Source: Sipunculus nudus
Lineage: Eukaryota > Annelida > Sipuncula > Golfingiida > Sipunculidae
Direction of reading: 5' to 3'
NCBI GenBank assembly: GCA_026874595.1
Contig: CM049307.1
Coordinates: 75,492,643-75,556,642 of the forward strand
Length of the DNA: 64,000 nt
Part shown: one piece after another, positions 1 to 64,000 of the stretch
Position numbering within the stretch: position 1 is the first letter of the stretch
Layout: each line of letters starts with the position of its first letter
Notes under the pieces: model-generated
Databases searched by the model: none
What the model was told of the DNA's origin: nothing
What the model saw: only the letters and a program-made list of their open reading frames with translations
Made by a program: the position numbers and the translations under genes

Positions 1-706
1 ATAACAGATACAGTATCATTATGGTGGCATCCCTGGTTATAGAAACATCATTAAATATCCATTAAATAGTCATTATAGCCTGATATTAGACCCAATAGAA
101 TCTTTATCATTAATAACCTTACATCCAAGGGTTTATGTATCAGTTAATTGTCTCATAATTTTCTGTTTTAAATTATATTTAAAAATGAATAAAAAAAATA
201 ATAATAAAAATTAAGATATTCTACCTATTCAGTAGGCTCATATATATTATGATTGATGATGTTGGCACTTAACCTTTGTCTTTTAACTCCTCTGTAGCCA
301 CACTTTGGTAATGCATGCATGCTTTTTGTCTTAGGAACAGTATATCAGGTGTGTCCAAAGAAAAATCATGTCCCATATTCCCCTATATATCCTGAGGAAT
401 ATGAGAGTATTTACTGAAGGGTCTATTGTGTCATCTATCTAAAAACTATGCCAGTGAACTTGACCCTTGTTAGCTTGGCCCATGGTAAACCTGTCCCACA
501 CATACCTCGTAGAAGTCCTGCACATCTGTCTCAATGCAAGAACATGTGGTCCTAGCATTAATCTAAGTGACAATATCCACAGTCTTGAGTTATACTACTG
601 TGAAGAAACATACACATTAAACCAGAAATCTGCATTCTAAGGAATGCAATCCTCTGCCAGGTGGGAGTCCCATATTGTGTGATGCTCCCAAAAACTGTGT
701 TTGCAT

Positions 707-955
707 TCACTTATTAAGCCCAAATTCCCAGGTTCATTCCTGCATAAGTGACTTTAGATTTGTGAATATTCCTTTAAGACATTGTTGAATCTGGACCATG
801 TGCCAGATCCACACCAAAATCTAATCAATTCTTCATTGGCCCATTCCCAAAACTGCCCTGAAAATGTCATGAGAGTTTGTTCATGATTACGTTATGTTGT
901 GAACAACCAATCACACACACAAACAGGGATGAAAGCATATCCTCCTGGCAGAGGC
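707..955 (+). repeat. Dispersed repeat copy 1 (LINE-3'-end-like)
   Basis: About 250 bp that reappears in the same orientation at 14750-15015. Shared stretches include CACCAAAATCTAATCA, TTGGCCCA, CCCTGAAAAT and TCATGAGA, followed by CACAC-rich sequence and TCCTCCTGGCAGAGGCAGTT near the end. The block resembles 3' ends of RTE-like LINEs of invertebrates; that assignment is from memory of the family and is not proven. No reverse transcriptase reading frame is left. Confidence 0.6.
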
Positions 956-1652
956 AGTTAATTAATTAATTTTGCAAAAAGCAATAAGGTACATGGTATC
1001 AATATTAGGAAAGCTAAAGCAGATGCAGTAATATTCTTTTTTTGTTAGTGCAAGATGTAAATTTCATGTGTATAGAATTTCAATATTTGTAAATATTTTC
1101 CCGTTTGAACCATGGTTTCATTCAAAATTGATCCAACTTTAACTTAAAAAATTCCAACTTGTACTTGCTAAAAATACACAAGATGTATTTCTGACAGACC
1201 ACATAAAAGTTTTGATGTGTTAGAACAATTCAAACTTTCTTGAAGATTATTTGTTTTAAAGAGCTCACCTTACATGCATTCATGTGTTATACGATGCCAG
1301 TAAATTTTGAGTTTAGGTAAAGATTGTACAATATATATATATATATATTATCTTTGTATTATATTTACTATTTACTACATTATATAACCTCTTTGCCCTG
1401 CCCTGGTATGTTCCAGTATCGCACGTGTACCCCGACCAATCCTATTGTGCACCCGAGAACAATAGGATCAGTGTCAGTCTTTCACATGCCCCCCCCCCAC
1501 CCGAATCGCACATAGCATAATCTCGTAATCTCGTAAAGTCTCGGCTTTTCAAACCACGACGTTAGCTTCATTCTAACCACATTCACCTGATGATCGGGTT
1601 GCATCCCGTGAAACAGTCTGTTGTGAATTAACAGTGTTGTTTTTCTTCAGAG

Positions 1653-1653
<1 letters not shown>

Positions 1654-1712
<59 letters not shown>
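1654..1712. repeat. (TA)n microsatellite
   Basis: About 29 uninterrupted TA dinucleotides. The apparent Ile-Tyr-repeat reading frames over it are artefacts. Confidence 0.97.
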
Positions 1713-1714
<2 letters not shown>

Positions 1715-3621
1715 TGAAATATTAATTTTTGGATAATTCTTGGAAGAACATGAATGTGCAATATTTTTCAATACTCCATTCACACACATAAAGGTTAAAA
1801 ATCATTTTGAACAATGTGAATATGTCAAAATGGTTCCAAAACCTGCCAGTGTTGTTCTTCACAAGGACTCAAGCTTATTCTTAGATGGTGCAATAGTATA
1901 AAACTAGGCATGTAGCATCCAAACAAAACACACACATGGACATGTACAATAATCAATGACCACAGTGCATCTAAACATGTGTACAATATTTTGGGAGTAC
2001 CATATTCACAACACAAAATGTTTTGGTTTATTCAGATTAAAAATCACCTCCAGAGCAGGCTTCATAATGTTTTTGGTTCCGAAATCTGAAATAAAACTAA
2101 TTGCTTATATATGCTCAAAATGTTTTGTAAATTAACAAATTTCCAAAATGTGTGTTTAGGCAATTTTTGCAGTTAAAGCCAGGTGTATACAGTTCTCCTA
2201 ATAGAACTTGCTGATACATGTAGATGTGCTGTACTGTTTCTGTGTTATCTCTGGCTTTATTGATTATAAATTACTCTCTTATCAGTGCTTAGGGGGCACA
2301 TTGTACAAAATAACCGACAATAACTGCCCCCCATAAAGACTGAGTGAGCTAATTTCAGGCCTTACTCAGGGAGTACATTTTTCAAACTGCAGTTATCTCA
2401 TCCTTGTGTGCAATAGGTCAAAGGGCAAATACTGTTTGTTTTATTCTGTTCTGTGTAAGCACAAATACATCATCTAATTATGTCCTCAGATAAGTTTAAA
2501 AAGGCCATATTGTTAACAATGCATATTAGAAGGTACTCTGTAGAGCACACATCAGTGCCAAGGCCTAACTTTCTGATAGATGTTTTAATATATTACCATA
2601 ATACTTCACATCCAGATCATAAATGCATTGAGCACATATACCCTACTGAATCTTATATTTGTGGATCAATGTATGGGCTAATTGACAAAATTTAACATTT
2701 ATTTTAGTGTGTTTCAGTTTCCATTAATATAGATTCATTCTCGCAGTCAAAACTTGTCTTCAAAATCTGTCTTCAAGGAAATCTGTCTACATTTAATGCC
2801 ACCATTTTGCATTCTCTCTGTTTCTTGCCTCACTAGTTAAGAGCCAAAGCATCATAAGTAGGTTAAGGGGCTTTTCCTTATAGTTTGTTAATAAATTTCG
2901 AACAGCTGTCACTCAGCTGGTTATAAGGGTTTGCAGTCACGGGTATATGTCATAACATGACATAGGTTGATTTATGTCATAATAAATATTTCCATTATGT
3001 GACAGTGGCTTTTGATTATCAATGCCTTTGGCAGTCCTCAGTCTTTGGGAAAGATACTTTCTTTTTCACAATGTTAAAATTTTGCAATTTTAACTTTTTC
3101 ATTGTTTTACCAGGGTTTCATTTTCGTGATTTCATGATACAGTAACACATAACCAACCACATTATAATCATAACTATATATAATTAGTGGCCAAAGACAG
3201 ACGGGAACACCTAACAAGTTGAAATTTCCTTCTTCACTCTTGGCAGATAATTTAACAGGTCTGGTATTTACTATAATATATGTATTTTATTTAGAGATAA
3301 CATAAAAATCTGTTGTTATTATTTCATATAACAATTTTTGACCTGGGATGCTGCTGAGAGGGAGAACTTACATCAGCCTGTACAATATGAAAGTTCACAT
3401 TAGTAGGCTGGGAGTCTTATGCACATATTTTTGCAATAAGTTTAATTTTGCAAATATCACAAATTTGAAACCCTCATGAACAAAAAGCCAACTTCAGTAT
3501 GATTTAGACATAAAAAAGATTGGTTTGACACATGTACAGCACACTGAATGTTGCACATAAACCAGTTGCTTACAGTCAATTTCTTAATGCCTCCTACCCA
3601 TCTCCCAAAATCTTCATCCCA

Positions 3622-3893
3622 CCAGCTTCTGTGGCTCAGGAGTAAGGCACAGGACTCAAAGCTGGGAGATCGTGAGTTTGAATCTCAGCCAAGGCGGTAA
3701 ATTTTTCACAGGAGGCCCTCACCCAGGGTTAGTGCTCTGCAGGCTTAATGGGAAGGCCGTGCCCAATGGCTGTATTTCACCCATAATTGAGTGCGCCTCT
3801 TGGGGGTTCCTCGGTGACCAAGCAATGGGGACGATTACGCACACAGAGCCTGCAGGTGCAGTAGTCATTGGGCCTGGTTGACGCCAGTATATA
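3622..3893 (+). mobile_element. tRNA-derived SINE, family 1, forward copy
   Basis: The head is tRNA-like: an A-box-like GTGGCTCAGGAG at 3631-3642 and a B-box-like GAGTTTGAATC at 3674-3684, spaced as in an RNA polymerase III promoter. It is followed by an unrelated body of about 200 bp. A diverged copy lies on the opposite strand at 38311-38535, sharing the tRNA-like head (GGACTCAAAG, GATCGTGAGTTT), AGGCTTAATGGG and GAGTGCGCCT. The tail is lost in AT-rich DNA, so the right end is approximate. Confidence 0.8.
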
Positions 3894-4011
3894 AAATGAG
3901 AGGAAGAGTGTGCATGATAATGCCCTGTCTAGTAGTCCAAAACCGGAATGGAATTCTGCAGATGTACATATACTTAGTTAAGTTAGCATTAAAAAAATTG
4001 GAAGCAGTGAC

Positions 4012-4034
4012 CCCCCCCCCCCCCAAAAAAAAAA
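4012..4034. repeat. Poly-C/poly-A simple tract
   Basis: A run of C followed by a run of A. Low-complexity sequence only. Confidence 0.9.
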
Positions 4035-4730
4035 AATAAAGAAAAAGAATCATCATCCCCCAAAGATGGCAATTATGATACTCTGAATATACCTCCTGTA
4101 ACTGTCAGTCAGGTATACTTCAACAGCTCAAATGTATTTTGTTATGTTCTTGAGGTAAAGGATACAGAATTTATTTTAATATTCAAGGAATCTAATAAAA
4201 TTATAAGAATTAAGCATATAATTGAACAAAAATTAAAGCAGTGAGTTAAAAATCATGCTTTAATATCCTTTAAAAATTTTGTTAAAAATTTAAACATGAT
4301 GCTATAAAATTTTCTATAGGCAAACATAGCTCAGCCCTTTTCTGAATGTATATCCACCATTTATTGTGTGTATCACAAAATGACAGAACAGTAAACTATC
4401 GTGCTAATTTTTCTAAAGGTGGCCAAAGCTGTAACCTTAGATTTTTTAAAGAGAAGTTTGGTACCTTATTACATACATGTATCCTTCCAAAATGTGATAT
4501 AAATTGTAATGATATCGGCAACATAGTACTTTCTTTTTTTTAAATATATATATTTTATTCTTGAGATTTAATTAAACAAAATATCAGTATGTATAATTGG
4601 ATAGATGAATGATGTGGGATAAAATAAATAGGTATTGAAAAAAAAAAAATTTCTGGAAAAGCATATGTTCATGTTTCAGTATTTGTGAAGTAGTCAAGTA
4701 TTGACAAGTCTTTTATTATAAGTATGTGCA

Positions 4731-4731
<1 letters not shown>

Positions 4732-4774
<43 letters not shown>

Positions 4775-4775
4775 C
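4732..4775. repeat. (TG)n(AG)n microsatellite
   Basis: A TG run of about 17 units turning into a short AG run; the left border of the GGTCA-rich segment follows directly. Confidence 0.95.
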
Positions 4776-4779
4776 AGGG

Positions 4780-5129
4780 TGACCTGTGTGGTCAAGATGA
4801 CAGGTCAGCTAATTCTTTGTGCCATAGGGGACTGCTGACCGTCCAGATATTCCTGCACACAAAGACGGGTTGCATACTTGGGTCAGCAGGTTGGTCAGTT
4901 TCCTTTTATGAGGGATAATTGACCTAAGGGTTTATGAATGAACCTGCTTGTATGTTACTTAACAGCCTTACTATATATGCACCAGGTGACCTCTGTGTGA
5001 CTCAAGTGGGTGACCCAGATTTTTTCATTGGTGCGGAAAGGTCACGGAGAAGCAATAATTTATGTGTGGTCACTGTTTTTATCATGGGAAAACATCATGA
5101 GCTCACATCTGTTTTAGTGGCATGGGTCA
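4780..5129. promoter_or_regulatory. Cluster of GGTCA/TGACC half-sites
   Basis: Twelve GGTCA or TGACC pentamers occur in 350 bp, starting at 4780, 4790, 4803, 4836, 4881, 4893, 4920, 4987, 5011, 5040, 5068 and 5125. Fewer than one is expected for both orientations in random sequence of this length. GGTCA is the core half-site of many nuclear receptors. The spacing is irregular and no simple tandem unit is seen. Whether it acts as an enhancer is inference. Confidence 0.35.
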
Positions 5130-6458
5130 CCTGCCACACTTCCTATGACTCTGTAGTTAAGGACTATTGTATGTAATCATGTGCTATACATGAGTGTTCA
5201 GAGATAACAGCCAGTCTTAAACTTGTCAAACATTAAAGTGGGTCTTGTTGGTTTTTTTTTATTTCAAGAGGGGGTGGGGCCAGCTGTTTGTGTGTGAGGA
5301 AGAGAGGTCTCGACTCTGGAGGTGTTTACGTTTATGATGGTTTACAGCCATCACATAATCATCTGTGAATGATCAAATTCACGCATCGTTACTTTGATGT
5401 TGACTGACCAATGCAATTAGCATGAAGAATTCTTTTTTACCTAGTTATATATTTGATAACTGAATCAGACTTTGTCATATTTGCTGATATTCACAAGGAG
5501 TGTTTTATTGGCTGCTTTTACAAAAAAAATGACGCATAACAGATTTGCTAACAGCTGAGTAGACCAGACAATGGTGTCACCTGGTGTAACCCTGAGCGTC
5601 AAATACAAACACTCCACAGACAGTGTTATAGGTTATAACAAAAAAGGCAAAACTGGTGAAAAAAAAAATATAAAATCCTTCTGCAAACTAAACGAATTTC
5701 TCATATTAATATTACATTCAGTATCCTATTTCCTTGCCTTTTAAAGAGCAGTTTAATATAACTTAAATTCATGTTTCCTATTGTGCTAATTTATATATTT
5801 TATATTTTTGTAATTGTGAAAGTGTGTGTTTAAGGAGAAAACACACTAAGCCCATATACAATAAATGTATTCTCTCTCTCCCTTTATATATATTGTATTT
5901 ACACACACAGATTATGATGGAATAAAGTTGCATTAAATATGCATTATAATCAGCTACTTTTGTAACTACTTTACTTATAATGTTTTTATCTGACATTTTT
6001 CCTGGGAAGTATTAGAACTTAATACTTATTGCTAAAAATTATATATATATAAGATTTTATGTTATATATATAATTATATATATTAGATTTTATGTTTGAT
6101 CTATTATCCTAAATATCCGTGATAAAAAGGGAGCTGTTTTTGAGTAAGTGTTGGTCAAAATTTAATGTGAGTTTGTTGCTTTGATCATTTCTGGGAAAAC
6201 TAGTTATATCTTCCTTATGAGTCTCTGATGTATTTGTGCTGTTTGAATTCGGCTTTACATTTGAGTAATTGTTTACCAAGTAAACAAGCTAATCCCTGGA
6301 TTAGTATTTCTGCACAGATCTGAATTCTTTGCAAATGCCTTCCATCTGTATGGGAAAATCACTCTCTTGCTTTCTGGGAAGTAAAAGTTTCTCAATCTTT
6401 AGGATGGGAAAGTGTAAAGAAAAAGGGGGTGTGTCACTATCATGTTTCCAAAATGGTT

Positions 6459-6480
6459 TGGGGGGGGGGGGGGAGGGGGG
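6459..6480. repeat. Poly-G tract
   Basis: A G run broken by one A, 22 bp long. Confidence 0.95.
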
Positions 6481-6924
6481 CTCTACATAAAAGTACGAGA
6501 CAAAACTCTAAGTGAATAATGTTTAATCATTATTTATTTTAAAGTATATTAAATGCTATTTAAATTAACAAAATTATCTGAATTTTTTTATTTGGCTACA
6601 CAAAATAATGACTTTCACAGAGACAGGGCATGGAATGTTATCTTTAGTGTTAATATACTCTTGCCAAAAGAAAAATTAAATATTTTATGCTTTAAAGAGA
6701 ATTAACCATATTTCGCAAACAGATTTGTTGATAGAATCAAATATCTTTTGAAAACAAAATAATTATTTGTGTAATATTTATGTATTACTCAGTTTAAGAA
6801 ATCAGTGGACCCATGAATGATTTCATATTTGTAAAATCAGATCTGATGTCATCTGTTGAAACCACACACTTGACACATTTGCTGACATCAATGTAAGTTA
6901 AGGAAATTGATTGTATGGTTTCAG

Positions 6925-7043
6925 TGGATTCCAATGATGTGCTCTATGGACATGACCCGAAATACCTGAACGAGATTACATCCATCTGCCAGACTTTGGT
7001 GAATGAAATCCTACACCACCTCAAGTCCCAGGAGAAAGCTGAG
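6925..7043 (+). CDS. PPR-like protein, internal coding exon (antepenultimate seen)
   Basis: Bounded by an acceptor (TGGTTTCAG before 6925) and a consensus donor (GAG|GTAAGA). The 119-nt exon starts with the last two bases of a split codon and then reads 39 codons without a stop, ending in phase 0. The peptide is acidic and helical (DVLYGHDPKYLNEI, then TLVNEILHHLKSQEKAE), with higher GC content and more CpG than its flanks, as expected of a conserved exon. It joins in frame to the exon at 8838. I do not recognise this segment as a named domain; the PPR assignment comes from the next two exons. Confidence 0.75.
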
Positions 7044-8837
7044 GTAAGACAGGATTCATCATCATAATTTATGCATAATTTTGGCCTGACATTTGTACTC
7101 AGTGACCCTTAACTCTCCAGACTGTAAAATTTAGACTGGCACTCTGCTCACTTTATTACTTTCTCTTTTGCAGCTGGTCATAGAAGGTATATGCATCATA
7201 TGATCTTTAAAGGCTTTACAAAGTATGCACCATATTATATGTAGACTTGCTCCATGCTCACTTATAAAATAACTAAACTTGCATAAACTGGTCACATTCA
7301 GTCCTCCTTTTCCTGACCTCAGTTCATTTCATAACTTTCTTAAATTGTGTCTCCCCTTCTAGGGGGATCTATATAGTGTTTGGTCTGTCGATGGCAGCAT
7401 CCAAAGTAGTTGTTTCATGGCAGCGACATTAGTGTTATTTTTATTGTGAACGTGATAACTATTGAACCACTCAAAATTTTTTTTTCAAATTTTGGGATGG
7501 GAGGCCCATAGTGGGGGGGAGATATAAATCTGTTTTGCATTGCAAAAACAACCTCATTCTAGTTTCATTTGATGTTCCAGTGATTTAGAGGAGTAATTTC
7601 TTTGATCTTTGATCTTTCTAAATACAATGCTAACATAAGTATGGAGTTATTCTACCAAATGCTGCACATTCACGATATATGTTAAAAAAATGGATTTTTC
7701 CCTTTTCTTTCATTGATACAATATGTTTTTTCCAGTGTAGCGCTTTCTTAATCTCCAGTTCTTTACATTCATCAAATATTCTTCATATAATACATCCTAA
7801 TGCTTATTTTACGTTATAATGATATTTAGCTGAGTTATGCTAAACCTGTTTTGCGACGATAGAATAATGTGGGCTGAGAACAGCATAATTTGAAAACCAG
7901 GTTCGTTATGTGTGTGATCCAAGAAAAAAAGTAAACAGAAAAAAAGCCAGAGAAAGTAGGTTAATCTGTACCAGAGGCATGAAAACCACAGCTCAGACCA
8001 GACGGCTGTCCTCGATGACCTCGATCACTCTCCAGACAGAAGATTATAGACTTGTGTCTGTGCGGTCTCCGAGGAATCTGTCCTGTTTTTTTTATGCAAT
8101 TCACAAAATGAATGCAATACCTTCATATAAAGTCTTTTGCATGTCCTATTTGCCCATTATAGAAATAGTGTTTAGGAAGGAATTTGTATAATGAATACCA
8201 TAAACTCCTTGGCATTACTTTTCGGTACTTAAATCAGGTAGGTACTGTGTGCCCTCATACACTTAAACAAAGAAATAATGGTAGCAGAATGTGTGTTTGG
8301 TTAATGTTAGAGAACTAATTATGTTATTCATGGTGAGGAAGTGTAAAATGTAAGATGTTATTTAAATTAGATGAAACTGAAACACATGACATTTGGGTTC
8401 AACTACCTAATCTTTACAACAGAAGTAAGATGCCTGTTTAGTGAAAGGAAAGAATGTCATTATTTGATTTTTATTTTGATTCTCTCATGTAGCCTTGAAT
8501 ATCCATTAAGGGTGACCTGTTCATGTTTTGAAAAGGCATCATGCATAGGTTTTCACTGCATACATGTTTCATTATCCATGTAAATCACAGCTTAGACACT
8601 TTGCTCTTTACAAGGAAATGCTAATAGAACCACAAAAATTAAAAGAATTTTTTTATCATATTGCAACATTTCCCATTAATTCACACCCCAAAAAATGTAA
8701 TACACCTATAAAACAAGCAGGTTGAGAAGATTTGTAAATACATTAATTAAATAGATATTTTCTATATTACCAGCATACATTCAGCAGTAAAGACATGTTA
8801 TATCATATCTGTGATGTTTCTTATGGCTTCCTTGCAG
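7044..8837 (+). other. Intron of the PPR-like gene
   Basis: AT-rich intron between two supported exons. The only unusual part is a GC- and CpG-richer patch at about 7975-8085 that looks exon-like but has no convincing splice borders. Confidence 0.7.
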
Positions 8838-8984
8838 ACCAGGAAAAGACAAGCTTCTCTGGCTCTGGAACTGTTCAACCGACTAGTGGCCCATGCTGAC
8901 TTAGGTGCTGAGCCAGTATCAACCCTGGCTGTCAACCTGTGGGGGCTGGCGACCAAGCACACACAGCTCGATTCAAAACTAATG
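8838..8984 (+). CDS. PPR-like protein, penultimate coding exon
   Basis: Acceptor CTTCCTTGCAG precedes the exon and the donor is ATG|GTTAGT. Its 147 nt are exactly 49 codons, phase 0 at both ends, so it fits both neighbours in frame. The peptide contains SLALELFNRLVAHADLG and then TLAVNLWGLATKHTQLD. The first resembles the second helix and linker of a PPR motif and the second starts a new one. Together with the following exon, the segment from TLAVN to TRPD is about 35 residues, the normal PPR length. PPR proteins of animals mostly bind RNA in mitochondria; that role here is inferred. The exact orthologue is not recognised. Confidence 0.8.
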
Positions 8985-8988
8985 GTTA

Positions 8989-9086
8989 GTTACTTAGTAA
9001 CAAGATGATGGGTACAATTACCATAGTGACAAAATGTTGCCTAGAAACAAGTTGTTACCATAGCAACAAATTGTTACCAGAGTAAC
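8989..9086. repeat. Tandem array of five X-box-like palindromes
   Basis: Five imperfect palindromes start at 8989, 9017, 9036, 9054 and 9073, the last four spaced 18-19 bp apart. Each fits the RFX X-box pattern RYYNYY-N(1-3)-RRNRAC, for example GTTACCATAGCAAC at 9054 and GTTGCCTAGAAAC at 9036. The array begins four bases after the exon's donor site. It may be only a short degenerate minisatellite; binding by RFX factors is inference. Confidence 0.6.
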
Positions 9087-10075
9087 TATTAAAAAAAAAT
9101 CATAATTGATATGAAATATTATTAAAAGAATATTGCCCTAAATATACATGGAACTGGAGGATGAATGTTTGAATTTTTTTTTCTCAAGCTGATTTTTAGT
9201 CTGCATTAGTCATTCTTATCTTAGTCAATCACTTGTGAATCTGACTAATCATCTGGAAAAAAATTTTTCTTTATTTCATAATTTCAGGATAATCTCATTG
9301 GAAGTTTTAAAATTAGGCAAGAATATAATTTTGCATAAAATTTACATATAAATTTAATATATTTACATATAATTTGAAAAAAAAGCATATGACCTTATTC
9401 TCAGGACTAAATCTCCTTCCATATACATGTATACTCTTTAAAATGTTATGACTTAAGGGGTGTTTCCATGTGAACCTATTTGCATATATGAGTGAAAAAT
9501 CGCTAATATGATTTGTGACTGGGGTGTTGCCATGTGTCCACCAGCATATATGCATATGTGCACGAATATCGCCTCAGGAGTGATTTTTATGCCCCCGCCA
9601 CAAAGTGGCCGGGGCATGTAGTTTTACCCATGTCCGTCATTCCGTCATTCCAAAATCAAACAGTTGTACAGACTTTTTTTCGCAATGCCTGCAGATATTG
9701 GCCTGATTGATTTTTGGTGTGTGGGCAGATAATGACCAGTTACAGATCGAGTTCGCCTTTCGTCCCAGTTGACCTACTTTTGACCGTTTTACGGCTCCTA
9801 AACTTAGAAAATTTCATGAAAAATAGAAATTTTCATGACAAATACACATGTACGGACTTTTTTTTCGCAATGCCTGCAGATATTGGCCTGATTTTGATTG
9901 TGTGGGCAGATAATGACCAGTTACAGACCGAGTTCGCGTTTCGTCCCGGTTGACCTACTTTTGACCGTTTTACAGCTCCTAAACTTAGAAAATTTCATGA
10001 AAAATAGAAATTTTCATGACAAATACACATGTACGGACTTTTTTTCGCAATGCCTGCAGATATTGGCCTGATTTT

Positions 10076-12733
10076 TAGCTCAGCTGACTATAAGTCATCT
10101 GAGCTATAGTCGTGGTCCATTGTCCGTCGTCCGTCCGTCTGTCCGTCCGTCCGTCCGTCCGTCCGTCCGTCCGTCCGTCCGTCCGTCCGTCCGTAGATGT
10201 GGCACGTTTTGAAACCGTAAGACCTAGGATTCCAAAATTCAGCATAATGTTAGATGTCCCCAAGATCTCCTACCAAGCCGAAAACTGGGTCTTTGCGACT
10301 TCGTTCCATTGAGAAATTAAGGAAAAACCTCAATTTTTTATTAAAAACCTATTTTCACACTTCAGGACTGCCTAATATCAAAACCACTCATCTGTTTTTC
10401 CTCATATTTACCATAAATATTCTTCCATATAGTTCCTATGTACATGCCAGAAATTATGTCTGTATTATATAATTAAAAAAAGTTATGGGCCCAAACATAA
10501 TGCATTTTGTAAAAAATCAGGAAAGATATTTGATCACTTAACACAAAACCTGTTAAAGCTATGGACTTTTTTTCCAGTAATATAACTTTAATTTATCAAA
10601 ATTAAATTGTATACCCAAAATTAGATCAAAATCTTTTAAATTTTTTAAAATATTAACAAAAATAAAAAATTGGTACCTTAAATTTTGCCCAACTTTGACC
10701 ATGGCACGTTTTTTTTCTGTAAGTACTGTGGATTTAATTTTCTCAGCATGTTTTTGTTAGCATTTTGTCTGTTAACACCAAAAATTTGAAACCAGTTGAT
10801 CAAATACTGTAGATTTTATTCAAGTTTTCAAGCACCATGTAACAAATTGTTCACATCAAGCTAGTGTTATGCAGTTTGCAAGAGCTCAGCTCCCCAGCTT
10901 CAGCTCTCAGTTCCTAAAATTTGGCATACAATTAGATGTCTCCAAAATTCCCTACCATGCCAAGAATTTAGTCACTAGGACTTAATTCCTTTGAGATATT
11001 AATGAAAAACTTCATTTTTCCATTAAAAACCCATTGTTACACTTCAAGACTGCCTAATATCAAAACCACTGATGTGACTTTAATCATATATAATATACAT
11101 ATTTATCTATACATTCTCTATGCACATGCCAGAAATGATGTCAGTATTGCGTAATTGTTTTAAGTTATAGGCCCAAACATAATGCACTATGTAAAAAATC
11201 AAGAAACATATTTACTCCCTTAACAAGGGCATTGCTGAAGCTAGAGTTTTTTTGCCAGGGATGTAACATTATTTAATCAAGATTCAATTGAATACCCAAA
11301 ATTAGCTCTGAATTTTTCAAATTTTATATGTTATTAGTGTAAATATAAAATTAGTACCTTAAATTTTGCCCAACTTTGACCATGGCACATTTGTTTCCTG
11401 TGAGCACGGTTGATATAATTTTCATATCATGCACACAAGGATTTCAGCTTTTTCGTTTAGAAAGCTGAAAGAAATTGGCCAAAAATTGTAGCTTTTATTA
11501 ATGTTTTTATGAGACCATGTCAGACCTTAACTCTCTCCAGCCCCTCTTGAGTCACCTGTATGTTGACCTTGTTGAACTTTCAGCAAATTATGCATGCTTG
11601 AGGCGAGCCATACACTGGGGCAGGTAGGCAGCTTATGGCCAGCCACAGTTGATCCAGGTGTCCAACCCAACTCATCTAGTAGTTTTAACCAACAACATAA
11701 CAATTAACAATAAATTAATAAATTTTTATTGTTTTTTAATAACAAATTAAAGAAAAATAAAAAGGACTTTGTTATTTTATAATAACAGGAAATCAACTTG
11801 CAGTTACTGATGATATAAGAATCTTGTATCGATGGATAGAATGTCACGTACTCCAAATAACACCATGCAGTCACCTATGGTATTTTTCAGTTCAATTTTA
11901 ATGATAAAAAAGTAAATCATATTATTCATTACTAATCATTAGGGATCATATGAAGGAAATTAATGATAGACAAAGATGCAGTTGATAATATTAATCTAGT
12001 TTCCTACTGTGTCTAGTGTGTACATTGATGTGAAATTAGTCCAAAATGAATTTTTTTACAGTTATTTTTTTATATAAATAAAAGCCATAAAACCAGGTAC
12101 TTATGATCATTATTTAAATGTGTGAATTTTGTATATTCTGGATTCTCAACATCATTGTTTGGTGAACACTGAATAAATACCAGACGTGGTGCAAATACTT
12201 TGTAATTGTATTTAAATACGAATATGATAATGTACTCCATTATAAAATTTCTTGCATAAAGAATGGGAATTCAGGTAAAAATGAAAGTATATGAATACTC
12301 GTGCAAATACTTTCAAAATGTATTCATGAATGCATTCATGAATATATTCTTTAATATTATTTTAATAATCATATCAGTTATATTTCATTTTAAAAAATCA
12401 AATGATTCTCTTATTATTTTTAATAAAAATTATATTTGGGACAATATTTGTATATTTTTTTAATAAATAGTTAAACTCTTATATTATATGTTCTGCTTAT
12501 AAGTTATATGGCCAAGTCAAAATCTGTGTGACAATAGTACTCCATTTGTTAATTAAATAAATGAAATCAATCTTCTTCCCTGTCTCCAAAGGTACTATCA
12601 AAATCATACATAAGCTAAACAACAACAACACATAATACAGCTTATATTTATTACCACACAAAACCAGCATGTGCCTCATTTCTAAATAATATTTTTTTAT
12701 CATATATAACAGCTGAGCGTCGTGACCCATAGG
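10076..12733 (+). mobile_element. Element B, copy 1 (hairpin-ended), inside element A
   Basis: It starts AGCTCAGCTGACT-ATA-AGTCATCTGAGCT, a 13-bp stem with one mismatch, followed by a GTCC microsatellite, and ends CAGCTGAGCGTCGTGACCC then ATAGGTCCCTTGTT. Element A's tandem unit breaks off at GGCCTGATTTT before it and resumes with TGTGTGGGCAGATAATG after it, showing insertion. Other copies are at 16297-19364 and 27204-28876, with a truncated one at 32524. It has no coding capacity that I can see. Confidence 0.8.
10122..10194. repeat. (GTCC)n microsatellite at the 5' end of element B
   Basis: A GTCC tetranucleotide run. Short versions recur at the same place in the other B copies (16342, 27248), so the tract is part of the family's head. 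Confidence 0.95.
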
Positions 12734-14749
12734 TCCCTTGTTGTTGTGTGGGCAGATAATGACCAGTTACAGACGGAGTTCGCGTTTTGTCCCTGTTGAC
12801 CTACTTTTGACCGTTTTACGGCTCCTAAACTAAGAAAATTTCATGAAAAATAGAAATTTTCATGACAAATACACATGTACGGACTTTTTTTCGCAATGCC
12901 TGCAGATATTGGCCTGATTTTGATTGTGTGGGCAGATAATGACCAGTTACAGACCGAGTTCGCGTTTCGTCCCGGTTGACCTACTTTTGACCGTTTTACA
13001 GCTCCTAAACTTAGAAAATTTCATGAAAAATAGAAATTTTCATGACAAATACACATGTACGGACTTTTTTTCGCAATGCCTGCAGATATTGGCCTGATTT
13101 TGGGTGTGTGGGCAGATAATGACCAGTTACAGATCGAGTTCGCCTTTCGTCCCGGTTGACCTACTTTTGACCGTTTTACGGCTCCTAAGCTTGGAAAAAT
13201 TCATCAAAAATAGAAATTTTCATGACAAATACACATGTACAGCCGTTTTTTAGCCCTCAGCTTATAGGCTGATGGGCTATTGTCGTCACCCAAGCTGTCT
13301 GTCCGTCCATCCATCTGTCTGTCCGGTGTCTGTCCGTCCATCTGTTCCGCATCTCTTAACTTTTACCTTGTGAGCGGGATATCTCTAAAAGGATTCACCG
13401 TTGGAATTTTATTTCATCAGTGAAGATGTATATCGATAAAATCTCAGGCAAGTTCGAAGATGGGTGACCTTGACCCATTTTTCTACTTTTTAGAGCTGAT
13501 TATGGAAAAACACTCAGAAGTTTACATCTCAGGAACCATTGTGTGGATTTTCACAAAACTTACTATGATCATTGGGAATGATGGTCTGTATGTGCTGCAC
13601 AATTTTGGTGGCGCCACCTGCAATTTTTAATTTTTTATGAAATTTTATCGGATTTTTTCAATTTTGGCCTTTTGTGCAGGATATCTCCAAAGGTATTCAA
13701 CACAGGAACTTCATTTCTTCAGTGGTATTGCATAATATTTACAAAATCTTGGTCAAGTTCAAAGATGGGTGATCTTGACCTACTTTTCAAGGTCACAGAG
13801 CTTAGTATAGAAAAAAAATTAGGAGCTTATTTCTCAAAAAGCATTTGGTAGATTGTTATGAAACATGGTATATACCTCTGCAATTTAAATTTATAAATGA
13901 TTATCAACTTTTGCTAATATTCTAGTTTCGCAATGCAATGCTTACAGATACTGGCCTAATGTTTGGTCTGTGGGCGCATAATGACCACGTACAGATCGAG
14001 TTCACGTTTCGTCCCAGTTAACCTATTTTTCACCATATGACAGATCCTGAACATAGAAAATTTCATGAAAGACAGAAATGTTCATGAAAAATGCACATAT
14101 ATGGACTATTTTTCACAATGCCTGCAGATACTGGCATGATTTTTGGTGTGTTGCTTCATAATGACCCTTTACAGATCAAGTTTGCATTTTGCCCTTGTTG
14201 ACCTACTTTTGTCCATACAACACCTCCTGAACTTAAAAAATTTTACAAAATTTAACAAATGTTTCTAATTTGCCCCAGGCGGGGGCATTCGTGTCATTCC
14301 GACACATCTAGTTATGCAATAGGTCTGCGTGAACTCTGGGATTCAGGGTAAAATGAAGTCACTTAACCATCTTTTTGTGGAAGGCTTGCTCGATCTACTG
14401 TACAAATATTTTATTAGTCTGCCAGTTCAAGCATATACACAGATACACCCTGGAAACACCTATTTTTTATGCATATATGTGCTCATGGAAACACACATTT
14501 AAGTAAGTTCACAAATACATTTCCATATATGATATCTAGAAACCCACAACATAGTCATATCATAGGTAGGAGTTCTTATTAAGTGTCATAACATATTATT
14601 TAATAAGGATTATGTCTCTTCCTTCCTCCAATGGTATCAAGAATGAAAGATGCAATTTTGAAATGTTTTGTCAAGGGCATTCTGTACTTAAACATGTCAT
14701 TTCAGTGAGAAGAACAACTTGGGACATTTAACATTAGAACTAGAAATTA

Positions 14750-15015
14750 GCATTCACTTATTTATCCCATTTTTCCAGGTTTATTCATGCATAAGTAACT
14801 GTACATTTGTGAATAATCCTAAATGACTTTCTTTAATCCAGATCATGTTCTGGATCCATACCAAAATCTAATCAGTTCTTTATTGGCCCAATCCTGAAAT
14901 GCCCTGAAAATTTCATGAGATTATGTGCATGTTTGTGAACAAACACACTAATTCACACACATAAAAACACACACGAATGTGGATGAACACAAACACTCCT
15001 GAAAGAAGCAATTGA
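14750..15015 (+). repeat. Dispersed repeat copy 2 (LINE-3'-end-like)
   Basis: Same-orientation relative of 707-955, sharing CACCAAAATCTAATCA, TTGGCCCA and CCCTGAAAAT in the same order. It carries no recognisable coding sequence and the borders are approximate. Confidence 0.6.
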
Positions 15016-16439
15016 ATGTTAGACAGACCTGTCTTCATACAAGAAGTTTGGTCATGCTTATGTAAGTTACTGTTGGTTGGACCATTGTTAGACAGTTACA
15101 GTCTTTAGGAACAAGGATGCTTACCATCTATTAACATTGAAACCGCCCCTTTAAAAGCATATTTCAATTTTAACACAAAGAAACCAGTCAGTAGGCCATG
15201 TTTGCAGCACAGTGCCCTGACACATGAGTGTCTAGTCAGCTATTATTTTGTACCTGATGAAGCTCATATAGGCAAACAACAGCTGCAATTACATGTACAC
15301 ATCAAACATAGACCACCTTGAGCCTGCTAAAGAAAAACAAGTTACAGACACTCTGCACTCAGTCACCTCAGTCACATGACCACAGGAATTTCGCTGATTA
15401 TTTTCATAGTCGCACCCCCAGTATTACCAGGACTGTGGTGTAAAAGCAGACAGAGATATAGATAAGATATATTGATAACATTGATTAAGCCAATCAGCTG
15501 CAGATTAGGGTGCAATCATATTTTAATGTCTGTACCATTGCGTGTCTGTTTTTTTTGTCTGAGATATATATTTTTTTCACATGTAAAACAGCATAACACT
15601 TTATGGTGCCTATATTTACCCGTATTCATTGATGAAAAAAAAAAATCTTTCTAAAATGATCACCATAAAAATGCAGGTATGGGTTTTTATTATGGACAAG
15701 AGCATTAAACTGTGAAGCTTAGAGCCAAATGCCTGCCAATTGTGATCATATACATTCTGCAGTCTATGTTTTACATCACCATTATTTTTAGCAACAGAGG
15801 AATTAAGATTGGCCCGGATATGTTAAATGAGAGCTGAAGTCATGTATCCATAAACTACATCTGTTTATCTGAAAATTTAAAAGTAGTTCATGTCTTATCT
15901 GCAGGAATTACCTCCTGAAAGTTCTTTAAATGAACATACATAGTCTGTTGTTATTTTTATGACCACATATCTTATAATTAATGGTCACAGCTATCAGTAC
16001 CAAATATTATACTCATACTGGTTAGGATACTTTTATAGAAATTAGAGCTTATGTATTATTTATGTTTTTATGTATGAAATATTTAATGTGTTCTTTTTGT
16101 ATCATGCAATACTAGTACTTAGTACATGAGTTTCTTAAATGGGTATTTTTTTTAAACTGAAACATGTCAGGGTATATTTTATGGAATTTAAGAACTGCAC
16201 AAACTTATACTCAACTATTCCCCATCAACACAAAATGAGGCTTATCTATAGAGTCCAACATGTTCAAAATAGCATCTTAATACAATTATAGCTTTTTAGC
16301 TCAGCTGACTGAAAGTCATCTGAGCTATAGCGATCACTCTTTGTCCGTCGTCCGTCTGTCCGTCCGTTAACCAGGCACAAATCGTAACCGCTGAACCTAG
16401 AACCTTGTAACTTGGGATTCTGAGAGGTCCATAAAAAAT

Positions 16440-18010
16440 CTCCTTGGAAACCAGAAATTAGGTCTCTGTTACCCATATCCTTCGAGCTATGTGGCCCCAA
16501 AGTTCCCCCCCAGAAAAGTCAAAAATTTCATACAAAAACTTCAATATCTCAATAACTACATCACTGATGGTCTTCATTTTTGGCATACATATTGATCATG
16601 AGATGTTCGATCAGTTCCTGCAGACTGGTGGCGCCACCTGTACTGTTTGATTTTTTACGATTTTTTCCTCTATTTTTGAGACCTTTGAGGATGCTGTCAT
16701 CTGTTAGCGTGGCACAAATCGTAACGACTGGACCTAGAATCTTCATTTTCGACACACTGAGAGACCTATGAAAAGTCTCCATGGAAACCAGAAATTAGGT
16801 CTCTGTTACCCATATCCTTCGAGCTATGGGGCCCAAAATTACCCCCCAGAATAGTCAAAAATTTCATACAAAAACTTCAATATCTCATTAACTACATCAC
16901 TGATGGTCATGATTTTCGACATACATATTGATCATGAGATGTTTCATCAGTTTGTGCAGACTGGTGGCGCCACCTGTATTTTTCAATGTTCACGAATTGT
17001 TTTCTCCATTTTTGAGACCTTTAAGGATGTAGTTATCTGTCAACAGGGTACAAATCGTAATGACTGGACCTAGAATCTTCGTTCTTGACACACAGGGAGA
17101 CCCATGATAAGTCTCCATGGAAACCTGAAATTTGGTCTCTGTTACCCATATCCTTTGAGCTATGGCACTCCAAAGTACAGCTCAGAATAATGGAAAATTT
17201 GATACAAAAGCTAAAGTATCTGAACAACTAATGCAGAGATAACCATAATCGTTTGCATGGATATTGATCATGGAGTGTTTCATAAGTTTCTGCAGACTGG
17301 TGGCACCACCTGTATTTGTTCGGTTTTTTTTTACGAAATTTTTCTGTATTTTTGAGACCTTTAAAGATATGAACATCTGTTAACAGGGCACAAATCATAA
17401 AAACTGGACCAAGAATCTTCATTCTTGACACACAGGGAGACCCATGAAAAGTCTCCATGGAAACTTGAAATTAGGTCTCTGTTACCCATATTCTTTAAGC
17501 TGTATGGGTCCAAAATACCCCCCCCCCCCCCAGAATAATGGAAAATTTGATACAAAAACTGCAGTATTTCAATAACTACAACACTGATGGTCATGATTTT
17601 CGGCATACATATTGATTATGAGCTGTTCCATCAGTTTCTGCAGACTGGGTGTGCCACCTCTATTTTTTTTTCAAATTTTTACGAATTTTTTTCTTTTTTT
17701 TTGAGACCTTTAAAGATGTGGTTATCTGTCAACAGGGTACAAATCGCAACAACTGGACCTAGAATCTTCATTCTTGTCATGCAAGGAGGCCCATGATAGG
17801 TGCCTGTGGAAACTTGAAATTAGGTCTCTGTTACCCATATCCTTCAAGCTATAGGACTCCGAAGTATCCCTCAGAATAATGGACAATTTGATACAAAAAC
17901 TGAAGTATCTGAACAACTAATGCAGGGATCACCATGATTTTTTGCATGGATATTGACCATTAAGTGTTTTTATTAGTTTCTGCAGACTGGTGGAGCCACC
18001 TGTATTTTTG
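16440..18010 (+). repeat. Tandem repeat, about 338-bp unit, inside element B
   Basis: The anchor GGTCTCTGTTACCCATAT recurs at about 16461, 16798, 17134, 17474 and 17823, giving spacings of 337, 336, 340 and 349 bp. Each unit also has GCAGACTGGTGG..CCACC, GAGACCTTTAA and GTCTCCATGGAAAC. Copies differ by point changes and small indels, so the array is not recent. Peptides predicted from it on either strand are repeat artefacts. Confidence 0.85.
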
Positions 18011-19180
18011 TATCCGCCAAAATGAAGTTTTGCGGATACTATGTTTTTGACTGAGTTCCTCCGCTGCGGCGGCGTTCGTTTCCAGAGAGCTCCTCTAGGA
18101 CTAATGGACCGATTTTTCCCAAACTTACACCTGTTATCGGGTCACATGTGAACTGGTGCCTAACCAATTTGCATTGACCTCTGACCTTTCCTATCTATCC
18201 AGTGTCCATTTGTGGGTGTGTTTCCACTCATAAACCCTCATATCTCGGGAACCGTTTGATCGATCAGGAAATAAAATTGATAAAAATGTAGCCCTTGGAT
18301 TGCTTTATAACATACACAAAAAATGGTGGCGCCACCTGTAACCATGTTTGCACAGTGTCCATCTGTTCATCTGCCTTGGGTTAAAATCACTCATATCTCT
18401 GCAGTGAATTGACTAATTCACCTGAAATTCGTCATGTGTATACATCCAGGATAGTTTTCTTGATTTTATGACAGGTGGCGCCACCTACGTTCACGTTCAC
18501 GCTGATGACATCCAAGCTTATATCTCGGGAACCGTTTGACCGATCAGGAAATAAAATTTATACAAATGTAGCCCTTTGATAGCTCTGTAACATACACAAA
18601 AAATGGTGGCGCCACCTGTAACAATGTTTGCACAGCGTCTGTCTGTTAGTCTGCCGTGGCCTAAAATTACTCATTTCTCTGTAGTGGTTCGACATAACTG
18701 CCTAAAATTTTGCAGGTTTATACATCGTGGACAGCTTTCTTGATTTTATGACAGGTGGCGCCACCTACATTCTAGTTAACGCTGGACACATCCAAGCTCA
18801 TATCTCAGGAACCATTTGACCGATTGCGCCAAAATTGTGCATGTGTTTAGATCTCACATAGGTCTTTATCATACACAAAACTGGAGGGGTTACCTGCAAA
18901 GATTTTTGCACAGTGTTTGTCTGTTTGTCTGCCATGGGCAAAAATCGCTCATATACATGTAGTGGTTTGACTTTTCTGCCTAAAATTTTGCAGGTGTATA
19001 CAACTTGGACAGCTTTCTGGATTTGTGGTAGGTGGCACAACCTACATACACATTTAGGCTGCAGACATCCATGCTAATATGCAACATACCTCACTCTATT
19101 TCCCCTTGCCACTCAATCCATGCCTCACTATCCGATTTTGGCAGATACATGAAGTCACTTGTCGGTTACCCGTATTCTAG
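18011..19180 (+). mobile_element. Element C (TATCCGCC-ended), inserted in element B
   Basis: It begins with a foldback, TATCCGCCAAAA..TTTTGCGGATA, and ends near TTACCCGTATTCTAG. Internally it has about three units of 280 bp, with TATCTCGGGAACCGTTTGA or a variant at 18241, 18521 and 18801, and four perfect GGTGGCGCCACC palindromes. Its host sequence (CACCTGTATTTTT) stops at its left edge. It has no coding capacity, and the right border is estimated. Confidence 0.6.
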
Positions 19181-21921
19181 TTTTAAAAGTTTACACATTT
19201 TTCTCTATTTTTGAGATATATAAATACAGACTAAATCTTGGCCTGTTGGTTAATCTGTTTGATGCTTCAGTTGAATGGGTATATACTACCATTCTGATGA
19301 TAAAATTTCCTTTTGCGAATCTCTTCCCAGTCAGCTGAGCGTCATGACCCATGGGTCACTTGTTAGGATTTCTATTTGAGTCATCATCTGTTGTTTGCCT
19401 TATCTCAAGCATTGACGCAGCTATCATTATCTGGTTTTACACACATGTTGACCAATATACAAAATTATGGTTTGCATTTTTGTCCTGATTGACATATTTG
19501 AGGAGTTTTTGTTTATTTTAAACAAGTACAAAATGCAAGGGGATCTATTTTACAACATTTGACAAAAATGTTGGCCCTTCAGAATACTTCATTCTTACAT
19601 TTATTTCTATGTGGCCTGTATGTAGTGTGTTAATTTCAGCCCTACTGGTGACATTCAATGTCACCAGCCAAATGCAAATTAAAGCTTAGATGATATCATG
19701 TAAACACTCTTAAAAAATACATGTAGTCAAAGAATTGCTGTTGCTCATACAGCAATACATTTGGCTTAAAAGAATGCCAGAAATTTGATAGAATTTAATC
19801 TTAAGATTGAATAATTAAATCTGTAACATTTTCACAGAAATTTCAGTTTCCTGCAAATTATAAAAATGAATAAAGTATAAGAAAATCAGAGTGTCACAAA
19901 ACAGAGTGTTTGTAATACTAGATATAACTGGCAATAATCAGATGTTGTATTTTATACTGTGCTGTTATAATATCCAGATTTTCAGGCTCTTTCCTCTATA
20001 CTTTACAGTAATCCAAGGTTTATTGTCTAACATATATGACTTCTAAAATGCATTATGACAAAAAAATAATTTTTTAACAGTGTTCTTACATACCTTTTTT
20101 AACTGTTAACATTGCCCCCTAAAACCATTGTAACAGAACTCTTTCTAAATTTCCAGTTAATTAACAAATGGAAAATTGAATAAATTCTAAATGAGTTAGA
20201 TTTTACTTTCTCTCATCCTGTCAAACACTCATAATGAATAAATGTATGATCCTGGTACATTTTATCAAGGAAGCTTTTTTGTTGACCAGTTTTAATAAAC
20301 CATAACTAATATCTATATTCCTGCGTTATACCTCTTTCATATCCCTAATACATAGCATATATAAACCATTATAAAACTGGTTTTAAAATGGTTCACGTTT
20401 TCATGCTGCAAACAAATGTGTTTTGTAACCTGTTTAACCAAACCATTTTAAAACCATTACCACAGTATGAACCACAGTTTTACTCAGAATACATAAATAT
20501 TCTTCCTGTATTCATTGTTTGTTTTTTTTTTCACTGAAGCACCATGACTATAATGCTTATACTGCCCTGGGTAAAGAATGGTTAGAGAAACGATAATGAA
20601 AATTTTGGTCAGATTTTATGGAGGTTTTAATATAAGCTTTCACTAATGTATTAATGTTTAAGGAAGGTGTTAGGGAAAGGCTAAGAGTCAGCATGACAAA
20701 CATATTTTATTTGGATTTTGTTTCTAGCAGAAAATGACAAAATATGATTCAGTATATATTTAATCTTATGGATAAATTTATATATATATATTATTTAATT
20801 ATGAATCTTAACTGTGCATAATGAAGTTTGTATATTAAGTTAATTGCAGAAAGAGTAAATTCTGTTATTTCTTCTAAAATTTTAATTGTCCTATTTTAGT
20901 TAACTTTTAAAATGTATGAAGTGTTTTTTGAATCATCATGAAGTAGATTTAAAATTACAAAACTACAAAAAAATATATTTGAAACAGCAAAAGATAGTAA
21001 AAGTCTGTCTTTATGACCAGATAAAACTTTGCCATAAATTAAGTATCTAAGTAGACAAATATAGTAGAGGGTACCCCTTGTAATAAACTAGCTAAAGTCA
21101 GATGCCCTCATGTTAGTCTTGAGGCCACACACACAAAATTTATGTTATTGTTCTGGGAACAAACAATTTGGATGTAAGCAGGACTTTTTTTTCTTTTTCT
21201 TTACCAGTTGAGACACAATTCATGGAATTTTGTCAGTTTGCCAGGAAAATACATAAATTTACTATGTTGACAATGGTGTTTATGATCAACACAAATATTA
21301 GTCCATTTTCCATATCCCTACAGATTCTTTTAAGGAATTTGTGCCATAGCACAAATTAGCAACATGACTAAAGACCTTGTCTTCATTTACAACAAAAAAA
21401 ATGATCTATGAAAAATGGGATCAGCAGATCCATAGAACAATTATTTATTTTGTGTGTGGCCTAAGCAGAATTTGTTTATCCTTGTATCTAATTGGTGCAA
21501 GTTAAAAAAAAATCTGACTGTGTTAATAGAAGAGTTCCTCCATAAATAAAGGTGAGACAAACATCTCTTTATGACAGGAAATGACTGATCTGTCATAAGG
21601 TACATGCTGATGTCACCTTGAAAAACACTTGACTTGTATAAACAACCTGATAAGTGAGGAAATAGCTGTGAATAATAGTTATTCCAGGGAGTGCAGTATA
21701 AATATTGTGTAAATACCTTTAAGGAAGATGTTAAATGGGTACTGTTGAATAATATAGTTATTACAAACATTTCATTTTCCACAGAAATCACCACATTTTC
21801 ACAAGGTCTGGCACAGCAGCTGTTTTGATTAGAATTAAGACGAGATGTCTGCAGTCCCCTTACATGGAAAATCCTCAATCTGTCTCCTCTCTGGCTTCCT
21901 CCTTTCTCATATAATTTTATG

Positions 21922-21923
<2 letters not shown>

Positions 21924-21965
<42 letters not shown>
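21924..21965. repeat. (TA)n microsatellite
   Basis: About 20 TA units. It creates an artefactual Ile-Tyr run in a longer minus-strand open frame. Confidence 0.97.
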
Positions 21966-21968
<3 letters not shown>

Positions 21969-22069
21969 AATATGAAAAATAATTAGGATAATCTGCATGT
22001 CCAGTTTAAAATCAGAAGGGTTCAATCTTAAGAGTCAGTTTGCTCATCCACTTACAAAGCATTGCCCTC

Positions 22070-23028
22070 TCAGTGACAAAGGCAGTGGCAGTTTTGTTCC
22101 TCCGTTGATAGAGACAGAGACATTTTGCCCCTCTGGTGATAGAGATACAGACAGTTTTGTCCCTCAAGTGAAAGAGACAGAGAAAGTTTTGCCCCTCTGG
22201 TGATAGAGATACAGACAGTTTTGCCCCTCTTGTGAAGGAGACAGAGAGTTTTGCCCCTCTAGTGAAAGAGATACAGACAGTTTGCCCCTCCGGTGAAAGA
22301 GACAGAAACAGTTTTGCCCTCCAGTGATAGAGACAGAATTCCCCTCTAATGGAGAGACAGAGAGTTTAGCCCCTCCACTGAAAGAGACAGTCAGTTTTGC
22401 CCATCATGTGAAAGAGACAGACACAGTTTTGCTCCTCCAGTGATAGAGGCAATGACAGTTTTCCCCCTCCAGTGAAGAGACTGATTTCCCCTCCAGCGAA
22501 GAGACAGAGTTTTGCTCCTCCACTGAAAGAGACAGACAGTTTTGCCCATCTAGTGAAAGAGACAGATGGTCTTGCCCAGCCAGTGAAAGAGGCAGAGACA
22601 GTTTTGCTCCTCCAGTGATAGAGACAATGACTGTTTTCTACTCCATTGAAGAGACAGAGACAGTTTTCCCCTCCATTAAAGAGACAGACAGTTTTGCCCC
22701 TCCAGTTAAATAGATGGATATAGTTTTGCCCCTCCAATGATAGAGACAGAGACACAGATAGATACCTTCATGTGATAGAGACAGTGATAGAGGTCTAGAC
22801 TATTTATGTACCTCCAGTGTTAGAGACAGAGAAAGTTTTGCCCCTCCATTTAAAGAGACAGAAATAGTTTTGCCCTCCAGTGATAGATACAAAGATAGTT
22901 TTGCCCTCCAGAGACGGAGACAGTTTTGTCCCTCAAGTAATAGAGGCAGACACATTTTTGTCCCTCTAGTGATACAGACAGAAACAGTTTTATCCCATCA
23001 GTCATAGATACAGTTCCCTCCCCCCCCC
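22070..23028 (+). repeat. Degenerate minisatellite, about 31-33-bp unit
   Basis: About 30 imperfect copies built from GTTTTGCCCCTCCAGTGA followed by TAGAGACAGAGACA. Units vary by substitutions and by short deletions around the C-run, and the array ends in a poly-C tract at 23018-23034. Reading frames over it (such as the minus-strand frame 22366-22755) are repeat artefacts. Confidence 0.9.
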
Positions 23029-23300
23029 CCCCCCGTTATATAAACATGTCAAAGGCATATAATAAAAAACTCAAATGTCCTATTTATTGTTTTGGCAATA
23101 TTTCTACTAATTTATCATTTGTCAGTGACTTTTCAAATGCAATAATATAAGTACATAAGAGGATTATGATATCGTCAGCAATCAAACACAGTTTGTTGTC
23201 CCTGTGGTACCCTCAATGCATTGTAATTCAAAGAAAAAATGTACCATATGCATTCATTTTGCTGAAACAGGTAATGTTTCATTTTTCCTTTCATTTTCAG

Positions 23301-23399
23301 ATCCGTACGTTGAATTATGTCAAGCAGAAAGGGACCCGACCAGACGGGGAGGCCTATAGTGCCCTTCAAGCCAGACTGCCGTTACAGTCACGAGCATAA
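23301..23399 (+). CDS. PPR-like protein, terminal coding exon
   Basis: Acceptor TTTCATTTTCAG precedes the exon. Thirty-two sense codons in phase 0 end in TAA at 23397-23399. The peptide (TLNYVKQKGTRPDGEAYSAL, then QARLPLQSRA) completes a PPR-like repeat: NYVKQKG-xRPD is the usual second-helix end and the beginning of the next unit follows. Joined with the two upstream exons it gives a C-terminal stretch of about 120 residues. Most of the protein lies upstream of the window. The best guess is a mitochondrial PPR protein; a helical-repeat protein of another class is possible. Confidence 0.75.
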   Translation: MRTLNYVKQKGTRPDGEAYSALQARLPLQSRA

Positions 23400-23799
23400 C
23401 ATTTGCAATAACCATCGAGTTGATCCAAACAGAAACCTACAACGACGGAACGTGTGTGACCTGCTCAGTTGATCACCATGTGACCTGAGCCAGGGATCAT
23501 ATAGTAAATTAAATTTTGTGGTTAGTAAATGAGTTGCAGACACTGAAGCATGACATGTACACAAACGTTCATCTGGAGTCACTTTCATTATCAGTGTTTT
23601 TTTTTCTTTTTTACACAGTGTTTTCCAATATGTATACATACCTTCAACCACAAATATGTGCTTTACTCAGCATCATGTGTTAATATATGCCACGCAAGCA
23701 AATTTTATGATCATTTCCTAATCGCAGTATGTTATGATTGTATATAAACAGAAACAAAAGAAGTGATATTGAAAGAGAATATACTGTGCATGTATTTTG

Positions 23800-23805
23800 A
23801 ATAAA
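23800..23805 (+). terminator. Poly(A) signal, proximal
   Basis: Perfect AATAAA 401 bases after the stop codon of the PPR-like gene. Confidence 0.6.
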
Positions 23806-24045
23806 ATGTATATTCTAAGTAAAACCAACTGTTGATGTCCTGTTCATGTCAGCCAGATGTTTATGTATGATATGTGATCCACCAGCCAAGTACCCACATT
23901 GGCCAGTTCTAATAGTATAGTGCTGTAGCTGCACTTGCTTTGCATCTAAATCAGATTAGACTAAACCAGTTTACATGAGTCCTTAAGTAGTACACTTTGC
24001 ACTCACACTGTAGTTCATTTTACAAAAGTCTAAATCAGTTTATTC

Positions 24046-24051
24046 AATAAA
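24046..24051 (+). terminator. Poly(A) signal, distal
   Basis: Second perfect AATAAA of the PPR-like gene's 3' end, followed by T/G-rich sequence. Confidence 0.5.
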
Positions 24052-24941
24052 ACTTAAAGATTCTGCTGTTTGTAATATGTTGTTAATCCAATTTACTGTG
24101 CTGCAAAAAGTGATATTTCGTGGGAAGAATTAGGTCTAATGATAGCAAAAATTGGTCTCACACAGACTGGAAATGGATTTGACTGTATGCACTAGGAACA
24201 AGTTTACTAGAAACTGGACTCAATTCGACTGAACTACTGTTGACTGCATTTCAAGTGGACTATAGTAAACCAAAACAGATACAGAAAAGTAACCTTGTGC
24301 GAACAGAATAAACTGATTCATGATCCCGTTTGCAAATGCATATACAGCTTGCTGGAGTCAACGTGATCAGCTCAAACCCTGACTCCACTTTTTTTATTTG
24401 ATTAATATACAGCCTAACATCAGACACTGTTTTATTACCTATGCATTATTCAATAATTTATCAATTAGCTGAATGAAATATTCAATAATCCTTTCATCCA
24501 GTCAGACTTAAATATTGCACAAATCATAAACATTAAGCCTTTTAAATTTTTCCTTGACCTTAAGAGGAAACCTGGTGAAATCTACTCAGAAACTATAAAT
24601 TAGGGCGCCCTGACCTATATTCTATGTAAGGGACATATACACCTTGGAATCAAACTCCTCTTAGCATTCAAGGATGTTGAACATGTATTTTGTATTGAGT
24701 CATTAAATTGAATAGATGAGATGTATTAAAACATTCTACTCTCATGATCGACACAACCTTTGCATATAATTGCCCAACTTGTTCTCCATCAGTGTCACTA
24801 ATCATTATGCAATTTACACTCTGAGAATACCATATTTTCTGATGCGTTTAAAAAAAACAAAGCAGCAAGGTTGTGTAAATATATTTCTTTTATACTAATT
24901 TAATCCTTAACAGTATAATGATAATAATTATGTATCACATC

Positions 24942-24951
24942 TATCTATCTA

Positions 24952-24999
<48 letters not shown>
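24942..24999. repeat. (CTAT)n(TA)n microsatellite, left half
   Basis: CTAT units passing into a TA run. The run is broken by the transposon at 25000-26188 and continues on its other side. Confidence 0.95.
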
Positions 25000-25002
<3 letters not shown>

Positions 25003-26185
25003 TGGAACCCCACAATTACGACCACCCTGGGGACTGAGCAAAGTGGTTGTAATTTGGGGGTGGTCGTATTTGTGTTACTCTTACCTTGGTCGCATATATC
25101 ACGGCGATGTTTGATATGTATCAGTTTGTATATATTGCATATCTTTAATGTGAATTATAACAAAATATTTTACTAAGCGAAGAACCCTTATTAGGAATGT
25201 TTTATGTTGTGTAGCTGAAAAGAAAACAAAATTGTTTTATATATTTATTCATGATAAAAATATATATACATTGACATATACGTAGTGACTGATGATTAAC
25301 ACATAATTACACTAGAGACAATACGAAGATAACCTACTTGAACATATTGAACATAATACGTGGCTGTCATATATTTAGCCCTCCGCCTGAGTATATATTG
25401 CGTGCACTTGAGTTTTAACTGCTGAGCCAGTTGGCGCTGACTGCATCCTGGTGTTTCCGCCTTGATTATCACCACTTTCTCCTTCAAGAAGCGCTCTTTC
25501 CGAACCAGTAGAGAAATAAACTGACAGCTATTCTGATAAGGCAAGACAACGGATTTGCCCCCATGCAAGCTTTGTATTTATACATTTGACTGACTGCTCA
25601 ATACTCAGTGTGAGTAAGGTATGAGCACATTTAAGATTAACTAGATCATTAATTAGACCAATGAGGATCGAACATTATGTGATGAGAAAAAATATTAAGC
25701 TCTCGCCCCCGCACTTTTGGTAGCTGTAATACAGGTGATCACTGGGGGGCAATTAGCATCGCTAGCCCAAGACCCCAGGGCAGTTAGCCAGGCGGCCGGC
25801 TCATTAAGTTATCAGCCGATAGTTACCCTCTTTGATCTACAACTTACGCCTCAACGAGTCTCAGCGGGGACACCTAGTCAGGAAGGGTTACACTATGGTT
25901 GGGAACCCTTGTTACCCTCTTTGATCTTTCGTTAAGGCGCCTGTGACAAGGCGCAGCCATTGACTCGTGACAAAAGTTGTTTCAGTACTTCTCGGCGGTT
26001 GTCACATTAGCGGGGTCGCATTAGCGCTGGGGCCAGGATATCTGGTCATAATTCTGAATTTAGGTGTGGTCGTAATTTTGAGTCATTTTTAAACATAAAT
26101 AAACTAAAAAAAATTCGGAACCAAGCAAAGTGGTCGTAATTGTGGGGTGGTCGTAATTGTGGGGTGGTCGCAAGGCGGGGTTCCA

Positions 26186-26188
<3 letters not shown>
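25000..26188 (-). mobile_element. Deleted pogo/Tigger-like DNA transposon in a (TA)n tract
   Basis: The element starts CAGTGGAACCCCACAATTAC and ends in the inverse, GGCGGGGTTCCACTG, with TA on each side as the target duplication expected for the Tc1/mariner/pogo superfamily. The right end also repeats GTCGTAATTGTGGGGTGG in tandem, and the subterminal sequence AGCAAAGTGGTCGTAAT is echoed at the left end. At 1189 bp it is too short for a full transposase. A remnant of the N-terminal helix-turn-helix is present on the minus strand (next entry), so it is a deletion derivative. Confidence 0.85.
25296..25568 (-). pseudogene. Remnant of a pogo/Tigger (CENP-B-type) transposase
   Basis: A 90-residue frame whose residues 26-67 read RFLKEKVVIIKAETPGCSQR, then QLAQQLKLK, and end in ILRRRAKYM. 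This spacing of basic and hydrophobic residues matches the psq/CENP-B N-terminal helix-turn-helix of Tigger and pogo transposases (LKEK..II, S-x-R-x-LA, then IL..R). The DDE catalytic domain is absent from the 1.2-kb element. The frame lies wholly between the terminal inverted repeats. It is a broken gene, not a host gene, and the start chosen is simply the first Met. Confidence 0.65.

Positions 26189-26271
<83 letters not shown>
26189..26271. repeat. (TA)n microsatellite, right half
   Basis: About 41 TA units directly abutting the transposon end; probably one tract with 24942-24999 before insertion. Confidence 0.97.
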
Positions 26272-26274
<3 letters not shown>

Positions 26275-27203
26275 TGATGTGCCAGTTAAATGTTCATGAA
26301 CAATTATGTATGCACATCCAAGGTCGTCACACTATCCAGTTAAATATTCTTATTCTGCCAGAGATAAAAGAAAGACGGGGCACAAAATAACATAGAGCAT
26401 TAAAACTGTAACTTGTGCAATGATAACGTGTCAACATTTCATGGCAATATATATTTCTGTATTATTACTTCCTCACCTATTAATGTATATGAGTGTATGT
26501 CTGTGTGCTATACTGGCATGAACATTAAAATAACCTTTGCTTAAACCATAAAGCTCTTATTTGTGTGAAGATTCCAAGAAGGAAACGAACAAAACCGTGA
26601 GTCATCAATACAAAATGCACTTTTGTTTATGGTTATATATGTCAAATCATACATCGGTTAAAGTTTGTGGATACAGTATTGGTTATGATGTGTTTTTAAT
26701 GTTTTATTCATATCAAAGTACAAATGTAAAAAGAAAATCAAGATTATTTTATTTAGTCTGGTCAGTTAAATTCAAACATCATCCAGCAGTATATAAGATA
26801 TAAGATGTTTGCCATTTTAATTATATATATCCATATTATGGGGGTGTAACAATGCAGTGAATAATTGATGCATTCAATTTCAACTCCCCTAATTAAATAC
26901 AAATTTATTCTTTACCTGTGAATCAATTAGTTTTGATTAATTTTTATGCATTCACCACCCCAAAACTCTTAGTTAGCGGAGTCAACTTTGACAGAGAACA
27001 CTGTGATGTCAAGACTTTATTTTTTATGTGCTCAAGATATTCTTTCAACACTTGTAGGAAAATGCTAAAATGGCAAAGAAACAAAAATGGCAGCAGTAAA
27101 CAGAGGGCAAGTTATATCTTAACTTCACTTGCTAAAACTAATTCACATTCATTGCGGTAAAATATTTGTTTTTATTCAAAAGAAAATTTTGAAATTTACT
27201 TCT
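26272..27203. other. Intergenic, nothing supportable
   Basis: AT-rich sequence with a few short open frames that show no domain, splice context or composition shift. Confidence 0.5.
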
Positions 27204-28876
27204 AGTTAGCTGACTATAAGTCATCTGAGCTATAGTCATGGTCCATTGTCCGTCGTCCGTCCGTCCGTCGTGCCGTCCGTCCGTCCGTAGATGTGGCACG
27301 TTTTGAAACCATAAGACCTAGGAATCCAAAATTCGGCATAATGTTAGATGTCCCCAAGATCTCCTACCAAGCCGAAAACTGGGTCTTTGCGACTTCGTTC
27401 CTTTGAGAAATTAAGGAAACCTCAATTTTTTTATTAAAAACCTATTTTAACACTTCAGGACTGCCTAATATCAAAACCACTCAACTGTTTTTCCTCATAT
27501 TTACCATAAATATTCCTCTATATAGTTCTTATGTACATGCTAGAAATTAGGTCTGTATTGTATAATTTAAAAAAGTTATGGGCCCAAACATAATGCATTT
27601 TGTAAGAAATCAGGAAGGATATTTGAACACTTAATACAAAACATGTTAAAGCTATGGACTTTTTTCCAGTCATATAACTTTAATTAATCAAAATTAAATT
27701 GTATACCCAAAATTAGATGAAAATCTTTAAAATTTTTAAAAATATTAACAAAAATAAAAAATTGGTACCTTAAATTTTGCTCAATTTTGACCATGGCACG
27801 TTTTTTTCCTGTAAGTACTGTGGTATCTTATTTTCACAGCATGTACAAATAAGGATTTAATCTGTTAAAATCTTAAATATAAAAAATAAAAGGTGCAAAA
27901 TTAGGCTAGTTATTGAATTTGTTTGGAGGCTCTTGTTGTATTACCTAACATTGTCAAGCAGTCCACTGTGGTCACTGTAGGTCATTCAGTGCAGCTCTGT
28001 ATGCTCCCCAGGCTGTTATGTAATCCCATCACTCCTGCAAGCCCTCTCTCTTGTTGAGCTTGATCAGGCTGCCAGCATAAATACCACAGGGAGCCTTTCT
28101 CTCTCTCTCCCCCCCCCCCCCCCCCCCCCCACCACCCCATTCTGTTGACAGACCTGTACTCTAAACAAGATGAATCTTATAATTTCACATTTTTTAAGCG
28201 ATGATCAGTAACAACAGAGACCCCTCACTGAACCCACCGCTTCGATACACAGGACTAATATACAAGACAAAGCTGACAATTTTAATGTTAAAAAATTCTT
28301 TTTGTTGAGACTTGGACAATTTTGATTTATTTTAAAGAAAAAAATGTTCAGGAATTTAATCCTAATATTCATATATGGTAAAATATTAGGACCTAATGAA
28401 AGTGCTAACTGACAAGATTTAAGAAGATATAAATACTTTGTAGCATTTTGTTCATATCTCTTAAAGTTGGTGGGGCCTAGTTATCTAGTTTTTAAAATTA
28501 GAAATATTGGTCAAACTTTGTGGGATTAATTTTTAACTCATATGGCCATATATTTAACTTTTGAAATATTAATTACCTTCACACATTATTTGTTTATGAA
28601 ATGGAACTTTTATATGACACTTACCGTAAGCCCATTTTTTCCCTTGGTGCATCACTAAATGGTTTCAGGCCAAAGGTTTCATTTATTACACAGTCCAAAT
28701 GCTTTAGCTCATGTCCATTATTCTATAATTTACAGAGTTTCATTTAAGCTGGGCCATTTTCTCTTAGCTTTTCAAATGGTAATATACATGGCAAAACCAT
28801 AAGAAACAAAAATATTTTGCAGTTACTAATATTTTGCAAAATTCAGCTGAGCGACGTGACCCATAGGTCCCTTGTT
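27204..28876 (+). mobile_element. Element B, copy 3 (hairpin-ended)
   Basis: The 5' end TAGCTGACTATAAGTCATCT and the 3' end CAGCTGAGCGACGTGACCC...TCCCTTGTT match copy 1. Long stretches after the head (GATGTGGCACGTTTTGAAAC, CCCCAAGATCTCCTACCAAG, GCCGAAAACTGGGTC) are nearly identical to copy 1 at about 10195-10700. A poly-C tract (28109-28130) lies inside. It contains no transposase. Confidence 0.8.
28109..28130. repeat. Poly-C tract
   Basis: Uninterrupted C run after a CT-rich stretch. Confidence 0.97.
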
Positions 28877-30350
28877 TTAATTTAATCAAGAATCAAATTG
28901 AAGGTAAAGAATCAATTAATTGAGTGGATTCTGAGGCCACACACAATTCACAGGCCTAATACTTACATATGCAGTATACAGGTTCAAAAACAGACCACAC
29001 ACCTACATTAGCATTGCAGCACTGCTCAGTTTGGCATTCTAATTATATGGACACATAATTGTTGGTTATCAAGAAAGAAAATGCAACAAGAAATTTTCAG
29101 CTAAACTTGTCATCAACGTTTGCATGGTCTGGTAACCATGAATGAATCCAAGGCATGAACCCAACTTCACTGGACTGAAAATGTCCCCTTCCCAAATGAA
29201 AGGCCATGTTAGGTAAGCCAGATTCCCTGTCTGATGAACTATATACTTGGAATAACCCTCCTTATATTTATATAGGTTCTGTAAATAACAGACCACAAGT
29301 ATACAAATAAATGAAAATTGTAAATGCATGTACCAGATGAAGGACTTGCTTCTATGGAACATTCTGGACATTATAATAAAACAGTGTATACCGTAGTGGT
29401 CAGAACTTGTCATTGTTAACATCATGGTCAATAATTGAAAGAAAAAAATATGGTGAGTGACTATTAATCAGATATTTTATGTTTCTTCTATATTTCCAAT
29501 AAATCCACTTTGAGGAATTATACCTAATATATTGATTGAGTAAGTCTGACCTGTAGATCACTCTGTTCAACCAGTAGGTGCCCATTGAAATGTGGCAGTT
29601 ATTCTCTTGAACTTAAATATTTTCACACAGTTTCTACACTAAAGCTGATTTAAGAGAGCAAAGGGCTAATATGAGGTGTGAAACCCTTTAACAAAAATCA
29701 ATATTTATATTTTGCATCCTTCTGTTTCTTCTGAGTCTTTTGGCCAAGTGATTAATGGCGCCTATGATGGGCTGACAGCCTCACTTTGACAATTATACTT
29801 TTAGAATGTTTATGATACTCAACAACCAATCAGCAGCTTTTAAATGTAGTTGTTGAGCATGTGACCAGTGACCTTGGCCTTCATCAGTGTGGTTGACATG
29901 TTGTAAAAAATTGACTGTTTTCTCATATATTGATTTTATTGAATTACTAATATATTTTACAAGGTACGGTTTTGGTTTCATTCTAATTAATTATGCCTAT
30001 GCATCATTCATCCATTGAATCTTATTTTCTGGCTCTGATCTGTGAGTTTAAGAAAAGATTTACAAATTTCAATGGGCACCCCATCCTGGAACACCGTTTA
30101 TTTGAAACTTGTTTGCTGCACAGTGGTCAGTTTTAATGCTCTTCGCTGCTTCTTTGTCTTTCTTATTATATGATAGGACTTGAATATTTTTTCTGGTTAA
30201 TAATGTAACAAACATAAAGCTGTGAGATTCATTATGCAATACATGTAACCAATTTAATTGATTATGAAGGAAAACAACCAATCATTGATATATCAGACTA
30301 CTAGTTGACAACTTTTATGATAGGGGGGAGGCATCTGCATCTGAAATAAA
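28877..30350. other. Intergenic, nothing supportable
   Basis: AT-rich sequence. The longest frame (minus strand, 29069-29431) has no recognisable domain or splice signals. Confidence 0.5.
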
Positions 30351-31163
30351 TACCCCTTTCACGCCGTAAATGCAAACTGTGGTTTCAATCATCTTGAATG
30401 TGCATTAGAACGTTTACTCGGCAATCGATCCAAAGTGTTTTCAAACCGTTTTGGCCAAAATGGTTTGAATGCATGCAGCTCAGGAGGTGTTTCTAACTGT
30501 GTTTATGTAATTTGTTATATCCACTTTGCTAAAGTGTATTGTGACCGCTCTAGGAAGGTTTGGACCCATTTTCCTGAAGCAGCAACTTTGTCACAGCACA
30601 AGTGCAAATGCTTGTGTCAGTATATTGTAACATAGTTCCACATGTGAAATGTACACCTAATGCATTGGTGCTAGATGCCCCTGTGAACACACTTAAGCTG
30701 TGTTTCCATTCATCCGTAAATCACATACGTATCGTACGCAAAAAATCGGACCCCTCTTTTTAAGATGAACTGTTTCCACATGTACGTTTTAATGTGCTCC
30801 GCATGCGTATCCGCAAAAACGGACAGCATCGAAACGGATCGGTGAGCCATTCATCCGTTTTGCGGATGGCAAAAATGCCCACAATTCCCTACAGTGCCCC
30901 AGCGCCAGGTGTGAGGAGACATATTGACCTTCTTCCTGCCTGTCATCCTTCCAGTTTCAAAAGAGGCACGTGAAAGGGTATCTGTAAGAAAAATGTACGT
31001 ACTCATGGAAACAGTATTTGCGGACTGTGCGCTATGGAACATACGTACCTCTTTTGCGGATACGTTTTTTGCGGATACATGGACACACAGCTTTACACAG
31101 ATTGAAATCAATTGACTTGGTCAAACCATTCAGTTTGATTATGGTTTGTGTGTAAAAGGGGTA
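30351..31163. mobile_element. Outer MITE with TA-CCCCTTT ends
   Basis: The left end is TACCCCTTTCACGCC and the right end is GTGTGTAAAAGGGGTA, an imperfect inverted repeat flanked by TA. Subterminal parts also mirror each other (AAACTGTGGTTT on the left against GATTATGGTTTGTG on the right, and CAAACCGTTTTGG against GTCAAACCATTC). A second MITE sits inside at 30695-31094. It has no coding capacity. Confidence 0.6.
30695..31094. mobile_element. Inner MITE with AAGCTGTGT ends
   Basis: The left end AAGCTGTGTTTCCATTCATC is mirrored by the right end GATACATGGACACACAGCTT. Inner inverted matches involve TGCGGAT/ATCCGCA motifs. At about 400 bp it has no transposase. It lies wholly inside the outer MITE, so it inserted later. 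TAA/TTA next to the ends would fit a PIF/Harbinger-type insertion, but the duplication is not clear. Confidence 0.7.
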
Positions 31164-32523
31164 AAAGTCGTCAGATGGGCATATCCCTTTTAGGATCCTA
31201 TAAGATAACAAATTAAAATTGGTGTAAATTTGCAGTTACAGAAAAGAAGTTGGCACCTCAGTGCATACCAACATGCACCAACCCGTACTTGATAAATAAC
31301 ATAAATAAGCAGTTTCTTGTCATGTCCTGCATTTAAATGTCACTTTAACTTTTAATATACTTTCAAGTAGGGAAAGAATTATGAATTATTCTTATGTTCT
31401 TGCCTAGTTTACTGTAGCATTAATCCAATAAACAAACTCCACATATGTTGTCACATAATACCATAAAGATGATCAACCATATTTACCTTGATCTTCAAGG
31501 TCAAATCTGCAGAATTTTAGAATCAACATGGCCCCTGTAAATTTTGAAGTACTGCATATAGTTCTTTTCCTCAAATTTGACACAACAGTCATTTCTGCCA
31601 TTTTCTCAGAGGATTTTGAAACTGGAGACCTTGACTTTGATTTTCAAAGGTCAGATACATGGAAATCTAGAATGATTGTGACCATTTTAACTTCTGAAGT
31701 ACACTAAAATTTTTGTGGATTGACATGGTCTGACCTTGCGTGAGCGTATACATTTTGGGAATCACCTGGAAATTTTAAAGGAAATTATTATATAAATCAG
31801 AGCAAAAACTGACAACATATGAAAGGTCAAGCTGGTAATAATTTAGTTCCTTTAACACAAACTGATGCTGTGCACAACATCAGCAACATCAAATATGCTC
31901 TAGTGATTAACTATTCAGAGATGAGAGAAATATGCTTGTAATAACCATCAAGGGTCAATAGGCCTACCTTTATATTCAAAGGGTCTTTATGATTTTTATG
32001 CTTGCTGATTTCTTTGTAAAGGACAATCAACAGGTCTGTATGGATCTCAGTGACAGCCAGTAACTAATAAACTTGGACTTACTTGCTTTGTATGTGAAAC
32101 CAGCAAGTTTCATTCATTATTTTAATCTGATCTAATAAGTACTTCATGAAAGATTTCATACTTAATATAGAATCAAATACAATTTTTATGAGCAAATTTT
32201 ACAAAAATTTCATATTTTACAGTAATTCATGATAAAATTAACATCCCAAACTCTGTGATCAGTTTCCTCTAAAAACAAACTAAATGGATTTTACTGCTAT
32301 CAAATGGACCATTTACCATGTGCATGCTGTACTTTCCTTCCTGAACACTAGATCTAGTAACAGATATGCCACAGACATTCATGTTTGCATTTCCTGAATT
32401 ATGAGCAACATTGCTGATAAGCAGGTGGGTCTGCATGTTCCGCTGATGTCAGTCCATGTAAACTGTTATATGACCTTACAGTCATAAAAGAGAATTTCAG
32501 TAAGTGTACAAACCCAGTCTTTT
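31164..32523. other. Intergenic, nothing supportable
   Basis: AT-rich sequence with phrases such as TTGATCTTCAAGGTCA and ACCTTGACTTTGA that suggest an old diverged repeat. No gene is seen. Confidence 0.45.
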
Positions 32524-32925
32524 TAGCTCAGCTGACTAAAAAGTCATCTGAGCTACAGCGATCACTCTTTTGTCTGTCAACAGGGCTCAAATCATAACTG
32601 CCGGTCATAGAAACATCTAACTGAAAATCCATTAGTCCATAACAAATCTCCTTGAAATTTGTGAAATTAGGTCACTGTGACCTATATCCTCTGAGCTACA
32701 GGGCTCTAGGTTACCCCCCCCCCCCCCCCAGAATTATTAAAAATGTGATACAAAAGCTCCAGTATCTGAATAACTAATGCATTGATTGCAATGATTCTTT
32801 CCATGTATATTGATCATTGAATGTTTCATTGTTTCCTGAAGACTCGTGGTGCCACCTGTATTTTTCCTAATTTAACACTTTTTTTTCTCTGTTTATGAGA
32901 CCTTCAGATGAAGCAAATCCCACCA
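32524..32925 (+). mobile_element. Element B, truncated copy
   Basis: The head AGCTCAGCTGACTAAAAAGT and CATCTGAGCTACAGCGATCA match copy 2, followed by one partial 338-bp unit (TGGTGCCACCTGTATTTTTC, TATGAGACCTTCA). It runs straight into the 33-bp satellite and has no 3' end, so the satellite replaced or grew from its interior. Confidence 0.7.
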
Positions 32926-35900
32926 AATAGACCACCATAGTGATACTCAGACCCATCACAGAGACCACAATGTTGACATCCAGACCTACACAAAGACCAC
33001 AATTGTGACACCCAGACCCACCAAACAAAACACTATGGTGCTCCCAGACCCATCACACAGACCATTATTGTGGTACCCAGACCCACCAAACATACCAGCA
33101 AAGTGACACCTATACCTATCACACAGACCACAATGATGACACGAAGACCCGTCACACAAGACCACCATCGTGACACCCAGACCCACCATACAGACCAAGT
33201 TAGTGACACCCAGACCCACCACACAGATCATCATAGTGACACAAAGACCCACCACACAGACCACCAAAGTGACACCCAGACCCACCACACAGACCACAAT
33301 GTTGACACTTAGGCCCACCAAATAGACCACCATGGTGACACCCAGACCCACCACACAAAGCAGCATTGTGACACCCTGACCCACCACAAGGTCCAGCATG
33401 ATGACATCCCAGACCCATCACACAGAGCACCATGGTGACACCCAGACCCATAACACAGACCACCATGGTGATACCAAGACCCACCACACAGACCTGCATA
33501 AAGACACTCAGACCCATCACACAGACCACCATGGTGACACCCAGACCAATCACACAGACCACCATTGTGACACCAAGACCCTTCACACAGACCACAATGT
33601 TGACACTCAGACCCACCAAATAGACCACCAATGTGACACTCAGACCCATCACACAGACCACAGTTGTGACACCCAGACCCACCACACAAAACTATGGTGA
33701 CACCCAAACCCAACACACAGACCATTATCGTGGTACCCAGACCCATCACACAGACCACCATGGTGACACCCAGACCCATCACACGGACCAGGATGGTGAC
33801 ACCCAGACCCACCACACAGACAAGCATTGTGACACCCAGACCCACCACAGAGACCACCATCATGACACCAAGACCCACCACACAGACCACTATAGTGACA
33901 CCCAGACCCACCAGACAGACCACAATGTTGACACTCAAGCCGACCAAACCACCATGTTGACACCTGGATCCACCACATAGAGAAGCATTGTGACACCCAG
34001 ACCTACCACAAGGATCAGCATCATGACACCCAAACCCATCACACAGACCACCATGGTGACACCCAGACCCATCACAAAGACCACCATGGTGACACCCAGA
34101 CCCATAACACAGACAACCATGGTGATACCACTACACAGACCTGCATAAAGACACTCAGACCCATCACACAGACCACGATGGTGACACCCAGACCCATCAC
34201 ACATACCACCATGGTGACATCCCAGACCCATCACACACACCACCATGGTTATACCCAGAACCCATCACATAGACCACCATGGTGACATCCCAGACCCATC
34301 ACAAATACCACCAGGGTGACATCCAGACCCATAACAAAGACCACCATGGTGACACTCAGACCCACAACACAGACCACCATGGTGATACAAAGACCCACCA
34401 CGCAGACCTGCATAAAGACACCCAGACCCACCACACAGACCACAGTGTTGACACCCAGACCCATCACACAGATCACCATGGTGACACCCAGACCCATCAC
34501 ACAGACCACCATGGTGACACCCAGACCCATCACACGAACCACGATGGTGACACCCAGACCCACCACACAGACAAGCATTGTGACACCCAGACCCACCACA
34601 GAGACCAGCATTATGACACCCAGACCCACCACACAGACCACCATGGTGACACGCAGACCCACCACACAGACCACCATCGTGACCCCAGACCCACCACACA
34701 GACCACCATGGTGACACGCAGACCCACCACACAGACCACCATCGTGACCCCAGACCCACCACACAGACCAACACAGCAACACCCAGAAGAACCACCTAAC
34801 TAACAACCTGACACACAGACCCTCCAGAGACCAACACTGTCACACCAAAACCCACCACACAGACCAGCATGGTGACATTCAGACCCACCACACAGACCAG
34901 CATGGTGACATTCAGACCCACCACACAGACCAGCATGGTGACACCCAGACCCACCACACAGACCACCATGGTGACATGCAGACCCACCACACAGACCACC
35001 ATGGTGACATGCAGACCCACCACACAGACCACCATGGTGACATGCAGACCCACCACACAGACCACCATGGTGACATGCAGACCCACCACACAGACCACCA
35101 TGGTGACATGCAGACCCACCACACAGACCAGCATGTAGACATTCAGACCCACCACTCAGACCAGCATGGTGACATGCAGACCCACCATACAGACCACCAT
35201 GGTGACATGCAGACCCACCACACAGACCACCATGGTGACATGCAGACCCACCATACAGACCAGCATGGTGACATTCAGACCCACCACACAGACCAGCATG
35301 GTGACATTCAGATCCACCACACAGACCAGCATGGTGACATTCAGACCCACCACACCGACCACCCTTGTGACCCCAGACCCACCACACAGACCACCATGGT
35401 GACATGCAGACCCACCACACAGACCACCATGGTGACATGCAGACCCACCACACAGACCACCATGGTGACATGCAGACCCACCACACAGACCACCATGGTG
35501 ACATGCAGACCCACCACACAGACCACCATGGTGACATGCAGACCCACCACACAGACCAGCATGGTGACATTCAGACCCACCACACAGACCAGCATGGTGA
35601 CATTCAGACCCACCATACAGACCAGCATGGTGACATTCAGACCCACCACACAGACCACCATGGTGACACCCAGACCCACCACACAGACCACCATGGTGAC
35701 ATGCAGACCCACCACACAGACCACCATCGTGACCCCTGACCCACCACACAGACCACCATGGTGACATGCAGACCCACCACACAGACCACCATCGTGACCC
35801 CAGACCCACCACACAGACCAACACTGCAACACCCAGAAGAACCACCTAAATAACACCCTGACACACAGACCCTCCAGAGACCAACACTGTCACACCAAAA

Positions 35901-37695
35901 CCCACCACACAGACCAGCATGGTGACATTCAGACCAACCTTACAGACCAGCATGGTGACATTCAGACCCACCACACAGACCACCATGGTGACACCAAGAC
36001 CCACCACACAGACCACCATGGTGACATGCAGACCCACCACACAGACCACCATGGTGACATGCAGACCCACCACACAGACCACCATGGTGACATGCAGACC
36101 CACCACACAGACCACCATGGTGACACGCAGACCCACCACACAGACCACCATCCTGACCCCAGACCCACCACACAGACCAACACAGCAACACCCAGAAGAA
36201 CCACCTAACTAACACCCTGACACACAGACCCTCCAGAGACCAACACTGTCACACCAAAACCCACCACACAGACCAGCATGGTGACACGCAGACCCACCAC
36301 ACAGACCAGCACGGTGACATTCAGACCCACCACACAGACCACCATGGTGACACCCAGACCCACCACACAGACCACCATGGTGACATGCAGACCCACCACA
36401 CAGATCACCATGGTGACACCCAGACCCACCACACAGACCACCATGGTGACATGCAGACCCACCACACAGACCACCATGGTGACATGCAGACCCACCATAC
36501 AGACCACCATGGTGACATGCAGACCCACCACACAGACCACCATGGTGACATGCAGACCCACCACACAGACCAGCATGGTGACATTCAGACCCACCATACA
36601 GACCAGCATGGTGACATTCAGACCCACCACACAGACCAGCATGGTGACATTCAGACCCACCACACCGACCACCCTTGTGACCCCAGACCCACCACACAGA
36701 CCACCATGGTGACATGCAGACCCACCACACAGACCACCATGGTGACATGCAGACCCACCACACAGACCACCATGGTGACATGCAGACCCACCACACAGAC
36801 CACCATGGTGACATGCAGACCCACCACACAGACCACCATGGTGACATGCAGACCCACCACACAGAACACCATGGTGACATGCAGACCCACCACACAGACC
36901 AGCATGGTGACATTCAGACCCACCACACAGACCAGCATGGTGACATTCAGACCCACCACACAGACCAGCATGGTGACATTCAGACCCACCACACAGACCA
37001 CCATGGTGACACCCAGACCCACCACACAGACCACCATGGTGACATGCAGACCCACCACACAGACCACCATCGTGACCCCAGACCCACCACACAGACCACC
37101 ATGGTGACACCAGACCCACCACACAGACCACCATCGTGACCCCAGACCCACCACACAGACCAACACTGCAACACCCAGAAGAACCACCTAACTAACACCC
37201 TTACACACAGACCCTCCAGAGACCAACACTGTTACACCAAAACCCACCACACAGACCAGCATGGTGACATTCAGACCCACCACACAGACCAGCACGGTGA
37301 CATTCAGACCCACCACACAGACCACCATGGTGACACCCAGACCCACCAAACAGACCACCATGGTGACATGCAGACCCACCACACAGACCACCATCGTGAC
37401 CCCAGACCCACCACACAGACCACCATGGTGACATGCAGACCCACCACACAGACCACCATCGTGACCCCAGACCCACCACACAGACCAACACTGCAACACC
37501 CAGAAGAACCACCTAACTAACACCCTGACACACAGACCCTCCAGAGACCAACACTGTCACACCAAAACCCACCACACAGACCAGCATGGTGACATTCAGA
37601 CCCACCACACAGACCAGCATGGTGACATTCAAACCCACCACACAGACCAGCACCCTGTACCAAGACCCACCACACAGACCAACACCCTGACTCAC
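32925..37695. repeat. 33-bp satellite array with higher-order structure
   Basis: About 140 units of 33 bp. The unit contains GACCCACCACACAGACC and then ACCATGGTGACA plus a variable pair of bases (CC, TG or TT). The left part (to about 34,780) is diverged and the right part is far more uniform, as expected if recent expansion was on the right. A distinctive block with CAACACCCAGAAGAACCACC recurs at about 34,776, 35,827, 36,185, 37,167 and 37,494, giving spacings near 1050, 358, 982 and 327 bp. This is a higher-order pattern of long and short blocks. The unit length is a multiple of three and lacks stop codons, so open frames up to 309 codons exist on both strands; they are not genes. Confidence 0.95.
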
Positions 37696-38310
37696 CACAA
37701 ATTCATTTATAAACAGAATATACAAATCACTGTATAACTACTGTCATTCATAGTCTTCATAGTCAATATCAAGACATTTGAATGACCTGCATTCTCATTT
37801 ATGGATATAACCAATTTCCAGCTGTGGCCATGACTGTTAAAATGTACAGGGGATTATCTCTGTCTTCCATAATACCGGGTAGATGTGTGTAGCTATCTCA
37901 ACTTAAAATGTCAGCAGTCCACATTTTAATCATTCTCATATAATCTTATAAAATATAATTTGTTTTTCTTTCACAAATCAAGGAGAAACTGATGAATAAC
38001 AATTTAATTTCAAAGAGAAGGGAGTCTAAAGGCGAAAAATGTGTCCATAAACTTTTGAATGTGATCTAGATAAAAAGTCAAACATTGGTAGAGGGGTGTG
38101 CTCTTTAAAAGCTCTTATTTACATGTTATAATCCTAAGATCATCATTTTTTTTTCTTTTCAATCCTTTCTTTTAGCTGCAGGAAACCATTTCCATTTTTT
38201 AATGCTTGCTTAACTAAGTACTATCTTCATCTGCAGTATTTCATTCCGATTTCAGACTATGTGAAAGATGCTAACACAAGATAATTCTGGTATCAACCAG
38301 ACTTAGTATA
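37696..38310. other. Intergenic, nothing supportable
   Basis: AT-rich flank of the satellite. No exon, repeat copy or RNA gene is recognised. Confidence 0.5.
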
Positions 38311-38535
38311 ACACTCCTGCAGGTCCTGGGTGTGTACCAACCCAACTGCTCAGTCAAAACACTAGGGAACCCTTAAAGGCGCACTCGTTTGTGAGTGAAT
38401 CATGACTGTTGGACACAGACTCCCCATTAAGCCTACAGAGTGCTCACTAAGAGTGGGGCTGACCATTATATATGTCACTGCCTGGACTGAGATTTAAACT
38501 CGTGATCTACCAACTTTGAGTCTTGTGCTTGACCC
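38311..38535 (-). mobile_element. tRNA-derived SINE, family 1, reverse copy
   Basis: Read on the minus strand, it has the tRNA-like head of the SINE at 3622 (CAAGCACAAGACTCAAAG, then GATCACGAGTTTAAATCTCA) and the shared body motifs AGGCTTAATGGG, GAGTGCGCCT and GGTTCCCTAGTG. Point differences from the forward copy show age. End points are approximate. Confidence 0.75.
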
Positions 38536-39192
38536 CATGACCATGGGGTCAGTGAGATCACCATATTGTAAGTAGGAAGATAAGGGGTGTTGTTGTCAAC
38601 ACTTTCCGTACATGGTTGTATCAGTTTTCATTAAATTGTATAACACACCACAAAAAGTGCTAACTGTACATATTTGAATTCTGAGATCACCATACTGATA
38701 ACAATAGAGTGACACAGCCACTTATTTTGGGAATATGATACAATGAGGTTCCATATCCAAAGATCATCACTTTTCCTGACAGGTCTCAGTGTCAGTCCAA
38801 GACAGGAGTCCAAGTCTGAGTGTCTGAAAAAGTGATCTCAATTAAGTCAAAGTCCAGACTCAAGTCAACCACCACTGTTACTATCTATATCTACTCATTG
38901 GGGCAAAAGGTTGGCACAGTTTGTGATATACATCTATGAAGAGCTTCTGATAATGAAGAGCTCCTGTCTAATTTACTGGATGATAGTGGGCGATTTCAGA
39001 ATATATTTTAGAATTTAACCAAATATTATAATGACAATTAATACTCTGAAAAATTAAGTCACACTGACCAAAACTAAAAACTGACTGTTTACGAGTGATT
39101 AACATGGCATTGTTTCTGTTTCATTCATGTTATCCTGCAAATGATATAAATATAAACTTGTTTAATTTACATGGATTGTACAAATATTTATT

Positions 39193-39393
39193 ATAACCAA
39201 TCGCGGCACTCTTCATGGCTCCAGTGATGGCTTTTGGTAGTCTGCAGGGGTGGAGGAAACTGGAGTACCTGGAGAAAACAACCAGCCTTGAACGGGCAAC
39301 TGCAACCAACTCTCATGATCATGCCGGGGATCGAACCCAGGTCGCCAGCGGAGAGAGCCACGCGTTTTACCACTCAGCTGTCCAGGCCCAAGG
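39193..39393 (-). mobile_element. tRNA-derived SINE, family 2
   Basis: On the minus strand an A-box-like GCTGAGTGGTAAAACGCG is followed by a strong B box, GGGTTCGATCC. Next comes a body with TTTTCTCCAGGTACTCC and AGTTTCCTCCACCCC, a central motif I have seen in invertebrate SINEs with a conserved domain. This head is unlike family 1. It lies downstream of the small-Maf gene and has no visible role there. Confidence 0.8.
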
Positions 39394-40149
39394 ATGTATT
39401 TGATGTTATAAAAATTTAACCTGTTACCTGACTTTTAAGTCTACCACCAAAATTTATTTTTCACATTCACTATTAGGGCATTCTTGATTAGTTGCTACTG
39501 ACATAAATGTGTCTTTTTTTTTTGCATATAACTTGTGACAAATTAGGTCACAGTAACCAAATTTGATATCGTTAAGATCTTTACAATTAATTTCAGTCAC
39601 ATATTGAGCCACATACCTTGAGGAAATTAGATCATTGTGTTGTTCCAATTTGTTTTTTTTTTGCCAGATTTTACCTAATTACTGAGTTATGAAATATAAA
39701 AGAAGTTTGCCTGGAGCATCAACCATCAGACAAAATTGGTATACACTGATGACATGGATGGCAAATTATAAAAGAGTTTTTGGGGAGGACAACACAAAAA
39801 CTTCAAAGGCTGTTGTTGTTTAGTGTACTGAATTTATATTAACCTCAAGTCTGGAAATAACAATGAAGTTCCTCAGGAACAAAACCTGAAGACTTCTGGT
39901 ACATGCACTGAGTGACATTCCACTGCTGCACTGGATGACCTCTCAGTCCAGACATGAATCAGACCACTCCCCCCAGCAGTCATGATTCACAATCAGCCCA
40001 CACAGCAATGCTCACAAACACCATTAACCTGTCTCTTATTTGTGCACGTGCACTAAAACTTATCACCATGGCTACAGAATACTGATCTTGTAACAATGGT
40101 AGAAATTCACACACCATCCTTAAATATTTATTATCAATGTCTAACACCT

Positions 40150-40390
40150 TGATGACATGCAAGCTGACGAAAAGTGTAAACAATAACAGGGTTTACTGGG
40201 TTCAAATGAAGAAAAAATATTTGAAGGGAACTTAATAAGACTTATATTGTAACCTCTCTTTTTCCTTTGATGATATACAAGTTTACCAAAAATGTAACAA
40301 ATAACAGGGTTTATTGGGTTCAAAAGAAAAAAAATATGTGAAGGGAACATAATAGACTTATTTGGTAACCCCTTTTTCTCAGTATCTGTG
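40150..40390. repeat. Two-copy tandem duplication, about 118 bp
   Basis: AATAACAGGGTTTACTGGG at about 40182 recurs as AATAACAGGGTTTATTGGG at about 40300, with GAAGGGAACTTAATA/GAAGGGAACATAATA and TTGTAACCTC/TGGTAACCCC in register. The copies differ by several substitutions, so the duplication is not recent. Confidence 0.8.
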
Positions 40391-41454
40391 TACTTTTCCA
40401 CCCAAACAGGATCAATCCAAATTTGTCAACAATTTCCACAAGGCTGTCCTTATAATAAACGGGTTAATTTATGCAACCACTGGACTGGATCACCTTTAAG
40501 GTCAAAGGGTACCTATATGGTCTTACTCTGAATATCCAAATGAACTCTGGCAAGAAAGTACACTCAGTTATGACATGTGATAAATGTATTAAATGTTTCT
40601 TCAATACATTAAAAGAGCAATTAAAAATTCTATACATTTAAGAGCAATTAAAAATTGAATTAAATATTTTAACTGAAAGTGCAAAGAAATACTACTGAAT
40701 TATATTTTTATATATTTGTGTGTGTGCTATCGTATACCAATTACTATATCATATAATTTTCTTTGAGCACATAAGAATTAAAATAAATTGGCCCAGGCAT
40801 CTCATATTTCAAATGCATCACATCAACTCCAAAATGTGTCTATTTTGCCTTAATTACCGTGATCTGGTACAGACCCATGAACTGTTTACATCACACACAT
40901 GAATGAGGTTTAGCTTATTTAGATAATTCTTTTCTCAATTATAAAATTTTAATTTCTCTTTTGTAATTGGAATTATAAATGGGAATGTCTTGTGGTGTTT
41001 ATAAACTTTCTGCAAAATCTCTCTTGTGATTACTATAATCTAACTGCTTTTGGGAAATTCACAAGTTTTACTAGGCTACAGTAAGATATATATTATTTAT
41101 ATATAATATGGGTGGGTTGTGAATGTACTGAGATGACTGATGTTAAATAAATAAAGGAAGACACATCAACAAGCCTCATTCATAGACAATAATGTGATGA
41201 CCCACTCCCACACCTATACTAATAAGAAACATAGAAAAAAGTTATCAATGGACAGATGAGTAAGCCACACTCAGCAAGTACTCTCAATGGCTTGTACTTG
41301 GGATCGTTCAGTGCCATACATCGTGTTTAATCTTTTTTGACCTTTTTCATCACACCATCCCACTCATGCTATTATCTGTGGAAGAATGTTCTTTTGTGAC
41401 AATCAGTCATCTCTTGAAACCATACAAGGACACATTATAATATAGAAAGAATAA
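40391..41454. other. Intergenic between gene tails, nothing supportable
   Basis: AT-rich sequence downstream of the likely poly(A) signal of the small-Maf gene; no exon or repeat copy is recognised. Confidence 0.4.
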
Positions 41455-41460
41455 TTTATT
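41455..41460 (-). terminator. Candidate poly(A) signal of the small-Maf gene
   Basis: TTTATT on the + strand is AATAAA on the minus strand. It would give a 3' untranslated region of about 2.1 kb from the stop codon at 43601. Other uses of this hexamer cannot be excluded. Confidence 0.35.
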
Positions 41461-43600
41461 AAAATGCCTGTAACATACAAACACTTTGCATTGAGAACAT
41501 CTGACAAATATGGACGCAATATGATGTGTTATGAATGTAACAAACTCCTTTCTAAAGTCAAGGAAAACATGCAAATTTGATTATTAATAACTAGATTTTA
41601 GTCCATAATCTTATAAAGATTTTTAATATTACACAGGCAAAATGTACCCATAATGATGTTAATGATGAATTGAAATCATGTGACATGAGAGGTTTTACCT
41701 TTTGACATCATATGCTCACAGTTAATCATAAAAAATGTAGCCATATCCGAAATAATTTTAACAAAAATAATAATTAACACATAAGTGCACTAAATTAGAT
41801 ATATTTTAAATCTATTTAAAGTGAAATCTTTGATTTAAGAAATAATTTCTCTGTTGCTTAAAGAATGTGAAAAAAATAAGATATAGTCAAAAACAATCAA
41901 ATATCCATTATTCAAACATGCTGGATATTTTCCCATCTGACACTGTTTTGCAGATAAAAAATAGGTCATACTAAACCTATCATGTACCCAGTTACCACCA
42001 AGCACCTTTGGTTTATAATTAGTACCATTTTTTAATGTATGGTAACCGGTAATTACACTAAACGACTCTGGCTGGACATGACCAACAGACTTATTAACAT
42101 GTGTTTGAACAAACATCCTCAAACATGTGTTCATGGTCCATTCCTACAGTCATGTCCTCATAAATATGCCTGTCCTGCCATTCTTAGAATAAACCATTGG
42201 TCATGAAACCCTGTTTACATATGTGAATGATATGCTACTTACTGTGGAGTACTGAGCTCCCACATGGGTCACAAACATTGACCAATCAGCTGCTGATATT
42301 TGACAACGTGGCCAATCAGCTTCTTACAAGTATGGAATGCATGAGCAAGTGGACAAGGACAACTTAAATAACCACAACAACCACAACATTACTATATTTT
42401 TTTAAAAGTAATACTGTTTTTTTATAAATAACAAATGATAAACTTCACTTCAGCTGTATCCTATATAAAACATGCTACATGCGATTATGCTGGTGACAAA
42501 AAATAAAAAATACACAACAGCACTCAATCATATTAATGAACAATTAAATTAACTTAATAACAGCACAATATGGTTTATACTCCAACCATATACACCATGC
42601 AGTGTTAAAATCCGGGATAATTCTGAGACATTCATTCCAAATTATGAAAATAAAAGGCTACATCTAAGAAATTTTGACTGAAAAGAAAACGGCCCTTGAA
42701 AATTTAAATAATAAATACTTTGCGTTTTCTCATACTATTTTCCAAGATAGATCAAAGAACCACCATAACAAACATAGTTCATAATGGTCTCTTTAACAAT
42801 AAAAGGCGGCAATAATTGTCATCTCTGTGGCAGGATTGATCGTCCCAGGATATATATGACTCTGTGGAACAGGTGGCAGCAGTAGTTTGAACAAGATGGG
42901 TACAGGTATTGGCAGTTGTAACATTCGCTCCACAGTCTCAGGATGAAATGAACTCATAAATATACAAATGTGGTGAACAATCTACCAATCAGGAGGACCT
43001 TATATATTCACTGAGAATCTATGTTGGGTGGGGACTGAGGAGACGGGGCCATTGGTTCCCCTGTGATATTTTTTTCATAACAAGATTATGAATTTCTCTG
43101 ACATTTTTAACCAGGTGCAAATATCACCCTTTTAAACTGTTACTTCACAAAATTTTCTAGTAAAAGTGGCCTCTCTTCTCATATCTTAATGTAGATACAT
43201 TCCCCTGCCCCGTTTAAATATTACAATTAGATCCATAGTAAAATGGTGTTTGTGCGAATGTGAAATATGAAGTGTATGCTTTGGATTTGTGTTATGAGTT
43301 TGAACTAGACTTCCTTTCACAACGCAAAATAAATACATCACACTCTGCGCACAAACACTGACTGGGACAAACATCCTGGCAGTTCACAAAATTAAAACCT
43401 CTGTACGGTGGCAACTTGCGTTGGATGAAAAGTCAACTACAGACTGATGGCAGTAGTGAAAACTAAAATAACATGAAAATCAACTTCAAAAGTCTTAACA
43501 TACATGTAATAGAGAATGTTTGTTTGGTCTGTTACTGTGGAAAGTTGTGAGCAATAGGATGTAATGAGATGCGTGGAGTTTGTGCGTGACCTTTTGGAGG
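41461..43600 (-). other. Probable 3' untranslated region of the small-Maf gene
   Basis: This is the stretch downstream of the stop codon on the minus strand, ending at the candidate poly(A) signal. It is AT-rich, has no SINE, satellite or MITE copies, and contains no coding signal. Assignment as transcript rests only on position. Confidence 0.35.
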
Positions 43601-44026
43601 TCAGCTTGGTGAGATAGGAGGCTCTGGCTTGATCACTGTGATCTTCTGTATTTTATTGCTGACGGATATATTTTGTAAGGCTGAGTACTTGGTCCTCAAA
43701 TCTTGAAGTTCATGTCGCATCTTATTATTTTCACTTCGGAGTTTGTCCACTTCTACTTGTAATGTCTGCCTCTCTTGCTCCAATTCTTCTTTTTGTGTTA
43801 ACCTGCGTTCTCTACAATTTGCAGCATAACCTCTATTCTTGAGGGTTCTTCGACGCTGTTTTAGTTTTAAGACTTCATCTCGAGGTAGACCGCGTAACAT
43901 CCGGTTCAACTCACGAACTGTTAACATAACTAGGTCATGGTCTGATATTGAGAAGTTTGGAGAGTCCTGGAATTCTTGGTATTGGCTACTAGAACCTTCA
44001 GAGCTGTCATCATTCTTTGGTTTTGC
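43601..44026 (-). CDS. MAFK: Small Maf transcription factor, terminal bZIP exon
   Basis: The acceptor is TGTATTCTTTCCAG|GCA and the stop TGA is at 43601-43603, giving 141 residues. Residues 28-56 are the Maf extended homology region ([16 protein letters not shown]) and residues 57-81 the basic region ([20 protein letters not shown]), with the Tyr typical of Maf. Heptad positions L82, L89, L96, M103, L110 and L117 form the zipper. There is no transactivation domain, which defines small Mafs (MAFF/G/K, fly maf-S). The tail KITVIKPEP resembles the ITIVK-type end of vertebrate small Mafs and includes an IKPE SUMO-type site. Small Mafs dimerise with CNC factors such as Nrf2/NFE2 or with themselves and bind MARE/ARE sites in the nucleus. 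The family call is firm; which vertebrate paralogue it matches is meaningless if there is one ancestral gene. Confidence 0.96.
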
Positions 44027-45805
44027 CTGGAAAGAATACAAAATAGACTTTATAAACAATCACCATTATTTAAACATTATTCAAATGTAAAAAGGGATGC
44101 AGGTAAAATATTGTCTTGGCTAGTTTCACTAGACTTGGATTATGTCACTGTAGAAAGGAATCTAATTCAATGAGGTCATGACATTAAGTGACAATACATA
44201 ATGGAATTTATTAAATAACTGCACTTAATGTAGCGTGATCATTCAGTAAACCGTGTTGAATAATGATGTTTCGATTTAAATGGGCATCTTAAAGGAGTGT
44301 TTATTGAGCGAATTATGCAAGACATGGCTAGCGCCAAATTTGCCCAGTCATAGAATATTTGACCCAGGGGTTCACCCTTTGACCTTTGACCAAACACCCA
44401 TGGGTCATATATGCAACCCCTAAAATGGTCATGTAATTAAGTCAGCAACTGAATAATGCCCAAACAGCAGACAATAAAATCTCCTGACCATCAGTTAACA
44501 AAGTTCAGGTCAGTGTGGACTGGTGTGTGACTCACAAAGTATGCCCTGACACAAATATTTACATAGTGAAGAGAAATGCTGTATAGAGACTTAGAGGCAT
44601 TCATGCATGGCTGCCAAAATGCATACATCATCAAGGATTACACAAGTGTGCTGGTCACGACATCCAGTCATGATAACTTCCAACAAATCATGAGTCTGCA
44701 CCATTCTAAGCTCTTAATGGGAGGTCAAGAAGTTTCAACATTTTTCTATTGAACAAGAAGTGACTCATCATCACAATATGTTGACTGTTTACCTGTATGA
44801 CTGTTTACCTGTATGAATCGAATAAACAGGTTGACAAACACCAACTCCAAGAAGGAAGTAAGGTCTATAAATATATTGTGGTCTCTAAATATATGTCAGA
44901 GTCAATGTTCTGCCAAGTGTAAATTCCGATCAGCGGCTATCACCATCATCAGCCAAGCTGTTTTGGAATTATAAGCATCCCTACCTTTGGTGTCAACAGA
45001 TAATAAAAGGGGACAGCAAAAACTATCAAAGCCTCATTTTTTTCTGGTACAAAGTACCACAGAATTGGAGTATAAACATATTAATTTCCAGGATTCTCAT
45101 TTACACTTCAGGCCACAAGGCTGAATAACAACCTGATTGATTGACTGATGTAAGTTTATTTTTTCGTTATCAAATGTTGACCTATAACATGACCTACCAT
45201 TCTGCCAATCACCAGACGTTAAGAGATCGGTATCAGCCATGAGCTGACCATATGCTCTCATCAATCAGTGAACTAACATCAAAACAGCAGCTTTCTGGTA
45301 AACATCTATAGAGTCATCCGGTACACAATATCAACACAGGCAGAATTTGCGTCATTGGCAGTTCCCCCCATGGTGTTAACATTCCAATCACTTTATGACT
45401 GAATAACCACTGATATCATGTCCACACAAGTGACCAGTGTCCAGGCTTGAACTGACCGGTAGATGACCTGTGCCAAACACTTGTGCAATACTTGGTACTA
45501 GAGGGTATACACAGGCTCTCATTGTAAGCCTCACTCTGAGCTTCGATATTGCACTAGCCTGACCCCACATTTCTGCTGACTAATCATAACACTGGCAACA
45601 ACTGGCAACAACCAGAAAGTTCTGCGTCTTAGCCTAGGGTTCAATATGAAGGACACTTACGTGACTCCAAACAGAAGATTGCTCTCCACTGAGAAATTTT
45701 TGTATTTTCTGTATAATTTGTTTACAGACCACAACATGTCCTCAAGGATCCCTCCCTATTAGAATTATTGGTTTGTACCAAATAAGAATAAAGCATGTAA
45801 CTTAC
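44027..45805 (-). other. Intron of the small-Maf gene
   Basis: Lies between the 14-codon exon and the bZIP exon. No further exon is supported; short open frames here lack a phase-compatible pair of splice sites. Confidence 0.7.
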
Positions 45806-45847
45806 CAGGTTCAAAGGCTCTGAGTCCATAGGGCTTTTTGGCCTGGC
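45806..45847 (-). CDS. MAFK: Small Maf, 14-codon internal exon
   Basis: Acceptor CTCTTTGTCCACAG|GCC and donor CTG|GTAAGT frame 42 nt, exactly 14 codons in phase 0 (ARPKSPMDSEPLNL). It joins in frame to the bZIP exon. Its start ARPK resembles the AKPK that begins the bZIP exon, and its end MDSEPLNL resembles the MDHEEPLDL that ends the upstream exon, so it may derive from exon duplication or be an alternative cassette. Its internal Met would give a protein of 149 residues, the usual small-Maf size. It can be skipped without a frame change. Confidence 0.8.
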
Positions 45848-46353
45848 CTGTGGACAAAGAGAGAGGAAATTCATGAGATAAATTATATACCTAAGAATTA
45901 CAATAATTGTACCCAGTTGAACAAACACTTTAAATAGCCATTATACAATTTCTTGCAATTTGGTAAATCTGACCTTGTTTTAATAGTACTTATTTAAATG
46001 TTATGCCAATGTGCTGAGTAAGTTAGAAATATACAATAATGAAACTTTCAGGTAAAGATAAAAGCTAGTATATATTATAACACAGATACATGAATCATGT
46101 GTCTATAAGACTGTATGTTTTAAATACCTACATTGACCTGAACCATTGGTGCCATTCAGACTGTTAAGTACTCCCAAGCTTTCTGCAAGATCTGTTCTGC
46201 TAACTGTATAAAAATTCCACACAAGCACAGTACTGAACTCAATATATGCTGTGTCAGCTGATTTTCAACCCAGCACACTCAGCTAGAGCCCATGTGTCGG
46301 TCTGGCCTGTATGCAGGTCGCTTGCTCAATAATTCTGAGGGAGCCACCAAAAC

Positions 46354-46366
46354 TGCTGACTCAGCA
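46354..46366. promoter_or_regulatory. Perfect T-MARE (Maf recognition element)
   Basis: TGCTGACTCAGCA is the full 13-bp palindromic TRE-type MARE. Read on the + strand it also contains TGACTCAGC, the core bound by CNC/small-Maf heterodimers. It lies in an intron of the small-Maf gene itself, about 0.5 kb upstream of the 14-codon exon, where an internal promoter could make the short form. Vertebrate small-Maf genes are known Nrf2/small-Maf targets, so feedback control is a fair inference, but a 13-mer alone does not prove binding. Confidence 0.6.
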
Positions 46367-48249
46367 CTATGTGGCATGATGTAAACAAACTGTATAGCAT
46401 GACTAGGCTTATCTACGCACACTTTATGTATAGCGTGCATGTGTTCGGGCAGTTTCTGCTTAGCAATCAATCACAATTCAACCTGTAGGGGTCCTTGGGT
46501 ACACTAAAATGTGATGATGCAATATATATAAAATGTACTTTGGAAGGAGCTCGCCCTCTCAATTAATGTAGGTGGGCAGGACCCTGCATGGTGAGCCAGC
46601 AGATATAACAAAGACCTGCACTGCCCACTCTGGGTGTTGCCACCACTACCTACACTCCCTCCATAATGACATTTTCTTCATGGGTTTAACATCTCCTGCC
46701 TTTTTGCAAGTGCACATTAGTTTATGTACATTTAAAAGCGATATAAACTCTGGTCTATTCTCAGGTGTGTCATGCGTAGTGAAATGTAAAATGAAAGTAC
46801 TTGTGGTTTGTTTCCTACCATTGCCCCACCCATATGTCATGTTAAGAACTCAAATACTCACTGTAAAATTAAAACCACAATTCCCTTAATCAATACAACA
46901 TGTTATAAAATGAAACAGAATGAACAGAATTTTAAAAATTATTACAATACATTTAAGCCATAAGGTTTCTTGATAGCAAACCTATACAAATTAAAAAAGT
47001 AATTTGACAAAAATACTGCTGTTTATTTAATTGTTTAGATAATTAGCACTCTTACCTTAATGTGTATTTTTTTAATTATAATGATTGGATTCTTTCTCAA
47101 ATTACAAATAACTGAAAAGCCTTATGAATTTGTAATAACTTCATTTTAATAAATTCATTTTATCATTTCACTTTTATTCTAGAATTTGAAGAGAATTTAA
47201 CACAAAATATTTAGTCACAATAAATTGCTTTCCAAATTCACTTTCAAAGTTTACTTTTAATCTGATAAAATATATACTACATGCAGAAATGTGATATTAA
47301 TTTTATTAATCATTCATTGCTTAAGCCATATGGTCAAATCAAAATTAGAAGTTATACAATATAAAACCATCAATAAAATATATACTACTCACATAAACAT
47401 GATATTAACTTTTAATTTAATTGATCACTGAATAATTTGTAGGTATTATAAAGTCCAGATAAAGGTTTAAAGTTTTAATTACGTTCTTACTTTTAATATA
47501 ATTTATAAAAAAAATTGTCTAGTTTCACTGAATATTATCAATATAAATAATTGATGCTGTCTCTCAACTCATATCATGCTAAGTTGGTGACTGACTTATA
47601 TATATGCATATCAGGCAAGCGCAAAGTTCTTCGTCAAAATTCAAGTACAGATAAAACCATATGGACCCCCCTGGTTTCAAACCATATATCTCAAATAAGT
47701 AAGTAGGTGAGAGAAGACAAAGACAGCTCATACTGTAAGTGACTCTGTTATATACTTCTTTACATAACCTACTTAGCAAGATTACATGGACAAAGAGCTA
47801 AAAGAGATGAGGCCCTTGTCCAGAAATGGATATGTATTTGTGTCTATTATTTTGGCCACTTGACAATATATGGGAGAGCCATGAAGTAGCAGATGGTAGT
47901 ACAAACTTGCATCTGGAGCAACGCGAGGCAAAAGACGCCTGCAGTTGTACGTGAGAACAGTAAAGAGTGGCCCGATTCCGAGCTACCCAAACACATGTAG
48001 TGCAAAAAGGATACACTGTTGTCAGCATGTACACATACCGGAGCACCCCTGCCATCTTACATCACAAGTACTGCACCAAGCACAAATTTAAAGTCACTCT
48101 CCATACATGTACAGTCAGGCATTTTATCTCCTCCAATAAGATGGAGGAAGGTTTTAATCTTACTCTGTGTCTGTCTGACTGTATGCCTGCCTACCCACAT
48201 ATCAGTCTGTCTATATTTGTGAGACATAACATACTACTATTACTGTGAA

Positions 48250-48435
48250 AATCTAAAAATTATATCCAGCTAAGGGACCTCAATAAAGTGATCACATTTC
48301 CTAAGGGTGGTCATCCAAGCAAGGTCTGATATCAAGAGCAAAACCAAAAGAGAACAAAGACAATGAAAAAAGTGGTCATTATTTTGTGGTGGTCGCTAAA
48401 CTGAGGTTGTCATTTGGTGAGGTCTTATTGTACTG
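48250..48435. mobile_element. Degraded DNA-transposon end
   Basis: GTGGTCATTATTTTGTGGTG and GGTCGCTAAACTGAGG, then GTGAGGTCTTATTGTACTGTA, recall the terminal and subterminal repeats of the pogo-like element at 25000-26188 (GTGGTCGTAATTGTGGGGTGG...CACTGTA), but are clearly a different, older family. The left end at 48272 (GGGACCTCAATAAAGTGATC) could be its partner. No coding part is seen. Confidence 0.35.
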
Positions 48436-49609
48436 TACTATGCTGATTTTAATATGTACAAATTTTCTTATGTTAAAAATATACCTTAATGAAGCAATTA
48501 TTAGATTTCTTCAGGAACTCTGTGACCTTGGAATTATCCCATTTTTGTTCATACAATAACCGTATGGACACACTGTTATTTTCAAAATTGTCGAGGAGGT
48601 TCATTTAAACCACTGTCTTGAACTTTAAGATAATTCTATACCCCTTCATTGTCATATTGTTACCTTGTACTGTATTCAACAAGGAGTGCCATTACAGGGG
48701 ATAATTTGATCCTTTAACAACAAGGCACTAAATCTATGAAACATAAAATGATGATTTATCCCAGCACACTTTAGATCTTTGCAATCTCAATTGTCTCGAT
48801 CTTATCAGTCATTCATCAAACTGTAAAGCTTTATCTGCATGATAAGGATATATATTATCCACAACTTTTTTAATTATCATTCTTTTGATCTGCCAAGTGG
48901 CTAATGAGGAAAAAATTTATTATTTTGCACTTAAAAGAGAAGGAAGAGCCAGCTAGTGCAATCCCTTTAAAACACGTGCCTGCTTGACAACCACACAACT
49001 TCCTTGACCCTCAACCAGGAAGTCTGAAGATCAACAAAATGCCTTTCTGCTGGATATCACTCGATCACTACTTAACATGAGCTCGTCCTTTTAGTTAAAT
49101 TCATGCCCAAGTGTTCTGAGGAATTTCATTGGCAAATTCAGCACAACAGGGAAGCATCCGTTATCCGTTCTGTCCTACAGTGGTCGTAGTGGTAGCCAAA
49201 GGGTTCAGATTTGGTTCCAGGAATACCCCTCCCCAAAAAAAGGTTTATTGGATCACATTTCACATGTGGTTTTAATTGTCTTTGCAACAGGCAGTGCAAG
49301 GAACCCGTCTTTTTTCATGTCTAGCTCGAACCCTGCTCCATAATACAATTCACATGAAAGTTGAATGCCTCAATTTTTTATGCTTGAACAACTGCCTATG
49401 GATAAGGATGTGTACAGAATGCGAAAAACATCAGTAATCAGATTAGCGTTTGCAATTTTCCTTCTGAACATCAGTATATATGTATTTTAGGCTTAATTAT
49501 CATGCATTTTAGGGTTGCTCTTCAGCATTTCAGCAAATCAAATTTATGTGGTTTTCTTAATATTACAGCATACTGCATTTATAATTTCTGTTTTGATGCT
49601 GTACCACAG

Positions 49610-49690
49610 CCATTATTATATTATATTATATTTGATAATATATCTGATATTAAATTTGATATTATATTATATTATATTATATTATACATT
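49610..49690. repeat. TTATA-type pentanucleotide repeat
   Basis: Runs of TTATA/ATATT broken by a short GATAATATCTGATATTAAATT stretch. Simple-sequence DNA close to the donor of the exon at 49749. Confidence 0.85.
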
Positions 49691-49748
49691 TTAATCCCTA
49701 GTTTTAAGACATAGTCATAATAATGATGACGGTAAATGATGTACTTAC

Positions 49749-49856
49749 AAGATCTAGAGGTTCTTCATGGTCCATGCGTGTCCAGCGTTCTACCCTGTGC
49801 TGCGACTGCTGCTGGTCGTAGTGGTAGCCAAAGATGACTGGGACGTGTACTGGTGC
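49749..49856 (-). CDS. MAFK: Small Maf, 36-codon internal exon
   Basis: Acceptor GCTATGTTTTACAG|GCA and donor CTT|GTAAGT frame 108 nt, exactly 36 codons in phase 0. The peptide starts APVHVPVIFGYHYD, continues with a Gln-rich stretch (QQQSQH) and ends VERWTRMDHEEPLDL. It has no known domain and is an N-terminal extension absent from vertebrate small Mafs. CpG and GC are higher than in flanking introns. It is the first exon that all alternative first exons could splice to. Its internal Met could also start translation: Met to the end of the bZIP exon is 164 residues, or 150 if the 14-codon exon is skipped. Confidence 0.8.
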
Positions 49857-52195
49857 CTGTAAAACATAGCAAAAATCTCTCATTAATATCATATAATTAT
49901 AAAATGATAACCTTCAGAAAAATTCTGCTGAACATAAATAAATGAAAAATGCACATATTTCATTCAGTCAAATGGACCTTGAAACATATGCAGAAGTTTT
50001 TCTATGCATTTAATTTTGTTAAATGGTATTTATAGTGATACTAACACTATTGAGTTACTTACATACCCTCTGACACCCTGTCTTTCCCATGGTGTGCCTC
50101 CTTTTGTGAGATTAGGTGTCACTTACTGGCTGCATACATTATGCTGCGAGCTAATCAAGCTAAGCTGGCCTAGATTATGATATTTCTACATGCCCAGACA
50201 TACCCCGGACACGCATCAACTGCTCAGTCAGCAGATAAGAGTATTTGAGAGAGATAGCAGGTAAACTTTGTTCAAACAACTCTCTTTTCTAACAGGCACT
50301 CATAGAGTCTGACTGATAACCAATGTTCAATAGCACCCGCTGAGCTGGGGAATAAAACTGGACCAGTCAGCCCTTGTCTATGAGTGTACAGAGGTTATGT
50401 AAACTCTGATTCTTGATCATCAATTCTGATAAACCATTTGAAAATGACCTCAGCTATCAATTTTCAAAGTTCAGGTGCACAAAAAAGATTCCTAAATAGC
50501 CACTTATATTTGCATTCAAAAAAAGATACTGAACTATAAATGTGAGGTTTCCTATTTTCATCCACAATTGAATAATGTTTGCATATCATTGTTAAGTAAT
50601 ATCCTTTTTTTTTTTTAGAATTTTCCAGTGCAATGAGTTGTCTAATATTAACCATCACTGATTTAAAATCAAACATGAGTTAGCCAGCACATAATAACAT
50701 TTTTTTTCTAACTCTGATTCTTTATGATAACAAGTGTTCACACTGTTGAGAAGCTAAATATTCTATCAGTCTTCACAACTTCCACTACATGTGATTGCCT
50801 GTGTAATCACTCATGAGAACAGAAACAATGTCCCCCTCATTCTGCATAACTTTCACTATATGTGATCAATACTATGGGTTATCACAGAAATCAACTACCT
50901 GAACTAGCTAAGGTCACCTGTTAAAAGCCAGCATGTACCGGTATGTGTTATTACACGAGCATGTACATGTCACACCTAAAGTGCCAGTATAGCAACAGCA
51001 TACATATACAGTTGTACGTGATTCAAAACAGTTACAACTGTCCTATTGATGAATTTAGTAGTTGTTGTATTGCTGACACCAAAACTGCTGATCTAAGTGC
51101 TTCTAAATTCACAAAAAGATGCCTACCAAGTAATGTGAAGAAACCATCAGATATTAAACACATGATCAAAGCCAGCATAATTCTGGCATGCTCCATTCCC
51201 GCCAGTTGTCTAGTAAGTAGATTCAAATTCCTAAGAACTAGCTGAATAAACATCAAGTAACCACATGACCACTTCCGAGTTTATGTCAGCAGAGGCTATA
51301 CATGTCACACCTACATCAAATTATACAGGTGCAAACACTTTTGGTGGTTTTACGACAAGAACCCTAGTTATATGTCTGGAGACTTATCATTGCATCAGGC
51401 GTACATGAAACAATCCCAGGCTGTGCTGATATCATGAAATTTCCCTCAAGTAATTTTGTGGAAACACGTTTTTGGTAAGCACACATGTTTTGTGATATTA
51501 ATTCCCATTGGTTGGGTCCCCCACCACTCCTCTGTTTGACAGAACACTCCTTTTAGAATAATCCTGTCTGAGGTTATAGTGTGATTAACCAATCTTATGT
51601 GCGATAATGAACCCTTCCTCTCTGCTCGGACTATCAGTGATAAAGCAAGGTGTGCTTCACTAAACACTGGTTAAGCAACCAAGTTGATTTCATTATCTTA
51701 GCAGCACCTCAATTAAGATATGTTTATTGTATTGAAATCATGTTTTGAACATAGATTAGTGATTTAAAAAAAAAGAAGTAATTTTAATATCAAATTATCA
51801 AATTAATCCATCTAAATTATCAAGAACTTGAGATCCTGTGAAAAAAAAATAAAAGATTTCAAAATATTAAATGGTAAATATCTGGATAATTTTTAAAATG
51901 GACCAGTATCAGTTCAGTGAAAGTAAGACTATGCATATCCAAAATGGTCCAGTTAAAAAAAAAAAAAATATATATATAAAAAATATCTCCTAATGAGAAG
52001 TATCCAAACTGTAGATCAATTTGTTAGAAGTATCCAAATTGCGTTTGACAGCAGAAATATATATCCTGACTGACGCCCTGGAATCACTGGTCCAGTTGAT
52101 ATCATAAAGCGCAAACGACAACACAAGTGCCACCACGTATCACAAACAAACACGTATACATGATGCTACAAAATTTCACAAAAACAAACACCAAC
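49857..52195 (-). other. Intron of the small-Maf gene
   Basis: AT-rich sequence with short open frames. A segment at 50943-51195 on the + strand has an open frame ending at a good donor (CTA|GTAAGT) but no acceptor or recognisable domain. Confidence 0.6.
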
Positions 52196-52258
52196 CTGCC
52201 AGTATTCCAACTCATCAGTTTTAGTCTCAAGTCCTGGTGAAAACGCAGGGTTTACCAT
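52196..52258 (-). CDS. MAFK: Small Maf, alternative first coding exon a
   Basis: ATG at 52258 in the context TTGACCATGG, 21 codons (MVNPAFSPGLETKTDELEYW and one Gln), then donor CAG|GTTGGT in phase 0. It joins to the APVH exon without a frame change; isoform length would be 21+36+14+141 = 212 residues. Upstream, on the minus strand, is GC-richer DNA with a TATA box (52437-52443) and a full CRE (52625-52632), which supports this as a real first exon. The donor is weaker than those of the other exons. Confidence 0.65.
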
Positions 52259-52436
52259 GGTCAACATTGACAGAGACACTATGACCGACCTGGATAAAAA
52301 CGTAGTCCGGGTTAGTTGCTGAAACAGCTATCTGCCGTGGCAGGCTTGCTATCACTGATGAGACTCACTATAGATGAACGTAATATCACAAGTGCAGCTC
52401 ACTTAGAAATGACTGCACTTGTTTATCCCCCGCCAC

Positions 52437-52443
52437 ATTTATA
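52437..52443 (-). promoter_or_regulatory. TATA box for first exon a
   Basis: The minus strand reads TATAAAT within AAAAGTATAAATGTGG, 179 bases upstream of the ATG at 52258. This predicts a transcript start near 52410. Confidence 0.45.
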
Positions 52444-52582
52444 CTTTTGCATACCTGGCAAATAGCATAATCATTTGGGTCATAGAACTACGCAAGCTGT
52501 TTCTCAGTACAGGCAAACAACACGGTGGGCGGGGCTTCAGTCTCATTCGTTGACGACTGTGCTGTTCGTCAGTCAGCGCTCG

Positions 52583-52592
52583 TGAATCAGCA
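52583..52592 (+). promoter_or_regulatory. AP-1/half-MARE-like site
   Basis: TGAATCAGCA: a TGANTCA-type core followed by the GCA flank that Maf proteins contact. One base differs from the consensus TGACTCAGCA. It lies in the same GC-rich upstream region as the TATA box and CRE. Confidence 0.3.
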
Positions 52593-52624
52593 TAGGCCCA
52601 TTGATAAAATTCTACGAGAGTGGG

Positions 52625-52632
52625 TGACGTCA
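52625..52632. promoter_or_regulatory. Palindromic CRE
   Basis: TGACGTCA, the full CREB/ATF site, about 185 bp upstream of the TATA box on the minus strand. TGACGTCA is also the centre of CRE-type MAREs, but the GC flanks are missing. Confidence 0.4.
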
Positions 52633-52819
52633 GAGCCTGGCGGCGCACACCAAGTGACCTCATAGGTCGCCTACTAGGCCTGTTTACTGCAGACACCCAC
52701 GTAGGCATCGGGCAGCGGGTATTTTTACTCTTGTTTACAACCAATATACCAAAACATGCAACCACCCACTGTACAACAAATGTCAGCAATTCACTAAACA
52801 GCCCACTGTAACAGCGTAG

Positions 52820-54035
52820 CATCTATCTTTTAATTAATTCACTATCCACACTAAGCATGCGCAAACGCGTTCAGACGGCGAGGAGTTTATGAATGAACAA
52901 TCAAAGCAAATATTACACACGCGGTCTATCAGAAGTGTTATTAAGCAGGTGCTTAATAATATCAATTGGTACGTGAAAATGTAGGGAGAGGTTTGCATCC
53001 TCGAGGGATGTATGACCGGCTAGTTATGATTTTTATGTCGCTCCACTGGTATTCACGACAGGAAACCCACTACCTCCCTCCCTGGGTTGGTTGCGGTGGA
53101 CCCCTCCGGCTGTCGTCTGCGAACATCCGTTTATTACTTGTGAGAGGCAAGGTGGCCTTTCCGCTGGAATTTATTAAGTCTGAAAAAAAATTCCGATACC
53201 TTAATAGGACTGATATGGCCTACCTCCTGGTAACCCAACTCAGTATAGACGCCGTTTGAATCAGAAGGACTAAAAATTCCTTTCGTCCATCATACAGACG
53301 CTTTAAATAGCGCGGGAATGTCGAGATAGCGGGCGCACTTTTAATTTGGCTCAATTAGCCTGAATTAGACCTCAGTATCTCAGAAATGATTTAATTTACA
53401 CACGTCCATATTAATTCAACGCTGCGGAAACATTTCGTTTACCAGAGCAGTATACTTTATTGATTATATGGCAAAAATCAAAATCTTTTCTTTAGGAACG
53501 CTATTCCGTGCAAGTGCACGCTGTTTTAATTTATTTACCTTGCCTCAACTATGATAATATTTTAAGATAAAGAGATAATTTAGGTCTTTGTCCATTGGCA
53601 CCTCTGCAAATGAGAAAATTAGAAATTCATCGCTAGTTCTCCTTCAAGATGTTTTCTAAAAAGACATCTTATCCAATGATTAAGTGTTATATATCATCTC
53701 TAAAGCTGGTAGATTTTCATTTTACAGGATCTGTGGTTCTATAGCGAAGTCCCTATAACATATAGCGTTTCCCGAAGTTCTCTATGCTTAAAACAAGTTT
53801 CCATATATGCCGTCGCGAAACGCTCAGTCATAAAAGATAATATAAATATGATTGCTTGCAAATTATTTCTGGTGAAAGTGAAAATATTGGCTAAGCGAGA
53901 TTTACCCCATGGTTTGTTTTTATTAACGAACTGTAATAAAATCACGTTAACGTTCAGACCGGAGTACCACAAGCGATTGTGTAACACAGGCCATGTGTGC
54001 GATTACATAACTGACTAGTGCGATATGATACTCAC
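52820..54035 (-). other. Region between first exons a and b
   Basis: Contains GC/CpG-richer DNA at 52850-53330 without a recognised gene. The plus-strand frame 52966-53259 has no start context, splice sites or domain I know. The rest is AT-rich. Confidence 0.4.
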
Positions 54036-54104
54036 GTTTGCTTGTTGACACTGCTCCAGATAACGTGCTATAGCGAGCTGCTTGTGCTTCAGCGTGGCCA
54101 GCAT
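54036..54104 (-). CDS. MAFK: Small Maf, alternative first coding exon b
   Basis: ATG at 54104 (CAACCATGC), 23 codons reading MLATLKHKQLAIARYLEQCQ and three more, then a strong donor AAC|GTGAGT in phase 0. The peptide looks like a short amphipathic helix. A TATA-like run (minus strand of 54250-54256) lies about 146 bp upstream, and CpG-rich DNA follows at 54310-54350. Spliced to the APVH exon it would give a 214-residue isoform. Its function is unknown, and no match to vertebrate small-Maf N-termini is seen. Confidence 0.65.
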
Positions 54105-54789
54105 GGTTGAAATCCGTTAATACTGTATGTACATGTAAATGAATATTGGTTATGTGTGGGATCCCAGCACTATCTGCCCCGACGTTGAATCATGACATTT
54201 CACAGAATTACTGAATCATTTGTTTTTATCACAATGGCCACTGCTTTGAATATATATGGGTGTTAGCCCTATACTGATATTAGTACGAGTGTTTTTACTA
54301 AAGATGATATCGCCTCACGCCCGACTGCGCGCATACCGTGAGTAGGAATGACTGAAGAAAAGGAATCCCGACCCGGATATACAAGCTAAGATACTCCTAG
54401 GTGAAAGGCTCAGCAAATAACTGCTAGTGCACTGGAGTGTATACCTCTTTACATCTACAAAGCTGTGATAACTGAGTGCATAAAGTTCATCCAGTTACAG
54501 GACCAGGCTACAAGCTACAACATGATAATCAAGATCATATTTATTCTAGGTCAGCCTGCCAAACTTAAACCTGACCAACCTCTTGACCCCATTGTGAACA
54601 TAACCAGTACATATCAATACATCAGCCATGCTTACTGTGAAAAACAGCTTTCACTCTATTAAATTATATGGTCCAAGTATTCCAACCAGATCAAACTTTA
54701 CACCTACCTCAGCATGATGTATTTGCTAATGACATGTATTCATACAGGTATTTTATGTGTATTGACATTTTATTATTAAACCCATTCAT

Positions 54790-54792
<3 letters not shown>

Positions 54793-54858
<66 letters not shown>
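54793..54858. repeat. (TA)n(GA)n microsatellite
   Basis: A TA run passing directly into a GA run. Confidence 0.95.
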
Positions 54859-54862
<4 letters not shown>

Positions 54863-55028
54863 TTTTAGTCTAATAATACTATCTGCAATGATGATTGTGG
54901 AGCAGGTTTGTTTTAACTGTGAAATCGGTCTCTTATTTTTGACCCAAGTTATACAATTGTGAAGATTATCCATGTTTTGGCTGATTTTAAAGCGTTAAAT
55001 TATTAAATATAATTTTATTTTTTTAACA

Positions 55029-55047
55029 TGTTTCTTTTGTAAGGGGG
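55029..55047. repeat. Poly-G tract
   Basis: Uninterrupted G run, one of several homopolymer G/C tracts in the window. Confidence 0.9.
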
Positions 55048-55189
55048 GGGGGGGGGGCTGGAAGGTGATTAACACAGTGGTGTGAGTAGAGAAGAGTGAT
55101 GACAATTGGTCACTTTGTGAATCACTGTTAGATAATATTACTGATCCAGCCATGCAGTACTGCTGATGCAGCCTGGCCCTCTGGCTGAC

Positions 55190-55270
55190 CTTAATTAGCC
55201 CAGCAGCTGAGGACATGCTGGACCAGGGGGTCTGAGCTGCACTGTGTACAAAAGAGTGTACCCCAGACAT
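55190..55270 (-). CDS. Small Maf, possible alternative first exon (weak)
   Basis: ATG at 55270, 27 codons (starting MSGVHSFVHSAAQTPW), then a possible donor AAG|GTCAGC in phase 0. Composition is more GC-rich than its surroundings. The donor is mediocre and a phase-0 match is expected one time in three by chance, so this may be a coincidence. Confidence 0.25.
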
Positions 55271-56559
55271 AACATCTGTACTAGTCAGTCATCACTGGGT
55301 CAGGGTCAGTCAGTCTGGTACAAAAACATAACAGCAGTCATCATGCATGAGACAGCATTCCAGCAACTAAAAACCTAACTCAGGTACACTCTCAGGTACA
55401 CTGGTCAGTAAACATGTAACTTGTCCACACTTCTATCACTTGATTATAATTTGTACATCCTGCTCCCCCCCCCCCCCATAAGCTCTGCTGTTTAAAATGT
55501 TTCGTAAAAATTATTCAGATTATTATTATCCAGATATGATGTCAACCAGATTAGTCACTCATATTATAAACTTTTTTCTATATCTCAGAGCCTGTAAAGT
55601 AAAACTCTGTACTGATCTACAATTTTGTACAAAAACAGGAGAAACATTGACAATTATTATAGTGTATTGTTCATGAGTGAATTTTTAAATTGTAGAAAAA
55701 TAGTCATTCAGTCACTAAACAAATGATATTTGTGAAAGTAAGTGCCCCATTGGTTGGATCACATGGACATTATACATTTAGACCAAATAAAAATGCAGAT
55801 ATCCAAATGAATCTGTTTTGACAATTATATGGGGATAAAATAATGTATGATGAACTCCTTTATTGTCAAATACAAACAAATGAACATCTGGCATAAATAA
55901 AATTTCTTATGTTGAACACATTTACAAATGGATAACTGCGACTGAAGTTATTTCCGCTTCAGGCCCCTGGAGCATTACAGCTGCATGTAAGAGCTAATCT
56001 AAACCTCCATCAAAGATCCTGTTTTTGTTTCTAAATAATTTCCAAAAAAGTTGGGAGGATCATCATCATGGTTGCATTTGAACACATCTGGTGTGTTACA
56101 AGCAGCTTTTTTTCCAAGCCGAAAAATGAAAGGAAATTGTTGTAACTTCTGATAATCCAAGCATTGATATATGGAAACAGTCAAATATCATATCCCCATT
56201 CTACAGTCTAAAATTGTTGGCATTTTGTTGAATAAATAGCATAAAATTTTGCATAAATTGTCTGCATATTTTGGAAGAGTTTTCTTGCAGCCCTATGCCT
56301 TATTTGTGATCATTATTGAAATGTGGCCCAACTAGAGTAACTACCAAACAAGAAGCAACATTTTCCTTATATGGATACAGAGAAGGGCTCCTAAATGATG
56401 AACCAGCTACTACCTGATATACAATAAAACTTCCAAATGATGGACATTTGTGGGGCCAGGTTGTATATCCATTATAGAAAGGCGCCCATATTATTAAGTA
56501 TATAGATCTATAGGTCTACTTTTTATAGGACTGCATAGTGTCTGTATTCCGTTATTAAG

Positions 56560-57130
56560 TTGGCCTTAATGAAGAGGTGTCTGTAATGAAGAGGTGTCTG
56601 TAATGAAGAGGTGTCTGTAATAAAGAAGTGTAATAAAGAGGTGTCTGCAATGAAGAGACGTGTGTATTGAAGAGGTGTCTGGAATTAAGAGGTGTAATGG
56701 AGAGGTGTCTTCAATGAAGAAGTTTCTGTTATGAAGAGGTGTCGGTAATGAAGAGGTCTGTAATGAAGAGGTATTTGTTATGAAGAGGTGTCTGTTATGA
56801 AGGTGTCTGTAATGAAGAGGTGAAATGGAGAGTTGTCTACAATGAAGAAGTGTCGGTAATGAAGAGGTTGTCTGTTATGAAAAGGTGTTTGTTTTGTTGG
56901 GGGGGGGGGGCCTAATGAAGAGAGATGTCCATAACAAGAAGGTTTCTGTAATGAATAGGTGTCCATAGTATAAAGATGCCTGTAATGAAGAGGCGTGTGT
57001 ATTGAAGAGGTGTCTGTAATGAAGAGGTGTCTGTAATGACAAGTTGTCTGTAATGAAGAAGTGTCTGTAATGACAAGTTGTCTGTAATGAAGAAGTGTCT
57101 GTAACAAATTGTCAAAAATGAAGAGGTTTT
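56560..57130. repeat. 17-bp minisatellite
   Basis: About 30 variants of AATGAAGAGGTGTCTGT with single-base changes and small deletions, interrupted by a poly-G tract near 56900. The minus-strand frame 56778-57200 translates the array and is not a gene. The array lies in the small-Maf gene region between first exons. Confidence 0.93.
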
Positions 57131-57687
57131 TCTTTCTGGGGAGTCCTTCATCGATTTTGTTAAGATAATTCCTGTTTAAATTTACTTTAGATTTCCGCAA
57201 ATTTCAACACAATTCATATTTACATTGTAGGTAATATGTTTTTCAGCCTTAGTTGTATCCTTACCAAATTTTAAACAAAATTTAACTGACAGTTTGTGTA
57301 AGGTTATTCCTTCACAAAAACCAGCATATTGGCGGATCCTTATTCAATTAGATAATAATTATCAATCAGCCATGCATAATCTCATCAGATTTAATTAATA
57401 ATTAATTTAAAGATTTCATTAAATTCATGAAATTATGACATGCTTTTTAAAACTTCTGTACAATTTTTAAGATAATGTATGAAAATGCATGAAAAAATGT
57501 CACTAACATAGTGTCTATATAGATCCATGAAAGGATTTTCCAAGAATCAGTTTGCTTCCTTGAATATTAATGCAAACCTTTTTTAGAATTAGTTTGCAAA
57601 AACATTACGTGATGCCTGATCTATCATGATATGATTTTAAACAGATAAATTTTGTGAAAAACCTGAAGATTTAAACATAAGACCTAC

Positions 57688-57819
57688 CTTATACAAGTTC
57701 ATAACTGTATTATGCAGGTGTCCTGAGTAATGGCTTGTGTTTACACCCAAGTGTCCATGCTGAGTTGTGTGCTGTATGTGGAGGGAGGATGCAAGGTCAT
57801 TCCCATTTTCATCAACCAT
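57688..57819 (-). CDS. MAFK: Small Maf, alternative first coding exon c
   Basis: ATG at 57819, 44 codons without a stop (start MVDENGNDLASSLHIQ, end HNTVMNLYK), then donor AAG|GTAGGT in phase 0. The peptide is rich in His, Asn and Gly and has no known domain. Joined to the APVH exon it would give a 235-residue isoform. Evidence is the exact multiple of three, the donor and the position upstream of the gene on the same strand. It could instead be a chance open frame. Confidence 0.5.
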
Positions 57820-58194
57820 GACAGCACAGGATAAAAGCCCAGTTACAGGTCAAACATGTACTTATGTGTTTGTTATTGTGCCACAATCCCAGTAACACGT
57901 AATTATCTGAAGATCCTTTTAAAGAAGTGCAAGGGGAAGTTATGACAATAAAAATTACAGAAAGCAAACAGAAAATCTTCTGAACTTTCAGTCAGATTCT
58001 GCATCAGTATGCAGAATAGGGTTCAAAAGTGCACCATATTCTGCTTCATTAACTCGGAGGTATTATGTGTTAGTCTGACAAATAATAGCCCAACCCTGGT
58101 CATTAATTAAACGCCCATACCTGGGTGTACAAGCTACGGCTTTATGTAACAGAGTCAGGGAGGATACACTCCATAAGGTTCCCCACTGATTCAC

Positions 58195-58254
58195 CCATCT
58201 CTCCCACTTGTCACTGTAAGACGATGCACCGCTGGGCGCGTGGTGCACACTCAT
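58195..58254 (-). CDS. Small Maf, possible alternative first coding exon d
   Basis: ATG at 58254, 20 codons (MSVHHAPSGASSYSDKW and three more), then donor TGG|GTGAAT in phase 0. It is locally GC- and CpG-rich (GCTGGGCGCGTGG), unlike the surrounding AT-rich DNA, which argues for a conserved exon. A second donor at 58120 (CAG|GTATGG) would leave a phase that does not fit the APVH exon. Confidence 0.4.
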
Positions 58255-59710
58255 GGATATATATGCTTATACTGTAATTAACTATTAGATGAAGTTTGTG
58301 TATAACAGTATATGACTTTTGCTTACATAGATCTGTATGAACTGCATGCTGAGGATAGAGGGGGAAGGTTTTCTTTACTTCAGAAACTGATATTTCATTA
58401 TTAGATTATCCAAAAACTTTCCACTCAATAAATCCACTGTCTTGTTTGCTATTTAGTTCTGCTCTCAAATATATATCAATATACTCAGATTTTAAAGCCA
58501 TGAATTTCATTAGCTATGCAGCCTGTCATGCAAGATCAGCTTACTGGAATAGTATGCATGCAGCCTAGGTATATTTGGGTCCATTCTCTAGTTGTACCAC
58601 AGTATATTAATAAATTTAAAAAAAGCAAGAGATTAATGATATTTATTACCCCTGATCTGAATACAAATAATTATTACAATTTCTGCAACAAAAGTTTTTT
58701 TTGGGGGTGGGGGGGGGGATGTCACTGAATTAAACAACAAAGTTTGGTTTCTACCTCCTGTTAACATCCTTTTTATCCATACAGTTAAAAATATTCAGGT
58801 GACCGTAAATATGATGTTAAAGAGCTTATTCATTTTCACATGTGACAATTCATGTACAACAAAAAAAAATAGGTCTGCTTAATCCATTAAATCTTGCTCT
58901 CTTTCCTCTGATGTTACATCATACACTGATAAACCAATCTGCCTTGCTTTACATTATAAAGAGGAAGATAGATCAGCTGATTAAGCAGACACTTCTGATT
59001 TCCATATAACAAGCTTATTTTGAAAGACATGAGGTCTGTGTCATTTCTGTAAAACTGGTAAAACTCTAATCCCCTACAACTTTTATGTGTTTTATTTTGT
59101 ATGATAATACTTTCTGGCTTTGTCATGCAAAAATGAAAATATACATTTAGGATTTTCCACTATCCGCCCCAACCCCCATTCTGTACAAACGTGTGTGATT
59201 TTGAGTAAAAAACATGAATAAATGAAATTAAAATCTTGCACAAATGATAATTCAACATCTCATACTCGGGAAATATAACCCCAAGGCATATCCTCATTAA
59301 AGCATTCTACAGCACTTATCATGTAACAACTTCATCAAGAGATATATGGGTGACTGGGTCAAATAATAAACATATATTACCTATCTTTAGATAACACAAT
59401 CACACCACATCATGATGCTATTGCTATAAGGCATGACCTTGTTGTAACACTATGAGCACCAAATTCAAGCAAGTGAAAACTGTTTCAAAATTGAAAAATG
59501 TTTTATGAGAGAAGCATGAAAACAGAAGGAAGAAATAAATCTTATTATCATTTTTGTAATGGACCATCCTGATACATATAAATACAGTTTTAAATAAACT
59601 ATTGTACAAATATCCAGCATGCTCTCAATGCCATTTAAAGATAAATAAAAACTATTCTAGAGTAAGAAGTCTGGGATTTTTTTCTATACAAGTTCTGGAC
59701 TTCATGACAA
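58255..59710. other. Probable intron or upstream DNA, nothing supportable
   Basis: AT-rich sequence with a short poly-G/T tract near 58700. No exon, repeat copy or RNA gene is recognised. Confidence 0.45.
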
Positions 59711-60949
59711 AACTAGATGTGTCGGAACGACATGAATGCCCCCTCCTGGGGCAAATTAGAAACATTTGTTAAATTTTGTAAAATTTTTTAAGTTCAGGAG
59801 GTGTTGTATGGTCAAAAGTAGGTCAACAAGGGCAAAATGCAAACTCGATCTGTAAAGGGTCATTATGAAGCAACACACCAAAAATCAGGCCAGTATCTGC
59901 AGGCATTGTGAAAAAAAGTCCATATATGTGCATTTTTCATGAAAATTTCTGTCTTTCATGAAATTTTCTATGTTCAGGATTCAGGTCATATGGTGAAAAA
60001 TAGGTTAACTGGGACGAAACGTGAACTCAATCTGTAAGTGGTCATTATGCGCCCACAGACCAAACATTAGGCCAGTATCTGTAAGAATTCATCGCGAAAC
60101 TAGAATATTAGCAAAAGTTGATAATCATTTATAAATTTAAATTGGAGAGGTATATACCATGTTTCATAACAATCCACCAAATGCTTCCTGAGAAATAAGC
60201 TCCTAAGTTTTTTTCTATACAAAGCTCTGTGATCTTGAAAAGTAGGTCAAGATCACCCATCTTTGAACTTGACCAAGATTTTGTAAATATAATGCAATAG
60301 CACTGAAGAAATGAAGTTCCTGTGTTGAATACCTTTGGAGATATCCTGCACAAAAGGCCAAAATTGAAAAAATCCGATAAAATTTCATTAAAAAATCAGA
60401 AATTGCAGGTGGCGCCACCAAAATTGTGCAGCACATACAGACCATTAGTCCCAATGATCATAGTAAGTCTTGTGAAAATCCACACAATGGTTCCTGAGAT
60501 ATAAACTTCTGAGTGTTTTTCTATAATCAGCTCTAAAATGTAGAAAAATGGGTCAAGGTCACCCATCTTCGAACTTGACGGAGATTTTATCGATAAACAT
60601 CTTCACTGATGAAATAAAATTCCAATGGTGTAGAGATATCCCGCTCACAAGGTAAAAGTTAACAGACGCGGAACAGTCGGACGGACAGACACCGGACAGA
60701 CAGATGGACGGACAGACAGACGGACAGCTTGGGTGACGACAATAGCCCATAAGCCTATGAGCTGAGGGCTAAAAACGGCTGTACATGTGTATTTGTCATG
60801 AAAATTTCTATTTTTGATGAATTTTTCTAAGTTTAGGAGCCGTAAAACGGTCAAAAGTAGGTCAACCGGGACGCAACGCGAACTCGATCTGTAACTGGTC
60901 ATTATCTGCCCACACACCAAAAATCAGGCCAATATCGGGGGCATAAAAA
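59711..60949 (-). mobile_element. Element A, inverted uninterrupted copy
   Basis: Reverse-complement relative of 9585-14312. It starts AACTAGATGTGTCGGAACGA, then ATGCCCCCTCCTGGGGC, and ends ATCGGGGGCATAAAAAT. It carries the same parts in reverse order: GACC-rich units, the GTCC/GTCT-like block (60660-60725), the AGCCCTCAGC/GCTGAGGGCT motif and one perfect GGTGGCGCCACC. At 1.24 kb it lacks the 2.7-kb element B seen in the forward copy, which confirms that B was inserted there. Confidence 0.8.
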
Positions 60950-62264
60950 TGAATAACATATATAATTTGTGTATTGAAAAGAGGGAAACATTTTATTTAT
61001 GTGGTGTTTTAACTTTGTTTCCGGCTTCATTGCACAGCCTCTGTAGTAACCAAATTTAAAGTTCATTTCAGCTTACGTACTACAGGTATAAAACAACTGC
61101 TTCACAAATATCCACAATAAATCCATTGGTAAATGAATAAGCAAGTTACTGCATACATGTACTGATAATAATATGTGACTGAGTGGCTATCCTTTTTACC
61201 ATCAGTATAAAGCACTTTTCAAATTTGTTAAATTTCAAATGATGCAGGGATAAATGGTGACACTGCAATGACAATTATTTTTTCAGATGCCTTTTTAGAT
61301 GCCGCTTTCACTTTCTATTCTGAAAGGAAATTTAATAGCTCTTTTATTTCGCAACCTCATGCCACCACAATAAATCTAGTGCAAACCAGATTTCATGCAA
61401 ATGTGATTATGTAGCATGTTCAAACAGAGCTCGAAGAATTGAGGTCCCCATATATAGAACTCACTTTGGCATTGTGGTCCAGAACCTGCCCATACAGGTT
61501 GCTGATAATAACCAACCCTCCTTACTCTGTCTTTATGCCAGATCACTTATTCTTTCCCCGGCCAGAGAGACGTCAGTTTTCGGGGTCTGTCCAAATATCA
61601 TGCGTCAGTTCAAAGTGCAGTCATGCACTAAAAACCTAATTATAACTACACCAATTGATCTGACCAATATTGAAAGCAGGGGATTAGTAAATGATATAGA
61701 AAGTAATCTTGAGTATGTCATCAAGTTACTTATATTAGTTACTGAAATAACATAGCTTGAAAAAGAAAGTTATATTGTGTAGGTAGAGAAAAGGAAAATG
61801 CTGTGCACTCAAATCCTTTAATGGAGTATACAAGGATGGTCAATTTTTTAAGTCAGTGTTCTCAATGTGTGAATTGTGTATTCAGATAGATGGCTTGAGG
61901 CTTTTGTACCCCTTGTATGCCCATTATTACTAAAAGTTCATTGTTTTATGGCCATATTTTTTTCTCCTATGAGTCATATAAACAAATGTTTGTATACAAT
62001 TGAAACTCCTCCTATACTTTCATACACTCACACATGTTTCCAGAGCCAGTTCAATGGGTCCAAACTTCATAGTGTTTTTTTCTCCAGATCATTTAATCTG
62101 TGTTTCATTTGCCTCAGCATGGTTCATGGGCTCCAACCTTGCACTCATACAGACAATAATTGTCTGCACTGTCATTTGTTCAAGTGTCTGTAGTATAGGG
62201 TTATGTGTCCTTAATACAGAGGCTCCCACAAGCTGAGGATCCACTGTATCTATCACACAGGGAC
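60950..62264. other. Unassigned; one exon-like patch
   Basis: AT-rich sequence except 61430-61640, which is GC-richer with CCCCGGCCAGAGAGACGTC. No splice pair in a consistent phase is found on either strand. Confidence 0.4.
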
Positions 62265-63112
62265 CTACAGCACCCTGTAAACAAGACCATTCTGATATGA
62301 GAAGCACCCTGTAAACAAAACCATTCTGATATGGAAGCACCCTGTAAAGAAGATCCTTCTGATATGAGAAGCACCCTGTAAACAAAACCATTCTGATATG
62401 AGAAGCACCCTGTAAACAAAACCATTCTGATATGAGAAGCACCCTGTAAACAATACCATTCTGATATGAGAAGCACCCTGTAAACAAAAACATTCTGATA
62501 TGAGAAGCACCCTGTAAACAAAACCATTCTGATATGGAAGCACCCTGTAAAGAAGATCCTTCTGATATGAGAAGCACCCTGTGAACAATACCATTCTGAT
62601 ATGAGAAGCACCCTGTAAACAAGAACATTCTGATATGAGAATTAAGCACCCTGTAAACAAAACCATTCTGATATGGAAGCACCCTGTAAAGAAGATATTC
62701 TGATATGAGAAGCACCCTGTAAACAAAACCATTCTGATATGAGAAGCACCCTGTAAACAATACCATTCTGATATGAGAAGCACCCTGTAAACAAAACCAT
62801 TCTGATATGAGAAGCACCCTGTAAACAAAACCATTTTGATATGGAAGCACCCTGTAAAGAAGATCCTTCTGATATGAGAAGCACCCTGTAAACAAAACCA
62901 TTCTGATATGAGAAGCACCCTGTAAACAATACCATTCTGATAGGAGAAGCACCCTGTAAACAAAAACATTCTGATATGAGAAGCACCCTGTAAACAAGAA
63001 CATTCTGATATGAGAAGCACCCTGTAAACAAGACCATTCTGATATGAGAAGCACCCTGTAAACAAAACCATTCTGATATGAGAAGCACCCTGTAAACAAT
63101 ACCATTCTGATA
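62265..63112 (+). repeat. 34-bp minisatellite with forkhead-type motif
   Basis: About 25 units of 34 bp made of GAAGCACCCTGTAAACAAAA followed by CCATTCTGATATGA. Roughly 20 units carry GTAAACA; four variant units have GTAAAGAAGAT instead (near 62346, 62549, 62688 and 62856), spaced about 6, 4 and 5 units apart. Three periods equal 102 bp, so stop-free frames arise on the minus strand (up to 338 codons); these are artefacts. There are no unique spacers, so it is not a CRISPR array. Confidence 0.95.
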
Positions 63113-63977
63113 TGACAATCACACTACATAGTCTAACTGGCTAAACACATGCCATGTCTAAAGGCCCTAATTAGTCATGAGATCAGTTAATTTTGATGGC
63201 TGTATAGGCAGGGATTTCCTGTATATACATATTAATAAAATATGCGCATCTGTTGAGCAACCGAGATATATCAGTGGTTGATTGGAATACTATAATCACA
63301 TATCTCATACAATGCACATTTTGTGTGAACATATGTTGCATGCACCCTCCACTTTTTACCGTCTCTGCCCTGTCTGCTTGTTTCCTGAAGCAGAATCTGT
63401 ACTGACCATTATCAGTGAAGGTACTAATACGGACTACTGTATGTCACCCTGCACTGTATTATTTGGTTCTACCCATTTTTATTACTCTGTAGTAGTTTGT
63501 ATTAGTTAGCTAGACACCTTAATGGAACACAAAGAAAATGGTTTGATCCCTAGTAAAGCAGCCTGAGGATATATCTATATACCTTAATTATAATCTATGC
63601 ACTTATTGCATATATGGTATAATTGCCATATGTCTATAGCTAAATAAGAAAAAAGTTGTGTTGGTAGATTCTAGTCAAGAAGCTTCAATATATCTCTTTA
63701 TTACATATTCTATTAAATAATTAACATTTGGCCATTTTAACAGTCAGAGCCATCTACAGGCCAGTAGCCAAAACAAACAAATTATCTCTCAACATTTGAT
63801 TGATTACTGGTACCAAGCCATCACATATTTTGGGTACCTATTACAACAGGATTAACACAGTTCATAAATAAATGACATGGTCATCTGCATGCTTTCTGGT
63901 ATATCCTTCTGGATAAACATGCTGTCAAACAGGTTTAACTGTTTTTGATCATGCACAAAAACATGCTCAATGCATAC
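63113..63977. other. Probable intron, nothing supportable
   Basis: AT-rich sequence between the minisatellite and the possible exon edge at the right end. Confidence 0.4.
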
Positions 63978-64000
63978 CTGGAATGTTCTAACGTGAACCT
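63978..64000 (-). CDS. Possible partial upstream exon of the small-Maf gene
   Basis: On the minus strand the window's last bases read into ACATTCCAG|GTATGC, a good donor. In the phase-0 frame the fragment reads VHVRTFQ without a stop, which would fit the same APVH acceptor. Only 23 bases are visible, so this is a guess. Confidence 0.25.

Follow-up and report, generated by a model that had tools for sequence, protein, structure and literature searches.

The locus studied here lies in a stretch of 64,000 nucleotides of Sipunculus nudus DNA (the window) and, as read from its sequence, is an ordinary animal gene encoding a small DNA-binding regulator, a small Maf. Ahead of the exon for the DNA-binding core lies a predicted micro-exon whose splicing would seem to create, at the junctions, short motifs for the docking of the corepressor CtBP, a partner in gene silencing.

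The assignment to the small Mafs, already made in the original prediction, was borne out by the bZIP exon (43601..44026, minus strand; 141 codons, AKPKND...PPISPS, and a stop), which holds the extended homology region, the basic region and the zipper and whose acceptor (6.5 bits) is in the top 0.24% of 3345. The Pfam profile bZIP_Maf matched it over the full profile (1-92) at 2e-28, with 99.2 bits against a cut-off of 22. Among solved structures, MafG (3a5t) was the top match at 1e-32, followed by MafB (3e-21) and MafA (1e-20), which places the protein nearer to MafG/K/F than to the large Mafs. With regard to a long transactivation domain, the profile match covers residues 27-118 of 141, with 23 residues after the matched domain, and the predicted exons upstream are short. 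In a protein search of the 1.43-Gb genome this was the sole small Maf detected: the bZIP protein returned the gene itself, a separate large-Maf-like gene on C11, a CNC-like gene and nothing else. The peptide of the 36-codon exon matched itself alone, and a spliced retrocopy showing the exon joins was not found in the genome searches with these two queries. A search of viral_contigs with the bZIP protein gave 11 pattern matches, none of them confirmed, and no relative.

The downstream path of the original prediction is probably incomplete, since the splice signals point to an overlooked micro-exon between the 36-codon exon and the bZIP exon. This predicted exon (45806..45847, minus strand; 14 codons, phase 0-0, ARPKSPMDSEPLNL) contains an in-frame ATG at 45829 and is flanked by an acceptor of 7.9 bits (top 0.06%) and the donor CTG|GTAAGT of 6.6 bits. 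Both strands of the window were scanned for open segments of 7-133 codons between an acceptor of at least 3.5 bits and a donor of at least 2.0 bits, with splice matrices that are metazoan consensus frequencies and not trained on the Sipunculus nudus genome. The micro-exon ranked first of the six segments found, with a sum of 14.5 against 8.9 for the next. On the minus strand between 44030 and 58500 the only other segment to pass was the 36-codon exon (49749..49856, minus strand; APVHVPVIFGYHYDQQQSQHRVERWTRMDHEEPLDL). It is open and in phase 0 on both sides, as had been proposed for its acceptor; its in-frame ATG, at 49775, stands nine codons ahead of the donor. Its splice sites are modest (acceptor 4.2 bits; donor 2.5 bits, with T at donor position -1). 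The strong donors at 47056 and 44985 were rejected as exon ends: no in-frame ATG precedes them and no acceptor-frame-donor segment passed. The lengths of the 36- and 14-codon exons are multiples of three and both exons are in phase 0-0; thus either could be skipped with the frame kept.

The two small exons are alike at their ends. The end of the micro-exon resembles that of the 36-codon exon (MDHEEPLDL), with the common pattern MD(x)EPL(D/N)L. The window has 4464 open ends that precede a GT; of these, the 36-codon exon scored 24, the micro-exon itself 41 and the next best 16. At its start (ARPKSP) the micro-exon resembles the bZIP exon (AKPKND); 3 of 4804 starts reached this score, the micro-exon and the bZIP exon being included by construction. 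By eye, several of the matching residues have codons that differ at the third position, as would be the case for old coding copies. Possibly, the micro-exon arose in an old tandem duplication that fused the first part of the bZIP exon with the last part of the 36-codon exon. Between the two introns that such a duplication would make copies, blastn (E<=0.1, same strand) found no similarity.

Three splice orders were tested, and each yields PLDLA or PLNLA and, three residues further, a K. The CtBP pattern PX[NDS]L[VTSAC]X(1,2)[KR], as given in PMC4231743, matched 1, 1 and 2 times across these orders and 0 times in the bZIP exon alone; the chance of a match is 0.003 per 64 random residues. CtBP-encoding exons are present in the genome (C1:105671190-105681813). 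The CtBP gene also shows a tandem duplicate of one exon. In a literature search for small Maf together with CtBP, none of the matches listed contained both terms.

A possible interpretation, to which we give nearly an even chance as a whole, is the following. The core of the gene would be one bZIP exon preceded by the two small predicted exons, and transcripts would start from one or two promoters in a CpG-rich block at 52.0-54.4 kb. Inclusion of the two small exons would place zero, one or two CtBP-type motifs in the small Maf, and their number would set how strongly small Maf dimers recruit CtBP. Translation could begin at the ATG within either small exon or further upstream, in the exon of 52196 or 54036.

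The CpG-rich block (52001..54400) has a CpG o/e of 0.68-1.16 per 400 bases, compared with a window mean of 0.31, and is the sole one between 31.4 and 60.4 kb; such stretches are frequent in the region (36 in 214 kb). A search of the genome, which skips very common words, found the block nowhere else. The five ATG-started segments ending at a GT donor in phase 0 that the original prediction had described are all there, on the minus strand. Only two of them lie inside the block, near its two ends, which makes two promoters plausible: the segment at 52196..52267 (MLTMVNPAFSPGLETKTDELEYWQ; 24 codons from the ATG at 52267 or 21 from 52258; donor CAG|GTTGGT, 2.7 bits) and that at 54036..54104 (MLATLKHKQLAIARYLEQCQQAN; ATG 54104, 23 codons; donor AAC|GTGAGT, 3.5 bits). 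Upstream of the former are a TATAAAT on the minus strand (52437..52443), 29 nt before a putative start site at 52414 (GCAGTC) placed by this spacing, and the window's only CRE palindrome, TGACGTCA (52625..52632); the TATA pattern itself is common, with 461 occurrences on both strands of the window.

The candidates at 55190..55270 (27 or 9 codons; donor 3.6 bits) and 57688..57819 (44 codons; donor 6.0 bits, the best of the five) lie in CpG-poor surroundings (o/e 0.06-0.18, and 0.15 for the latter), and none of seven promoter patterns occurred in the 236-241 bases scanned upstream of them (57815-58050 for 57688). The candidate at 58195..58254 (20 codons) has the weakest donor of the five (1.0 bit). 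It lies outside the block, with an o/e of 0.41, slightly above the window mean, with 4 CpG in its 60 bases and a third-position GC of 0.70. Of its two TATA-like words, that at 58475 is followed by three other ATGs and that at 58263 stands just 9 bases before its ATG. A sixth candidate, absent from the original prediction, was found at 50067..50090 on the minus strand (8 codons, MGKTGCQR, phase 0; donor AGG|GTATGT, 3.5 bits; ATG context CACACCATGG; CpG-poor, o/e 0.23).

As a set, the five segments are weak evidence. For comparison, 42 segments of 8.5 kb were taken as controls from the surrounding 214 kb; none of them overlaps 32-38 kb (a minisatellite) or 43-58.5 kb (the gene). Counting segments of at least 20 codons, five were seen at a donor threshold of 0.9 bits (control mean 3.24; 11 of 42 controls reach five), four at 2.7 bits (matched by 4 of 42) and three at 3.5 bits (matched by 1 of 42), and only at the last threshold is the set unusual. 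With at least 8 codons and a donor of at least 3.5 bits four segments were seen, a number that 6 of 42 controls reach. A smaller control within the window (10 segments, donor at least 1 bit) gave a mean of 2.7 and a range of 0-12; two of its segments, the two strands of one stretch, run into the minisatellite.

Codon use does not separate coding from untranslated upstream segments. Against local non-coding DNA the outcome was suggestive: P was 0.005 for the 36-codon exon, 0.018 for the micro-exon and 0.046 for 54036, followed by 58195 (0.073), 52196 (0.13-0.14), 57688 (0.26) and 55190 (0.60). Against composition-matched shuffles it was 0.051 for the 36-codon exon (0.38 for its first 27 codons), 0.055 for the micro-exon and 0.31-0.89 for the five candidates. 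The test has little power: among 24 true coding windows 27 codons long, 9 reach P<=0.05. Since no result was significant against the composition-matched shuffles, codon use is not counted as evidence. The 55190 candidate, CpG-poor and with a codon score of -10.4 (P 0.89, composition-matched), is probably due to chance.

As in vertebrates, the upstream exons could instead be untranslated and serve as alternative 5' first exons, which we regard as a real possibility though somewhat below an even chance. Translation would then begin at one of the ATGs in the small exons, with MDHEEPLDL in the 36-codon exon or with MDSEPLNL in the micro-exon, and the product, 149, 150 or 164 residues long, would be an ordinary small Maf. 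Both small exons have an in-frame ATG, in each case followed by G, so a small Maf of about 150 residues can start there and the exons upstream may be untranslated; by eye, the two exons are unlike before this ATG. The product length fits the 160-residue small Maf MafF_G_K of the mussel Mytilus coruscus (PMC10706432), and multiple first exons are described for the small Mafs of mouse and human (PMC7787795). In the 52196 candidate, moreover, a donor before the ATG (52290, CAG|GTCGGT) scores 3.5 bits and exceeds the donor at 52196. Against untranslated leaders, the 147 nt after its putative start site are free of ATG (P 0.02 at the window rate, 0.08 at the block rate), the first ATG is the in-frame one, and the frame remains open into the 36-codon exon.

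Alternatively, two promoters in the CpG block could give two first coding exons, 54036 and 52196, joined either to the 36-codon exon or straight to the micro-exon. We consider this unlikely, if still worth weighing. The positions near the block ends fit it, as do the TATAAAT, the CRE and the clean leader of 52196, and the GTGAGT donor of 54036 with its codon use above local non-coding DNA; yet with the TATA-like site at 54256 as promoter four ATGs would lie upstream of 54036, the donor of 52196 is weak, and the composition-matched codon tests gave P 0.31 and 0.39 for the pair. The proposal that separate promoters make N-terminal isoforms is partly supported: two promoters are plausible, but the composition-matched codon statistics do not show any candidate to be coding, and the ATGs of the small exons allow untranslated exons upstream. 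Splicing-tuned corepressor recruitment in its fullest form, with two cassette exons from one duplicated junction together with alternative N-termini from two promoters, seems to us more doubtful still.

The original model in full, five promoters each with a phase-0 first coding exon and its own N-terminal peptide, is very improbable: although all frames are as described and three of the five donors reach at least 3.5 bits, the shared phase is no evidence because the candidates were picked for it, the set is not unusual at donors of at least 0.9 bits, 55190 and 57688 are CpG-poor, 58195 lies outside the block, and no candidate passed the composition-matched codon tests.

In the stress response, small Mafs act as partners of Nrf2 and Bach, and they are usually described without an effector domain of their own. 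Should the junction motifs of the cassette-exon reading prove genuine, a repression switch controlled by exon inclusion would reside in the small Maf itself; through CtBP, an NADH-binding protein, the redox state would be tied to the antioxidant programme. In vertebrate small Mafs a short coding exon is joined in phase 0 ahead of the core; their N-terminus is not known to carry a CtBP-type motif and has a SUMO site instead. The Sipunculus nudus gene differs in having two predicted short phase-0 exons, not one, with CtBP-type motifs spanning the junctions, and resembles MafF, MafG and MafK in its core of extended homology region, basic region and zipper and, by its several candidate first exons, the mouse and human genes, for which multiple first exons are reported (PMC7787795). 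The Mytilus protein is likewise an invertebrate small Maf of similar size; the passages on it give no gene structure or isoforms, and the main text does not contain the words exon or intron (PMC10706432). For NFE2L1 and BACH2, bZIP partners of the small Mafs, isoforms are tied to alternative promoters or first exons (PMC3483171, PMC10646089, PMC2635362), but these are CNC/BACH proteins and not small Mafs. A likeness to the motifs is found in the CtBP-interaction domain of ZEB, which has a CtBP-binding array of PLDLS flanked by PLNLS motifs (PMC2749851). Here, too, a PLDL motif would stand near a PLNL motif; in the small Maf, in contrast, the motifs would span junctions of exons that can be skipped, and their fifth position is A where ZEB has S.

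The firmest new point is a predicted micro-exon in the small Maf gene, together with the motifs that it would create at splice junctions. The window was searched for open frames of 7-133 codons between an acceptor of at least 3.5 bits and a donor of at least 2.0 bits (scores from general metazoan consensus frequencies), which yielded six segments, four on the minus and two on the plus strand. The top segment by far (sum of 14.5 bits, the next having 8.9) has 14 codons, ARPKSPMDSEPLNL, at 45847-45806 on the minus strand, between the 36-codon exon (49856-49749) and the bZIP exon (44026-43601). On the gene strand from 44030 to 58500 only two of the six occur, the micro-exon and the 36-codon exon.

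The end of the micro-exon resembles that of the 36-codon exon (MDHEEPLDL); the window has 4464 open ends before GT, and no others than those of these two exons reach that alignment score. The start of the micro-exon resembles that of the bZIP exon (ARPKSP/AKPKND). The simplest history would be a tandem duplication with one end within the 36-codon exon and the other within the bZIP exon, giving a fused micro-exon. In the compared introns none of the similarity expected from a duplication remains; thus the duplication would be old, or the likeness of the exons is functional. Within the 36-codon exon, 21 bases (CTTTGGCTACCACTACGACCA) recur without mismatch at 49201-49181, about 630 bases downstream (E 4e-7).

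The predicted spliced junction peptides are EPLDL/ARPK, EPLDL/AKPK and EPLNL/AKPK, and all three match the broad PxDLS pattern in the excerpt of PMC4231743. In ZEB, CtBP is bound via a PLDLS motif flanked by PLNLS motifs, according to the excerpt of PMC2749851. The genome contains CtBP-encoding exons, and we infer that the small Maf junction motifs may bind CtBP. The CtBP gene (C1:105671190-105681813) has one exon in two tandem versions, with 83% and 74% identity to human CtBP1 over 47 aligned residues. Because AG and GT border both versions, their sequence suggests mutually exclusive use. Ten matches of near-equal score on nine small contigs (C61, C62, C64, C65, C66, C69, C72, C75 and C89) are intronless open frames of 550-551 codons. 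They look like bacterial phosphoglycerate dehydrogenases (our reading), so that several related strains of bacteria seem to be represented in the assembly; for one such frame the best relatives in genome_contigs were about 40% identical.

The window is C2:75492643-75556642 of a genome whose size (1.43 Gb, 153 contigs) and genes are those of an animal. The bZIP exon (minus strand) encodes 141 residues that match bZIP_Maf (2e-28); among proteins of solved structure MafG matches best (1e-32). When the whole genome was searched for the family, five exons matched: the bZIP exon, those of genes that we read from their open frames as large-Maf-like and CNC-like, and two weaker ones. Among the three stronger matches one small Maf gene was thus found. 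IKPE, a SUMO-type site by its pattern, lies within the last 12 residues of the C-terminus (43645-43600). An array at 32919-37681 in the window, 4.8 kb long, repeats a 33-base unit about 145 times and shows strong strand skew. Upstream genes were sought in open frames of at least 125 codons, of which 4 of 24 were scanned; the nearest of them recognised is NRDE-2 (locus L014, 5822-9999), which has the same orientation and lies about 100 kb off; a reverse-transcriptase element is found in between. A 420-codon frame in locus L009 had no Pfam match.

The original prediction named five ATG-started open segments upstream of the phase-0 36-codon exon, with phase-0 GT donors at 52196, 54036, 55190, 57688 and 58195, and all are present as described. 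Their common phase is no evidence, because phase was the selection criterion. With donors of at least 0.9 bits the gene has five segments, a number reached by 11 of 42 control segments; at 2.7 bits or more it has four (equalled by 4/42) and at 3.5 or more three (equalled by 1/42). The number is unusual at the strictest donor cut only. Lowering the length limit to eight codons brings in a sixth candidate at 50090-50067 (MGKTGCQR; phase 0, ATG in good context, donor of 3.5 bits), and the counts at these cuts, now eight, five and four, are unremarkable (reached by 17, 12 and 6 of the 42 controls). This candidate adds little either way to the odds of the competing explanations.

That alternative N-termini arise from separate promoters, as was also proposed, is partly supported: 52196 and 54036 lie near opposite ends of a CpG-rich block, whereas 55190 and 57688 are located in CpG-poor DNA. 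The block (52001-54400) has a CpG observed/expected ratio of 0.68-1.16 against a window mean of 0.31. From 31.4 to 60.4 kb no other stretch is as CpG-rich, although the 214 kb examined contain 36 of this kind. A DNA search of 49700-58500, with very common words skipped, found no other genomic copies of the block; the parts with other copies were a minisatellite (about 56.6-57.1 kb), a piece at about 57.2-57.3 kb and an AT repeat at 54.8 kb. Candidate 52196 is preceded by TATAAAT at 52443 on the minus strand, with a start-like GCAGTC 29 nt on, and upstream, at 52625-52632, is the sole occurrence of TGACGTCA in the window. Its predicted leader runs 147 nt without an ATG before the in-frame one (2.5-3.8 expected, P 0.08-0.02); its donor is weak, and a higher-scoring donor at 52290 precedes its ATG. 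Candidate 54036 has a fair donor, but a start from the TATA-like site at 54256 would put other ATGs ahead of its own. Candidate 58195 is less clear: its CpG ratio is 0.41, with four CpG inside the segment and TATA-like words at 58475 and 58263, its donor is the weakest of the five, and its leader holds three other ATGs if 58475 is used. As alternative coding first exons, two of the five candidates are most worth testing.

In a composition-matched codon test, trained on 698 codons from the genome including the bZIP exon, P was 0.051 for the 36-codon exon (0.38 for its first 27 codons), 0.055 for the micro-exon, and 0.31, 0.39, 0.89, 0.35 and 0.74 for 52196, 54036, 55190, 57688 and 58195. This test is weak: of 24 windows, each of 27 codons from true coding sequence, 9 reach 0.05. 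Compared with local non-coding DNA, the 36-codon exon (P 0.005), the micro-exon (0.018) and 54036 (0.046) were coding-like, which the higher GC of these segments may largely explain.

The 36-codon exon and the micro-exon each have an in-frame ATG (49775 and 45829) shortly 5' of the donor. From the former, the protein would have 150 residues if joined to the bZIP exon and 164 with both small exons; from the latter, micro-exon plus bZIP exon would give 149. The first exons of mouse and human small Mafs are untranslated, as the original prediction also stated for vertebrates. That these genes have multiple first exons is stated in the excerpt of PMC7787795. The predicted lengths are near the 160 residues of a mussel small Maf (excerpt of PMC10706432). 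Translation may accordingly begin at these ATGs, which would leave the upstream exons untranslated.
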